DNA of 64,000 nucleotides, taken from NCBI RefSeq assembly GCF_035594035.1, contig NZ_CP141588.1, forward strand, positions 310,001 to 374,000, written 5' to 3'. Shown piece after piece: positions 1 through 64,000 of this stretch. The notes under the pieces are model-generated. The model was given only the letters and a program-made list of their open reading frames with translations. It had not been told where the DNA came from and made no database searches. Both the position numbers and the translations under genes were made by a program. Positions within the stretch are counted from its first letter, which is position 1. Each line of letters starts with the position of its first letter. The DNA is from Sphingomonas sp. LY54. Lineage in GTDB: Bacteria > Pseudomonadota > Alphaproteobacteria > Sphingomonadales > Sphingomonadaceae.

Positions 1-155
1 CAAGTCGGCATCGCCGAAAGTGTCAGCTTAGTCGGATGTCGGCAATGGTTCGTTTCCAGACGTTCGCGAGCGGAAGCAACGAATGGCAGTTTCCGAGGAG
101 CCGGGAGCATGAACCGAGCCCGCGGGTCGCCGGAGATTCTAAGCAATTGAAAAAG

Positions 156-233
<78 letters not shown>

Positions 234-278
234 ACGCCGGTGGCCCTAGCCGCTAAGGCCGGGCCGGAGCAAGCCTTT

Positions 279-298
279 GCCGCCATTTCGTTGGCGGC
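279..298 (-). terminator. hairpin between the two tRNA genes
   Basis: A perfect 7-bp inverted repeat (GCCGCCA / TGGCGGC, 6-nt loop) lies between the CAT tRNA and tRNA-Pro. No clear U tract follows it on the minus strand. It could be a weak terminator or a processing site between the two tRNAs. Confidence 0.35.
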
Positions 299-328
299 AG
301 GCGCGCAGGTGGAAAGCCGAAGGAACGC

Positions 329-403
329 TGGTGGGCCCGGCAGGATTCGAACCCGCAACCTAGCCGTTATGAGCGGCCGGCTCTACCGTTGAGCTACAGG
401 CCC
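329..403 (-). tRNA. tRNA with CAT anticodon, probably tRNA-Ile2 (lysidine type)
   Basis: A 75-nt minus-strand cloverleaf with acceptor stem GGGCCTG/CGGGCCC, discriminator A, encoded CCA and T-arm GGTTCGAATCC. The anticodon stem GGCCG/CGGCT closes the loop CTCATAA, so the anticodon is CAT. Acceptor pairs C4-G69 and C5-G68 are those recognised by TilS in tRNA-Ile2, which favours Ile2 over elongator Met. It is not initiator tRNA, because position 1 pairs. The upstream deacetylase gene ends inside the 5' part of this tRNA (see 383-1405). Confidence 0.9.
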
Positions 404-1405
404 TGATCCAGCGCTCCTCCGCGCGGATAGCGGAGCCGCGGGCGGATTGGCAAGCGGCTGCGCCCGGGCCGCCGCCGCCTCGATCTCCGCCATCGACGCC
501 GGAGTGACGCCGCGCCGGCGGAAGTAAGCGAAGATCCCGTCCCACCAGGCGTGGAAATGGTCGAGCCCGGCGGCGTCGCGCACGTACGGCGTGTGGCCCG
601 GCGCTGCCGAGGGCGAATGGAACGAGATCGAGAAAAGCTGCAGCCCGTCCTCAATCAGGCGGTCGAGTGCATCGATCACGTCGGCCAGCGGCATGTCTTC
701 GGGGGTCAGCGCGACGCGGCCGAGCAGCCCGCTCCGCGACAGCAGGCCGTGCATCCGCGGCACGCGGCCTGCCGCCGGATAGAGCGCGGAGCCGAGCCGG
801 CGCAGCGCACCGACATAGGCCGCGGTCAGCGGCACTTCGAGCAGGCCGTCGCCGAGCCAGTAGGGCCGCGGCTCCATGGCGTGGAAATCGGGCCCGCCCT
901 CGCGGCGGTAATCAAACAAGGCGCGCACCGACACGTCGACGCGATAGCCGAGATCGCGCAGGATGGCGGCCGTGTTCGGCCCCACGCCGTAGCGCCCGGC
1001 GCGATAGACGGTGGGCCGCTGCCCGAACGCTTCCTCGATCGCATCGGTCAATTGCAGGAGCTTGGCGCGCTCCAGCTCGGCGGGAAGATTGCCGGCGAAG
1101 CTGTTGGGGCCGGTCACGTCCTCGTCGAACGGCGGGTTGACCCAGGGGTGGAGATGCGTGCCGATCGTGCATTCGCCGGCGTCGAGGAAGCCGCGCAGGA
1201 TCGCCGCGCTGTCCGGGTTGGTCGCGATCGGATGATCGACCAGATAGACCGGCTTCACGCCCTCGGCAGCGAGGCGCCGGTGCATGTCCGGCAGGCCGCG
1301 CGTCGCGCTCGTGCCCCTTTGCTCGCGGCTCAGCGGGCACGACCAGTCGAACTCCTCCTCGGTGTCGACGAAGATCGCGAAGCGGCGCCCGAAATCCTCG
1401 GGCAT
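383..1405 (-). CDS. polysaccharide deacetylase family protein (WalW/NodB-like)
   Basis: Predicted carbohydrate deacetylase acting on an envelope or extracellular polysaccharide. The N-terminal FVDTEEEFDW (about residues 12-21) is in the place of the metal-binding Asp motif, GTHLHPW carries the usual His pair, and further conserved-looking segments are YRAGRYGVGPNTAAIL and FSISFHSPS. I chose ATG at 1405 because similarity begins there. A GTG at 1474 would overlap the upstream kinase stop as GTGA and add 23 Arg/Pro-rich residues. The last seven codons and the TAG stop lie within the CAT tRNA gene, and the Ala/Pro/Arg-rich C-terminal tail also covers the likely tRNA promoter. The substrate cannot be told from sequence. 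Confidence 0.85.
   Translation of the reverse strand: MPEDFGRRFAIFVDTEEEFDWSCPLSREQRGTSATRGLPDMHRRLAAEGVKPVYLVDHPIATNPDSAAILRGFLDAGECTIGTHLHPWVNPPFDEDVTGPNSFAGNLPAELERAKLLQLTDAIEEAFGQRPTVYRAGRYGVGPNTAAILRDLGYRVDVSVRALFDYRREGGPDFHAMEPRPYWLGDGLLEVPLTAAYVGALRRLGSALYPAAGRVPRMHGLLSRSGLLGRVALTPEDMPLADVIDALDRLIEDGLQLFSISFHSPSAAPGHTPYVRDAAGLDHFHAWWDGIFAYFRRRGVTPASMAEIEAAAARAQPLANPPAAPLSARRSAGSGPVAQR
424..453 (-). promoter_or_regulatory. candidate sigma-70 promoter for the CAT tRNA, inside the deacetylase gene
   Basis: On the minus strand TTGCCA (453-448) is followed after 18 nt by TATCCG (429-424). The -10 ends about 20 nt before the tRNA 5' end at 403, leaving room for a short leader. The same -35 hexamer, TTGCCA, precedes tRNA-Asn at 49563. 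The promoter lies within the last codons of the upstream coding sequence. This is inferred from hexamer match and spacing only. Confidence 0.4.
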
Positions 1406-1470
1406 TCGCAGATAGGTGCCCGGTGGGCGGTCGAACCGCCCGCAGGCGGGCTCGGCCGGCGGGCGTCGTC

Positions 1471-3132
1471 TCACCGGCCCTGGCCGCTGCTGCGCTCGGC
1501 CGCCTCGACCGGGGGCAGATAGAGCGCGAAGCTCGCCTCCTCGACGACCAAAGCGCCGCCGACCGCCTCGGCGAGATTGCGGACGAGGCGGAGCGCGAAG
1601 CCGAGGCCGAGCGCCGGCGCCCCCGGCCAGTCGCCGTCCGGGCTGTAGCCGGGATCGAGCAAGGCGCTTTCGGCGAGCCCGGCGATCGCCGCCGGTCGGT
1701 CGATGGCGAGGCGCAGCATCGTGCGGTGGGCGAAGCGGCCGAGCTCGAGCGACGCGGCGATCGTCTCGCCGGTCTCGGCGAGGCCGATCGTGGCGGCGAG
1801 CATGCGCGCGAACATCCGCTCGAGCGCGCTCGCCTCCACCCGCGCCGGCGGCAGATCCTCGGCGACATCGATGGCGATATGGCTGCCCCGCGCCCCGGCG
1901 ACGCGCTCATAGGCGTCGTGGAGGCGGTAGAGCAGAGCGACGGCATCGACCGGGCCGGCATCGAGATTGAGCCGGCTGGTCTGGATGCGGGCCGCGGTAT
2001 CGAGGTCGTCCACCGCGGACAGCAACCGGTTGGCGTGGGTCATGATGTCGCTCGCCCGGGCGCGGTAGCCCGATGCCGCCGGCCCCATATATTGGCCGTC
2101 GATCATCTCGGCGAAGCCGACGATGGCGTTGAGCGGGGTGCGCAGCTCGTGGATCAGCTGGCGCAGCGAATCGGCCGGCAGATTGGTGCCGAACAGGCCC
2201 GCCTCCGCCGCCTGGCCCTTGGCGACCTCGTCGATCCGCGGCCGGCGCGCGCTGCCGCGATAGCCGAGGAAGCTGCCGGACTGGGGATCGAAATAGGGCA
2301 CGCCCGAAATGCGCCAGTCGCCCGCGGCCGGCCCCGCGCCCGCGACGGCGAAACGCGCGTCGCGGAACGGCGCCCGTTTCTCGAAGGCTCCGGCGGCCTG
2401 GCCGTCGACGCCCGGCTGGCCCGGCTCGGCGATGGCGGCGATCGTCTGGCCGACCAAGGCGCCGCGCGGCGCGTCCTCGACCCACAAGATCACGCCGTCC
2501 GCGCCGGTTTCCCAGCGGAACATGGCCACCAAGGATCCGTCCGCCGCAGGCTTGGGACGCGGACCGACGGCGCCGCGCTGCTTGCGGAAGGCCTCGATGC
2601 GGGCGACGAGGTCTCGGATCTGGGCCTCGCCCGCCTCACCGGTCGGGCTGAACGTGCTCGGCTCGGCGTCGGCCGCTTCGGCCACCGTGCCGGGCAGTAC
2701 GAAATCGCTGGCGCCGAAACTGTCGAGCGCGCGGACCACGTCGGGATGCAGATCGCGGCGGTGGCGCAGCAGCGAGCGCGCCGTCGGCGCCAGGCACGGA
2801 AGCAGGGCCAGCCACTCGTCGCGCGTGAGCCGGGCGCCGCCGACCAGCGGCGCCATCACCGAAGGATGATCCTCGGCGAAGAAGCCGAGCAGGTCGGGCG
2901 CGATCAGCCGCCCGGCGAGCGAATCGCCGATGTCGCGGCGCAAGGCGAGCGGAACCTCCGGGCGCACCTCGCGCAGGAAGGCGAAGGCGGCGTCGATGTC
3001 GGGGCCGGGCTCGCTGCGGCGGCGCTGGGCGAGCAGATCGACGAGCTGGCGCCATTTCGCGACGCGCGCGCCCGGCGTCGCCGCGGGCAGCGCCATCACC
3101 GTCGCGAGTCTGTCGTCGAAGCGCACGCTCAT
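1471..3132 (-). CDS. atypical HisKA sensor histidine kinase
   Basis: A 553-residue soluble signalling protein. Residues 1-140 are helical and look like a DUF2336/HEAT-type sensor region. Residues about 200-295 resemble a PAS domain ending in FLGYRGSARR. The phosphoacceptor box LIHELRTPLNAIVGF places the histidine at residue 328. The C-terminal ATP-binding half is degenerate: where an N box with Asn is expected there is RMFARMLAAT, no DxGxG is visible, and only a GLGFAL segment resembles the G2 box. It may dock or transfer phosphate rather than autophosphorylate. I preferred ATG at 3132; the open frame continues upstream but reads as low-complexity. No response regulator is adjacent. Confidence 0.85.
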   Translation of the reverse strand: MSVRFDDRLATVMALPAATPGARVAKWRQLVDLLAQRRRSEPGPDIDAAFAFLREVRPEVPLALRRDIGDSLAGRLIAPDLLGFFAEDHPSVMAPLVGGARLTRDEWLALLPCLAPTARSLLRHRRDLHPDVVRALDSFGASDFVLPGTVAEAADAEPSTFSPTGEAGEAQIRDLVARIEAFRKQRGAVGPRPKPAADGSLVAMFRWETGADGVILWVEDAPRGALVGQTIAAIAEPGQPGVDGQAAGAFEKRAPFRDARFAVAGAGPAAGDWRISGVPYFDPQSGSFLGYRGSARRPRIDEVAKGQAAEAGLFGTNLPADSLRQLIHELRTPLNAIVGFAEMIDGQYMGPAASGYRARASDIMTHANRLLSAVDDLDTAARIQTSRLNLDAGPVDAVALLYRLHDAYERVAGARGSHIAIDVAEDLPPARVEASALERMFARMLAATIGLAETGETIAASLELGRFAHRTMLRLAIDRPAAIAGLAESALLDPGYSPDGDWPGAPALGLGFALRLVRNLAEAVGGALVVEEASFALYLPPVEAAERSSGQGR

Positions 3133-3267
3133 TCCCCAGCATCGCGGCGGGCCGGCCTCCGGGTCGCCTGACGACGGTGGTAACGCGCCGCGCGGCGGGG
3201 CGGAAGCGGCTTGTTGAGCCGCGTTGCAATATGGGACGGACTTGCGCCCGCCCCTCACCGCGGCACG

Positions 3268-3301
3268 AAAAAGGGGCGCCGGATCGCTCCGACGCCCCTT
3301 T
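3268..3301 (-). terminator. Rho-independent terminator after the TPR gene
   Basis: On the minus strand AAAGGGGCG pairs with CGCCCCTTT across a 14-nt spacer and runs into TTTTTCG. The stem plus T tract sits 15 nt after the stop of the gene ending at 3317, a standard intrinsic terminator position. Confidence 0.75.
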
Positions 3302-3316
3302 CGAACCCGGTCGGGC

Positions 3317-4558
3317 TTAGCCGCGCTGGGCGAGCCAGAGCAGCCAGAACTGGGCGAGCTCGGCGCGCGGGCCGGTGACGGCCTTGAACGCGGTCTCCGC
3401 TTCGGGGCGGTTGCCGGCCAGTGCCAGCGCCATGCCGAGGCGGGTGTTGGCAATGTTGGCGTCGACCGAACCCTTGCTCAGAGCCGCCTTGTAGAGGCTG
3501 GCGGCCTTCGCATAGTCGCCATAGCCGTAATAGACGTCGCCGGCGGTCAGCGCCTTGGCGCCGGTCGGCGCGGCGAGCGCGGCCTTCTCGACGCCGCCGA
3601 GCGACGCGCGGTCCTCGGCAACGCGGCGGTTCACGACCGAGAGCAGGTCCTTGAACGCAGCCTTATTCGGATCGACCATGCGCGACGCGACGCCCTCGTC
3701 GAGCACGGCCTTGGCCTCGCCCGGCAGGCCGCGATCGTTGGCGGCATCGGCCAGCTCGAAGAAGTCGCGCTCGCCGTTGAGCGCCTTGGCGGCACGCATC
3801 AGGCGCAGCGTGTCGGTCGAGGTGACCGGATCGAGCTTCGAGACGTCGCGATAGATGAGCAGGGCGTCGCGCCAGTTGGTCGCGTTCGGGTAAGCGGCGA
3901 GCAGGTCGCGCGTGAACTTGACCGCCTGCGCCGGCTGCTTGCCGTCATAAGCGAGCTTCAGCGCGCGCTTGTACCAGCTCTCCGGCACCGCGCCGCTGGC
4001 CTTCTTCAGCTGGATAGCGCGCTCGAAGAGCGGCACAGCCTCGTTGACCTTGTTGGCGCTGTTCTTCGCTTCGGCGAGAAGCACGATGGCGTCGGCGTCG
4101 TTGGGCGCATATTCCACCCACTTGGTGTAGGCGGCCTCGGCCTTCTTGAGATCGCGCGCGCTGGACGCGAGCGCGCCCTGATTCTTGTAGAGCTGGGCGA
4201 GCGATTCCTGGGGCGCGCCGCCGCTGGCGATCATGCCGTCGATCGCCTGCGCCTGGAGCGCCGTATTGTTGGTGCCGAGACCGATGCGGAGCTGCATCGC
4301 CGCGGTGAGGTAGCGGGCGTCGGTGCCCTGTGCGGCGGCCTGCGCGGCCGGCAGAGCGGCCTGGGCGGCGGCCCAATCCTGGGCGGTGACGGCGGTCTGG
4401 AGCGGTATGAGGGCGGCGCGCTCTTCCTTGCTCAGCTTCGGGCCGGCCTTCTGCTCTTCCTGCTTCTTCTTCTGGGCGAGAGCCGGGGAGGTCGCGACCA
4501 CCGAGGCGCCGCCAAGTGCCAGCGCTACGCCGAACGCGATCTTCGAAACGGAATTCAT
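3317..4558 (-). CDS. secreted tetratricopeptide-repeat protein
   Basis: A 413-residue protein with a Sec signal peptide: KIAFGVALALGGASVVA hydrophobic core, cleavage expected after SPALA near residue 28, followed by a QKKKQEEQK linker. The mature part is almost all helical and rich in Ala/Lys. It contains TPR-like units, for example around AEAAYTKWVEYAPNDADAIV and the DYAKAASLYKAAL segment near the C-terminus. The start is supported by AGGAGG eight bases before ATG at 4558. It is monocistronic, with its own terminator, and divergent from yaaA. TPR proteins usually scaffold protein complexes; the partner here is unknown. Similar periplasmic TPR proteins are common in sphingomonads, but no specific function can be assigned. 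Confidence 0.85.
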   Translation of the reverse strand: MNSVSKIAFGVALALGGASVVATSPALAQKKKQEEQKAGPKLSKEERAALIPLQTAVTAQDWAAAQAALPAAQAAAQGTDARYLTAAMQLRIGLGTNNTALQAQAIDGMIASGGAPQESLAQLYKNQGALASSARDLKKAEAAYTKWVEYAPNDADAIVLLAEAKNSANKVNEAVPLFERAIQLKKASGAVPESWYKRALKLAYDGKQPAQAVKFTRDLLAAYPNATNWRDALLIYRDVSKLDPVTSTDTLRLMRAAKALNGERDFFELADAANDRGLPGEAKAVLDEGVASRMVDPNKAAFKDLLSVVNRRVAEDRASLGGVEKAALAAPTGAKALTAGDVYYGYGDYAKAASLYKAALSKGSVDANIANTRLGMALALAGNRPEAETAFKAVTGPRAELAQFWLLWLAQRG

Positions 4559-4758
4559 AAAAGCTGCCTCCTGTTGACCGCCTCTCCTGACGGCCGGGGG
4601 ATGAAAGGACGTCGGGGTTTCTACGCCCAATTCCCCGCGCTTTCTAGATTCTCTGCGGTGAACGGCGCTTGAACCGGCAAGACGCTCTTTTCGTACGCTA
4701 ATTTCGTCGCAGGAGCGCGCATTTGACGCGCAGCGCACCGCTGGCTACCCGCTTTGCC

Positions 4759-5514
4759 ATGCTTGCAGTGATATCGCCCGCCAAGACGCTCGATTACGCG
4801 CGTCCCCTCCCCGCGCTGACCCCGACCGAGCCGGTTTTTGCCGAGGATGCGGCCGCCCTCGCCGCGGCCGCCGCGAAATTGTCGGGCAAGAAGCTCGCCG
4901 CTTTGATGCGCATTTCCGACACGCTGGCCAAACTCAACGTCGAGCGCTTCCGCACCTTCCCCGACCAGCCCGCCCGCCCGGCCATCTATGCCTTTGCCGG
5001 CGACGTCTATACCGGCTTCGAGGTCCGCAGCCTCGACGAGGAGGCCGTGCTCTACGCCCAGGATCATCTCCGCATCCTCTCCGGCCTCTACGGGCTGCTG
5101 CGCCCACTCGACGCGATCCGCCCCTACCGGCTCGAAATGGGCACGCGCTGGGCGCCGCGCAAAGTCAATCTCTACGCTTATTGGGACACGCGCATTGCCG
5201 CCCGCCTGGCCGATGACCTCGCGGAATCGGGCGAAGCCACCATCATCAACGTCGCCAGCAAGGAATATTGGGGCGCCGTCGCCGATCACCTGCCCGCCGA
5301 GGCCCGCGTGATCGAGATCGACTTCCGCGAGGAAGGGCCGTCCGGGCTGCGCTTCAACACGTTTGCCGCCAAGCGCGCCCGCGGCATGATGGCGCGCTAC
5401 ATTTGCGAGCATCGCATCGACCAGGCCGAGGGCGTCAAAGGCTTCGACAGCGACGGCTATGCCTTCGACCCTGCCAACAGCGACGAGACGCGCTGGCGCT
5501 TCACCCGCGCCTGA
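4759..5514 (+). CDS. yaaA: peroxide stress protein YaaA (DUF328)
   Basis: A 251-residue cytosolic protein matching the YaaA family along its full length. The N-terminus MLAVISPAKTLDY is the family signature, and other conserved-looking stretches are LSGLYGLLRPLDAIRPYRLEM and ASKEYWGAV. In E. coli YaaA limits intracellular iron and DNA damage during peroxide stress. I placed the start at ATG 4759, where the family begins; an in-frame TTG at 4723 would add 12 residues. A long hairpin (5543-5580) lies between this gene and gyrA. No OxyR site was identified. Confidence 0.95.
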   Translation: MLAVISPAKTLDYARPLPALTPTEPVFAEDAAALAAAAAKLSGKKLAALMRISDTLAKLNVERFRTFPDQPARPAIYAFAGDVYTGFEVRSLDEEAVLYAQDHLRILSGLYGLLRPLDAIRPYRLEMGTRWAPRKVNLYAYWDTRIAARLADDLAESGEATIINVASKEYWGAVADHLPAEARVIEIDFREEGPSGLRFNTFAAKRARGMMARYICEHRIDQAEGVKGFDSDGYAFDPANSDETRWRFTRA

Positions 5515-5542
5515 ACCACGCAGCGCCTGGGCCACCCAAGGA

Positions 5543-5580
5543 CCCCTCGCGCGCGTACATACGCGTACGTGCGCGAGGGG
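5543..5580. repeat. long perfect-arm hairpin between yaaA and gyrA
   Basis: CCCCTCGCGC at 5543-5552 pairs with GCGCGAGGGG at 5571-5580. Pairing continues inward through alternating purine-pyrimidine CGTAC sequence for a stem of about 16 bp (one G-T pair) and a 6-nt loop. There is no T tract. It could stop or stabilise the yaaA transcript, or be a structured element near the gyrA promoter. Confidence 0.6.
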
Positions 5581-5666
5581 TGGCGCTCTCCGGCACCATC
5601 GGCTAGAGACCGACCTTCCAGATCCGCGTGCCCCGCGCACCAGTACCCACAGCTCAGGAATTCCCT

Positions 5667-8390
<2,724 letters not shown>

Positions 8391-8418
8391 TCGGCAGAGC
8401 CGACACTCCCTACGTCTG

Positions 8419-8513
8419 AACCGTTCAGGCTGAGCCTGTCGAAGCCCTGCCATTCTCCGAGCTCAGACGAGCGGAATGGCAGGAAAGCCCTTCGACAGGC
8501 TCAGGGCGAACCG
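8419..8513. repeat. inverted REP pair between gyrA and trmFO
   Basis: The sequence CTTCGACAGGCTCAG appears on the plus strand near 8490-8504, and its inverse (CTGAGCCTGTCGAAG) near 8429-8443. The similarity of the arms extends through CCCTGCCATTC / GAATGGCAGG, so the region can fold into one long imperfect hairpin. This GACAGGCTCAGG element is a widespread intergenic REP-type sequence. It lies in the 172-base gap after gyrA and may act as a transcript end or supercoiling-related element. Confidence 0.75.
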
Positions 8514-8562
8514 GGTCCGCGCAGGCTTTCCTCGCGCGGCGCAAGCGCCTATCGGACGGGCC

Positions 8563-9906
8563 ATGAAGGAACAGGTGCATATCATCGGCGGCGGGCTCGC
8601 CGGGTCCGAAGCCGCGTGGCAGCTCGCCCAGGCGGGCGTAAAGGTGAAGATCAGCGAGATGCGCGGATCGGGCGAGATGACCCCCGCCCACCAGACCGAC
8701 GGCCTCGCCGAGCTCGTCTGCTCGAACAGCTTCCGGAGCGACGATGCCGAGAACAATGCGGTCGGCCTGCTCCACGCCGAGATGCGCGCCCTGGGCTCGC
8801 TGATCATGGCCGCGGCCGACCGCCACAAGGTCCCGGCGGGCTCAGCGCTCGCCGTCGACCGCGACGGCTTCTCGGCCGAGGTCACCGAGACGTTGGCCGC
8901 CCACCCCAATGTCGAGATCGTGCGCGAGCGGATCGACATCCTGCCTGAGGATCCGTCGGTGCCGGTGATCGTCGCGACCGGCCCGCTGACCGCGGCACGG
9001 CTCGCGGAATCGATCGGCGCCGCGACCGGTAGCGACCACCTCGCCTTCTTCGACGCGATCGCCCCGATCGTGCACCGCGATTCGATCGACATGGACATTT
9101 GCTGGATGGCGTCGCGCTGGGACAAGGTCGGCCCCGAAGGCGACGGCAAGGACTATATCAACTGCCCGATGACGAAGGAGCAGTATCTCGCCTTCCATCA
9201 GGGCCTGCTCGACGGCGAGAAGACCGAGTTCCGCGACTGGGAGAAGGACACGCCCTATTTCGAGGGCTGCATGCCGATCGAGGTCATGGCCGAGCGCGGC
9301 CTCGACACGTTGCGCTTCGGACCGATGAAGCCGGTCGGGCTCGACGATCCCAAGACCGGGCGCTGGCCCCATGCGGTCGTCCAGCTCCGCCAGGACAATG
9401 CGCTCGGCACGCTCTGGAACATGGTCGGCTTCCAGACCAAGTTGAAATATGCCGACCAGGTCCGCCTGTTCCGCACCATCCCGGGGCTCGAGAATGCCGA
9501 GTTCGCGCGGCTGGGCGGCCTTCACCGCAACACGTTCATCAATTCGCCCGAATTGCTCGACGGCAAATTGCGCCTCAAGAAGGCGCCGCACATCCGCTTC
9601 GCCGGCCAGATCACCGGCTGCGAGGGCTATGTCGAATCCTCGGCCATGGGCCTGATCGCGGGGCGCTTCGCCGCGGCCGAAGTCAGCGGCGTGGAGATTC
9701 CGGCGCCGCCGACGACGACCGCTTTGGGCGCGCTTCTCGGCCACATCACCGGCGGCGCCGAGGCGCAGACCTATCAGCCGATGAACGTCAATTTCGGACT
9801 GTTCCCGCCGATCGAGGGCAAGACCAAGAAGAAGGAGCGCAAGGGCCTCTACACCGCCCGCGCCCGCGAGGCGCTGAGCGCATGGCAGGCCGGCCTGAGC
9901 GCCTGA
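8563..9906 (+). CDS. trmFO: methylenetetrahydrofolate-tRNA-(uracil-5-)-methyltransferase TrmFO
   Basis: A folate- and FAD-dependent enzyme that makes m5U54 in the tRNA T-loop. The 447 residues match the family length. The FAD-binding Rossmann motif [17 protein letters not shown] starts at residue 5. Family signatures follow: [36 protein letters not shown], a [13 protein letters not shown] segment and [18 protein letters not shown] chose ATG at 8563, directly before the FAD motif; the open frame extends upstream into the REP repeat. It is distinct from GidA/MnmG, which is longer. The gene is probably transcribed alone, because the next gene is convergent 16 bases away. Confidence 0.95.
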
Positions 9907-9922
9907 TCCGGCTGATCCTCGC

Positions 9923-10930
9923 TCAGCCAGCGTCCCGGCTGGCGAGCCAGGGACGCAATATGGCGAGATAGGCTTCCGGATTGTCGCCCATCGCGAGGTG
10001 GGCGGCCGCCGGAACTTCGCGGAACGTCGCGCCCGGGACCTGGCGGGCGAACCCGGCCACCGTCGCCGGCAGCGCCTCGTCATGCTCGCCGGCCACGAAA
10101 AGGGTGCGGCGTCCATCAAGGCGCTCGAGCAGGTGCCGCCCGTCATAATCCTTGAGCGTGCCGCTCGCGGTGAATTCGGCGCGGCCCCACATGTGGCGGT
10201 AGACGTCCTCGCTGAAGCTGCGCGGCAGCGCCTCCTTGTAAGCCGCGATCGCGGGCGGCGGCTCGGTCAGGTGGACGTGGCGCGCATAGAAAGCGTCAGT
10301 CGCCGCCGCGCACGCCTCTGCCGAAGCCTTTCCTTCGCTGTCGCAGGCATAGAGCAAATCGCGCGTCGCCGGCGGCATCCGGTCCTTCAGCACGCGCGCA
10401 TCGCGCAGCCAGATATCGGTCGAGACGAGAAGCGACTGGAGCACCGCACTGGCCAGTTCCTTGGGCTGCCGCGCCGCATATTCCAGCGCCACCGTGCCGC
10501 CCCAGCTCGCGCCCAGCACATGCCAGCGCGGCACGTCGAGCGCCGCGCGGATCGCGTCGAGCTCCGCCACGAAGCGCGGCACCGTCCAATTGGCCGGATC
10601 GGCCGGATGATCCGAACGGCCGCTGTCGAGCTGGTCGTAGAGGATGACGGCGCGCTCGTCGGCAAGGGCGGTCGCGTTGAGGAAATACCAGTGCGAGCTG
10701 CCCGGGCCGCCGTGCAGCAGCACGATCGGCGGCCGCGGACCGGCGAGGTCGCCGTTTATCCGCACATAGACGCGTCCGCCCGACACCTCGACCATCTCCT
10801 CCCGGTCCGGTCGAAGCCGGATTCCGGGATGCATCGGCCCGACCTTGCCGCGGGCCGGTGCCGCCAGCGCGGCGGCGCCGGCAGCGAGGAGTGTGCGACG
10901 GGTGAAGCGCAGTCCGGCGTTGCTGGTCAT
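9923..10930 (-). CDS. alpha/beta hydrolase, proline-iminopeptidase-like, Tat-exported
   Basis: A 335-residue serine hydrolase. The N-terminus contains RFTRRTLLAAGAAALAAPARG, a twin-arginine signal, so export to the periplasm is expected. The oxyanion segment is LLHGGPGSSHWYF, the nucleophile elbow is GASWGG, and AGEHDEALP and AAHLAMG are where the acid and His of the triad lie. HGGPG and the DQLDSGRSDHP strand are typical of proline iminopeptidase and its relatives. The exact substrate (peptide or ester) is not determined. ATG at 10930 was chosen because it starts just before the Tat motif. Confidence 0.85.
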   Translation of the reverse strand: MTSNAGLRFTRRTLLAAGAAALAAPARGKVGPMHPGIRLRPDREEMVEVSGGRVYVRINGDLAGPRPPIVLLHGGPGSSHWYFLNATALADERAVILYDQLDSGRSDHPADPANWTVPRFVAELDAIRAALDVPRWHVLGASWGGTVALEYAARQPKELASAVLQSLLVSTDIWLRDARVLKDRMPPATRDLLYACDSEGKASAEACAAATDAFYARHVHLTEPPPAIAAYKEALPRSFSEDVYRHMWGRAEFTASGTLKDYDGRHLLERLDGRRTLFVAGEHDEALPATVAGFARQVPGATFREVPAAAHLAMGDNPEAYLAILRPWLASRDAG

Positions 10931-10988
10931 GTGCGGAACCTGCCAAGGTCGCGTCGCGCTGGCAATCGGGGACGGACGCGACCGACGC

Positions 10989-11426
10989 TCAGCAGGCGCA
11001 TTTCTTCCGCGCCGGCTTGGGCCTGGTCGCCGCATACTCGGCTGCGCTCAGCGCGCCGTTGCGGTCGCCGTCGGCCTTGGCGAATTTCTCCGCCGTCTTC
11101 ACCGACCATTCCTCGAAGCTCAGGCTGCCGCTGCCGTCGGCGTCGAGCCTGGCGAAGGCCTTGCGGCGCGGCTCGAGCAATTCCGCGCGGGTGATGCGGC
11201 CGTCCTCGTCCTTGTCGGCGCGGGCGAAGCGTTTCTCCTCGCGGCTCTTCTCGGTCGCGGCCGGCGGCTCCGGGCGCGACGGCTGGAGCGGCGTCACCAG
11301 CGGCGCGGCCGCGGGCGCAGGCGCCGGCGGGATCACGCTCTCCGCGTCGGCCTGGCTTTTCCAGAGGAAGAAGCCTGCCGCAACCAGCAGCAAAGTGGCC
11401 GCCCCTCCGGCCAGCAAACGGGGCAT
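10989..11426 (-). CDS. EF-hand calcium-binding protein with N-terminal membrane anchor
   Basis: A 145-residue protein. Residues 1-21 form a hydrophobic signal or anchor segment (LLAGGAATLLLVAAGFFLW), followed by a Pro/Ala-rich linker. Three EF-hand loops are visible: DKDEDGRITRAE, DADGSGSLSFEE and DGDRNGALSAAE, each with Asp or Asn at positions 1, 3 and 5 and Glu at 12. The C-terminus ends KKCAC. The ribosome site GGGAGGAGG lies just upstream of the ATG. Most likely it is periplasmic and binds calcium; its partner is unknown. Confidence 0.85.
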   Translation of the reverse strand: MPRLLAGGAATLLLVAAGFFLWKSQADAESVIPPAPAPAAAPLVTPLQPSRPEPPAATEKSREEKRFARADKDEDGRITRAELLEPRRKAFARLDADGSGSLSFEEWSVKTAEKFAKADGDRNGALSAAEYAATRPKPARKKCAC

Positions 11427-11500
11427 CGCCTCCTCCCTTGTCGCGAGAGGCGAAACCTACAAGAAAAGTTTGGGAGGGTTCGAAAAGCCTCCTGATCGGA

Positions 11501-12154
11501 TCATTTGCCGGTGAGGCGATGGCCCAGCATGCGCAGCATCCGTCGCGGCGCGCCCTGCGGCTCGAGGTCGCCCACCGAGCCGGCGGCATCGCGCCAGGCG
11601 AGCGCGGCGAGCATGCCGAGCGGGCGCAGGGCCGACGGCCAGCGCGCCGCCGCTCCACGCTCGCGCGCTGCCGCGAGCGCCGCGCTTGCATCGGGTTCGC
11701 CGCTGTGGCGGGCGAGGTCGACGAGCGCCCACGCCTCCCCGCTCCGCTCCAGCGCGGCGTCGCTGCGGCCGCCGAGCAAGGTGGCGCTGTGCCGAAACAG
11801 CAACCGTCCCCGCGCCGCATAAAGGTCGAAATCGTCGCTTTCGAGCGCATGCTCATTGAGCAAGGCCGCCCAGCCCTGCTCCATCTCGGAGAGCGCGGCA
11901 CCCGTCACTCCGGCGGGCAGGACATGAGCGGCGAGCGCCTGCAGCACCGGCTCGGCTGGCGCGCGCTCGCGGTCGAGCTTGGCGAGCGCCTCGCGCCACC
12001 AGGCGAGCTTGATCTGGCTGATGAGCGGCTCGCGCCCGGTAGCGATCGCGGCGCCCAAAGCGGCATCGAGCCGCCACAAGGCCTCGACCGCGGCCCGCCG
12101 CCCGGCCGGCACATAGGCCAGAGCGAGCGTGCGGTCGGGATCGAGCGGCGTCAT
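11501..12154 (-). CDS. squalene/phytoene-synthase-like protein lacking catalytic Asp motifs
   Basis: A 217-residue protein with the fold signatures of the squalene/phytoene synthase family: ALAYVPAGRRAAVEALWRLD near the N-terminus and QIKLAWWREAL near residue 48. The first aspartate-rich motif (DxxxD) that binds prenyl diphosphate is absent (LDAALGAAI). It is also shorter than true synthases. It therefore resembles the NDUFAF6 group, linked in mitochondria to complex I assembly, rather than a carotenoid enzyme. It follows pdhB by 19 bases on the same strand and is probably co-transcribed. The functional assignment is an inference from family membership. Confidence 0.75.
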   Translation of the reverse strand: MTPLDPDRTLALAYVPAGRRAAVEALWRLDAALGAAIATGREPLISQIKLAWWREALAKLDRERAPAEPVLQALAAHVLPAGVTGAALSEMEQGWAALLNEHALESDDFDLYAARGRLLFRHSATLLGGRSDAALERSGEAWALVDLARHSGEPDASAALAAARERGAAARWPSALRPLGMLAALAWRDAAGSVGDLEPQGAPRRMLRMLGHRLTGK

Positions 12155-12173
12155 GGCGTCACGCCATTGTTTC

Positions 12174-13565
12174 TCAGCGATAGGTGACCTTCTTCGCCGC
12201 CGCGACGACGTCTTCGACCTTGATCAGCGCGAGCTTCTCGAGATTGGCGGCGCAGGGCAGCGGCACGTCCTCGTTGGTGACGCGCAGCACCGGGGCGTCG
12301 AGATCGTCGAAGCCCTGCTCCATCACCACGGCCATGATCTCGGACGAGATCGAGCAGACCGGCCAGCCTTCTTCGACGCAGACCAGGCGATTGGTCTTGG
12401 CGACGCTGTCGAGCACCGTGCGCGTGTCGAGCGGGCGCAGGGTGCGCAGGTCGATGACCTCGGCCTCGATGCCTTCGGCGGCGAGCTCCTCGGCCGCGTC
12501 GAGCGCAACGCCGACGCCGATCGAATAGCTTACCAGGGTGACGTCCTTGCCCTCGCGAGCGACCCGCGCCTTGCCGATCGGCAGGACATAATCGTCGAGC
12601 TTGGGAACCTCGAAGCTCTGGCCGTAAAGCAATTCGTTCTCGAGGAATACGACCGGATCTTCAGACCGGATGGCAGCTTTCAGCAGGCCCTTGGCGTCGG
12701 CCGCGCTATAGGGCGCGATGACGACCAGGCCGGGGACGTTGGCGTACCAGGGGGCGTAATTCTGGCTGTGCTGCGCGCCGACGCGCGAGGCGGCACCGTT
12801 CGGGCCGCGGAACACCATCGGACAGCGCATCTGGCCGCCGGACATATAGTTGGTCTTGGCGGCCGAATTGATGATGTGGTCGATCGCCTGCATGGCGAAG
12901 TTGAACGTCATGAACTCGATGATCGGGCGCAGGCCGCCCATCGCCGCGCCGGTGCCAACGCCGGCAAAGCCATATTCGGTGATCGGCGTGTCGATCACGC
13001 GGCCTGCGCCGAACTCGTCGAGCAGGCCCTGGGTGACCTTGTAGGCGCCCTGATATTCGGCGACTTCCTCGCCCATCACGAACACGCGCTCGTCGGCGCG
13101 CATTTCCTCGGCCATCGCGTCGCGCAGCGCTTCGCGGACCGTGGTGCGGACCATTTCGGTTCCCGCCGGCATCTCCGGATCGACGCGCAGGCTGGCCGGC
13201 GCCTTCTCGGGCTTTGCCGCGACGGCGACATGGGCCTGCTGCTCGGAGGCTTCCTCCGCCTGGGCCACCGGCGCAGCGGGCGCCTCGGCCGGGGCGGCAA
13301 CGCCGACGTCGGCGGCATTCTCGCCCTCGGTGGCCATGATCGCGATCACGGTGCCGACCTTCACCTCGTCGGTGCCTTCCGGAACGACGATCCGGGCGAT
13401 CGTGCCCTCGTCGACGGCCTCGAACTCCATCGTCGCCTTGTCGGTCTCGATCTCGGCCAGGATGGTGCCGGAGACGACCTCGTCGCCTTCCTTCACCAGC
13501 CACTTGGCAAGCGTGCCTTCCTCCATGGTCGGGGAAAGCGCGGGCATCTTCAGTTCGATCGGCAT
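12174..13565 (-). CDS. pdhB: pyruvate dehydrogenase E1 component beta subunit with lipoyl domain
   Basis: The beta half of the E1 heterotetramer that decarboxylates pyruvate. Residues 1-78 are a biotinyl/lipoyl domain, with the lipoylated lysine in [13 protein letters not shown]. An Ala/Pro/Glu linker leads to the transketolase-like region starting near [15 protein letters not shown]. The lipoyl fusion to E1-beta is known in alphaproteobacteria such as Zymomonas and rhizobia. Its ATG overlaps the pdhA stop by one base (TGATG), indicating translational coupling. The length of 463 residues agrees with lipoyl-fused homologues. The E2 and E3 genes are not in this window. Confidence 0.97.
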
Positions 13566-14626
13566 CAGTAGGTCTCGACCAGCACGTCGGTGTAAAGTTC
13601 GTCAGCCGCCGGCTCGGGCGACTGCTCGGCGAAATCGGCGGACTCGGCGACGATCTGGCGGATATTCTTGTCGATCGTCTTCAGTTCGTCCTCGCTGACG
13701 CCCAGCGCTTCTAGTTCGCGCTTCGCCGCCTCGATCGGGTCGGACTTGTCGCGCACCGACTGCACTTCCTCGCGCGAACGGTATTTGGCCGGGTCGGACA
13801 TCGAGTGGCCGCGATAACGATAGGTCTTGAACTCGAGCAGGATCGGGCCCTTGCCACCGCGCACCCATTCGAGCGCCGTGGTGGCGGCGCCGCGCACCGC
13901 GAGCACGTCCATGCCGTCGACCTGCAGGCCCGGGATGCGGAAGCTCTCGCCGCGCTTGTAGAACTGGTCCTCGGACGAAGCACGGTTCACGCTCGTGCCC
14001 ATCGCATATTGGTTGTTCTCGATCACGAAGATGATCGGGAGGTTCCAGAGCTGGGCCATGTTGAAGCTCTCGTACACCTGGCCCTGGTTGGCCGCGCCGT
14101 CGCCGAAATAAGCGAGGCAGACGCCACCGTCGTTGCTGTACTTGTGCTTGAAGGCGAGGCCGGTGCCGAGGCTGACCTGGGCGCCGACGATGCCGTGGCC
14201 GCCGTAGAACTTATGCTCCACGGAGAACATGTGCATCGAGCCGCCCTTGCCCTTCGAGATGCCGGCCTGGCGGCCGGTGAGCTCGGCCATGATGACGTTG
14301 GGATCGATGCCGTAGGCGAGCATGTGGCCATGGTCGCGATAGCCGGTGATGACCGAGTCCTTGCCGATCTCGAGCGCCGACTGGAGGCCGACCGCGACCG
14401 CTTCCTGGCCGATATAGAGGTGGCAGAAGCCGCCGATCAGGCCGAGGCCGTAAAGCTGGCCCGCGCGCTCCTCGAAGCGGCGGATGAGCAGCATCTGGCG
14501 ATAGAATTCGAGCATCTCGGCCTTGTCGGCCTTGTGCCGCTGCGGCTCGGGCGGGCGCTCCCGGTTGGGGATCGCCGGCGCGGCGGCCGTAGCGTCTGCA
14601 CGTTTCGAAGAGGATGGCTTGGCCAC
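13565..14626 (-). CDS. pdhA: pyruvate dehydrogenase E1 component alpha subunit
   Basis: The thiamine-diphosphate-binding alpha subunit of pyruvate dehydrogenase, 353 residues. The TPP motif is clear: [19 protein letters not shown], ending in the [10 protein letters not shown] segment. [21 protein letters not shown] and the phosphorylation-loop-like [19 protein letters not shown] are family hallmarks. The first 30 residues are a Lys/Pro/Ala-rich extension. It heads the pdhA-pdhB pair, with a one-base overlap. The 123-base gap to ftsB probably carries the pdh promoter. Confidence 0.97.
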
Positions 14627-14749
14627 GATTCAGGCCCTTCCCTAGGTCCGTTTCTGGTTAGTCGCCGGACCCTATGGCTGCAAAGTGCGGGCGGTGCAAC
14701 AGCGGCTAGCCGCAGCCGCGAGGCACGGACTTGGCAGGGATGACGGCGC

Positions 14750-15067
14750 TTACTCGGTGATCGGGATGACGACTTCGTCGGGGCGGACGAGGCCGAGCTG
14801 GCTGCGCACCATCTCGTCGGCCAGATCGGGATCGGCCTTGCGCGGATCAAGCAGGTCGGCGCGATGGGCGAGCTTGGCCTTATGCTCCTCGAGCTGGGCC
14901 AGTTCGACCGCGCGCTCCACCTTGAGGCGGCGATAATCGCCCCACGACAGGATGCCGTTCGACCCCACGATCGCATAGCCGAGGAAGTTGGCGATGATGA
15001 GCACGGCCAGCGCCGGAAGCGCCGCCCGCTTGATCATCGCCACAGTCCGGAGTGTGCCCGCCTTCAT
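14750..15067 (-). CDS. ftsB: FtsB/DivIC-family septum formation initiator
   Basis: A 105-residue bitopic cell-division protein. After a short basic N-terminus, residues about 12-31 (IKRAALPALAVLIIANFLGY) form one membrane helix. Next come a Gly/Asn turn (GSNGILSWGDY) and a coiled coil (RLKVERAVELAQLEEHKAKL). This layout and the eno-ftsB order are typical; FtsB links FtsL and FtsQ in the divisome. The start is ambiguous between ATG 15067 and ATG 15037; neither has a strong ribosome site. It lies 32 bases downstream of eno and is probably in the same transcript. Confidence 0.85.
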   Translation of the reverse strand: MKAGTLRTVAMIKRAALPALAVLIIANFLGYAIVGSNGILSWGDYRRLKVERAVELAQLEEHKAKLAHRADLLDPRKADPDLADEMVRSQLGLVRPDEVVIPITE

Positions 15068-15099
15068 GGATTAACCAGAATCAGTTTATCGCTTGGGAA

Positions 15100-16389
<1,290 letters not shown>

Positions 16390-16473
16390 TTACGGCCTCG
16401 TTATGAGCTAGGATCGGCGATACGCGCGGCTTAGTGGCGAGCTTCCGGCGAAGCAACTTTCCTTTCCGGCCAC

Positions 16474-16499
16474 GGAACGGAAGTTCGACCGCAAGTGTT
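16474..16499 (+). promoter_or_regulatory. candidate EcfG (general stress sigma) promoter
   Basis: GGAAC at 16474-16478 is followed after 17 nt by TGTT (16496-16499), close to the alphaproteobacterial EcfG consensus GGAAC-N16/17-CGTT. It lies 48 bases before the first ATG of a four-gene membrane operon, in the correct orientation. A GGAGG ribosome site precedes that ATG. The assignment is by motif and context only. Confidence 0.55.
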
Positions 16500-16546
16500 T
16501 CGAGTCGCAAGAGGATTAGTCATCAAAACCCTGGAGGAAACAGTCC

Positions 16547-17179
16547 ATGCCCCCTCGCAATTCCGAGCTGCCTGAAGGCACCGACCACATCATCAACGGC
16601 GCCATGGCCACCACCAGCGACAGCGGCGCGGAGCCGGGATCGGGCGGCGGCTTCGTGGGCAGCGCCGGTGCCGACGATACCGGCGGCACCGCGGCTGGGT
16701 CCTCGACCGCCCCGGTCAAGCAGCAGCTGCGCGACAGCGCCAACTCCCTGCGCGACCAGGCCGGCTCCAAGGCCCGCGAATATGCCGAAGACGGCAAGCA
16801 GCGCGCCACCACCGCGCTCGCAGACTTCTCGCGCGTGGTGAACGAAGCCGCCGATTCGATCGACGAGCGTCTGGGCGAACAATATGGCCGCTATGCCCGC
16901 CAGGCCGCGGACGCGGTTTCGGGCTATGCCGACACGCTCCGCAACAAGCAGGTCGACGAGCTCTATGACGACGCCCGCAACCTCGTCCGCAAGAGCCCGG
17001 CCGTGGCGATCGGCGTGGCGGCCGCCGTCGGCTTCGCGCTGGTGCGCCTCGTCAAGGCCGGCATGCCGGAGCAGGAAGGCGATCGCGACGTGAGCTTCAC
17101 GCCCGATCCGAGCCTCGGCGCGGACAGCGGCGGCACGTCCGGCGCCAGCTCGGCCGGCGGCCCGGCCACGGGAGCCTGA
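16547..17179 (+). CDS. DUF883/ElaB-like membrane-anchored helical protein
   Basis: A 210-residue protein of unknown function. The N-terminal 55 residues are Gly/Ser/Thr-rich and likely disordered. Residues about 60-150 form a long charged amphipathic helix (SLRDQAGSKAREYAEDGKQR and on). This is followed by NLVRKSPAVAIGVAAAVGFAL, a single membrane helix typical of the C-terminal anchor of ElaB/YqjD-type proteins. The tail is again disordered. The ribosome site TGGAGGAAA precedes ATG. It is the first gene of an operon with three further small membrane genes, behind an EcfG-like promoter, suggesting an envelope role under stress. E. coli YqjD binds ribosomes in stationary phase; transferring that role here is speculative. 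Confidence 0.8.
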   Translation: MPPRNSELPEGTDHIINGAMATTSDSGAEPGSGGGFVGSAGADDTGGTAAGSSTAPVKQQLRDSANSLRDQAGSKAREYAEDGKQRATTALADFSRVVNEAADSIDERLGEQYGRYARQAADAVSGYADTLRNKQVDELYDDARNLVRKSPAVAIGVAAAVGFALVRLVKAGMPEQEGDRDVSFTPDPSLGADSGGTSGASSAGGPATGA

Positions 17180-17181
17180 CG

Positions 17182-17568
17182 TTGGACGCGAGGGTGGAAA
17201 CCCCGCAGACGGAGAGTTCGATCGGCGACCTGTTCCATCAGCTCGTCGGCGACGGCAAGGCGTATGTCAGCGCGGAGGTCAATCTCTACAAGGAGATAGC
17301 ACGCCACCGCGCTGCCCAGGCCAAGGCCGGCGTGGCGGCGTTGGTGGCGGGCGCGGTGCTCGCTCTGTCGGGGCTGATCGCCTTCATGGTCGGGCTGGTG
17401 ATGGGGCTCGCGCCCCTCGTCGGCCCGGTTCTGGGCGGGCTGATCGTGCTCGCAGTGTCCGGGCTCATCGCCTTCCTGCTGGTCCGCTTCGGCGCCGCGC
17501 GCATGGCGGCACTGAGCGGAACGCCCGAGGAAAAGGCCGCGCTCGCGGCCGGGGAGAACCGGCCATGA
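17182..17568 (+). CDS. phage-holin-superfamily (DUF1469) membrane protein
   Basis: A 128-residue inner-membrane protein with two membrane helices: AAQAKAGVAALVAGAVLALS-type (about residues 45-72) and PVLGGLIVLAVSGLIAFLLV (about 78-103). The N-terminal helix contains LFHQLVGDGKAYVSAEVNLYKE, the usual lead of this family. Despite the family name there is no phage context; such proteins are common in chromosomal stress or envelope operons. TTG at 17182, two bases after the previous stop, is the likely start, with GGAG upstream; GTG at 17194 is the alternative. The 3' end overlaps the next gene by four bases (ATGA). Confidence 0.8.
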   Translation: MDARVETPQTESSIGDLFHQLVGDGKAYVSAEVNLYKEIARHRAAQAKAGVAALVAGAVLALSGLIAFMVGLVMGLAPLVGPVLGGLIVLAVSGLIAFLLVRFGAARMAALSGTPEEKAALAAGENRP

Positions 17569-17957
17569 AGCAGGACAGCGTGAGGCTCGAACGCGCTCAG
17601 CGCGAAGTCGTCCAGGCCCGGCAGCGGGTGCAGTCGACGCTCGGCGCGCTGCAGTACCGTCTGAAGCCCGGCACCCTCGCCCATAACGCCTGGGACGGCG
17701 TCCGCGAGAAAAGCGGCGCGATTGCCGATGACGCCATGACGGCGGTGAAGGAACGCCCCGGCACCGTGTCCGGCGTCGTTGCCGGCATCGTCCTGTTCCT
17801 GGCACGCGAGCCATTGTGGCGCTTCGCCTCGGGCCTGTTCGCCGGCCGCGGCGACGAGCCGCCCGGCACGATCCACGCCAATCTCGACCATGATCCAGAC
17901 TATGACCTCACCGCTCCGCGGGTGAAGAGGTCCCAATATGAAGGAGTGAGCGCATGA
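17565..17957 (+). CDS. DUF3618 family membrane protein
   Basis: A 130-residue protein. The N-terminal VRLERAQREVVQARQRVQST followed by LGALQYRLKPGTLA matches the DUF3618 pattern of a charged helix and a short Leu-rich turn. One membrane helix follows (GTVSGVVAGIVLFLA, about residues 66-82), then a polar tail. It is coupled to both neighbours by four-base ATGA overlaps, so it is surely part of the operon. DUF3618, DUF1469 and DUF883-like genes often occur together; no biochemical activity is known to me. Confidence 0.8.
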   Translation: MKQDSVRLERAQREVVQARQRVQSTLGALQYRLKPGTLAHNAWDGVREKSGAIADDAMTAVKERPGTVSGVVAGIVLFLAREPLWRFASGLFAGRGDEPPGTIHANLDHDPDYDLTAPRVKRSQYEGVSA

Positions 17958-18475
17958 CGACGACGACCGAAAACACACGCGGCGACAACGCGGGCACCAA
18001 CGAAGGAGGCCGCCTCTCGGCTGCCGCAAGCCGCGTCCGCGAGACGGCGACGACCGCCCGCTCGCGCGCCGGTGACGCCTATGGCGCTGCCCGCGAGCGC
18101 ACCGCCACCGCCTACAGCACGGCCCGCGAGAACGCTTCGCGCGCCACCCGCAAGACTGCCGACGGCATCGATTCCAACCCGGTCGGCGCGCTGGTCGGCG
18201 GGCTCGCGATCGGCGCCCTGCTCGCCGCCGTGCTGCCGCGCAGCCGCCGCGAGCAGGAATTGCTCGGCGATTACGGCCGCCGCGTCACCGACACTGCGCG
18301 CGAAGCAGCGAAGGCCGCTCGCGAGGCGGGCACCGAAAAGCTCGACGAGCTCGGTCTCAGCAAGGACGCCGCCAAGCAGAAGCTCAACGAACTCGCCAGC
18401 AATGCCGGCGAGGCCGTACGCACCTCGGCCGGCGCCGCAGCGCAGACGCTGAAAGGCGGATCGCAGCCCCAATAA
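17954..18475 (+). CDS. alanine-rich helical membrane protein, last gene of stress operon
   Basis: A 173-residue protein without a recognised domain. Residues 1-70 are Thr/Ala/Arg-rich with heptad-like repeats (TARSRAGDAYGAARERTATA). A short hydrophobic hairpin (NPVGALVGGLAIGALLAAVL, about 77-96) is followed by a charged helix with alternating Ala and Lys/Glu. The architecture mirrors the first gene of the operon: helix, short anchor, helix. It overlaps the preceding gene by ATGA. A late-embryogenesis-abundant-like composition fits a membrane-protective role, but this is inference. Confidence 0.75.
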   Translation: MTTTTENTRGDNAGTNEGGRLSAAASRVRETATTARSRAGDAYGAARERTATAYSTARENASRATRKTADGIDSNPVGALVGGLAIGALLAAVLPRSRREQELLGDYGRRVTDTAREAAKAAREAGTEKLDELGLSKDAAKQKLNELASNAGEAVRTSAGAAAQTLKGGSQPQ

Positions 18476-18486
18476 GCCTTCGCACC

Positions 18487-18536
18487 GCGCGCCCAGGGAC
18501 TGGACTTCCCCAAGGGAATCCGGAACTTGGGCGCGC
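18487..18536 (+). terminator. structured intergenic hairpin after the membrane operon
   Basis: GCGCGCCCA (18487-18495) pairs perfectly with TGGGCGCGC (18528-18536). A second small hairpin, TTCCC-CAA-GGGAA, sits in the loop. It lies 11 bases after the operon stop. A T run follows at 18547-18550, so it could act as a terminator. Confidence 0.45.
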
Positions 18537-18547
18537 GCCCGTGCGTC
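18522..18547 (+). promoter_or_regulatory. weak EcfG-like promoter match before mlaC
   Basis: GGAAC (18522-18526) and CGTC (18544-18547) are separated by 17 nt, one mismatch from GGAAC-N17-CGTT. The -35 half lies inside the hairpin arm at 18487-18536, and the ATG of mlaC follows 26 bases after the -10. Either the match is fortuitous or mlaC is also stress-induced. Confidence 0.3.
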
Positions 18548-18573
18548 TTTGGGGGTCCAAGGAGAATCTATTG

Positions 18574-19155
18574 ATGCGATTGATCACCAAGTCCGGCGCC
18601 GCCTTCGTGCTCGCGGCCGTCGCCCTTACCGCCCCGGCCCAGGCCGCGGTCGACAACAGCGATCCGGGCCGTTTCGTGCAGAGCCTCGCCCAGACCGGCT
18701 TCGGCGTCCTGAAGGGCAACCGCGCCTCGGCGCGCGGCCAGTTCCGCTCGCTCCTGTCGCAGCATTTTGCCGTCGAGACGATCGGCGACCGGCTGATCCA
18801 GCGCTGGCGTCCGACTTTGAAGCCGGCCCAGTACCAGGCCTACAAGTCCGCTTTCCCGAGCTTCATCGTCGGCACCTATGCCGACCGTCTCTACGATTAT
18901 GCCAATGCCAGCATCAAGGTCGTCCGGGTCCAGAATCAGGGCAATAGTTCGGCGGTGCTGACGCAGGTTACCAAGCCCGGCGCCCGCCCGGCCAACGCCG
19001 TCTGGACAGTCACCAAGAGCGGCGATGGTTACAAGGTAACGAATCTCACCGTAAATGGCGTGAACTTGGCCGTGGCCCAACGCGCCGACTTCGATTCCTA
19101 CGTTCAGCGCAACGGCTTCGACGCGCTCGTCGCCTTCATGAAAAGGCGCGGCTAA
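18574..19155 (+). CDS. mlaC: MlaC-type phospholipid-binding periplasmic protein
   Basis: A 193-residue periplasmic shuttle of the Mla system, which moves phospholipids between outer and inner membranes. The signal peptide is ITKSGAAFVLAAVALTAPAQA, cut after AQA (about residue 22). The mature part shows the Ttg2D/MlaC pattern: FVQSLAQTGFGVLKGN, an FRSLLSQHFAVETIG segment, YQAYKSAFPSFIVGTYADRL and VWTVTKSGDGYKVTNL. ATG 18574 follows AAGGAGA. mlaFED are not nearby, which is usual when mlaC is separate. A position immediately after a stress-membrane operon suggests an envelope-maintenance locus. Confidence 0.85.
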   Translation: MRLITKSGAAFVLAAVALTAPAQAAVDNSDPGRFVQSLAQTGFGVLKGNRASARGQFRSLLSQHFAVETIGDRLIQRWRPTLKPAQYQAYKSAFPSFIVGTYADRLYDYANASIKVVRVQNQGNSSAVLTQVTKPGARPANAVWTVTKSGDGYKVTNLTVNGVNLAVAQRADFDSYVQRNGFDALVAFMKRRG

Positions 19156-19226
19156 GCCACTCTCCCGGCTTGCCTCGGTTGGCGATCGTGCTAGGCGGTC
19201 GCCAACCCCAAAGGATCGAGGCGAAC

Positions 19227-19457
19227 ATGAGCAAAATGCATCTGGTATTCGGCGGACGCGTCAAGGATCCGCAAGGCCTGGACTTCGTCGACCTGCCCTC
19301 CGTGCACCTGGTCGGCCTGTTCCCCGATTATGCGAGCGCGGTCGACGCCTGGCGCGCCAACGCCCAGCGCACCGTCGACGATGCCGAGATGAAATATGTG
19401 GTGGTGCACCTCCACCGCCTGCTCGAGCCGTCGCTGGCCGAAGTCAGCCAGGGCTAA
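19227..19457 (+). CDS. DUF4170 family small protein
   Basis: A 76-residue soluble protein. LVFGGRVKDPQG near the start, VGLFPDYASAVDAWRANAQR in the middle and TVDDAEMKYVVVHLHRLLEP near the end match the DUF4170 pattern common in alphaproteobacteria. Function is unknown. GAGG lies just upstream of ATG 19227. It converges with the rhomboid gene, with only six bases between stop codons. Confidence 0.8.
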   Translation: MSKMHLVFGGRVKDPQGLDFVDLPSVHLVGLFPDYASAVDAWRANAQRTVDDAEMKYVVVHLHRLLEPSLAEVSQG

Positions 19458-19463
19458 GCCGCC

Positions 19464-20105
19464 TTACGCCTTGCGGTAGCGGAGCAGCAGCAAGGGCGTG
19501 GTGAGCGCGAAGCCGGCAAAGAAGCCGCCGATATGGGCGGCGACCGCAACCGGCTGCGCGGTCCCGCTCGCGACGAACCCGAACATCAGCTGCAGCACGA
19601 TCCAGGCCGCGCCCATCCAGGCAACGTTGAGCCAACGCGCCAGCACCGGATGCGCCACATTCACGCGGTTGCGGCTGAACAGCAGGGCATAGGCGCCGAA
19701 TACCCCCGACACCGCCCCGCTCGCCCCGATCATCAGCGCCGCGCTGCCCGGCGCCGACAGCAACATCGCCGCCGCCGCGACATAGGCCGAGACCACGTAG
19801 AGGATCACGATCCCGCGCGCGCCCAGGATCGCCTCCGCCGCGCGGCCGCAGAAGAGCAGCATCAGCAGGTTGAAGGCGAGATGGACGAAATTGCCGTGGA
19901 CGAGGGTCGCGGTGAGCGGCGTCAGCCAGACCGGCGCCAGCCCCTCGGCGCTGATCGAGCCATCGAGCCGGGCCGGAATGAAGGCGCCCCACACGGCCGC
20001 GTCCATCTCCCGCCCGAGCAGCATCGGCACGATCCAGGCCAGCGCGGTCGCGACCGCGATGGCGAGCGTCGCGCGCGCCTTGGTCCAGCTTTGCGGCGGG
20101 CGCAA
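19464..20105 (-). CDS. rhomboid family intramembrane serine protease
   Basis: A 213-residue membrane protein with about six transmembrane helices. The catalytic serine is in GASGAVSGVFGAY and the histidine in AHIGGFFAGF. HGNFVHLAFNLLML supplies the His and Asn residues that form the oxyanion region of bacterial rhomboids. The family cleaves single-span membrane proteins within the bilayer; the target is unknown. It sits two bases after the greA stop and is probably co-transcribed with it. Confidence 0.9.
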   Translation of the reverse strand: MRPPQSWTKARATLAIAVATALAWIVPMLLGREMDAAVWGAFIPARLDGSISAEGLAPVWLTPLTATLVHGNFVHLAFNLLMLLFCGRAAEAILGARGIVILYVVSAYVAAAAMLLSAPGSAALMIGASGAVSGVFGAYALLFSRNRVNVAHPVLARWLNVAWMGAAWIVLQLMFGFVASGTAQPVAVAAHIGGFFAGFALTTPLLLLRYRKA

Positions 20106-20106
20106 T

Positions 20107-20586
20107 TTAGATGAACTCGACCTTCTCGATCGAATAATATTTGTCGCCCGACGGCGCCGAGACCTCGACGTCCTCGCCGACGCTGCGGCCGATCAGCGCG
20201 CGGCCGAGCGGAGACGAATAAGAGATACGGCCGATCTTGGCGTCGGCCTCGGTCTGGCCGACGATCTGATACTTGATCGGCTTGTCATGCTCGTCGAGCA
20301 GATGGACGGTGGCGCCGAACACGACCTTGTCGCCCGACAAAGTCTTCGGATCGATCACCATCGCCCGGCTCAGCCGATCGTCGATGTCGGCGATTTGCGC
20401 CTCGACCTGGCCCTGCCGCTCCTTGGCGGCATGATATTCGGCATTTTCCGAAAGGTCGCCGTGAGCACGCGCTTCTTCAATTGCGTCGATGATCGCCGGA
20501 CGCTCGACAGTTTTCAGGTGCCGGACTTCGGTCTGCAGCTTCTCATAGCCTTCGGCCAGCATCGGCATCTTGTCTACCGTCGCCAT
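20107..20586 (-). CDS. greA: transcription elongation factor GreA
   Basis: Rescues backtracked RNA polymerase by stimulating transcript cleavage through the secondary channel. The 159 residues show the N-terminal coiled coil with its acidic tip ([20 protein letters not shown]) and the C-terminal globular domain ([18 protein letters not shown], then [13 protein letters not shown]). ATG 20586 was chosen by family N-terminus and an AAGGCAG ribosome site; an upstream in-frame ATG adds six residues. It follows carB on the same strand after 74 bases. Confidence 0.96.
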
Positions 20587-20660
20587 TTCACTGCCTTTCG
20601 TCAAAACTTCTTCTCGGCGGACTTGGAAAAGGCCACCTCTTCGAGATCAAATTGTCTGGA

Positions 20661-23989
<3,329 letters not shown>

Positions 23990-23990
<1 letters not shown>

Positions 23991-25156
23991 CAGGAGTTCA
24001 ACTGCTCCACGAATTTCTCGAACAGATAGACACTGTCCTGTGGGCCGGGACTGGCCTCGGGGTGGTATTGGACGCTGAAGGCCGGGCGGTCGGTCAATTC
24101 CAGACCGGCCAGGCTTCCATCGAACAGCGAAATGTGGGTCGCCTTGGCATTGGCCGGCAGCGTCTCGGTCTCCACCGCAAAGCCGTGGTTCATGCTGGTG
24201 ATCTCGACGCGGCCGTCGGACAGGCGCTTGACCGGATGGTTGGCGCCGCGGTGGCCCTGGTGCATCTTGGTCGTCTTGGCGCCGACCGCGAGCCCGAGCA
24301 TCTGATGGCCGAGGCAGATGCCGAACAAGGGCTTGCCCGTCTCCAGCATCTTCTGGATCACCGGCACGGCATAGACGCCGGTCGCGGCTGGGTCGCCGGG
24401 GCCGTTGGAGAGGAAGAAGCCGTCGGGCTCGTGCGCCATCACGTCCTCGAAGGTCGCGGTCGCGGGCAGCACGGTGACGCGGGCGCCGGCGTCGGCGAGG
24501 TTGCGGAAGATGTTGCGCTTGGAGCCGTAGTCGATCGCGACCACGTGCGGCAGGCTCTCGTCCTCGGCACGCTCTTCATAGCCGCCGGCACGCGTCCAGC
24601 CGCCGCCGCTCCAGCGGTACATCTGCGCGCAGGAGACCTCCTTGGCGAGGTCCATGCCCTCGAGGCCGGGCCATTCGCGCGCCTTCTGCAGCAGGGCGTC
24701 AAGGTCGAACTCGCCCCTGGTATTGTGGGCGATGACGCCGTTGGGCGCGCCTTCGACCCTGATCTTGCGGGTCAGCGCGCGCGTGTCGACGCCGGCCAAG
24801 CCGATGCGGCCGTTCGACTTCATCCAGCCGTCGAAATCCTGGGTCGAGCGGTAATTGCTCGGCTCGGTCACGTCCTGGCGGACGATGCAGCCCAGAGCGT
24901 GCGGGTTGTTGGCCTCGACGTCCTCGTAATTGGCGCCGACATTGCCGATGTGCGGGAAAGTGAAATTGATGATCTGCGCCGCGTAGGAGGGATCGGTCAT
25001 CACCTCCTGATAGCCGGTCATGGCGGTGTTGAAGCACACCTCGCCGACCGCCTCGCCCTCGGCGCCGAAGCCCTTGCCCCAGATCACGGTGCCGTCCGCC
25101 AAAACCAATACGCCTGTCGCTCCTGAGGGCGTGGCGGCGGGTTTGGCGATGGCCAT
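23990..25156 (-). CDS. carA: carbamoyl-phosphate synthase small (glutaminase) subunit
   Basis: Hydrolyses glutamine and channels ammonia to CarB. The N-terminal CPSase_sm domain contains [19 protein letters not shown]. The class I glutaminase domain has the [11 protein letters not shown] segment, the nucleophile cysteine in [14 protein letters not shown], and the His/Glu pair in [11 protein letters not shown]. 388 residues is normal. The 128-base gap to the divergent yqeY presumably holds both promoters; I did not see a clear attenuator or pyrimidine/arginine operator. Confidence 0.98.
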
Positions 25157-25284
25157 TCAAATGTCTCCGGGGCAGTAGGCTAAACGGCCGGGTAGGTAGG
25201 TGCGGCACCCCACCGGGTCAATCTATTAAAAAACGCAAGCCGCCGCTATGGTGGACGTTTCCGACAAACAGGATCCTTGCACCC

Positions 25285-25737
25285 ATGATTCGTGACGACA
25301 TCAAGGCTGCGCTGGTCGTGGCCATGAAGGCCGGCGAGAAGCAGCGCACCGCCACCATCCGCCTGATCCAGTCGGCGATCAAGAATCGCGATATCGAGCT
25401 CAGGACCGCCGACAAGGCCCCGGACGACGATGCGCTGGTGACCGAGGTCCTCCAGAAGATGATCAAGCAGCGCCGCGAATCGATCACGATGTTCGAGCAG
25501 GGCGGCCGCGCCGAACTAGCCGAGCAGGAGAAAGCCGAGGTCGCGGTAATCGAGGCTTTCCTCCCCGCCCAGATGAGCGAGGACGAAACCAAGGCGGCGA
25601 TCGACGCGATCGCGGCCGAGATCGGCGCCGCGAGCGTCAAGGACATGGGCCGCGTCATGGCCGTCCTCAAGGAACGCCACGCCACCGCCCTCGACATGAG
25701 CAAGGCGAGCGGCCTTGTGAAGGCGCGGCTGGGGTAA
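25285..25737 (+). CDS. yqeY: GatB/YqeY domain protein
   Basis: A 150-residue helical protein with the GatB C-terminal/YqeY fold. MIRDDIKAALVVAMKAGEKQ, RLIQSAIKNRDIE and AEVAVIEAFLPAQMSEDE are family hallmarks. In GatB this fold contacts tRNA; the stand-alone protein has no firm function. It begins the conserved yqeY-dnaG-rpoD run. A REP-like hairpin starts two bases after its stop, and the DUF559 gene now separates it from dnaG. Confidence 0.9.
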   Translation: MIRDDIKAALVVAMKAGEKQRTATIRLIQSAIKNRDIELRTADKAPDDDALVTEVLQKMIKQRRESITMFEQGGRAELAEQEKAEVAVIEAFLPAQMSEDETKAAIDAIAAEIGAASVKDMGRVMAVLKERHATALDMSKASGLVKARLG

Positions 25738-25738
25738 T

Positions 25739-25774
25739 CTCCCCTCCCGCTTGCGGGAGGGGTTGGGGGTGGGC
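25739..25774. repeat. left inverted repeat of the DUF559 cassette
   Basis: A 36-bp element made of a hairpin (CCCCTCCCGC / GCGGGAGGGG, 25741-25762) followed by TTGGGGGTGGGC. Its inverse at 26132-26167 matches at 33 of 36 positions by eye. It starts two bases after the yqeY stop, where it may also stall or end transcription. Confidence 0.85.
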
Positions 25775-25785
25775 AATGTCGAGCC

Positions 25786-26172
25786 ATGCCCGATTTCCGG
25801 CCCCGCCCCACCGCCCTCGCCCAGTCGCTGCGCAACCACGCGACCGATGCGGAACGGCACTTGTGGCGGCATCTCAGCCGGCGCCAGCTGGGCGGCTACA
25901 AGTTCAGCCGGCAAATGCCGATCGGCCCGTTCGTCTGCGATTTCCTGTGCCGGGAGGCGCAATTGGTTGTCGAGGTCGACGGCGGGCAACATGATCGCAA
26001 TGCGGGCCGAGACGCATCGCGCACCCATTATCTCGAAGCTGAAAGCTTTCGCGTGATCCGGTTCTGGAACAATGACGTACTGGAAAATGTGGAAGGCGTG
26101 CTGACGTCGATCCTGGGCGCCCTCCAGGCCGGCCCACCCCCGGCCCCTCCCGCAGGCGGGAGGGGAGCTTAA
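25786..26172 (+). CDS. DUF559 domain protein, endonuclease-like (VSR/restriction fold)
   Basis: A 128-residue protein of the DUF559 family, which is related to the PD-(D/E)XK / very-short-patch-repair nuclease fold. Visible motifs are SLRNHATDAERHLWRHLSRR, the GGYKFSRQMPIGPFVCDF strand, the acidic VVEVDGGQHD (likely metal site) and SFRVIRFWNNDVLENVEGVL. The C-terminal GPPPAPPAGGRGA is encoded by the right inverted repeat, so the gene end and repeat are fused. Its TAA overlaps the dnaG ATG by one base (TAATG). No strong ribosome site precedes ATG 25786. The gene is flanked by matching inverted repeats and interrupts a conserved housekeeping cluster. Nuclease activity is a family-level inference. 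Confidence 0.85.
   Translation: MPDFRPRPTALAQSLRNHATDAERHLWRHLSRRQLGGYKFSRQMPIGPFVCDFLCREAQLVVEVDGGQHDRNAGRDASRTHYLEAESFRVIRFWNNDVLENVEGVLTSILGALQAGPPPAPPAGGRGA
26132..26167. repeat. right inverted repeat, containing the dnaG ribosome-binding site
   Basis: The inverse copy of 25739-25774. The hairpin arms are CCCCTCCCGC (26144-26153) and GCGGGAGGGG (26156-26165). The right arm contains GGAGG at 26159-26163, eight bases before the dnaG ATG at 26172, so the repeat supplies dnaG's Shine-Dalgarno sequence and can sequester it. Confidence 0.8.
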
Positions 26173-28010
26173 TGTCGCTCTCCCCCCAATTCCTCGACGA
26201 GGTCCGGGCCCGCACGCAGCTTTCGGCGGTGATCGGGCGGTCGGTGAAGCTGCTGCGCGCCGGGCGCGAGTGGAAGGCCTGCTGCCCGTTCCACAATGAG
26301 AAGACGCCGAGCTTCACCGTCAATGACGAGAAGGGCTTCTACCATTGCTTCGGCTGCAGCGCGCATGGCGACGCGATCCGCTGGCTGACCGACAAGCAGG
26401 GCCTGCCGTTCATGGAGGCGGTGAAGGAGCTGGCCGACGCCGCCGGGCTCGAGGTCCCCGCCGCCGATCCCCGCGCCCAGCAGAAGGCCGAGCGCGCGTC
26501 GGGCCTCTACGGCGTGATGGAGGCCGCGGCCGCCTGGTTCACCGAGCAATTGGGCGGCATCGACGGCGCCGATGCCCGCGCCTATCTCGACAGGCGCGGC
26601 ATCAAGGACGCCATCCGCACGCGCTTCGGCTTCGGCTATGCCCCGGATTCGCGCAGCAAGCTCAAGGCGGCTCTGGCCGAGTTCGGGGTCGAGCGGCTGG
26701 TCGAGGCCGGCCTGCTGATCGAGCCCGAGGGCGGCAAGGAGCCCTATGACCGCTTCCGCGGCCGGCTGATGATCCCGATCCGCGACCAGCGCGGCCGCGT
26801 GATCGCGTTCGGCGGGCGCATTCTCGGCGAGGGCGAGCCCAAATATCTCAATTCCCCCGAGACGCCTTTGTTCGACAAGGGTCGCACCCTCTACAATCAC
26901 GACCGTGCCGGCCCGGCCAGCCGCAGTGCCCACCGCGTGATCGTAGTCGAGGGCTATATGGACGTGATCGCGCTGGACCAGGCCGGCATTTCGGAAGGCG
27001 TGGCGCCGCTCGGCACCGCGCTCACCGAGGGCCAGCTCGAGCGGCTGTGGCGGATGGCGGGCGCGCCACTGCTCTGCTTCGACGGCGACGCGGCCGGGCA
27101 GAAGGCGTCGGTCCGCGCCGCTTTGCGCGCCCTCCCCCATATCGCGCCCGGCAAGTCGCTCGGCTTCGTCACCCTGCCCCCGGGCCAGGACCCGGACGAC
27201 CTGCTCCGCGCCAAGGGGCGAGCGGCGCTCGAGGAATTGCTGGAGAAGCCCGAAAGCCTGGTCGACCGGCTGTGGCGGCACGAGAGCCAGGCCGAGCCTT
27301 TGGTAACGCCCGAGGAACGCGCCGGTTTGAAGCGCCGCCTGCTCGATCATGTCCAGACGATCGGCGACCCCGACGTCCGCGACCAATATAAGAGCGAGCT
27401 GATGGAGCGTTTCTACACGCTCACAAGGCCCAAGCGCGAACCGTGGCAGCCGCGCCAGCAATGGACCAAGGGCGGCCGCTTCGCGCCGCAACGGCCGACC
27501 ACGCCGCAGGCGAAAGCGGTCGGGCTGAGCGGCCTCGGCGCGCAGACTGCGCGGGCCGTTCTCCACGGACTGCTGCGCTTTCCGGAGGTGATCGCCGACC
27601 ATATCGAGGCGATCGCAGCCATCCCGCTGGCCGAAAAAGCGGGGGTCGATCTGCGCCGCGCGCTGCTCGATGCCGCCCTGCATCACGGTGAACTTGATCC
27701 CGAGCGCCTAAATACCATATTGGCGGACACGGGTGTGGCTGGTCTCATTGGCGAGCTGCGCCTGCAACAAGGTTTGTCCTTTTCCTTTATTCGACGTGAT
27801 GCCGACCCGGAACGTGCTCGTCGCGACCTCGTTCTGGTCATCGAGACTCTGGCAGCACGCCCCGGACTGGAGGCCGCCCTCGAGGCGGCGACCGCACGGT
27901 TGAAGGAAGAGGGCGACGAAGCCGCATTCCAGGAGCAGCAACGGCTCCGGGCGGCGCGGGACGAGGCGGACAGGCAGCTCGCGACCCTCTTGGTCGACGT
28001 GGCTGATTGA
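26172..28010 (+). CDS. dnaG: DNA primase
   Basis: Synthesises RNA primers at the replication fork. The 612 residues show the N-terminal zinc-binding domain (CCPFHNEKTPSF then CFGC), the RNA polymerase domain and the Toprim motif VVEGYMDVIALDQAG with acidic FDGDAAGQKA. The C-terminal helicase-binding region is less conserved, as usual. The gene sits between the DUF559 cassette and rpoD, 18 bases before the latter. Its start codon overlaps the DUF559 stop, and its ribosome site lies in the cassette's right repeat. Confidence 0.97.
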   Translation: MSLSPQFLDEVRARTQLSAVIGRSVKLLRAGREWKACCPFHNEKTPSFTVNDEKGFYHCFGCSAHGDAIRWLTDKQGLPFMEAVKELADAAGLEVPAADPRAQQKAERASGLYGVMEAAAAWFTEQLGGIDGADARAYLDRRGIKDAIRTRFGFGYAPDSRSKLKAALAEFGVERLVEAGLLIEPEGGKEPYDRFRGRLMIPIRDQRGRVIAFGGRILGEGEPKYLNSPETPLFDKGRTLYNHDRAGPASRSAHRVIVVEGYMDVIALDQAGISEGVAPLGTALTEGQLERLWRMAGAPLLCFDGDAAGQKASVRAALRALPHIAPGKSLGFVTLPPGQDPDDLLRAKGRAALEELLEKPESLVDRLWRHESQAEPLVTPEERAGLKRRLLDHVQTIGDPDVRDQYKSELMERFYTLTRPKREPWQPRQQWTKGGRFAPQRPTTPQAKAVGLSGLGAQTARAVLHGLLRFPEVIADHIEAIAAIPLAEKAGVDLRRALLDAALHHGELDPERLNTILADTGVAGLIGELRLQQGLSFSFIRRDADPERARRDLVLVIETLAARPGLEAALEAATARLKEEGDEAAFQEQQRLRAARDEADRQLATLLVDVAD

Positions 28011-28028
28011 CAGATTTAAGGCGTGCGA

Positions 28029-30053
<2,025 letters not shown>

Positions 30054-30073
30054 GCGCCGACAGTAGCGAGCGC

Positions 30074-30099
30074 AAAGGCCCCGCCGAGGCGGGGCCTTC
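30074..30099 (+). terminator. intrinsic terminator of rpoD
   Basis: AAAGGCCCCGCC-GA-GGCGGGGCCTT is a 12-bp perfect GC-rich stem followed by CT, 20 bases after the rpoD stop. The opposing RTX gene ends 92 bases further on, so it may act from both sides. Confidence 0.75.
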
Positions 30100-30190
30100 T
30101 ACCGGCATCCGTTAGGCAATTAGCGCCAACGATCGCCTCGTTGCGTTACGTAGTGGGTGCGAACCTAGGTAGTTCGCTGGTCGCCTTGCC

Positions 30191-31309
30191 TCAGAGCACG
30201 AAGTCGGTGGCGACCAGCGCGTGCTGGCCCTCGACCATGATCAGGAAGTCGGCGGCGCGGTCGCCGTTGAAGTCGCCGGCGACGAAGGTGTCGCCGCTCG
30301 ACTGGAAGGTGCGGAGCTGGCCGGCGACCCCCGAGAAAGCGGCGGTGCCGATGAAGGTGAAGGCATCGTCGACGCCGCCGGGACGGGCGTCGGCGAGCGA
30401 GACGTCGATCTTGTCACCCTCGGAGCGGAAGAAATCGGCGATATAGTCGGCGGTGGCGTTTGTGCTGCCGCCGAACTCGCCGTCGTCGAAGATGAACCTG
30501 TCGGCGCCGAGGCCGCCGTTCAGATCGTCGGTGCCGGCTCCGCCGCGAAGCAGGTCGTTGCCGGTCCCGCCCTCGAGGAAGTCGCGCCCCGCGCCGCCGA
30601 ATAATGTGTCGGCGCCGGCGTCGCCCTCGAGCAGGTCGCTCTCGGTGCCGCCGTCGAGCCGGTCGTTGCCGTCGCCGCCGACCAGCCGGTCGTTGCCGGC
30701 ATTGCCGTTCAAGACGTCGCTGCCGACGCCGCCGAGCAGGATGTCGAAGCCGGCGCCGCCGCTGAGAATGTCGTTCAGCCGCGAGCCGAACATGACGTCG
30801 TCGAACGCAGTTCCGGTGGCCGTGATTGCCGCGGGATTGGCGAAGATGAAATCGCCCGCGATCAGGTCGCCCGGCGCGACGGCGTTGAGGGTCAGAACAT
30901 GGTCGTGACCGGCATAATAAGCGTTGAGCGTAGCGTCGCCGTAGGAATCGCTCTCGAGCAAAGCGAGGACTTGGCCGAAGTCGCTGACTCCCCAAGCGCG
31001 GAGGTCGATCCGGTCGACGTCGAAGCGAAAGTCCCAGACTAGGTCGTCGGAGAAGCCGGCGCTGGAGCGTGCGCTCATCGTGAAGATATCGGCGCCGGAA
31101 TCGCCCCACAGGTCGTTGATGCCGAGTCCGCCGATCAGGACGTCGTTGCCGAAGCCGCCGAAGAGCCAGTCGTTGCCGGCGCCGCCGTCGAGCCGGTCGT
31201 TGCCGCCCTTGCCGTAGAGAGTGTCGTGGCCGCCGCGGCCCTGGATGTCGTCGTCGAGAGCGGTGCCGTGGAGGGTTTCGGAGGAATCGGTGCCGATGAT
31301 TGTCGCCAT
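30191..31309 (-). CDS. RTX (haemolysin-type calcium-binding repeat) protein
   Basis: A 372-residue secreted protein. Two blocks of GGxGxDxLx nonapeptides are visible: residues about 26-75 (GGAGNDWLFGGFGNDVLIGG) and about 175-270 (GGVGSDVLNGNAGNDRLVGG onward). An inter-block domain carries VWDFRFDVDRIDLRAWG. The C-terminus resembles the serralysin-type end (DYIADFFRSEGDKIDVS, then AGDFNGDRAADFLIMVEG), the usual signal region for type I secretion. No protease or adhesin catalytic domain is present, and no type I secretion genes lie nearby. GGAG precedes ATG 31309. It may be a surface or biofilm protein; its function is unproven. Confidence 0.88.
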   Translation of the reverse strand: MATIIGTDSSETLHGTALDDDIQGRGGHDTLYGKGGNDRLDGGAGNDWLFGGFGNDVLIGGLGINDLWGDSGADIFTMSARSSAGFSDDLVWDFRFDVDRIDLRAWGVSDFGQVLALLESDSYGDATLNAYYAGHDHVLTLNAVAPGDLIAGDFIFANPAAITATGTAFDDVMFGSRLNDILSGGAGFDILLGGVGSDVLNGNAGNDRLVGGDGNDRLDGGTESDLLEGDAGADTLFGGAGRDFLEGGTGNDLLRGGAGTDDLNGGLGADRFIFDDGEFGGSTNATADYIADFFRSEGDKIDVSLADARPGGVDDAFTFIGTAAFSGVAGQLRTFQSSGDTFVAGDFNGDRAADFLIMVEGQHALVATDFVL

Positions 31310-31446
31310 GGAGCTTCTCCTCGGAAGATCAACAGGATAGCGCCGCGCCGGCTGAATGGCGGATGAAGCGGGCCTGCCCCATTGCTCTGGAAATCGGAAT
31401 TCGGGCGCCCATCTAAGAGACTGACAACACGGCTTTAAGGACCGAT

Positions 31447-31710
31447 ATGGCTGGCGGATGGTCGCGCGACGGCGCGGTGCAGGATCAGATCGACGACACC
31501 GTGAAGGACGCGGTCATGGCCGCGCGCGCGCGGCTCGCGGCCGGCGAGGGCGAGACCCATTGCGTCGAATGCGGCGAGGAGATTCCCGAAGGGCGCCGGC
31601 GGGCGCTGCCGGGCGCGATCACCTGCGTCGCCTGCCAGTCCGCCCGCGACGCCCGCACGCCGGCCGGGGGCATCAACCGCCGCGGCAGCAAGGACAGCCA
31701 GCTCCGCTGA
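31447..31710 (+). CDS. DksA/TraR-family C4 zinc-finger protein
   Basis: An 87-residue protein resembling the small DksA-like YbiI group. The C-terminal finger is CVECGEEIPEGRRRALPGAI followed by CVAC, giving four cysteines in C-x2-C...C-x2-C. The N-terminal helix lacks the long coiled coil of full DksA, so a full secondary-channel regulator role is doubtful. AAGGA lies five bases before ATG. It converges with a membrane-protein gene. Confidence 0.85.
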   Translation: MAGGWSRDGAVQDQIDDTVKDAVMAARARLAAGEGETHCVECGEEIPEGRRRALPGAITCVACQSARDARTPAGGINRRGSKDSQLR

Positions 31711-31726
31711 GCGCGTCGCCGCGCCC

Positions 31727-32161
31727 CTAGCGCAGCACGCCGCGCGCCCGCATCCGCAGCGCATAAGCGAGCAAGGCGATCGCCACCGCCCAGATGGCGA
31801 GGTGGAGGGCAAGCGCGCCGCCGCCGTCCATATGGCTGCCGGGCATCGGGCTGGTCGCCTGGAACAGGGTGTTCACCGCCAGGCCCGCAAGCGAGACTGC
31901 GAAGGCGATGACCGCGTGGCGGCTGCGCGCGAGAAGCAGCAGTGAACCGATGAGCGCGCCCCAGACGCCGCACGCCCACGAGGCCACCGCCCAGGCCGGC
32001 GCGGCGTCGAGCCAGGCGATCTGTGCGGGGCTGAGCTGCGCCATCCATGCCGCGCTCCGGGTCTGGGTCATCGTGTAATCCAGTGCGCCGAACGCGTTCC
32101 ACAGCGTCGTCACCCCGGCGACGACCCACAGATGCACAGGCGTGCCTGCCCCTCCCTCCAT
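31727..32161 (-). CDS. four-helix integral membrane protein of unknown function
   Basis: A 144-residue protein with four predicted membrane helices: LWVVAGVTTLWNAFGALDY, AWAVASWACGVWGALIGSLL, AVIAFAVSLAGLAVNTLF and ALALHLAIWAVAIALLAYAL. A soluble loop carries TQTRSAAWMAQLSPAQIAWL. I do not recognise a named family. GGAGGAG precedes ATG 32161, which I chose over an upstream ATG without a ribosome site. No functional clue comes from its neighbours. Confidence 0.75.
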   Translation of the reverse strand: MEGGAGTPVHLWVVAGVTTLWNAFGALDYTMTQTRSAAWMAQLSPAQIAWLDAAPAWAVASWACGVWGALIGSLLLLARSRHAVIAFAVSLAGLAVNTLFQATSPMPGSHMDGGGALALHLAIWAVAIALLAYALRMRARGVLR

Positions 32162-32228
32162 GTCGCTCCTCCCCGTTTTCTTGCCAGGCCGGAGCCTGTC
32201 ATTCCACTGCGCGGACCGCCAGTCCAAA

Positions 32229-32256
32229 TTGACGGCAGCCACGGGTGGCGTACATT
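32229..32256 (+). promoter_or_regulatory. candidate sigma-70 promoter for the PspC gene
   Basis: TTGACG (32229-32234) and TACATT (32251-32256) are spaced by 16 nt in the 270-base gap between divergent genes, oriented toward the PspC gene at 32432. This would give a leader of roughly 170 nt. The rest of the gap shows no gene. Confidence 0.4.
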
Positions 32257-32431
32257 CGACGTTGCCCTGGCAGAATTTCGCAACAAATTTCCCAACATTT
32301 GGCGCGCAGCGCCGCCAAGCCCTGGCTCGGTCTGCATCTACAGCGGCTAAAACCCTTCAGAATCCACGCCTTCCGTAATCTGGCACGGCTCGTGCTCTGC
32401 ACTCCGTAACCACGCCAGCCAGGAGCCGACG

Positions 32432-32701
32432 ATGCAGACCCAGACCAATCTTTTCGCCCGCGACGACACCTTCTTCGGCATCTGCCAGGGGCTGGGCGAC
32501 GATCTCGGTTTCAACCCGAACTGGCTGCGCGTGGCGCTGACCCTGTTCCTCTTCTTCCATCCGGTCGCCGCGATCGCCGCCTATTTCGGCGCCGGCATCC
32601 TCGTCGCCGCTTTGCGCCTCCTCATCCCCGATCCGCGCCCGGCCGTGGCGCCGCAGGCCGAAACCGCCGAGGAGGACGAGACGGTCCGGCTCGCCGCCTG
32701 A
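32432..32701 (+). CDS. PspC domain protein
   Basis: An 89-residue protein. FARDDTFFGICQGLGDDLGFNPNWLRVALTL is the PspC pattern: a short cytosolic lead, then a membrane segment (LFLFFHPVAAIAAYFGAGILVAALRLL). The acidic tail is short. PspC proteins sense inner-membrane stress with PspA/B in enterobacteria; here no pspA is adjacent, so the partner is unknown. AGGAG lies upstream of the ATG. Confidence 0.85.
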   Translation: MQTQTNLFARDDTFFGICQGLGDDLGFNPNWLRVALTLFLFFHPVAAIAAYFGAGILVAALRLLIPDPRPAVAPQAETAEEDETVRLAA

Positions 32702-32814
32702 GGCCCGGGTTCGCCCCCCTGCCTCGCTCGGCGAGGCGGGGGTCCGCCTGCCCGCGTAAACCCGATCTTTACGGGCCCGGCGTAGGACCGGACGAGCGCA
32801 CCGCATGGGGGAGG

Positions 32815-33492
32815 ATGGACATGGCAGCTTCACTGGTCGGCAGGGAGAGCGACGCCCGCTTGGGCGGAAGATTGCTCGCCCGCGTCGCCGAGCAGGGCAG
32901 CGCCGCCCACCCCTATCTTTCGAGCGAGGCTTTGCTGCGCGGGCCGCATGCCGCGCGCAACCTTGCCGACGCCATCCATTTCCTCTGTGCGCTCCACGCC
33001 CGGCATCCCGGCGTGGTCGATCATGCCGCCGCCCGCGCGGTCGATCCGGCGGCGCGGCAATGGTTCGCCTCCACGGTCCCGGCCTTCGCCGGCGAACGCG
33101 GCCTGCTGGCGCGGCTAGCGGTCGGGGCCGGGCCGCTGCCCAGCACGCCCGGCGCTGCCGACAACCAGGCCGCTGCTCTCGGCCAGCGCCATGCGCTCGA
33201 AATGCTCGCCCAGTCTGAGCGCAACGGCTGCGCGCTCGGCGCCGCTTTGGCCGTCGTCGCCGATTGGAGCGCGATCCGCGCCGTGCTCGACGTCGCCGCC
33301 GCCCGCTTCGGAGTCCAGGTCCCCCCTTGCGCCCTCGACGCGCCCCACGCGCTCCACGCCTTTGCCGACGGTCAGGACGAAGGGCCCGGCTTCGAGCGCG
33401 CCTTGATGTTCGGCGCCGAGCAGGTCCTGCTCCAGCATTTCGGCTTGTGGGACCTGCTCGAGGCCCGCCAGGAAGCTCGCGGCGACAACTGA
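32815..33492 (+). CDS. conserved-looking hypothetical helical protein
   Basis: A 225-residue soluble, helix-rich protein that I cannot place in a named family. Notable features are a cluster of His/Ala segments (NLADAIHFLCALHARHPGVV), a central LGQRHALEMLAQSERNGCAL and a C-terminal GFERALMFGAEQVLLQHFGL. It has no signal peptide or membrane segment. It starts after a GGGGGAGG ribosome site. It precedes moxR by 83 bases on the same strand and may share its transcript. Confidence 0.7.
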   Translation: MDMAASLVGRESDARLGGRLLARVAEQGSAAHPYLSSEALLRGPHAARNLADAIHFLCALHARHPGVVDHAAARAVDPAARQWFASTVPAFAGERGLLARLAVGAGPLPSTPGAADNQAAALGQRHALEMLAQSERNGCALGAALAVVADWSAIRAVLDVAAARFGVQVPPCALDAPHALHAFADGQDEGPGFERALMFGAEQVLLQHFGLWDLLEARQEARGDN

Positions 33493-33575
33493 CGCCTGGC
33501 GCTGCCTCGGCGCCGCGCTTGCGCCGTCCCCTGCCCTCCCTTATCCCGGCGCCGCACCGGCACGGAAGGAAGAGC

Positions 33576-34421
33576 ATGCGTTTCGAGGGCACCGATTCCT
33601 ATGTCGCGACCGAGGATCTGAAGGTCGCGGTCAACGCGGCGGTGACGTTGCGCCGGCCTTTGCTGGTCAAGGGCGAACCCGGTACCGGCAAGACCGTGCT
33701 CGCCCACGAGATCGCTGCCGCGGTCGGCGCGCCGCTCATCGAATGGCACGTCAAATCGACCACCAAGGCGCATCAGGGCCTCTACGAATATGACGCGGTG
33801 GCGCGGCTGCGCGATGGCCAGCTCGGCGACGAACGCGTCCACGACATCGCCAACTACATCCGCAAGGGCAAATTGTGGGAGGCGTTCACCTCGCCCGCGC
33901 TGCCGGTCCTGCTGATCGACGAGATCGACAAGGCCGACATCGAGTTCCCCAACGATCTCCTCCAGGAACTCGACCGGATGAGCTTCGACGTCTACGAGAC
34001 GCACGAGACGATCGCGGCCCGCGAGCGGCCGATTGTAGTGATCACCTCGAACAACGAGAAGGAGTTGCCCGACGCTTTCCTGCGCCGCTGCTTCTTCCAC
34101 TATATCAAGTTCCCAGACCGCGAGACGATGGCGGCGATCATCGACGTCCACTTCCCGGGCATCCAGAAGATGCTCGTCTCCAAGGCGATGGACATCTTTT
34201 ACGAGGTGCGCGAGGTCCCCGGCCTCAAGAAGAAGCCGTCTACCAGCGAATTGCTCGACTGGCTGAAACTGCTTTTGCACGAGGACATGCCGCTCGACGT
34301 GCTCCAGTCGCGCGACCCGCACAAGGCGATCCCGCCGCTCCACGGCGCCCTGCTCAAGAACGAGCAGGACATCATGCTGTTCGAACGTTTGGCCTTCATG
34401 AGCCGCCGCCAGGGCGGCTGA
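33576..34421 (+). CDS. MoxR-family AAA+ ATPase
   Basis: A 281-residue AAA+ ATPase. The Walker A is GEPGTGKTVLAHE, the Walker B VLLIDEIDKAD, sensor 1 is in IVVITSNNEKELPDAFLRRC, and the lid follows. MoxR ATPases act as chaperones that insert cofactors or mature complexes together with a von Willebrand factor A partner. That partner is probably the VWA gene at 35965-37143, now separated by an opposing chemoreceptor gene. GGAAGGAAG precedes ATG 33576. The client of this pair is unknown. Confidence 0.92.
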   Translation: MRFEGTDSYVATEDLKVAVNAAVTLRRPLLVKGEPGTGKTVLAHEIAAAVGAPLIEWHVKSTTKAHQGLYEYDAVARLRDGQLGDERVHDIANYIRKGKLWEAFTSPALPVLLIDEIDKADIEFPNDLLQELDRMSFDVYETHETIAARERPIVVITSNNEKELPDAFLRRCFFHYIKFPDRETMAAIIDVHFPGIQKMLVSKAMDIFYEVREVPGLKKKPSTSELLDWLKLLLHEDMPLDVLQSRDPHKAIPPLHGALLKNEQDIMLFERLAFMSRRQGG

Positions 34422-34424
34422 CGC

Positions 34425-35858
34425 TCAGCTCTCGGTCGCAGAACTTTCGTCCTGGGCAGCCTCGTCGCGATAGGCGAGCTCGAAATTGCCCCAGCGGCGG
34501 CCGTTGATCCACAAGGGCACAAACACGTTCTTGACCGGCAGATAGCGGCCGTGGCCGAGGTCCATCCGGTAGGTGACCAGCATCGCTTCCTTGTCGCTTT
34601 CGATCGCGCGCTGGGTCGCCTCGTCGATGAAATTGCGGCGGTTGCGGCAGAATTTGGCGTTCCACACCGGGTCCGCGCTCTGCGGCTGCGACCGCTCCGA
34701 AACGTGGGTCGGCAGATAGCCCTTATTGTCGCTGATAACGCAGCCGATATGGCGCGGGTCCGCCGCCATCACCCGGTCCAGGATCGGCCGGACGCGGGCG
34801 TCGGCGAAGGCGCAGAAGCGGGTTTCATATTGAGTCGGGTTGGTGCCCGGCATTGCAACGTAGGTCGTATCGAATACGGCGCCCTCGTCGATTTCGCCGG
34901 CGGCGACGGCAGCTTCGATCATCGAAGCCAGCTCGCGCGTCGCGCCCTGGGCGAGTTCGATGAAGGCGGTGTCGTCGATGCGGACGCCGCAGCTCGCGAG
35001 CCGGTCGAGCATTTCGCCGGAAAGCCGCTCGAGCTCGGACAGGCGTTGCTGCGCGGCGAGCAATTGCCCGCCATTCTCGCGCGCGTCGGCGGCGAAGTCG
35101 GAGAGCCCGCCCTTCACGCTGTCGACGCTCTGCTGGATGAGGCCGGTGGCCTGGGCGATGCCGTCGGTCTGGCGGTCGACCATCGCGACGATGTCGGAAA
35201 CGTCGCGGATATTCTCGGTCATCGCCGCGAAGCGCCCCTGTGCGACGCGGCTGCGGTCGACGCCGGTGCGGATTTCCGAGGTCACCGCCTCGGCCTCGCG
35301 GGTCAGCGACGCGACGGTCAGCGCGATCTCGCTCGTCGCGGCGCGGGTGTCGTGGGCGAGCTTCTTCACTTCGGCGGCGACGACGGCGAACGAGCGCCCC
35401 GCTTCGCCCGCGCGCGCCGCCTCGATCGTGGCGTTGAGCGCGAGCCGGTTGGTCTGGTTGGCGATGCTTTCGATGCTGCTCGAAACCTTCTGGACCTGGA
35501 CCATGGCTTCGGCGAACCCCGCCATGCGGTCGCCCAGTTGGACGACGAGTTCGGTGAGCCCACTGAAGATCTGGATCGTGTCCTCGATCGCCGCGCGGCC
35601 ATCGCCGAGTTTCTCGCGCGCCTGTTCGGCGAGGAGGCGGGCTTCGTCGGTGGAATCGGCAACTCGCGCTTGATCGGCCATCAGGCGGGAGGTGACGTCC
35701 TCCAGCGAATCGAGCGTCTTCAGATTGGAGGAGATGCGCTCCGAAACGCCTGCAACATAGCCGGAGACGTCGCTGCACTCGATCGCCAGCGATCCGCAAT
35801 TGCGCGCGACTCTACTGATCGCGTTTCCGTCCGGTCTCTCAAGCGCTGAACTCGCCAC
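34425..35858 (-). CDS. soluble methyl-accepting chemotaxis-type protein with C-terminal sensor domain
   Basis: A 477-residue receptor without a signal peptide or membrane helix. The N-terminal two-thirds is the coiled-coil signalling domain; its hairpin tip is clear in [20 protein letters not shown] followed by [20 protein letters not shown]. The C-terminal part (about residues 330-465) resembles a PAS/Cache-like sensor: [36 protein letters not shown], and [19 protein letters not shown]. This order (signalling first, sensor last) suits a cytosolic receptor. GTG at 35858 follows GGGAG by seven bases and is the best start. No che genes are nearby. It lies antisense between moxR and the VWA gene. 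Confidence 0.85.
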
Positions 35859-35964
35859 GACGCACTCCCGATACGATATGCCGTCCGGTGTATCCGCAAT
35901 GTCTTGCGAGCGTCTTAACCGCGAGGTGCTGGCTCGCGCGCCGCGAGCAGGATAAGAGGCGCCG

Positions 35965-37143
35965 ATGTTCTTCTCTTTCGTCGACGAACTGCGCGCTGCG
36001 GGCATCCCCGCCTCCATCAAGGAGCATCTGACCCTGCTCGAGGCGCTCCAGGCCGACGTGATCGCGGCCCGGCCGGAGGAATTCTATTATCTCGCGCGCG
36101 CTACCTTCGTGAAGGACGAAGGCCTGCTCGACCGCTTCGACCAGGTGTTCGGCAAGGTCTTCAAGGGCATCGAGAGCGATTACGGCACCGATACCGTGCC
36201 GATCCCCGAGGAGTGGCTGCGCAAGGTCGCCGAACTCTACCTTACGCCTGAGCAGATGGCGGAGATCGAAGCGCTCGGCTCCTGGGACGAGATTATGGAG
36301 ACGCTGAAGAGGCGGCTCGAGGAACAGAAGGAGCGGCACCAGGGCGGCAACAAGTGGATCGGCACCGGCGGCACATCGCCGTTCGGCCATGGCGGCTATA
36401 ATCCCGAAGGCGTCCGCATCGGCGGCGACGGCGGTCAGGGCCGCGCGATCAAGGTCTGGGACAAGCGCGAGTTCAAGAATCTCGACAATGCCCGCGAGCT
36501 CGGCACCCGTAACATCAAGGTCGCGCTGCGCCGCCTGCGCCGCTTCGCCCGCGAGGGCGCGGCCGACGAGCTCGACCTCGACGCGACGATCGACGGCACT
36601 GCGCGCCAGGGCTGGCTCGACATCCGCATGCGGCCCGAGCGACACAATGCGGTGAAACTGCTACTCTTCCTCGATGTCGGCGGCTCGATGGACCCGCATA
36701 TAAAGGTCTGCGAGGAACTGTTCTCGGCTGCGACCGGCGAATTCAAGAACCTCGAATTCTTCTACTTCCACAATTGTCTCTATGAAGGAGTATGGAAGGA
36801 CAATCGCCGCCGCTTCACCGAGCGCACGCCGACCTGGGACGTGCTCCACAAATATGGGCACGACTACAAGCTCGTCTTCGTCGGCGACGCCTCGATGTCG
36901 CCCTACGAGATCAACATGCCCGGCGGCTCGGTCGAGCATCATAACGAGGAAGCCGGCACAGTGTGGATGCAGCGCATCGTGAACACCTATCCGAGCGCGG
37001 TCTGGCTCAATCCGACGCCCGAGCAATATTGGGGCTACACCCAGTCGATTGGCATGATCCGTGCGCTGATGCAGGACCGCATGTATCCGCTGACGCTGGA
37101 AGGGCTCGATGATGCTATGCGCACGCTGAGCCGGAAGAGCTAA
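35965..37143 (+). CDS. von Willebrand factor A (CoxE-like) protein
   Basis: A 392-residue cytosolic protein with a C-terminal VWA domain. The metal site begins [20 protein letters not shown], the usual MIDAS DxSxS altered to DVGGS as in CoxE relatives; further residues lie in [13 protein letters not shown]. The N-terminal half ([20 protein letters not shown]) is typical of the VWA partners of MoxR ATPases. With the ATPase at 33576 it would form a chaperone pair for assembling an unknown enzyme or complex. ATG 35965 is preceded by GATAAGAGG. Confidence 0.9.
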
Positions 37144-37166
37144 ACCCCGAGGCCTGGAAGAGACCC

Positions 37167-37553
37167 GTGTCCGATATTGACGATCTCCTGCCCGACGACC
37201 GCAGCAGCGCCGAGAAGCGCCGTGCGCCGCGCGAAAGCGTGTTCCTTTTGGCGATCGTCACCGCCTTCGGATCGGGCATCACCAAGCATCGCGTCCGCAA
37301 CATCTCGGCCAGTGGCGTCTGCATCGACCAGGCCGATGGCCTCAAGCTCGGCCAGACGGTGGCGGTCGCCCTCGGCATCCTCGGAGACGTCGGCGCGACC
37401 GTGATGTGGATCGACAACGGTTTGGCGGGCCTCCGTTTCGCTCAGCCGATCGAGCTTACCGCGGCCAAGTCACGCCCCAAGCCAGCCCATGTCGAGCAAG
37501 GCTGGGGCGCCGAACCTTGGCGAAGGGCCGTGCCACCGCCGCCGCGGCGATAA
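37167..37553 (+). CDS. PilZ domain protein, putative c-di-GMP receptor
   Basis: A 128-residue soluble protein. The PilZ signature is split as expected: EKRRAPRESVFLLA (RxxxR-type arm) and VRNISASGVCIDQA (the NxSxxG motif), then the beta-barrel ending GLRFAQPIEL. Both motifs look intact, so c-di-GMP binding is plausible. The tail is Pro/Arg-rich. GTG 37167 is the likely start (GAGG upstream). It lies 23 bases after the VWA gene. A candidate EAL phosphodiesterase is encoded at 46597-48612. Confidence 0.85.
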   Translation: MSDIDDLLPDDRSSAEKRRAPRESVFLLAIVTAFGSGITKHRVRNISASGVCIDQADGLKLGQTVAVALGILGDVGATVMWIDNGLAGLRFAQPIELTAAKSRPKPAHVEQGWGAEPWRRAVPPPPRR

Positions 37554-37563
37554 GGTCGGCCGC

Positions 37564-38760
37564 TCAGTAGAGCAGATAAGGACGCCGTTCCTCTGCCCAG
37601 GCTTGTTCGTCGGGGACGGTCAGCGCATCGAGATCGGCCGCCATCGCGTCCGCATCGTCGACCCATTCCCTGAGCAGCGGTGAGCCGTTGATCACGTCGA
37701 TCGGAAGCTTCCCGAACTCATATTCGTAGGGGAAATCGCGCCACAGTTCGTAATCGGGATAGAGCCGACGGATCGCCTTGAAGGCCAACGCCTGCAGGCG
37801 CCAGGGCTTGAACGCGTCATGTTCGTAGAAGGCGCCTTCGGGGTGGATGTGGACCCCGTGACAGAGCTTGCCGACATGCTTGTGGAAGGTCGGCTCGAAC
37901 GAAATCTCTCGGAGCGCGCAGCCCCCCAGCCATTGCGGGGCGAAGGCTTGCATCTCGGCGATGACGGCGCGGGCGTCGATGTCGGGTGCGCCGAACAGTT
38001 CGAGCGGGCGGGTCGTCCCCCTGCCCTCCGACAAAGTCGCGCCCTCCAGCATGACCGTGCCGGCATAGGAGCGCGCCATCGACAGATTGGGCGCGTTGGG
38101 GCTGGGGTTGACCCAGATCCGCTCCATCGGCCAGCCGAAGCCCGGAGCGGCGTCGGGCGCGTAGCCCTCCATCTCGATCACGCGATAATCGACGTCGAGC
38201 TTGAAATGATCGACGAACCACAGGCCCAGTTCGCCCAAGGTCATGCCGTGGCGCATCGGCATCGGGCCCGCGCCGACGAAGCTCTCCCAGCCGGGACGAA
38301 GCGTCAGACCCTCGATCGGGCGGCCGGCGGGATTGGGGCGGTCGAGCACCCAGACCGTCTTGCCGTGCTCGGCGGCCGCCTCGAGCACGTAGAGCAAGGT
38401 CGTGATGAACGTGTAGATGCGGCAGCCCAGATCCTGCAGATCGACGAGCATCACGTCGAACGTGCCCATCGACTGGCCGGTCGGCCGGCGCACCTCACCG
38501 TATAGGCTGAAGACCGGGACGCCGTGGGCCGGATCGTTATAGTCGGGCGATTCGACCATATTGTCCTGCTTGTCGCCCCGCAGCCCATGCTGCGGACCGA
38601 AGGCCGCGGTGACGTTGAGCCCGGCTGCCACCAGGGCGTCCAGCGAATGGGTGAGGTCCTCCGTCACCGAAGCCGGATGGGCGAGAAGCGCGACGCGGCG
38701 GCCGGCAAGCGGCGCGCGCAAAGCGGGATCGGCGAGGAGTCGGTCGAGGCCTGTTTTCAT
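37564..38760 (-). CDS. DUF1343 / NamZ-type exo-beta-N-acetylmuramidase
   Basis: A 398-residue protein covering the DUF1343 family from GLDRLLADPALRAPLAGRRV to the C-terminus. Conserved-looking stretches are LLAHPASVTEDLTHSLDAL, FGPQHGLRGDKQDNM, PVFSLYGEVRRPT, DLQDLGCRIYTFITTL and VLDRPNPAGRPIEG. NamZ members release MurNAc from the non-reducing end of peptidoglycan fragments in wall recycling. No signal peptide is visible, so it would act in the cytosol or need another route. ATG 38760 was chosen by the family start. The DOMON-like gene ends four bases upstream. Confidence 0.88.
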   Translation of the reverse strand: MKTGLDRLLADPALRAPLAGRRVALLAHPASVTEDLTHSLDALVAAGLNVTAAFGPQHGLRGDKQDNMVESPDYNDPAHGVPVFSLYGEVRRPTGQSMGTFDVMLVDLQDLGCRIYTFITTLLYVLEAAAEHGKTVWVLDRPNPAGRPIEGLTLRPGWESFVGAGPMPMRHGMTLGELGLWFVDHFKLDVDYRVIEMEGYAPDAAPGFGWPMERIWVNPSPNAPNLSMARSYAGTVMLEGATLSEGRGTTRPLELFGAPDIDARAVIAEMQAFAPQWLGGCALREISFEPTFHKHVGKLCHGVHIHPEGAFYEHDAFKPWRLQALAFKAIRRLYPDYELWRDFPYEYEFGKLPIDVINGSPLLREWVDDADAMAADLDALTVPDEQAWAEERRPYLLY

Positions 38761-38764
38761 CGGT

Positions 38765-39295
38765 CTAGCTTGCTGGCGGGAGTGTGAGGGCAAAGCAATC
38801 CCCGTTGTGGAAATCGGGGTCGCCCGGCGAATGGGCGAGCGCCCAATAGGATTTGGTGCCGTCTCTTTGCTCGATCACCGCGGTGAGGTTCAGATGCCAG
38901 GGTGCGCCGTCCAGATCGGGAAGGTCGAGCGTGGCCCGAAGCACGAAACCGTCGGCCCCCTCGACCTCGATCTCGGGCGGGGCGATCGGCGCGTCGGTTC
39001 GCCCGGCGCGATAGCCGGCGAAGCTGTAGGCGGCCCACTCCGTCGACGGGGCGAAGTTGAACTCGTGATAGGCCTCCGCGTCGCCGGGCCGGACGAACGC
39101 TTCGAAACAGCTATGCTGCCAAAGATCGTCGGCGCGAACAGAGGCGGATAGCGGCGGGAGGCGCAGGGCGGCGACGTCGCCCGTGACGCGGTACAGCAGT
39201 TCCAGTCTGCCGGAGCGGGAGCGCACGACCTTTGCCGTAAGGCTTTGGACTGCCGCGGCTGGCGTGTCCGGATGAGGATGCAAATCATGGAGCAT
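38765..39295 (-). CDS. DOMON-like domain protein
   Basis: A 176-residue beta-rich protein. The middle [20 protein letters not shown] and [20 protein letters not shown] resemble the ligand-binding beta-sandwich of DOMON-like proteins, as do [20 protein letters not shown] and [24 protein letters not shown] domains bind haem or sugar; which applies here is unknown. No signal peptide is visible. It is four bases from the NamZ gene and probably co-transcribed, hinting at sugar binding in cell-wall recycling. ATG 39295 is preferred; the open frame runs upstream into a REP repeat. Confidence 0.75.
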
Positions 39296-39306
39296 TGCTC
39301 CCCCTA

Positions 39307-39390
39307 CGTCATTCCCGCGCAGCCGGGAATCCCGCTTCCCGCGCATTGCCGCGCCGAAAAAGCGGGATCCCCGCTTTCGCGGGGATGACG
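39307..39390. repeat. inverted REP pair upstream of tyrS
   Basis: CGTCATTCCCGCG starts at 39307, and its inverted partner CGCGGGGATGACG ends at 39390. Each half is itself palindromic around a G/C core (CCCGCGCAGCCGGG and CCCCGCTTTCGCGGGG). This matches the alphaproteobacterial REP type with GTCATTCCCGCG. It occupies the gap between the divergent DOMON-like and tyrS genes. Confidence 0.8.
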
Positions 39391-39423
39391 AGAAACCTTG
39401 TGGGCGCTAAGCACTCGCTCGCC

Positions 39424-40653
39424 ATGACCGAATACAAATCCGATCTCCTTCGCCTGCTCGACGAGCGCGGCTACATCCACCAGGTCACCGATGCCGAGGG
39501 CCTCGATGCCATGGCGGCCAAGCAGATCGTGCCCGGCTATATCGGCTTCGATCCGACCGCGCCCTCGCTCCATGTCGGCAGCCTGGTGCAGATCATGATG
39601 CTCCGCAGGCTCCAGCAGGCCGGCCATAAGCCGATCGTGCTGATGGGCGGCGGCACCGGCAAGATCGGCGATCCGAGCTTCAAGGACGAATCCCGCAAGC
39701 TGCTGACCGACGAGGTGATTGCCGGCAACGTCGCCTCGATCAAGCGTGTGTTCGAGCGCTTCCTGACCTTCGGCGACGGACCGACCGACGCGGTCATGCT
39801 CGACAATGCCGAGTGGCTCGATGCCCTCGAATATATCCCGTTCCTGCGCGACATCGGCCAACATTTCTCTGTGAACCGCATGCTGAGCTTCGACAGCGTC
39901 AAGCTGCGGCTCGACCGCGAGCAGTCTTTGTCCTTCCTCGAATTCAACTACATGATCCTGCAGGCCTACGACTTCCTCGAGCTTTCGCGCCGCGCCGCAT
40001 GCCGGCTGCAGATCGGCGGCTCGGATCAGTGGGGCAATATCGTCAACGGCGTCGAGCTGGCCCGGCGGGTCGATTCGACCCAGGTCTACGGCGTCACCAC
40101 GCCGCTCATCACCACCGCCGACGGCGGCAAGATGGGCAAGACGGCGGCCGGCGCGGTCTGGCTCAACGCCGACGCGCTCGCCCCCTACGATTACTGGCAG
40201 TTCTGGCGAAACACCCAGGATGCCGATGTCGGCCGCTTCATGCGCCTGTTCACCGATCTGCCTCTGGACGAGATCGCGCGCCTCGAGGCGCTTCCGGGCA
40301 GCGAGATCAACGACGCCAAAAAGGTGCTGGCCGACGAGGCGACGGCGATGGCGCACGGCCGCGCCGCCGCCGTGGAGGCCGCCGAGACGGCGCGCCGCAC
40401 GTTCGAGGAAGGCGCCGCCGGCGGAGCCCTGCCGACGCTGACCGTGACCGGCGACGGGCTCGGCATCGTCCAGGCCCTCACCGTGATCGGCTTCGCGGCG
40501 TCCAACGGCGAAGCGCGCCGCAAGATCGCCGAAGGCGCGGTGCGCTTGAACGGCGTCGTGATCAGCGACCCCGCCTTCACGATCACGCTGGAGAGCGACG
40601 AGCCGCTGAAGCTCAGCCTCGGCAAGAAGAAGCACGGCGTCCTGACGCGCTAG
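39424..40653 (+). CDS. tyrS: tyrosyl-tRNA synthetase
   Basis: Attaches tyrosine to tRNA-Tyr. The 409 residues contain the HIGH-equivalent PSLHVGSL and [15 protein letters not shown], the substrate segment [26 protein letters not shown], and the KMSKS-type loop [13 protein letters not shown]. The C-terminal S4-like RNA-binding domain ends [19 protein letters not shown] 39424 was chosen; the frame extends upstream through the REP repeat. The stop shares a CTAG with the opposing recG. Confidence 0.97.
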
Positions 40654-42707
40654 CCCGAGCGCAGCAGCCCCACTGCCGCGTCGCGCTCGAACAAATAGAG
40701 CAGGGTGCGCGCTGCCTGGCCGCGCGGGCCTTCCAGGCCGCCGTCGCGGTCGACCAGCAGCCGCGCGTCGTCGCTGGCCGACTGGATCAGCGCCTGGATC
40801 TGCTCGGGACTGGCGAGCCGGAACTGGGCCTCGCCCGACTGGCGCGTGCCGAGGATCTCGCCGGCGCCGCGCAGCCGCAGATCCTCCTCCGCGATGCGGA
40901 AGCCGTCGTTGGTCTCGCGCATCAAGGCGAGCCGCGCCCGCGCCGTTTCCGACATGGCGTTGCCGCGCAGCAGCAGGCACACCGATTTCTGGTCGCCGCG
41001 GCCGACGCGACCGCGCAACTGGTGGAGCTGAGCGAGGCCGAAGCGCTCGGCCCCCTCGATGATCATCAGGGTCGAATTGGGCACGTCGACGCCGACCTCG
41101 ATCACCGTCGTCGCCACTAGCACCGCCACCGCGCCGCGCTGGAACGCCTCCATCACGGCGTCCTTTTCCGGCCCTTTCATGCGGCCGTGGACGAGGCCGA
41201 CCTTGTCGCCGAACCGCAGCCGCAGCAACGCCGCCCTTTCCTCGGCCGCGGCCTGGTCGGAAGCCTCGCTCTCCTCGACCAGAGGGCACACCCAATAAGC
41301 CTGGCCACCTTTGCCCATGTGTCGGCCGAGCGCGTCGATCACCTCGGGCAGACGCTCGGCGCTCAGCACCCGCGTTTCGATCGGCTGGCGCCCCGGCGGC
41401 ATCTCGTCGAGCCGGCTGACGTCCATCTCGCCATAATGGGTAAGCGTCAGCGTACGCGGGATCGGCGTGGCGGTCATCACCAGCAAATGCGGCGGCTTCT
41501 CCGCCTTCTCGGCCAGCATCATGCGCTGGGCGACGCCGAAGCGGTGCTGCTCGTCGACCACGGCGAGGCCGAGATTGCGATAGGCGACGTGCTGCTGGAA
41601 GATGGCGTGCGTGCCGACCAGGATGTGGATCGAACCGTCGGCGAGACCCATCAGGGTCGCCTCGCGCGTCCTGCCCTTCTCGCGCCCGGTCAGGATCGCG
41701 ACGTTGACCGGCAGGCCGGCGAGCTGGCGGCGCAAAGTGTCGAAATGCTGGCGCGCCAATATCTCGGTCGGCGCCAGCAGCGCCCCCTGAGTCCCGGCCT
41801 CGACCGCGATCAGCAAGGCCTTCAAGGCGACCAGGGTCTTGCCCGATCCGACGTCGCCCTGGAGCAGGCGCAGCATCGGCACCTGCTGCTGCAGATCGCC
41901 TTCGATCTCGTCGATCGCGCGGCGCTGGGCGCCGGTCGGGGCGTAAGGCAGGTTGAGCTGGCCCCGCAGCCGTCCGTCGCCGCGCAGCGGCACGCCGCGT
42001 CGCCGGCGCGAGGACGCGCGCACCAGCATCAAAGCGAGCTGGTTGGCGAATATCTCGTCATAAGCGAGCCGCTCGCGCGCGGCGTCAGCTTCCGAGTCGC
42101 GATGCGCCTTGTGGAGCGAGGCCTGCCAGCCCTGCCAGCCCTTGCCGGCGGCGAGGCTCGGCTCGATCCATTCGGGCAGGTCCGGCATGCGGCCGAGCGC
42201 CTGCGCGGCGAGCTGGCCCATCCGGTTGTTGGTGAGCCCCTCCGACAAGGGATAGACCGGCTCGCGCTCCGGCAGCGCGTCGCCCTCGTCGGGCGCGAGC
42301 ACATAGTCCGGATGGACCATCTGCAGCTCCTGGCCATACATCTCCATCCGGCCCGAGACGAGCCTGGGCTCGCCGAGCGGGAGCTGCTTGCGCGCCCAGC
42401 CGGGGTTGCGGAAGTAAGTGACGGTGAGCGCGTTGCCGGCGCGGTCCTGCGCGATCACGCGGAACGGACCGGTCGCGCGTCCCTGGCGATAGTCGGTCGG
42501 CGTGACGACCACGCTCACCACCCGCCCCGCATCCGCCTCGTCGAGCAGGTCGACGCGCTTGCGATCGATCCAGCTCACGGGGAGGTGGAACAGAATATCG
42601 ACCACGCGCTCCAACCCCAGCCGCTTGAGCGGCTTGGCGAGGCCCGGGCCGATGCCTTTCAGCACCTCCACTTCGGCGAACAGCGGATTGAGAATATCGG
42701 GGCGCAT
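40650..42707 (-). CDS. recG: ATP-dependent DNA helicase RecG
   Basis: A branch-migration helicase that remodels stalled forks and Holliday junctions. The 685 residues show the N-terminal wedge/OB domain ([20 protein letters not shown]), Walker A in [18 protein letters not shown], the [11 protein letters not shown] box (DEQH), [15 protein letters not shown], the second RecA domain ([18 protein letters not shown]) and [12 protein letters not shown]. The stop codon overlaps tyrS by four bases. It is divergent from sdhE-mfd. Confidence 0.97.
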
Positions 42708-42838
42708 AACTAGATGGGCACTTCGTAAGCATGATCCGGGAAAGTGGGAACCGGTTTTCCGACCCGATCATGCGCCAACCAAGAAGCCCAAAGCCTGCAG
42801 GCTCCGCCAGCCCGCCGGCCGATTCCCCATGGAGCGTC

Positions 42839-43105
42839 ATGAACCGCGAACACCGTCTGAAACGCCTCCGCTTCCGCGCCTGGCACCGCGGCACCAAGGA
42901 AGCCGACATATTGATCGGCGGCTTCTTCGACCGGCACCATGAAGGCTGGGACGAGGCGGAGATCGACTGGTACGAGGCGTTCCTCGAGGAACAGGACGTC
43001 GACATCATGGCCTGGGCGATCGGAACCCAGCCCGTCCCCGAACGCTGGGACGGCGCGATGATGCGCGACCTCAAGACCCTCAACTATATCAAGCATGCGG
43101 AATAA
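42839..43105 (+). CDS. sdhE: succinate dehydrogenase assembly factor SdhE (FAD assembly factor)
   Basis: An 88-residue protein that helps flavinate succinate dehydrogenase subunit A. The RAWHRGTKEADILIGGF segment holds the conserved RGxxE motif, followed by WYEAFLEEQDVDIMAWAIGT, the rest of the Sdh5/DUF339 fold. ATG 42839 was chosen by the family start; the open frame continues upstream without a ribosome site. mfd starts at the base after its stop, so they are coupled. sdhA is not in this window. Confidence 0.92.
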   Translation: MNREHRLKRLRFRAWHRGTKEADILIGGFFDRHHEGWDEAEIDWYEAFLEEQDVDIMAWAIGTQPVPERWDGAMMRDLKTLNYIKHAE

Positions 43106-46100
43106 GTGACCGACATCCAGAAGATCCTGTCGGCCACCAGGCCGACGACGCTCGCCGGGGCCCCCGTCGGCTTCGTACCCTGGCTCGCCGCCGACCTCGC
43201 TCGCGCCGCAAAGCCTGCCCTGAGCGGCGCCGCAGGAGGCCGCGCCGAAGGAGGCCGCGTCGTCTTCATCGCGCCTGACGAGGCAGCCATGCGGCACATC
43301 GTCGATGCCGCCCATTATTTCGCGCCCGAGCTCGAGACTTTGAGCTATCCCGCCTGGGACTGCCTGCCCTACGACCGCGCCTCGCCTTCGCTCCGCGCTT
43401 CGTCCGAGCGGCTGGCGACGTTGCATGCGCTGCAGCGCAAGGCCGACAAGCCCCAATTGCTGGTCACCACCGTCAATGCCGCGACCCAGCGGACGCTGAC
43501 GCCGTTCCGCGTCCGCCAACTGGTCGCGCACCTTGCTCCCGGCGAGCGGATCGACCTCGACAAGCTCACGCAGCTGCTGAGCGCCAACGGCTATGCCCGC
43601 ACCGAGACGGTCGCCGACGCCGGCGAATTCGCCGTCCGCGGCGGCCTCGTCGACCTTTTCCCCTCGGGCGAGGAAGAGGCGCTGCGACTCGACTTCTTCG
43701 GCGACGAAATCGAGAGCGTGCGCCGCTTCGACCCGGCCACCCAGCGCACCACCGGCCGGGTCGATGGCTTCACCCTCCTGCCCGCCTCCGAGACCCTGCT
43801 CGACGAGGACAGCATCAAGCGCTTCCGCTCGCGCTACCGGGAGCTGTTCGGCGCCACCGCGACCGGCGACCCGCTCTACCAGGCAGTGTCCGAGGGCCGG
43901 CGCCTGGCCGGGCTCGACCATTGGCTGCCCCTGTTCGAGGAACGGCTCGAAACCCTGTTCGATCATCTCGGCCCGGCCGACCTGATCGTCCGCGACGCGG
44001 GCGATGCCGGCGCGGTCGATGCGCGGTTCGAGGCGATCGCCGATTATTACGAAAACCGGTCGCGCGCGCAGTCGTCCGACGCGGGCAGCTATCGCCCGCT
44101 CAAGCCCGAGACGCTCTACCTCAGCCGCGCCGAGTGGGACACCGCGATCGCCGAACAGCCGATGCACCTCGTCACGCCGTTCCACGAGCCGGACAGCGCC
44201 ACCGTGATCGACTTCCAGGTCGAAGCTCCGCGCGACTTCGCGCCGGAGCGGGCGCAGAATGCGAACATCTACGAAGCGGTCGTCGATCATGTCGACGCGC
44301 TCCGCAAATCGAACCACAAGGTCGTGCTCGCCAGCTACTCGGCCGGCTCGCGCGAGCGCCTGAAGGGACTGCTGGGCGACCACGGCCTGACCAAGGTCGC
44401 CGAGGCCGACAATTGGCAGGAGGCGCTGGGCGCCGCCGCCAAGGGCCAGGTGGCGCTGACCGTCATCCAGCTCGATCACGGCTTTACCGCCGCCGATGTG
44501 GCCTTGCTGACCGAGCAGGACATGCTCGGCGACCGCCTCGTCCGCCGCAAGAAGCGCAAGAAGAGCACCGACGCCTTCCTGTCCGAGCTGGCGACGCTGA
44601 CGCCGGGCGATCTCGTCGTCCACATGGACCACGGCATCGGCCGCTATGACGGCCTGACCCAGATCCCGGTCGGCACCAGCCCGCACGATTGCGTCGCGCT
44701 GGAATATGCGGGCGGTGACAAGCTCTACGTGCCGGTCGAAAATATCGACGTGCTCAGCCGCTACGGCAGCGAGAGCGACGGCGTGACCCTCGACCGGCTC
44801 GGCGGCGAGGCCTGGCAGCGGCGCAAGGCGCGGATGAAGGAGCGGATCCGCGAGATTGCGGGCGAGCTCATCAAGACCGCGGCCGAACGCGCGTTGCGCC
44901 AGGGCCAGGTGGCCGAACCCGATACCGGCTTCGCCGCCTTCGTCGACCGCTTCCCCTATGAGGAGACAGAAGACCAGGACCGCGCGATCGACGACGTGGT
45001 GGGCGATCTCGGCGCCGGACGGCCGATGGACCGGCTCGTCGTCGGCGATGTCGGCTTCGGCAAGACCGAGGTCGCGCTGCGCGCCGCCTTCGTCGCGGCG
45101 ATGGCTGGAATGCAGGTCGCGGTGGTCGCTCCCACCACCCTCCTCGCCCGCCAGCATTACACCAATTTCGTCGAGCGCTTCCGCGGTTTCCCGGTCGAAA
45201 TCGGCCGCCTGTCGCGGCTCGTGCCCGCCAAGGAGGCCAAGGAAACCCGCGACAAGACCGCCGACGGCCAGACCGACATTCTCATCGGCACCCACGCCCT
45301 TCTCGCAAAGTCGGTGGAGTTCAAAATGCTCGGTCTCGTCATCGTCGACGAGGAGCAGCGCTTCGGCGTCACCCACAAGGAGAAGTTGAAGGCGCTGAAG
45401 TCCGACGTCCACGTGCTGACGCTGACGGCGACGCCGATCCCGCGCACTTTGCAGATGGCGATGTCGGGACTGCGCGAGCTTTCCGTTATCCAGACCCCGC
45501 CGGTCGATCGCCTCGCCGTCCGGACCTATGTGATGCCGTGGGACCCGGTGGTGCTCCGCGAAGCCCTGCTGCGCGAACATTATCGCGGCGGCCAGAGCTT
45601 CTTCGTCGCGCCGCGCGTGTCGGACCTCGCCGACATCGAGCAGTTCCTGCGCGAGGAAGTGCCCGAAGTCAGCTTCGTCACTGCCCACGGCCAGATGTCG
45701 GCGACCGAGGTCGAAGAGCGCATGTCGGCCTTCTACGACCGCAAATATGATGTCCTGCTCTCGACTACGATCGTCGAGAGCGGCCTCGACATCCCGAGCG
45801 CCAACACGCTCATCATCCACCGCGCCGACCGCTTCGGCCTTGCCCAGCTCTACCAGCTGCGCGGCCGCGTCGGCCGCTCGAAGACGCGCGCCTACGCCTA
45901 TCTCACCACCCCGGCCAACCGCACGGTCACCGAGGCGGCGGAGAAAAGGCTGAAGGTGCTGGTCAATCTCGATTCTCTGGGCGCGGGCTTCCAGATCGCC
46001 AGCCACGACCTCGACATTCGCGGCGCCGGCAACCTGCTCGGCGACGAGCAATCGGGCCACATCAAGGAGGTCGGCTTCGAGCTCTACCAGTCGATGCTGG

Positions 46101-46600
46101 AGGAGGCGATCGTCACCGCCAAGGCGGGCGGGCTCGAACCGCGGCGCGAGGACTATTCGCCGCAGATCACGGTCGACGCTCCGATCATGCTGCCCGAGGA
46201 ATATGTCCCCGACCTCGACCTGCGCATGGGCCTCTACCGCCGCATGAACGAACTCGAGAACCGCCAGGAGATCGAGGCGTTCGCGGCCGAGCTGATCGAC
46301 CGCTTCGGCAAATTGCCCGAGGCGACCGAGAATCTGCTCAAGATCATCGAGATCAAGCTCAACGCCAAGAAGGCCTGCATCGTGAAGCTGGACGTCGGCG
46401 CCAAGGGCGCTCTGGTCAGCTTCCACAATGATCAGTTCCCCGATCTCGAAGGCCTGATCGGCTACGTCCAGCGCCTCAAGGGCACCGCCAAGCTGCGCCC
46501 CGACAGCAAGCTCGTCATCACGCGCAGCTGGCCCGACCCGGCGGCGCGGATCACCGGCGCGCTGCAGCTCTCCAAGGGCCTGGCGAAGATCCTCGCCTAA
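43106..46600 (+). CDS. mfd: transcription-repair coupling factor Mfd
   Basis: A 1164-residue translocase that removes stalled RNA polymerase and recruits UvrA. The N-terminal UvrB-like domain contains SYPAWDCLPYDRASPS and GGLVDLFPSGEEEALRLDFF. The RNA polymerase-interaction domain includes VHMDHGIGRYDGL. The translocase has Walker [46 protein letters not shown], and [20 protein letters not shown]. The C-terminal TRCF domain is present. It starts with GTG directly after sdhE. The stop overlaps the opposing EAL gene by four bases. Confidence 0.97.
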   Translation: MTDIQKILSATRPTTLAGAPVGFVPWLAADLARAAKPALSGAAGGRAEGGRVVFIAPDEAAMRHIVDAAHYFAPELETLSYPAWDCLPYDRASPSLRASSERLATLHALQRKADKPQLLVTTVNAATQRTLTPFRVRQLVAHLAPGERIDLDKLTQLLSANGYARTETVADAGEFAVRGGLVDLFPSGEEEALRLDFFGDEIESVRRFDPATQRTTGRVDGFTLLPASETLLDEDSIKRFRSRYRELFGATATGDPLYQAVSEGRRLAGLDHWLPLFEERLETLFDHLGPADLIVRDAGDAGAVDARFEAIADYYENRSRAQSSDAGSYRPLKPETLYLSRAEWDTAIAEQPMHLVTPFHEPDSATVIDFQVEAPRDFAPERAQNANIYEAVVDHVDALRKSNHKVVLASYSAGSRERLKGLLGDHGLTKVAEADNWQEALGAAAKGQVALTVIQLDHGFTAADVALLTEQDMLGDRLVRRKKRKKSTDAFLSELATLTPGDLVVHMDHGIGRYDGLTQIPVGTSPHDCVALEYAGGDKLYVPVENIDVLSRYGSESDGVTLDRLGGEAWQRRKARMKERIREIAGELIKTAAERALRQGQVAEPDTGFAAFVDRFPYEETEDQDRAIDDVVGDLGAGRPMDRLVVGDVGFGKTEVALRAAFVAAMAGMQVAVVAPTTLLARQHYTNFVERFRGFPVEIGRLSRLVPAKEAKETRDKTADGQTDILIGTHALLAKSVEFKMLGLVIVDEEQRFGVTHKEKLKALKSDVHVLTLTATPIPRTLQMAMSGLRELSVIQTPPVDRLAVRTYVMPWDPVVLREALLREHYRGGQSFFVAPRVSDLADIEQFLREEVPEVSFVTAHGQMSATEVEERMSAFYDRKYDVLLSTTIVESGLDIPSANTLIIHRADRFGLAQLYQLRGRVGRSKTRAYAYLTTPANRTVTEAAEKRLKVLVNLDSLGAGFQIASHDLDIRGAGNLLGDEQSGHIKEVGFELYQSMLEEAIVTAKAGGLEPRREDYSPQITVDAPIMLPEEYVPDLDLRMGLYRRMNELENRQEIEAFAAELIDRFGKLPEATENLLKIIEIKLNAKKACIVKLDVGAKGALVSFHNDQFPDLEGLIGYVQRLKGTAKLRPDSKLVITRSWPDPAARITGALQLSKGLAKILA

Positions 46601-48612
46601 CCGGCGACCAGGGCTTCCAGCGCGGCCGAATCGATCGGCTTGGAGCAGAGGAAGCCCTGGTAGAGGTTGCAGCCCTCCTGGGCGAGCAGGCCCAATTGCT
46701 CCTCGGTCTCGACCCCCTCGGCGATCACGGCGAGGCCGAGCGAGCGCGCCATGTCGATCACGCTGCGGACGACGATGCGGTCGCGCGGCGAGCCGGTGAT
46801 GTCCTCGCACAGCCGCTTGTCGATCTTCAGGTAATCGAGCGGCAGCGCCTTCAGATAGGCAAGGCTCGAATAACCGGTGCCGAAATCGTCGATCGCGATG
46901 CGCAGCCCGCCCTCGCGCAGCTCCGCGAGCAGGGTCGCGGCCGCGTTGAGGTCCTCGATCAGGCCGGTCTCGGTCACCTCGACGGTGAGGCGCGAGCGAT
47001 CGAACCCGCTCTTCTCGACCAGATCGAGGAACTGGGCGGCAAAGCCCGGACGGACGATGTCCTCGGCGGTGATGTTGACCGCGACCCGCAGGTGGGCAAG
47101 CGAGGCTGGCCAGGCGGCCGCGGCGGCGATCGCCTTGCGCTGCACATGGTCGGACAATTGGACGAGATAGTCCGAGCGCTCGGCGACGCTGAACAAGGTG
47201 ATCGCGCCGAGCTCGCCATAAGTCGGGTGGCGCCAGCGGGCGAGCGCTTCGGCGCCGGTGATGGCTCCCGTGGTCGTCGAGACCTGGGGCTGGAAAAGGA
47301 TTTCGATCTCGTCCTTGTCGAGCGCGCGGCGCAGGTCGATCTCGAGCTGGTCGCCGAGCGCCGTGTCGCTCTGCGCTTCGCTGTCGAGCACCCGGATCGG
47401 CCCGGTGTCGGCATTCTTGGCGTCGACGAGCGCGCTGCTGGCGCGGCGCAGCAAGGCGGCGGCATCGTCACCGGACGCGGATGCGGCAATGCCGACGCGG
47501 CTCCCCAGGGTTATGACATGATGGCCCGACATGAACGGCCGCGCGATCGCCTCGACCAATTGGCCTGCAAGGAAGCGCGCTTCCGCCAAGGTGGTCGGAG
47601 CCGCCATCGCGATCACGAACTCGGCTCCCGCCAGGCGGGCGACGAAGCGGCGGCGCGGCGCACCTTCGACCACGCGCTCGATGCGCCGCGCGACCGCCTG
47701 CAGCACGCTGTCGCCGGTCGCGCGCCCGAAGGCGGCATTGATCGTGTCGAACCGGCTGACCGCGAGCAGGAGCACGACCAGTTGCGGCTGGTCGCTCTCG
47801 GCGCCGGCCAAACGGCTCCCGAGCCAGGCGCGGGCGGCGTGGGCGTCGCGCAGGCCCGTCATCGGATCGCGCGACTGGAGCGGGCCGTTCTCGGCGACGG
47901 CGATCGTCTCGGTGCGGCCGACAATCTCGCTGTCGGCGCCGACGCGGAGATGGTGTGCGAGCCGGGCCCCGTCCTCGTCATGATGGGCGAAGGCGGTCGA
48001 TTCGCCGGTCGCCATCAACCGGTCGATCGCGCCCCGAGCGGCGCGGCGGCCGTCGGCGTCGAGCTTGCGGAACAACTCGATCAGCGGGATGCGCTGGCCG
48101 TTCTCGCCGCCGATCCCCGCCTTGCGTGCGAGCGCCGGGCTGAGCTCGACCGTGGAAGCCCCCGGCTGCCAGCGCCACGAGACGCGCTGGCCGGCCTCTT
48201 CCGAACGGCGCGGGCGATAGCCGCCGGCGACGCGATCGGCGTGGCGCGCGGCGAACTGGACGGCCTTGAGGAACTGGTGGTCGCTGAACGGACTCACCAG
48301 GAAATGGGTGGCGCCGGCTTCGTGCAGCCGGTCGAGCGCCTCGCCGTCGTTGCGCGAGACGAGGACGAGCAGGGCAGCGGCATTGGCTTCGGCCGGGTCG
48401 GCGAGCGCGCGCACGCCCTCATAGCCTTCCTCCAGCGCGCCGCGCGCGTCGACCACGGCGACGGTAGCGCCGGACGAGACGAAGCGACCTTCGGCATTGG
48501 CGGTGCGGCGGGCGGCGATCGGCTGCCAGCCCGCGCTTTCGGCGAGACGGGTCAGCTCGTCGCGATGGCGGAACGAGAGGACGAACAGGGGTGCGGACAC
48601 ACCGGCTGCCAT
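46597..48612 (-). CDS. REC-like/degenerate GGDEF/EAL protein, probable c-di-GMP phosphodiesterase
   Basis: A 671-residue cytosolic protein in three parts. Residues 1-130 look like a receiver domain with an Asp in VAVVDARGA, but the usual KP is LVSPF. Residues about 250-400 are a GGDEF fold whose signature reads AGAEF, so cyclase activity is unlikely. The EAL domain has AEALARWRHPTYG, VNITAEDIV, TETGLIEDL, DDFGTGYSSLAYL, LKIDKRL and AEGVETEEQL, so phosphodiesterase residues look intact. The PilZ protein at 37167 could be part of the same c-di-GMP network. It overlaps the end of mfd. Confidence 0.9.
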   Translation of the reverse strand: MAAGVSAPLFVLSFRHRDELTRLAESAGWQPIAARRTANAEGRFVSSGATVAVVDARGALEEGYEGVRALADPAEANAAALLVLVSRNDGEALDRLHEAGATHFLVSPFSDHQFLKAVQFAARHADRVAGGYRPRRSEEAGQRVSWRWQPGASTVELSPALARKAGIGGENGQRIPLIELFRKLDADGRRAARGAIDRLMATGESTAFAHHDEDGARLAHHLRVGADSEIVGRTETIAVAENGPLQSRDPMTGLRDAHAARAWLGSRLAGAESDQPQLVVLLLAVSRFDTINAAFGRATGDSVLQAVARRIERVVEGAPRRRFVARLAGAEFVIAMAAPTTLAEARFLAGQLVEAIARPFMSGHHVITLGSRVGIAASASGDDAAALLRRASSALVDAKNADTGPIRVLDSEAQSDTALGDQLEIDLRRALDKDEIEILFQPQVSTTTGAITGAEALARWRHPTYGELGAITLFSVAERSDYLVQLSDHVQRKAIAAAAAWPASLAHLRVAVNITAEDIVRPGFAAQFLDLVEKSGFDRSRLTVEVTETGLIEDLNAAATLLAELREGGLRIAIDDFGTGYSSLAYLKALPLDYLKIDKRLCEDITGSPRDRIVVRSVIDMARSLGLAVIAEGVETEEQLGLLAQEGCNLYQGFLCSKPIDSAALEALVAG

Positions 48613-48751
48613 TCGCTTCGACCCCTTTCCGCCCGGGCGAGCTTGCCCTCCGTCCCTCTAGCTTGCGCCCATCGCCTCAACAATCGGTTTAGACCGCCTG
48701 CCCCGCCCCGGCACAGGCCGCGCTTGCGGCGGGCCGGCACCCGCCCTAGCA

Positions 48752-49543
48752 ATGTCGCTGATGTCGTACAGCAACCATCCGGCGATGGCCCTTCTCGCAT
48801 CTCCCGCAGAGGCGGCCCTCGCGGCCGAGACCCTGCTGCGCGAGCGCTACGATTTCGTGCCGCTCGAGCAGGCCGACATGATCCTCGCATTGGGCGGGGA
48901 CGGCTTCATGCTACAGACGCTCCACGAGATGCTCGACCGCGGCAAGGCCTGCCCCGTGTTCGGCATGAACCGCGGCACGGTCGGCTTCCTGATGAACGAA
49001 TGGCGCCTCGATGGCCTCTACGAGCGGGTCCAACGCGCCAAGAAGATTTCGGTCGCGCCGCTCCGCATGGACGCGTTCACCGTCACGGGCGAGCATATCG
49101 TCAGCCCCGCGATCAACGAGGTCTCGTTGCTGCGCGAGACACGCCAGACGGCGCGGGTCGAGGTGGCGGTGAATGGCCGCGTCGTGCTGCCGGAACTGGT
49201 CTGCGACGGCGTGCTGGTCGCAACCCCGGCAGGGTCGACGGCGTACAACCTGTCTGCTCAGGGACCGATCTTGCCGCTCGGATCGAAGATGATGGCGCTG
49301 ACCCCGATCAGCCCGTTCCGGCCGCGGCGCTGGCGCGGGGCGCTCATCCCCGACGACCTTAAAATCTCGTTTCGTGTGCTCGATCCGGTCAAGCGGCCGG
49401 TGTCTGCGGTGGCCGATCAGCGCGAAGTGCGCGACGTTGCCGTCATCGAGGTGCAGATCGACCGCGAGCAGGTGCTGACGCTTTTGTTCGATCCCGAGCA
49501 TGCTCTCGACGAGCGGATCACGATGGAACAGTTCGCAGTCTGA
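48752..49543 (+). CDS. nadK: NAD kinase
   Basis: Phosphorylates NAD to NADP. The 263 residues carry LALGGDGFMLQTLHE (the GGDG motif), FGMNRGTVGFLMNEW, AINEVSLLRETRQTARVEV, and the CDGVLVATPAGSTAYNLSAQ segment that completes the active site. 263 residues is a normal short form. The start is either ATG 48752 or ATG 48761; neither has a clear ribosome site. tRNA-Asn with its own promoter follows 71 bases after the stop. Confidence 0.93.
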   Translation: MSLMSYSNHPAMALLASPAEAALAAETLLRERYDFVPLEQADMILALGGDGFMLQTLHEMLDRGKACPVFGMNRGTVGFLMNEWRLDGLYERVQRAKKISVAPLRMDAFTVTGEHIVSPAINEVSLLRETRQTARVEVAVNGRVVLPELVCDGVLVATPAGSTAYNLSAQGPILPLGSKMMALTPISPFRPRRWRGALIPDDLKISFRVLDPVKRPVSAVADQREVRDVAVIEVQIDREQVLTLLFDPEHALDERITMEQFAV

Positions 49544-49562
49544 AAAATCTCGGCCGAAGGCC

Positions 49563-49591
49563 TTGCCAGCCCCGAACATCTCTGCTTATAG
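49563..49591 (+). promoter_or_regulatory. candidate sigma-70 promoter of tRNA-Asn
   Basis: TTGCCA (49563-49568) and TTATAG (49586-49591) are separated by 17 nt, and the tRNA 5' end is 24 bases after the -10. The -35 hexamer is identical to that proposed for the CAT tRNA at 448-453. Confidence 0.55.
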
Positions 49592-49614
49592 CCCGCCCTG
49601 CCTGAACGGGCTGC

Positions 49615-49689
49615 TCCCCGGTAGCTCAGCGGTAGAGCATCCGACTGTTAATCGGATGGCCGATGGTTCGAATCCGTCCCGGGGAGCCA
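49615..49689 (+). tRNA. tRNA-Asn (anticodon GTT)
   Basis: A 75-nt cloverleaf with acceptor arms TCCCCGG/CCGGGGA, discriminator G and encoded CCA. The anticodon loop CTGTTAA gives GTT for asparagine. The T-arm contains GGTTCGAATCC. A small hairpin (CTTCTTC-TTT-GAAGAAG, 49690-49706) and a strong terminator follow. Confidence 0.97.
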
Positions 49690-49722
49690 CTTCTTCTTTG
49701 AAGAAGAGCCCGTAAGCGCAGG

Positions 49723-49757
49723 AAAAGGCCCGACTGGAGCGATCCAGCCGGGCCTTT
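49723..49757 (+). terminator. terminator after tRNA-Asn
   Basis: AAAAGGCCCG-ACTGGAGCGATCCAG-CCGGGCCTTT forms a long stem (outer AAAGGCCCG/CGGGCCTTT, inner CTGGA/TCCAG). It lies 34 bases after the tRNA, and 14 bases before the end of the opposing gene at 49771, so it can serve both directions. Confidence 0.75.
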
Positions 49758-49770
49758 CGCATTTCGTGCT

Positions 49771-50325
49771 TCAGGCGGTCGCGAGCGACCGCGCCGGGGC
49801 CGGGTCGGACCTCATGTCGGACGGCGTCTCGAAGTCGCGCGTCGCCGCGCCCCGCGCGGCCGCAACGCCGCCTGGGAAGCCGGAACGGTCGCTATAGTCG
49901 CGCTGCTCGCCGCGATCCTCGCTCACCTCGCGCGTCAGGCTCGCTGCGGTCAGGACATCGACCACAGCGATCCCCGCCACCGCCGCGATCGCCATGCCCG
50001 CATTGCGGCGCTGCTGCTCGTCGCCACGCCTCAGCCCGACCGCGAGCGTACCGAGATCGAGCAGGTCGCCGCCGACGCGGCTCCAGATCGCCGGCGCCGG
50101 GTCGACCGACAATGCGCCGACGCCGCTCGCAATCTCGCGTGCCCCGAATGCCTGGAGCAGACGCTCATGCCCCTCGAGGCCGAGCGCCTTGGCGAGCCGC
50201 CCGGGCGCGACGATCTCGGCGAGCCCGAGCCCGATGCTGAACCAGCCCAGGCCGCGCGCCACGCGGTCGGTCGTCGTCAGGCTTCGATCGGGACGGCTGA
50301 CCACCAATGTGGAAACTTCGTTCAT
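49771..50325 (-). CDS. small membrane protein, sphingomonad/rhizobial cyclase-lead type
   Basis: A 184-residue membrane protein of uncertain role. RVARGLGWFSIGLGLAEIVA, then LAKALGLEGHERLLQAFGAR and EIASGVGALS resemble the membrane lead often fused before SRPBCC (cyclase/dehydrase) domains in alphaproteobacteria, but no SRPBCC domain follows here. A second membrane helix is in AGMAIAAVAGIAVVDVLTAA. The tail is Arg/Asp/Ser-rich. AGGAG six bases before ATG 50325 decides the start; that site overlaps the alcohol dehydrogenase stop, indicating coupling. Confidence 0.75.
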   Translation of the reverse strand: MNEVSTLVVSRPDRSLTTTDRVARGLGWFSIGLGLAEIVAPGRLAKALGLEGHERLLQAFGAREIASGVGALSVDPAPAIWSRVGGDLLDLGTLAVGLRRGDEQQRRNAGMAIAAVAGIAVVDVLTAASLTREVSEDRGEQRDYSDRSGFPGGVAAARGAATRDFETPSDMRSDPAPARSLATA

Positions 50326-50334
50326 GACCATCTC

Positions 50335-51504
50335 CTAGGGTTTCAGGACCACCTTGATGCAGCTGTCCTGCTTCTGCTCGAAGACGCGGTACATGCCCGG
50401 GCCCTCCTCGAGCGAGGCGGTGTGGGTGATGACGAAGGACGGGTCGATCTGACCCTCCTCGATGCGGCGCAGCAGGTCGTCGGTCCAGCGTCGGACATGA
50501 GTCTGGCCGGCGCGCACGGTCAGTCCCTTGTTCATCAGCTGGCCGAGTGGGATCTTGTCGGCAAGCCCGCCATAGACGCCCGGGATCGAGAGAATGCCGG
50601 CCGGGCGGCAGACGTAGATCATCTCGCGCAGCACATGGACCCGGTCGTTGACCGCCATCGTCGCCTGCTTGACGCGGTCGTACATGGAATCGACCGTGCT
50701 GCTGGCGTGCGCTTCCATGCCGACTGCGTCGATGCACTTTTCGGGGCCCTTGCCGCCGGTCAGCTCGTTCAGGCGCTCGACGGCATTCTCCTCGTCGACG
50801 TTGATCGTGATCGCACCCGCCGCCGCAGCCATGCTCAGCCGGTCGGGAAGCCGGTCGATCGCGACGACCTGCTTGGCGCCGAGGAGGATGGCGCTGCGGA
50901 TCGTCATCTGGCCGACCGGGCCGCAGCCCCAGATCGCGACCGTATCGGTCGGCTGGATGTCGCACTGAACGGCGGCCTGCCAGCCGGTGGGGAAGATATC
51001 GCCCAGGAACAGCACTTGCTCGTCGGTGAGGCTGTCCGGCACCTTGATGTGGGTCGCGTCGGCGAACGGCACGCGCAGGTATTCCGCCTGACCGCCCTGG
51101 TAGCCGCCGGTGAGATGGGTGTAGCCGAACAGGCCTGCGGTGGTGTGGCCGAACACCTTCGCCGCTAGGTCCTTGTTGCGGTTGCTGCGCTCGCACACCG
51201 AATAATTCCCGCGCTTGCACTGCTCGCATTCGTCGCAGTTGATCGTGAACGGCACGACGATGCGGTCGCCCTTCTTGAGCTTGGTGACGCTGCTCCCGGT
51301 TTCGACGACTTCGCCCATCATCTCATGGCCGACGACGTCGCCGGGCTTCATCGCCGGGATCATGTTGTGGAAGAGATGGAGGTCCGAGCCGCAGATCGCG
51401 CAGCTCGTCACCTTGATGATGGCGTCCTTCGCGTCCTCGATTTCGGGGTCGGGGACCGTGTCGCACCTAATGTCCTGCTTGCCGTGCCAGACGAGCGCTT
51501 TCAT
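50335..51504 (-). CDS. zinc-dependent alcohol dehydrogenase family protein
   Basis: A 389-residue medium-chain dehydrogenase. The catalytic zinc ligands are visible in CAICGSDLHLF and GHEMMGEVVETG. The structural zinc loop is CDECEQCKRGNYSVC (four Cys). The NAD-binding turn is VAIWGCGPVGQMTIRSAILL. The glutathione-independent formaldehyde-dehydrogenase-like extension (HLTGGYQGGQAEYLRVPFAD) is also present. The substrate cannot be fixed; similar genes act on formaldehyde or other alcohols. The coding start is ATG 51504; the frame runs further upstream as noise. It is divergent from the hemerythrin gene. Confidence 0.9.
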   Translation of the reverse strand: MKALVWHGKQDIRCDTVPDPEIEDAKDAIIKVTSCAICGSDLHLFHNMIPAMKPGDVVGHEMMGEVVETGSSVTKLKKGDRIVVPFTINCDECEQCKRGNYSVCERSNRNKDLAAKVFGHTTAGLFGYTHLTGGYQGGQAEYLRVPFADATHIKVPDSLTDEQVLFLGDIFPTGWQAAVQCDIQPTDTVAIWGCGPVGQMTIRSAILLGAKQVVAIDRLPDRLSMAAAAGAITINVDEENAVERLNELTGGKGPEKCIDAVGMEAHASSTVDSMYDRVKQATMAVNDRVHVLREMIYVCRPAGILSIPGVYGGLADKIPLGQLMNKGLTVRAGQTHVRRWTDDLLRRIEEGQIDPSFVITHTASLEEGPGMYRVFEQKQDSCIKVVLKP

Positions 51505-51695
51505 CCTGGTCTGCTCCTTCTTTTCACCCCACGCACGCCAACCGAACGTACCCGCTGGCGGATCGGCCACGGCCTTGGCTTCGGGTGGTCGCACACCAGT
51601 AACGGCTCGACGCGGCAGGCGCAGTCGACGGAGCCAAGTGAAGGAAATTGCTCCGCTTTTCCTGATCTGGATCAAAGGCCCACTCGCCCCGAACC

Positions 51696-51721
51696 GGAAC
51701 ATCGCAGCCCGCCCGAAGGTT
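51696..51721 (+). promoter_or_regulatory. candidate EcfG promoter of the hemerythrin gene
   Basis: GGAAC (51696-51700), 17 nt, then GGTT (51718-51721), in agreement with the EcfG consensus GGAAC-N16/17-(C/G)GTT. It lies 28 bases before the ATG, and a strong AGGAGG ribosome site lies between. Confidence 0.6.
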
Positions 51722-51749
51722 TGCAGCAGCAGTTTCCTAGGAGGTCGAT

Positions 51750-52361
51750 ATGGCAACCAAGACACGTGCGAAGGGCGGCAGCAAAAGCCGCTCGGGCGAA
51801 AGCCTGTTCAACTGGGACAATGCCAATACCGGCGTGCTCGTCGGCGCGGCCGTTGCCGGCGCGGCGGTTGGGCTTGCAGCCAATATGGGGCGCAAGATGT
51901 TCGTCCAGATGTCGAGCGGCGCCAGCGGCGACTGGGTCGAGGCGCTCAAGACCGAGCACAAGCTCGCGCTCGCCATCTTCGACAAGATCCAGGCGACCGA
52001 CGACAGCCAGACGATGATGCGCTCGCATCTGCTCGCCAAGCTCAAATATGCGCTGACCAAGCATGCGCTTGAGGAAGAGAATGTGATTTATCCGGCATTG
52101 CGCGCGGCCGACGAGATCGCCGGCGCCGACCGGCTCAACGCCGATCACGGCTATGTGAAGACCTATCTCTACGAGCTCGAGACGATGGCCAAGGATGATC
52201 CGGCTTGGCTCGCGCGCGTGTCCGATTTCCGGGCAATGATCGAGGAGCATATGCGCGAGGAAGAGGAAGAGCTTTTCCCGATGCTGCGCGGCCGGCTCTC
52301 CGAAGAGGACAATGCGAAGCTATCGACGATGATGAACAAGGAAGGCTTCAAGTTCGCCTGA
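51750..52361 (+). CDS. hemerythrin-domain protein with membrane segment
   Basis: A 203-residue protein. Residues about 27-45 (TGVLVGAAVAGAAVGLAANM) form a possible membrane helix or Gly-zipper. The HHE four-helix bundle follows, with likely iron ligands His70 (TEHK), His105 and Glu109 (KHALEEE), His133 (ADHGY) and His167 and Glu171 (EEHMREEEE). Such proteins bind O2, NO or store iron. The CTAGGAGGTCGAT ribosome site is strong. An EcfG-like promoter suggests induction under general stress. A bidirectional terminator separates it from secA. Confidence 0.9.
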   Translation: MATKTRAKGGSKSRSGESLFNWDNANTGVLVGAAVAGAAVGLAANMGRKMFVQMSSGASGDWVEALKTEHKLALAIFDKIQATDDSQTMMRSHLLAKLKYALTKHALEEENVIYPALRAADEIAGADRLNADHGYVKTYLYELETMAKDDPAWLARVSDFRAMIEEHMREEEEELFPMLRGRLSEEDNAKLSTMMNKEGFKFA

Positions 52362-52377
52362 TCGCAATCTGAAAAGA

Positions 52378-52407
52378 AAAGGGCCGGTCCCATCGGGCCG
52401 GCCCTTT
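52378..52407. terminator. bidirectional terminator between hemerythrin gene and secA
   Basis: AAAGGGCCGG (52378-52387) pairs with CCGGCCCTTT (52398-52407), 10-bp perfect arms with a 10-nt loop. It has an A-rich 5' flank (GAAAAGAAAA) and a TCTCTTTT 3' flank, so it works in both directions for these convergent genes. Confidence 0.8.
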
Positions 52408-52412
52408 CTCTT

Positions 52413-55148
52413 TTAGGCCACCACGCCGTGGCAGTGCTTGTACTTTCGCCCGGACCCGCAGGGGCACGGTGCATTGCGGCTTTCGGGCGGCGCGAACTCG
52501 CCATTCTCCCCGGCCGGCAGCGGCGGCTGCGGAATCTGCATCGGCGGCAGGCGCGACATGACGTTGCCCGTGGCCGCGTCGATGTCGGCGCTGTTGTCCT
52601 CGCCGGTCAGCGGGTCGATATGATGCGTCACAAAATCCGGCATTTCCGGAAATTCGCTCATTTCCGGCTGCTGCCAGCTGAACTGGGCGAAGGCCAGCGA
52701 CCGGGTGACGTCCTCACGGATCGCGCCGAGCATGCGCTCGAACATCTGGAAGGCTTCGTGCTTATACTCGTCGATCGGCTTCTTCTGCGCATAGGCGCGC
52801 AGGTGGACGACCTGACGCAGCGCGTCGAGCATCGCGAGATGCTCCTTCCAGTGATGGTCCAGCGACTGGAGCAGGATGCTCTTCTCGATCTGGATCCAGG
52901 TCTCGGGCGCGAGTTCGGCCGCCTTGGCGGAGATTTGCGCGTCCGCCATTTCGCGAATCCGGTCGAGTAGGATCTCCGGATCGACCGCTTCCTCCTTGAG
53001 CCAGTCGTCGATCGGCGGATTGAGGCCGAACACCTGCTCGAGGCGCGATTTCAGCAGCGCGATATCCCACTGCTCGGGATAGGTGTTGGGCGGGCAGGCC
53101 TCGCCGACGATCGTGTTGACAGTCTCCGCGCGCATGTCCTCGACCACATCGCCGATCGTGTCGGCATCCATGATGTCGGCACGCTGCTCGTAGATCACCT
53201 TGCGCTGGTCGTTCATCACGTCGTCATATTCGACGACCTGCTTGCGGATGTCGTAGTTGCGCGCCTCGACCTTCTTCTGCGCCGTCTCGATCGCCTTGGA
53301 GATCCAGGGGCTGACGATCGCCTCGCCGTCCTCCAGATTCTTGTTCATCAGGCGCGCGAACATGGTCTGCGGGCCGAAGATGCGCAGCAAATCGTCGTCG
53401 AGCGAGAGATAGAAGCGGCTGAGACCCGGATCGCCCTGGCGCCCCGAACGGCCACGCAGCTGGTTATCGATGCGGCGGCTCTCGTGGCGCTCGGTGCCGA
53501 GCACGAACAGGCCACCGGCATCGAGCACGCGCTGCTTCTCTTCAGCAATTTCGCGCTTGATGCGCTCGATCGCCGCCTCGCGCTCCGGACCCTCCGGCAT
53601 CTCGCTGAGCTCGTCGTTGATGCGGAAGTCGAGGTTGCCGCCGAGCTGGATGTCGGTGCCGCGGCCGGCCATGTTGGTCGCGATCGTGACGGCGCCCTGG
53701 CGGCCCGCCTGCGCCACAATATGCGCTTCCTGCTCGTGGTAGCGCGCGTTCAGGACCTCATGCTTGACGCCGTCTCGGTTGAGGAACTCGGAGAGCAGCT
53801 CCGACTTTTCGATCGAGACGGTGCCGACCAGTACCGGCTGGCCGAGCTCGGACTTCTCGCGGATCGCCTTCGCGATGGCCCCGAACTTGTCCTCCTGATT
53901 CTTGTAGAATTCGTCTTCCTCGTCAATGCGCTGCACCGGCACGTTGGTCGGGATGGTGACGACGTTCATCTTGTAGATGTCGTAGAATTCGGGCGCCTCG
54001 GTGAGCGCCGTTCCGGTCATGCCCGCAAGCTTCGGGTAGAGACGGAAATAATTCTGGAAAGTTATCGAGGCGAGCGTCTGGTTCTCGGGCTCGATCTTCG
54101 CCCCTTCCTTGGCTTCCACCGCCTGGTGGAGGCCGTCCGACCAGCGCCGCCCGTCCATCATGCGCCCGGTAAACTCGTCGATGATCACGACCTTGTCGTT
54201 CTTCACGATGTAATCGATGTCGCGCTTGAAGATCACGTTCGCCTTCAGCGCCTGATTGAGGTGGTGGACAACCTGCGTATTCTCGAACGCGTAGAGGTTG
54301 GCGCCCTCGAGCAGCCCCGCGTCCTCGAGCAGGCGCTCGACGCGCTCGGTGCCGTCTTCGGTGAGCACGACCGAACGCTGCTTCTCGTCGACTTCGTAAT
54401 CGTCGGGCACGAGCTGCTTCACGATCAGGTCGACCGCCATGTAGAGCTCGGACTTGTCGTCGGTCGGGCCCGAGATGATCAGCGGCGTGCGCGCCTCGTC
54501 GATCAGGATCGAGTCCACCTCGTCGACGATCGCGAAATTGAAAGTCCGCTGGACCATCGATCCGCGGTCATATTTCATATTGTCGCGCAGATAGTCGAAG
54601 CCGAACTCGTTGTTCGTGCCGTATGTGATGTCCGACGCGTAAGCGTCGCGGCGCTGCTGGTCGGTGAGGTTCGGGACGACCACGCCGACGGTCATGCCGA
54701 GGAAGCGGTAGACCTGGCCCATCCAGTCGGAATCGCGGCTGGCGAGATAGTCGTTGACCGTGACGACGTGAACGCCCTTGCCCTCGAGCGCATTCAGATA
54801 GGTGGCGAGCGTCGCGACCAGCGTCTTGCCCTCGCCGGTCCGCATCTCGGCGATCGAGCCGCGGTGCATGACGATGCCGCCGATCATCTGGACGTCGAAA
54901 TGGCGCATGCCGAGCACCCGCACCGCCGCTTCGCGCACCGTGGCGAACGCCTCGGGGAGCAGGTCGTCGAGCGTCTCGCCCGCAGCCAGGCGTTCGCGGA
55001 ACAACTGGGTCTGGTTCCGCAGCGCATCGTCGGACATCGCCGAGATGGTCGGTTCGAAACCGTTGATGCGATCCACGATCTTGCGGAGAGAACGGACGTA
55101 ACGGTCGTTGGCCGAACCGAAGATTGCTTTGGCAAATCCGCCAAACAT
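52413..55148 (-). CDS. secA: protein translocase ATPase SecA
   Basis: Drives preproteins through SecYEG. The 911 residues include the NBD1 Walker A ([20 protein letters not shown]), the [20 protein letters not shown] box, [30 protein letters not shown] and [14 protein letters not shown]. The C-terminal SEC-C zinc motif is [17 protein letters not shown] 55148 is the family start ([15 protein letters not shown]). It is transcribed alone between a bidirectional terminator and a divergent GFA gene. Confidence 0.98.
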
Positions 55149-55291
55149 GGGCGTTCCTGTCGTTAATTATGTGATCTGCAACAATTGCGGCCCGGAACAG
55201 CCGCCCCCGCAGAAATTGTCCCCGGCGATGTAGGGTTGGCCCCTATCCAAGTCAATTGACGGGGGACCGACCCAAGGCCTAGCAAAAAGCC

Positions 55292-55735
55292 ATGACCGAG
55301 CGGCTGTCGGGAGGCTGCGCCTGCGGCGCAGTTCGCTATGCGCTGGAAAGCGCTCCGTTCGACGCCGGCTGGTGCCATTGCCGCATCTGCCAGCTCAATT
55401 CCGGAGCTCCGGCCATGGCCTTCGCCAGCGTGCGATCCGGCAACCTCGTCTTTGTCCAGGGCGCGGACCAGGTCCGGACCTTTCCTTCTTCGAGCTTCGG
55501 GCACCGGCTGTTCTGCGGAGCGTGCGGAACGCCGATCGCGATGGAGGTGAACCACCAGCCCGAGACGATCGACTTCAGCATCGCCACGCTGGACGAGCCG
55601 GACGCCGTGGCGCCCGGCTTCCATATCTTCTGGGCGAGCCGCATCGCCTAGTTCGATCCCGGCGACGAGCTGCCCCGCCACGACCGCTTCCGTCCCGACA
55701 CGCGCGGGCTCGCCGGGACGGAACCGCCGGAATAG
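55292..55735 (+). pseudogene. GFA (CENP-V/glutathione-dependent formaldehyde-activating) family gene with a TAG nonsense codon
   Basis: The first 119 codons encode a GFA-family protein with all zinc-site cysteines: GGCACGAVRYAL, CHCRICQ and FCGACGTP. A TAG at 55649-55651 interrupts the frame after HIFWASRIA, where family members usually have Trp (TGG). In the same frame 27 more codons follow, reading FDPGDELPRHDRFRPDTRGL and ending at a stop at 55733-55735, which looks like the normal family tail. I interpret this as a single TGG-to-TAG change (or a sequencing error). The shortened product may still fold, so loss of function is not certain. Confidence 0.7.
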
Positions 55736-55739
55736 ATTC

Positions 55740-55757
55740 CCCCACGATATCGTGGGG
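55740..55757. repeat. 18-bp perfect palindrome between GFA gene and trxA
   Basis: CCCCACGATATCGTGGGG is perfectly self-complementary and lies nine bases after the trxA stop on the minus strand and four bases after the GFA frame. There is no T run. It may end both transcripts or bind a dimeric protein. Confidence 0.55.
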
Positions 55758-55766
55758 AAGATTGGC

Positions 55767-56087
55767 TCAGAGTTCGCCTTCGAGCCAGCCCTGGAGCGCG
55801 CTCTTGGGAGCAGCGCCGACCTTGGTCGCCGCCGGCTCGCCATTCTTGAACAGGATCATGGTCGGAATGCCGCGCACGCCATATTTGGCGGGCGCGTCGG
55901 GGTTCTCGTCGATATTGAGCTTGGCCACCGTGACCTTTTCGCCCAATTCGTTGCTGATTTCCTCGAGCGCGGGCGCGATCATCCGGCACGGGCCGCACCA
56001 TTCCGCCCAGAAATCGACGAGCACGGGGCCCGATGCGCCCAGCACGTCCTGCTCGAACGAGGCGTCGGTAACGGTCTTGGTAGCCAT
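55767..56087 (-). CDS. trxA: thioredoxin
   Basis: A 106-residue thioredoxin that reduces protein disulphides in the cytosol. The active site is [20 protein letters not shown], and the cis-proline loop is [23 protein letters not shown] precedes ATG 56087. It lies 50 bases downstream of addA on the same strand, the order usual in alphaproteobacteria. Confidence 0.97.
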
Positions 56088-56137
56088 TTCAATCTCCTGA
56101 AGTATCCAAGTCGATGTAGGGTGCGCGGGCAGCCGCC

Positions 56138-59100
56138 TCAACCTTCGGCGAGCGCGGGGACGGCACCGAAGCGCAGAAGAAGCTCGCGCGGAAGCGGATG
56201 GAGCGTCGGGCCGGACGTATAGAGCAACGAGGCCTCGACCGGGCGGCCCGGGAAGATGACCTCCAGCGCGGCGACATAAGCGGCCATCTGCCGCAGGTGG
56301 GGCACTGGCACCTCCTCGGGCCGGGCAGGCACGCCCCTCCCCGTCTTGAAATCGACGAGGCGTATGCCCGCATCGGTCACCAGCAGCCGGTCGACTGTGC
56401 CGGTAATGACGGCACCCTCCGGCGTCACCGCCGCTATCGGCGCCTCGGCCAGCGCGTCCGGGCCGAATATGTCGGCAAAGGCCGGATCGCCGATGATCGC
56501 GCAGGCATCGGCGACGAGCCGGCTGCGGAGCGCGGCGTCGGCGACGCCCGCCGAATGTTCGAGCCAGGCGTCGGCGAGCGCCGCACGCGCATCGGGCGCG
56601 GCCGAAGGCAGCCGCTCGAACAAAGCATGGAGCAATTTGCCCCGCTCCGAGGCGGCGCGCATTGCCGGTGTCGGCGGCGGATTGGGGACGTCGTCCTCGC
56701 CCAGCGACGAAGGCGCGAGCGGGCGCGGCGGCCGCGCTTCGATCGGCGCGGGACGGTGAGCCCAGTGCGGAGCGACCAGCGGCGCGCGGTCCGCCTTGGC
56801 GGTCACGCCCCGCGCAGGCGCCTCCGCATCGCCGAAGCGGCGCGCCTGGCCCCAGAGGCGATCCTCCTGCCAGTCGCAACCGAGCCCGGCCAGCGATGTC
56901 TCGATCGCCTGGTACCAGCTTCCCTGCGGCGGCCCCCTGCGGTCGGCCGGACCGAGAGCGCCGCCGACATAGAGCCGCTCCTCGGCGCGGGTCATGGCGA
57001 CATAGAGCAGCCGCCAATGCTCCTGGCGGTCGAGCGCGTCCTGGCGCTCGACTTGGGCCTTGAGCGGATCGGTCAATTCGTCCTTGCGCGGCCGGAAAAC
57101 GGGCAAAGGCGGCGAGCCGTCGCCGAGATCGAGGTCGGCGCCGCCGGCGCGCGAACGCGACGGATCGACAGTGGCGTCGGCGAGGATCACGACCGGCGAT
57201 TGCAGCCCCTTCGAGCCGTGCGCGGTCATCACCCGCACCGCGTCGCGCGATTCGCCGGCGTCGCGGACGATCTCGACATCGCCGCGCGCGAACCAGTCGA
57301 GGAAGCGCTGCAGCGACGGCCTGGCGTTGCTCTCGAAGTCGAGCGCGCTGGCGAGCAGTTCCTCGATCGGGTCGCGCGCCTCCGGGCCGAGCCGTTCGAG
57401 CAACCTGCGCCGTCCTTCGAGCGGACCGGACAGCAAAGTTTCGATAAACTGGTGGGGCGTCGCGTAATCGGCCATCGCCAGGATGTCCTGGAGCCCTTCG
57501 AGCGTCGCCGGGTCGGCCTTCGCCCGTATCTCGGGCCAGAGCGCCCCTTCCCTTTTGTGCGCGACGGCGAAGAGTTGGTCCTGGGTCCACCCGAACAGAG
57601 GCGAGACGAGCAGGCCGGCGAGGTTCAGATCGTCCATCGGCTGGACTGCGAAGCGAGCGGCCGCGAGCAGGTCCTGCACGGCCAGCGGCGCAGAGAGGAG
57701 CAAGCGGTCGACACCGGCGACCGGCACGCCTTCGGCGTGGAGCCGCGCGACTATAAGCGCCGCAAGCGTCGAGCGGCGCCGGACGAGGATCAAGATGTCC
57801 TCGGGCCGGACCGGACGCTTCTTGTCGCCATGGCCGATTTCGAACGGATGATCGAGCCAGTGGCGGATCTGCCGCGCGACGCGCGACGCGAACAGGCGCA
57901 CCGAGTCACCGATCCAGCCCTCCTCGCCTTTGTCTTCGTCCAAGGTCTCGGCGAGTTCGACGCTGAGCGGCTGCCACAGGGTCACCGAGCCCGGGCGCGT
58001 CTCGTGGAAGCTTTCATGCGGGTTCGGGCGCTTGGGCAGGCCCAATGCCTCGTGCCCAAGATCGGCGATCACCCGGTCGACGGCCTGCAGGATAGGCGGC
58101 GACGAGCGGAAGCTGCGGTCCATCGACAGATCGAGGAAGTCGCGCTCGACCGCCCGCGCCTCGCGGTCGAACCAGGCCCGGGCGACGTCGAAGCTTTGCG
58201 GATCGGTGCCTTGGAAGCCGAAGATGGCCTGCTTGTAGTCGCCGACGGTAAAGATCGTGCGGTGGGCGTCGCGCGCACCCTCGCCAGCGAAATATTCGAG
58301 CGCGAGCGCGCGGACGATGTTCCACTGCCGCTCATTGGTGTCCTGCGCCTCGTCGACCAGGATATGATCGGTCTGCTGGTCGAGCTTGAAGCGGACCCAC
58401 TCGCCCATGCCGGGCTCGAGCAGCAGCCGCTCCGCCCATCGGATGAGGTCGTCGAAATCGACCGCGCCCTGCGCGCGCTTGGCAGCGGCATAGGCTGCGG
58501 CAAAGCTCTGGCCGACCCGCAGCCCCGCGGCGATCTGCTCCACCAGCCGAGCGGTGGAGCGGAGGCGCAGCAGCGCTTGGCAGCATTCGACCAGCTTGGC
58601 CGCATGCTGCGCATAATCGGGGGCGGCTTTGAGCAGGCCGGCCGTGACCGCGCGCGGCTCGCCTGCCTTGGTGAGCACAGTGCCGGCCAGCTCATCGAGC
58701 GTCAGGCCCCGTTCAGCATTGGAGCGGGTCCGCCAGGCGGCGATCGCGTCGCAGCATTTGAGCCCGCTGGCCGTGCCCCAGTCGCGATTGGCAGCGACGA
58801 TCCGATCGACCGTGCCGACATCGAAAATATCGTCGCAGCAGGCCTCGGCGATCGCCTCCTCAACGTCGCCGGCCGGAATGCCGAATGCGCGCCGCAGCCG
58901 CGCCTCGATCCCTTCGCGCGCGCCGAGCGCCTCCATTGCCGCGGGCGCGCGGGCGCATTGCATCAGGAAATCCTCGGCTCCGCCCTCGCCCAGCCGATGG
59001 CTCAGCGCCTGGAGGTCGCGCACCAGCGGCAAATCACCGCCGGCCTCGGCGCGGACGAGCAGGTCGGCCAGCGTCTGGCGGGCAAGCGCCTTCTCCTCGC

Positions 59101-59560
59101 GTGCCTCCAGGGGGCGGAAACCGGGGACCAGCCCCGCCTCGGCCGGGAAAGCGGCGAGCAGTCCCTGGGCGAAGGCGTGGATCGTCTGGATGCGGAGGCC
59201 GCCGCCGGCGGCATCGAGCACCCTGGCGAACAGCGTCCGGGCCCGCTCGCGGCTGGCCGGCCCGGGGTCCTCGCCGAGCGCGACCAGCTCGGCGCCGAGC
59301 TCGGCATCCTTCAGCCTGACCCAGTAAGCGAGCCGGGCGTGGATGCGGTCGGCCATTTCGGCGGCGCCGGCCTTGGTGAAGGTGAGGCACAGGATCGAGG
59401 CAGGATCGACGCCGGAAAGCAGAAGCCGCAGGACGCGCGCGGTGAGAACGTGCGTCTTGCCGGTACCGGCCGAAGCCGACAGCGCCGCATGGTCGCGCGG
59501 GCTCGACGCGCGCAACTGGTCGCCTTGCAGGCGCGAGAGCGGCTTCAGGCGTTTAGGCAA
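56138..59560 (-). CDS. addA: double-strand-break repair helicase AddA
   Basis: The helicase-nuclease subunit of AddAB. The 1140 residues include Walker [39 protein letters not shown] (motif Ia), [18 protein letters not shown] (motif II), [15 protein letters not shown] (motif III), [20 protein letters not shown] (motif V) and [18 protein letters not shown] (motif VI). The RecB-type nuclease region near the C-terminus ends with [20 protein letters not shown]. AddB, which normally precedes addA, is not seen: the upstream 300 bases contain only a short ORF and an opposing gene. The start is taken at ATG 59560. Confidence 0.95.
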
Positions 59561-59726
59561 GGTGCGACAGGTCCCGCATTACCAAAGCTATAGGCGAGGC
59601 ATCGCCCGCGCGCCAACCGCCCGCCCCGCAGAGGCCCTTCAAATATTTCCCGGCATTAACCTTCCTTAATTCGCCGCCGCCGCCGCTCCGCTATGACCGC
59701 GGCTGCTCGATTCGGAAGGACCACCG

Positions 59727-59828
59727 ATGGCCGCGGAACGCATTCGCACTCTCTCCACCTGGTTTGCCGGCGCATTCGTGTCGACTTTGCTCGGCCTGGC
59801 GTCAGCCTCGCTCCCGGGATTGCTCTGA
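59727..59828 (+). CDS. 33-residue hydrophobic small protein
   Basis: A 33-codon frame starting ATG at 59727 and ending TGA at 59826-59828. The product begins MAAERIRTLS and continues as one membrane segment, TWFAGAFVSTLLGLASASLP. GGAAGG seven bases before the ATG is a good ribosome site. The basic N-terminus plus single hydrophobic helix fits a small inner-membrane peptide. It lies 61 bases upstream of the thioesterase gene. No family is known to me; the call rests on ribosome site, hydrophobic pattern and lack of any other gene in the 329-base gap between addA and the thioesterase. Confidence 0.5.
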   Translation: MAAERIRTLSTWFAGAFVSTLLGLASASLPGLL

Positions 59829-59889
59829 CGGCGGAAATAAAGATCCCCACGCGCTTTAAGAGTCGGCCTGCCGACACTAATGTAGATTC

Positions 59890-60303
59890 ATGGCACTGAG
59901 CGCGCGCTACCGTTTCCCGATCGGGATCAAAGCCGAAGACATCGACTTCATGGGGCACGTGAACAACGCCACCTATCTCACGTGGGTGCAGGAGGCGGTG
60001 ATCAGCCACTGGCGCAACCTGGCGCCGTCCGACGCGGTGGCGAGCAAGCTCTGGGTCGCGCTCAAGCACGAGATCACCTACCGCAAGCCCGCCTTCCGGC
60101 AGGACGAGGTCGTGGCGACCGTGGTGCTGGAGAGCGTCAAGGGCGCCCGGGCCATCTACCAGACGCTGATCCAGCGCGGCGAGGAAGTGCTGGCCGAGGT
60201 CCGCTCGAGCTGGTGCTGCGTCGACGCGCACACGCTGCGGCCGTCGCGGCTCGCGAAGGACGTCATCCAGCGCTTTCTCCCGACCGGGGGCCGCGAAAGC
60301 TAA
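59890..60303 (+). CDS. acyl-CoA thioesterase (4-hydroxybenzoyl-CoA thioesterase / hotdog fold)
   Basis: A 137-residue hotdog-fold protein. IDFMGHVNNATYLTWVQEAV is the family signature (Asp/His near the active site), followed by LKHEITYRKPAFRQDEVVAT and the beta strands of the fold. Members hydrolyse acyl-CoA or acyl-ACP; chain length cannot be told. The stop overlaps the opposing small gene by four bases (CTAA). Confidence 0.88.
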   Translation: MALSARYRFPIGIKAEDIDFMGHVNNATYLTWVQEAVISHWRNLAPSDAVASKLWVALKHEITYRKPAFRQDEVVATVVLESVKGARAIYQTLIQRGEEVLAEVRSSWCCVDAHTLRPSRLAKDVIQRFLPTGGRES

Positions 60304-60494
60304 AGCGCGCGGTCGTGTGCCGCCACGGCGTCGGGCGCGTCGGCGCTCGATATCTCGCCGCGATCGCGATCGTCCGGCGAGGGATCCTCGTCCTTCCTGC
60401 GGGCATTGTCGGTGACATCGGGTCGATCCCCGGGCCGTTCGCGCTCCGGAGCCGGGCCGGCATTGACCGTGTCTTCGCCTTTTTGATTGGCCAT
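60300..60494 (-). CDS. 64-residue acidic/basic hydrophilic small protein
   Basis: A 64-residue highly polar protein (MANQKGEDTVNAGPAPERER, then charged Asp/Arg-rich sequence including ARRKDEDPSPDDRDRG). It has no hydrophobic segment and is probably disordered. The GGAGG ribosome site seven bases before ATG 60494 is strong. The stop overlaps the thioesterase stop in CTAA, as in three other convergent pairs of this window, which supports its reality. Function unknown. Confidence 0.6.
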   Translation of the reverse strand: MANQKGEDTVNAGPAPERERPGDRPDVTDNARRKDEDPSPDDRDRGEISSADAPDAVAAHDRAL

Positions 60495-60564
60495 CGAAAA
60501 CCTCCATCCGTCACCAGCCAAACGAACAGCCGCGGGAAAGGTCGCCGCGGCGATGACGGGCGCG

Positions 60565-61107
60565 TCAGCGGGTGGGATTGGCGCGGTAGAAGGCGGCGAT
60601 CTCGTCGGCGAGCGTGGCCGCGGCGGCCACGTCCGGACTGACCTTGATGTCGGGATAGGGTTCCTCGCCTGCGCAGACGAAGCGGAGCACGTCCTCGCTG
60701 GCCGAACGCGGCAAGACCGGGCGCATGTCCGGAGCACGCGTCGGCTCGGCGAAGAGCAGGTGTCCGCCTTCGCCGTAGAAACGGGCCTGCTCCTCGCCGA
60801 CCGTGCCGCGCGCGCAATCGGCGCGACTGGTCCGCACGGCGCGGCGGACGAGATGCGGACCGACGTGTTGCGCCGGGGTGTAGATCCAGAGGGTCTCGAA
60901 GCGTTTCGAATCGCCCTCGACGCGGATGGTGCCGGGCGCGACGAAGCCGACCTGCTCGTCGCCGGCGAAGGCGACCAGCACAAAGGCCGGCGGCGCGGTC
61001 GCGGCGGCGAACATCAAGGCGAGACTGGCGAGCACGGGTTCTTCTAGACCCAAAGCGGCTGAACCGGCGATGATCTTGTCGCTCCGGCGCATTCGGCGGC
61101 GAAACAA
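60565..61107 (-). CDS. putative exported protein of unknown function
   Basis: A 180-residue open frame with a hydrophobic stretch, VLASLALMFAAATAPPAFVL (about residues 25-44), that could be a signal peptide if translation starts at GTG 61035 or ATG 61014 instead of ATG 61107. Downstream features are FAGDEQVGFVAPGTIRVEGD, KRFETLWIYTPAQHV and a C-terminal AATLADEIAAFYRANP. Two cysteines are present (DCARG, FVCAGE), which might form a disulphide. I do not recognise a family. The divergent DUF1622 gene begins at 61156. Confidence 0.6.
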   Translation of the reverse strand: MFRRRMRRSDKIIAGSAALGLEEPVLASLALMFAAATAPPAFVLVAFAGDEQVGFVAPGTIRVEGDSKRFETLWIYTPAQHVGPHLVRRAVRTSRADCARGTVGEEQARFYGEGGHLLFAEPTRAPDMRPVLPRSASEDVLRFVCAGEEPYPDIKVSPDVAAAATLADEIAAFYRANPTR

Positions 61108-61155
61108 TCCCCGTCCCGCCTCGTTCTCCGCTCAACTCATGTGCGGAGCCCCGGA

Positions 61156-61530
61156 ATGGAAGCCTCGTTGCTGGAGGGAATTCGCTGGACAGTCCGCGCC
61201 ATCGAGGTCGTCGGAATCGCGATCATCGTCGTCGGCGCTGCGGCCTCCCTGCTTCTCTTCCTGAGGGATTTGGCGCGGCGCATCGGCAAGGACGCGGCTT
61301 TCGAAGCGTTCCGCTCCGACCTCGGCCGCTCGATCCTGCTGGGACTGGAGTTCCTCGTCGCCGCAGACATCATCAACACCGTCGCGATCGAGCCTTCCCT
61401 CGACAGCCTCGCCGTGCTCGCCGGCATCGTGCTGATCCGGACCTTCCTCAGCTTCAGCCTGGAGGCGGAGATCGAGGGGCGCTGGCCATGGCAGCGCGCC
61501 GCGGCCGAGCAGCGCCGAAACGACGCCTAG
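61156..61530 (+). CDS. DUF1622 family membrane protein
   Basis: A 124-residue membrane protein with about three helices: AIEVVGIAIIVVGAAASLLL, a LLGLEFLVAADIINTVAI segment and SLAVLAGIVLIRTFLSFSLE. The pattern of DUF1622, including RSDLGRSILLGLEFLVAADI, is clear. Function is unknown. ATG 61156 has GGAG upstream. The stop overlaps the opposing FixL-like kinase in a shared CTAG. Confidence 0.8.
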   Translation: MEASLLEGIRWTVRAIEVVGIAIIVVGAAASLLLFLRDLARRIGKDAAFEAFRSDLGRSILLGLEFLVAADIINTVAIEPSLDSLAVLAGIVLIRTFLSFSLEAEIEGRWPWQRAAAEQRRNDA

Positions 61531-62633
61531 AGCGGCACGGCCGGGAGCTCGACGACGAAGCAGGTGCCGCCGTCCGCATTGTCCTCCGCCCAGATACGGC
61601 CGCCATGGCTCTCGACGATCGTGCGGCAGATCGACAGGCCGACGCCCATGCCGCTGTCCTTGGTCGACCGGAACGGCTCGAACAATGCGTCCCGTGCGGC
61701 TTCGCTGAGGCCGGGGCCCGTGTCGCTAACGGTGATCCGGATATGGCTGCCATGCCGGGAACCGCTGATGCGAAGCGTCTTGCACGACTCTCCCTCCATC
61801 GCCTCGATGCCGTTGCGGACCAGATTGAGGATGACCTGCTCGAGCTGGATGCGATCGGCGCTGACGCAGAGACGCGGCGCATGATGGATGACCGCCTCGA
61901 CGTCGCGGTCTGCGGCGCCCACGAGCGCGAGCGCGGCCGCCTCGTCGATCACCTCGGCAGCGTCAACGATCGTTCGCTGTGTCTCGCCCCGGACCGTCAT
62001 CGTGCGCAGACGGCGTATGATCTCGCCGGCGCGCATCGCATTCAGGCGGGCGCCGTCCAGAACCGGGCCGAATGTTTCGGAGTCGAGCGGCCCCTTGCGA
62101 AGCGCCGTACCGCACGCCGACAGGTAATTGCTGATCGCGGTGAGCGGCTGGTTGAGCTCGTGCGCCAGCGTCGCTGCCATCGTGCCCATGGCGCTGACCC
62201 GGGAGACATGGATCAGCTCCGACTGCAGCCGCGCGATTTCGGCCTCGGCTTCCTTGCGCGCGGTGATGTCGCGGACGAAGCCGAGAAACAGCTTCTCGTG
62301 GAAGCGATTGGTGAGCATCACCGACAGTTCGATCGGGAATTCCTCACCGCTCTTGCGCAAGGCGGTCAGCTCGACCCGCCGGCCGAGGATCGAAACTTCG
62401 CCGATGTTCAGGAAACGCTCGAGACCGATATCGTGCCGCCGCCGCTCAGAAGCCGGCATGATCAGCTCGCTCATGCGCCGGTTCAGGGCTTCGGCCGCGG
62501 TCCAGCCGAAGGTGCGCTCGGCGAGCTTGTTCCAAGCGGCGACGGTGCCGTCGTGGCGCATGACGACGACGGCATCGAGCGCCGTGTCGAGGACGGCGGA
62601 TAGGAGCTGATCCGGGTCGGCGGACGAAGTCAT
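61527..62633 (-). CDS. FixL-like PAS sensor histidine kinase
   Basis: A 368-residue soluble kinase. Residues about 10-125 form a PAS domain very like FixL: SERRRHDIGLERFLNIG contains His67 and Arg73 at the positions of the FixL haem ligand His200 and Arg206, but FixL Arg220 is Val87 and His214 is Ser81. The HisKA box is LAHELNQPLTAISNY, with phospho-His158. The ATPase domain has VILNLVRNGIEAM, SDTGPGLS, and GMGVGLSICRTIVESHGG, so it looks active. Haem binding is therefore possible but unproven. A fixJ gene is not visible nearby. Confidence 0.85.
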   Translation of the reverse strand: MTSSADPDQLLSAVLDTALDAVVVMRHDGTVAAWNKLAERTFGWTAAEALNRRMSELIMPASERRRHDIGLERFLNIGEVSILGRRVELTALRKSGEEFPIELSVMLTNRFHEKLFLGFVRDITARKEAEAEIARLQSELIHVSRVSAMGTMAATLAHELNQPLTAISNYLSACGTALRKGPLDSETFGPVLDGARLNAMRAGEIIRRLRTMTVRGETQRTIVDAAEVIDEAAALALVGAADRDVEAVIHHAPRLCVSADRIQLEQVILNLVRNGIEAMEGESCKTLRISGSRHGSHIRITVSDTGPGLSEAARDALFEPFRSTKDSGMGVGLSICRTIVESHGGRIWAEDNADGGTCFVVELPAVPL

Positions 62634-62750
62634 CGGGCGGACTTAGGCAGGCCCGCCCGGTTCGCGATACCGCGCGACTACGGGGGCGAGCCGAATTCCG
62701 CCGGGATCGGCGCCTTGCCAAAGCGGCCGGCGTCGGGGATCAAGGGCCCC

Positions 62751-64000
62751 ATGACGATCCTTTCGAACCGACGCGATTTCATCGGCATGACGGCCGGCGC
62801 TAGCGCGCTCGCCGCAGCCGCCCCCAGCGGCCTGCTGGCCCAGGTCCCAACCGGACTGACGAAGATGACCACGGATGTCGTCCCCATCGAGCCTGCCGAG
62901 CGCCAGGCGCGGATCGCCAAGGCCCAGCGCCTGATGCGCGAGCAAGGCATCTCGGCGCTGCTGATCGAGCCCGGCGCCTCCCTGGTCTATTTCACCGGCA
63001 TCCATTGGTGGCGCAGCGAGCGGCTCACCGCAGCGATCCTGCCGGCCGAGGGCGAGATCGGCATCGTCACGCCCGCTTTCGAGGAACCGTCGATCCGCGA
63101 GAGCCTGGCCGTTCCGGGCGACGTGCGGGTATGGCAGGAGGATGAAGACCCGCTCGCGCTGGTCGCCGGCTGGCTGCGCGACCGCAAGCTCGGCCAGGGC
63201 ACGATCGGCGTCGAGGAGACGGTGCGCTTCTTCGCCGTCGACGGGCTCGCCCACGCGCTGCCGCAGGCGAAGATCAAGTCGGGGGCCGCGGTGGTGCGCG
63301 CCTGCCGGATGGTGAAGTCGCCGGCCGAGATCGCGCTGATGCAGAAGGCGACCGACATCACGATCGCCGCCTACCGCCACGTTCATCCGCGGATCAAGCG
63401 GGGCATGACGCCGCGCGACATCGGCCGAATGATGGACGAGACCACTAGCGCGCTTGGCGGCACTCCGGAATTCTCGCTCGTCCTGCTCGGAGAGGCGGCC
63501 GCCTACCCGCACGGATCGGGCAAGCCGCAGCAGGTGCGCGACGGCGAGATCGTGCTGATGGACTGCGGCTGCCATGTCGAAGGCTATCAGTCGGACGTGT
63601 CGCGCACCTTCGTGTTCGGCGAGGCGAGCGCCGAGCAGCGCAAGGTCTGGGATAAGGTGCGGCGCGGCCAGGCGCTGGCTTATCAGGCGGCGAAGGTCGG
63701 CGTGTCGGCCGGCAGCGTCGACGACGCCGTGCGCGGCTGGTACGAAAGCCTCGGCTATGGGCCGCGCTACAAGCTCCCGGGCCTCTCGCACCGCACCGGG
63801 CACGGCATCGGCCTCGAGGGCCACGAACCGGTCAATCTGGTCCATGGCGAGAAGACGAAGCTCGCGCCGGGCATGTGCTTCTCCAACGAGCCCGGTCTGT
63901 ACCTCCCCGGCAAGTTCGGCGTGCGGCTGGAGGATTGCTTCCATATGACCACGCAGGGCCCGCGCTGGTTCTCAACGCCGCCGACCTCGATCGACAGGCC
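62751..64000 (+). CDS. M24-family metallopeptidase (Xaa-Pro peptidase-like), cut by the window end
   Basis: The frame starts at ATG 62751 and runs off the window (at least 416 codons). The N-terminus has SNRRDFIGMTAGASALAAAA, a twin-arginine signal. The M24 metal ligands are visible: MDCGCHVEGYQSDVSRTF (two Asp), HRTGHGIGLEGHE (His), SNEPGLYLPGKFG (Glu) and VRLEDC (Glu). The N-terminal creatinase-type domain contains LIEPGASLVYFTGIHWWRSE. An export signal on an M24 enzyme suggests a periplasmic dipeptidase or prolidase. The C-terminus is not seen; the last residues in view are close to the family's normal end. Confidence 0.9.
   Translation, partial: MTILSNRRDFIGMTAGASALAAAAPSGLLAQVPTGLTKMTTDVVPIEPAERQARIAKAQRLMREQGISALLIEPGASLVYFTGIHWWRSERLTAAILPAEGEIGIVTPAFEEPSIRESLAVPGDVRVWQEDEDPLALVAGWLRDRKLGQGTIGVEETVRFFAVDGLAHALPQAKIKSGAAVVRACRMVKSPAEIALMQKATDITIAAYRHVHPRIKRGMTPRDIGRMMDETTSALGGTPEFSLVLLGEAAAYPHGSGKPQQVRDGEIVLMDCGCHVEGYQSDVSRTFVFGEASAEQRKVWDKVRRGQALAYQAAKVGVSAGSVDDAVRGWYESLGYGPRYKLPGLSHRTGHGIGLEGHEPVNLVHGEKTKLAPGMCFSNEPGLYLPGKFGVRLEDCFHMTTQGPRWFSTPPTSIDR

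Follow-up and report, generated by a model that had tools for sequence, protein, structure and literature searches.

The closest described systems are the REPtrons, in which the coding sequence of a RAYT (TnpA-REP) transposase is bordered by inverted palindromes (REPs), matching gene-less doublets are found elsewhere, repeat and enzyme go together, and the enzyme gene is rarely duplicated (PMC8266576, PMC8049555). The doublets, termed REPINs, are inverted pairs with a short variable spacer (PMC8049555); they multiply while the enzyme gene mostly stays put (PMC8266576). The enzyme so far credited with the spread of REPs is the Y1 (RAYT) transposase. Y1 transposases are also the enzymes of the TIRYT (TIRtron) elements, which have GGGGWSAS inverted repeats (PMC3733652). 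The DUF559 loci described here share with the RAYT systems the inverted palindromes around the gene, the gene-less doublets, the tie between repeat and enzyme and the rarity of gene duplication, but they encode a PD-(D/E)XK/Vsr-fold nuclease instead of a Y1 HUH transposase and their repeats end in a G-run (G-quadruplex) motif instead of a GTAG tag, which, read by eye, is absent from both arms of the locus under study. Enzyme and repeats are likewise both unlike those of the TIRtrons. No literature linking DUF559 or GIY-YIG proteins with REPs was found among open-access PMC papers, although it may have been published elsewhere.

On the enzyme side, the EDxHD homing endonuclease I-Bth0305I has the same catalytic domain fold; the DUF559 protein differs from it in being a stand-alone protein of 128 aa, with neither an intron nor a long extra region for DNA binding, and in being encoded between REPs. 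Vsr mismatch endonucleases, which nick T:G mismatches in a methylase motif, also share the fold but differ from DUF559 with respect to REP enclosure. Caulobacter VsrA is a DUF559 protein that has been interpreted as a Vsr repair enzyme (PMC12907096).

The DUF559 locus between yqeY and dnaG

The window (the whole stretch of 64,000 nt that was analysed) contains the following features at this locus:

25285..25737, + strand: yqeY, left neighbour, host gene
25738..25774, + strand: left REP, with a hairpin (25741-25762) and an inward tail (25763-25774); DNA fold -11.3 kcal/mol, z -2.8
25755..25773, + strand: G-quadruplex motif GGGAGGGGTTGGGGGTGGG, shared in part with the 3' half of the left hairpin (sequence and motif test)
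25786..26172, + strand: DUF559 nuclease gene of the Vsr fold, encoding 128 aa, with the domain extending to about residue 113
26132..26169, - strand: right REP, an inverted copy of the left one, with hairpin 26144-26165 and tail 26143-26132
26133..26151, - strand: matching G-quadruplex motif of the right REP (sequence and motif test)
26172..28010, + strand: dnaG, right neighbour, host gene
from 28023: rpoD, after dnaG

The same layout around yqeY and dnaG is annotated in Sphingomonas parapaucimobilis. Across 40 nt, 25735-25774 and 26132-26171, the two inverted arms show 90% complementarity and, counted by eye, 25739-25774 matches the complement of 26132-26167 at 33 of 36 positions, each arm consisting of a 22-nt palindrome (25741-25762; 26144-26165) and a G-rich tail that points inward. 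This arm pair scores 28 in the inverted-repeat test, in which 0/2000 random positions reach 24. DUF559 is the sole gene between the arms (132 bits to Pfam PF04480, cut-off 20.6), and the ORF list of the locus contains no transposase between the repeats; the 36-bp repeats with hairpin and G-rich tail around a single gene, as described in the original prediction, are thus confirmed. No Rfam match above the gathering score, as would mark an intron context, was obtained at the gap, and DUF559 is a stand-alone ORF between two genes. Since its stop codon (26170-26172) overlaps the dnaG start at 26172, the right repeat is contained within the 3' end of the DUF559 frame, whose last codons run through the REP. 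The hairpin of the right REP is present in the minimum-energy structure, though its z is only -0.76. Because the G-quadruplex motif overlaps the 3' half of the hairpin, the two folds would be mutually exclusive in the window.

The gene encodes an intact nuclease of the Vsr/I-Bth0305I fold with a conserved active site and under purifying selection. Indeed, (i) residues E23, E63, D65, H69 and D76 are invariant across 46 aligned sequences, rows with stops having been left out, and the E-x-D...H pattern is kept in 102/104 genes of the genus, (ii) a structure model of the window protein (pLDDT 83.8) has two Foldseek matches in the PDB at E <=0.001, namely 3hrl and I-Bth0305I, while VIA-align ranks 3hrl, I-Bth0305I and Vsr at the top, and (iii) the pairs that allowed computation of dN/dS give values of 0.07-0.27. 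The window protein has no PADLOC match to known anti-phage defence models at E 0.01.

Enclosure of DUF559 genes by inverted repeats

Among 26 genomes of the genus, 25 have PF04480 matches (119 in total); DNA was available for 112, and 109 were tested after three with less than 250 bp of flank had been dropped. Each gene was scored by the best ungapped inverted repeat that surrounds it, 16 being the pass threshold. Scores of at least 16, 20 and 24 were reached by 91, 81 and 69 of the 109 matches, against 3, 1 and 0 of 2000 random positions in the same loci, and 18 matches missed the threshold. Two of the 109 (genome G011) are pieces of one gene; once they are joined, 90/108 genes are enclosed vs 3/2000 random positions, so DUF559 lies between inverse copies far above chance, as the original prediction would require. 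In 1.07 Mb of loci, inverted pairs with arms 200-1200 nt apart enclose DUF559 54 times and other content 12 times; as this DNA was chosen for DUF559, only the 12 are an unbiased count, and two of them carry DUF559-type repeats. Tails point inward in 60 of 88 elements and outward in 10, 18 being undecided. A four-run G motif is common to the flanks although the repeat sequences vary: in the genus, 100/218 flanks of DUF559 genes have it directed inward and 11/218 outward, and it occurs in 27 of at most 4000 random windows.

The association extends to wider samples. In named records, 60/77 loci are enclosed vs 2/1000 random positions, the scan covering the best 80 of 575 relatives, near the clade of the window by design, with three skipped for short flanks; the taxa include Sphingomonas, Sphingobium, Novosphingobium, Variovorax, Rhodanobacter, Lysobacter and Pseudoxanthomonas, as well as metagenome bins labelled Desulfarculus, Marinimicrobia and Anaerolineales. 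At 60 of the named loci the four-run G motif is inward on 91/120 flanks and outward on 16/120. A sample of the class has PF04480 in 93/289 genomes; 14/30 best-match loci pass and 16/30 miss, and some further loci show shorter repeats of similar look. Seven of ten DUF559 loci taken from 44 records of a plasmid collection pass, including those of Deinococcus (53) and Sinorhizobium meliloti (102), and those of E. coli (8), Picosynechococcus (13) and Azospirillum brasilense (12) lie below the threshold. Taken together, the association of DUF559 with repeats is firm.

Several individual loci may be mentioned. The S. meliloti gene (L326, ~1354-2044) has nearly perfect 114-nt inverted repeats and is adjoined by an IS4-type transposase, the Deinococcus gene is located between paaD and paaZ, and in S. 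parapaucimobilis DUF559 genes lie between operon genes, namely sufB and sufC and two NAD(P) transhydrogenase (pnt) genes.

E. coli does not fit the REPtron-like reading of DUF559. Its DUF559 gene, ycjD, is not enclosed (score 8). A G-rich repeat, which we take to resemble boxC, adjoins ycjD and is present in 5375/5426 genomes with a median of 18 sites in each, vs a sapF-ycjD-fabI stretch that is well covered in only 3361. In three ycjD-lacking strains that were examined, an efflux cassette adjoins sapF instead.

Repeat populations and their co-variation with the nuclease

The core palindrome CTCCCGCNNGCGGGAG has 17 copies in the genome that contains the window (3.28 Mb), whereas the reversed control pattern has none. 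Two copies flank DUF559 at a spacing of 403 bp, 12 form six close pairs with spacings of 61-119 bp, and three are single. Five of the six pairs are inverse with their tail sides inward (in one pair one tail has decayed) and one is direct; with this exception, the pairs are dispersed inverted REP doublets with a short variable spacer, as in REPINs. The second DUF559 gene of this genome (C1:692839) is enclosed by a different inverted repeat of 54 nt. The genome has no match to the Y1 transposase (PF01797), so no RAYT was detected. In the genus, no Y1 transposase was found in 15/26 genomes.

In another genome, G002, 16 doublets that were picked for being doublets have common arms, CCCTCCCCCTTGATGGGGGAGG and then GGGTGGGGGTGATG, which are separated by a variable spacer and lie in unlike flanks; the same arms stand on both sides of one of its five DUF559 genes. 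One doublet folds at z -9.4. At L122 (8560-9060), REP doublets lie apparently inside a coding region, presumably glyS.

Repeat and protein vary together. Across 88 intact genes that have repeats, similarity of the repeats rises with identity of the proteins (Spearman 0.505, 3653 pairs; maximum of 1000 permutations 0.079) after removal of pairs sharing flanking DNA, a filter for non-orthologous loci that could have missed distant orthologous ones. Similar repeats (>=0.8) are found in 42/59 pairs at 60-70% protein identity vs 1/1147 at 30-40%.

Copy numbers follow the same direction. A generic stem pattern is more frequent than its reversed control in 26/26 genomes, the lowest excess being that of G013 (8 vs 7, one DUF559), with G009 low too (33 vs 19, no intact DUF559). 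The excess correlates with the number of DUF559 genes (0.63, p 5e-4, 26 genomes; 0.71 in 21 good genomes), G011 being counted as having eight after piece joining, and both DUF559 number (0.34, p 0.09) and REP excess (0.37, p 0.06) tend to be higher in larger genomes. For individual repeat families and their cognate genes, p is 0.012 in 26 genomes and 0.001 in the 21 good ones for D2, 0.04 and 0.07 for E, and 0.07 and 0.04 for F (combined permutation p 0.0005), flank copies having been subtracted and genes assigned by hand by the matching flank repeat. Repeats for which no cognate gene was found include 18 E copies in G016, 25 and 10 D2 copies in the drafts G017 and G019, and several F copies in G020, G011 and G005. 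It is on the co-variation and the copy-number correlation that a spread of REPINs by the cognate enzyme may be proposed.

Inheritance of the nuclease gene and candidate explanations

yqeY was found in 25/26 genomes of the genus and the yqeY-dnaG gap could be read in 24, of which nine hold DUF559, one a broken DUF559, seven a GIY-YIG gene and seven neither; the order yqeY-DUF559-dnaG, whose fixity would have spoken against a mobile origin, is therefore variable. The broken gene is a relic with decayed repeats in G009, the sole genome of the genus without an intact DUF559 match. By eye, the gaps with neither gene are 6-16 nt long in G007, G014 and G022, hold a single REP in G018 and G019, and are longer in G011 and G017. 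The seven GIY-YIG genes (L137, L138, L145, L149, L151, L153 and L157) are flanked by other inverted repeats, five scoring at least 16 and two scoring 15. Genus-wide, 26/30 loci of stand-alone GIY-YIG genes (L161-L190) pass the threshold, with repeats such as CGTCATTCCCGCGAAAGCGGGAAT; at 26 GIY-YIG loci the four-run G motif is inward on 1/52 flanks.

None of the 153 within-genome DUF559 pairs among the 88 analysed genes exceeds 64% identity, so that recent multiple gene-bearing copies per genome, as expected of an insertion sequence or composite transposon, were not found among them, and for 66/88 genes the flanking DNA recurs at a DUF559 locus in a different genome, the genus having 35 locus groups. 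From the lack of near-identical copies and the shared flanks, the nuclease gene seems to be mostly inherited in place while the gene-less doublet, the REPIN, multiplies.

The enclosure, the doublets elsewhere, the co-variation of repeat and protein, the copy-number correlation and the intact nuclease under purifying selection are probably best explained by a REPtron-like system, in which the DUF559 gene takes the place of the spacer between the two inverted REPs of a REPIN, tails inward, and encodes the enzyme that serves this REP family. A role of the nuclease in REP spread would be the most economical reading of the firm association, and the parallel to RAYTs and their REPs, with a small, unrelated nuclease tied to REP-like repeats, which had been drawn from the window alone, gains support. 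The nuclease could recognise its own REP, possibly in the form of a folded single strand in which a G-quadruplex motif runs into the 3' arm of the hairpin, and could cut within or beside it; host repair or replication would then copy gene-less REPINs to new sites, the nuclease gene itself being mostly vertically inherited. Loss of the nuclease may lead to decay of the REPs, as suggested by one genome only.

Another explanation, which we regard as unlikely, is that the REPINs are spread by something else and that DUF559 and GIY-YIG belong to the selfish, homing-type nucleases, which would cleave REPINs or sites that lack the gene and be inserted there during repair through homology of the REP arms. 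The kinship of I-Bth0305I with DUF559 in fold and sequence would suit such homing, as would the GIY-YIG genes, which have the same architecture, share the yqeY-dnaG gap and belong to a fold known from homing endonucleases (PMC3943268), and also the 35 locus groups and the DUF559 genes between suf genes and between pnt operon genes. Homing is harder to reconcile with the lack of recent within-genome gene copies among the 88 genes, with DUF559 and REP numbers that go together and with a genome in which no Y1 transposase was detected.

It is very unlikely that DUF559 is a Vsr-type repair gene that lies by coincidence in REP-rich intergenic DNA: the Vsr fold, the Caulobacter VsrA study (PMC12907096) and the unenclosed ycjD of E. 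coli agree with this, but other ORFs of at least 300 nt in the same DNA are seldom enclosed (4/585, one being a Y1 transposase locus), and the repeat co-varies with the protein. Slightly less probable still is a composite mobile unit, in which gene and inverted repeats transpose together. The inverted ends, the single gene, the several loci and the element-free gaps of 6-16 nt would be in keeping with it; against it stand the absence of a transposase between the repeats, the 153 within-genome pairs at no more than 64% identity and the 66/88 genes at shared loci. The minimal mobile unit of the original prediction is thus retained as regards the tie between nuclease and repeats, while hopping of gene and repeats as a unit is not supported. 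That the repeats serve the gene itself, as terminators or as sites of autoregulation, is hardly credible, since, although they hug the gene and the right one overlaps its coding end, the generic stem pattern reaches 419 copies per genome, gene-less doublets exist and neither stem in the window sequence is followed by a T-run.

If the REPtron-like reading is true, DUF559, a widespread family of unknown function, gains a concrete, testable role, REPs in genomes with no detected RAYT gain a candidate enzyme, and an alternative reading is offered for those DUF559 proteins that currently carry a Vsr repair annotation. Matched and mismatched pairs of nuclease and repeat would constitute a natural matrix for biochemistry. 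We see about an even chance that many bacterial REP/REPIN populations are kept by small stand-alone nucleases of homing-endonuclease folds and not by HUH transposases. DUF559 and GIY-YIG would be two unrelated nucleases of this sort, at the least, each having its own repeat class, and nuclease-driven REP elements would then be a general kind.

Y1 loci of the genus served as a positive control: of eight loci tested from 19 matches, with a wider search margin, five have inverted repeats, which in several cases are of the GGGGACA type. At L054 (5361-6068) and L128 the inverted repeats of the Y1 transposases are of the GGGGACAGT type, which also occurs in doublets. Y1 with these repeats adds a third class of enzyme and repeat to the same genomes.
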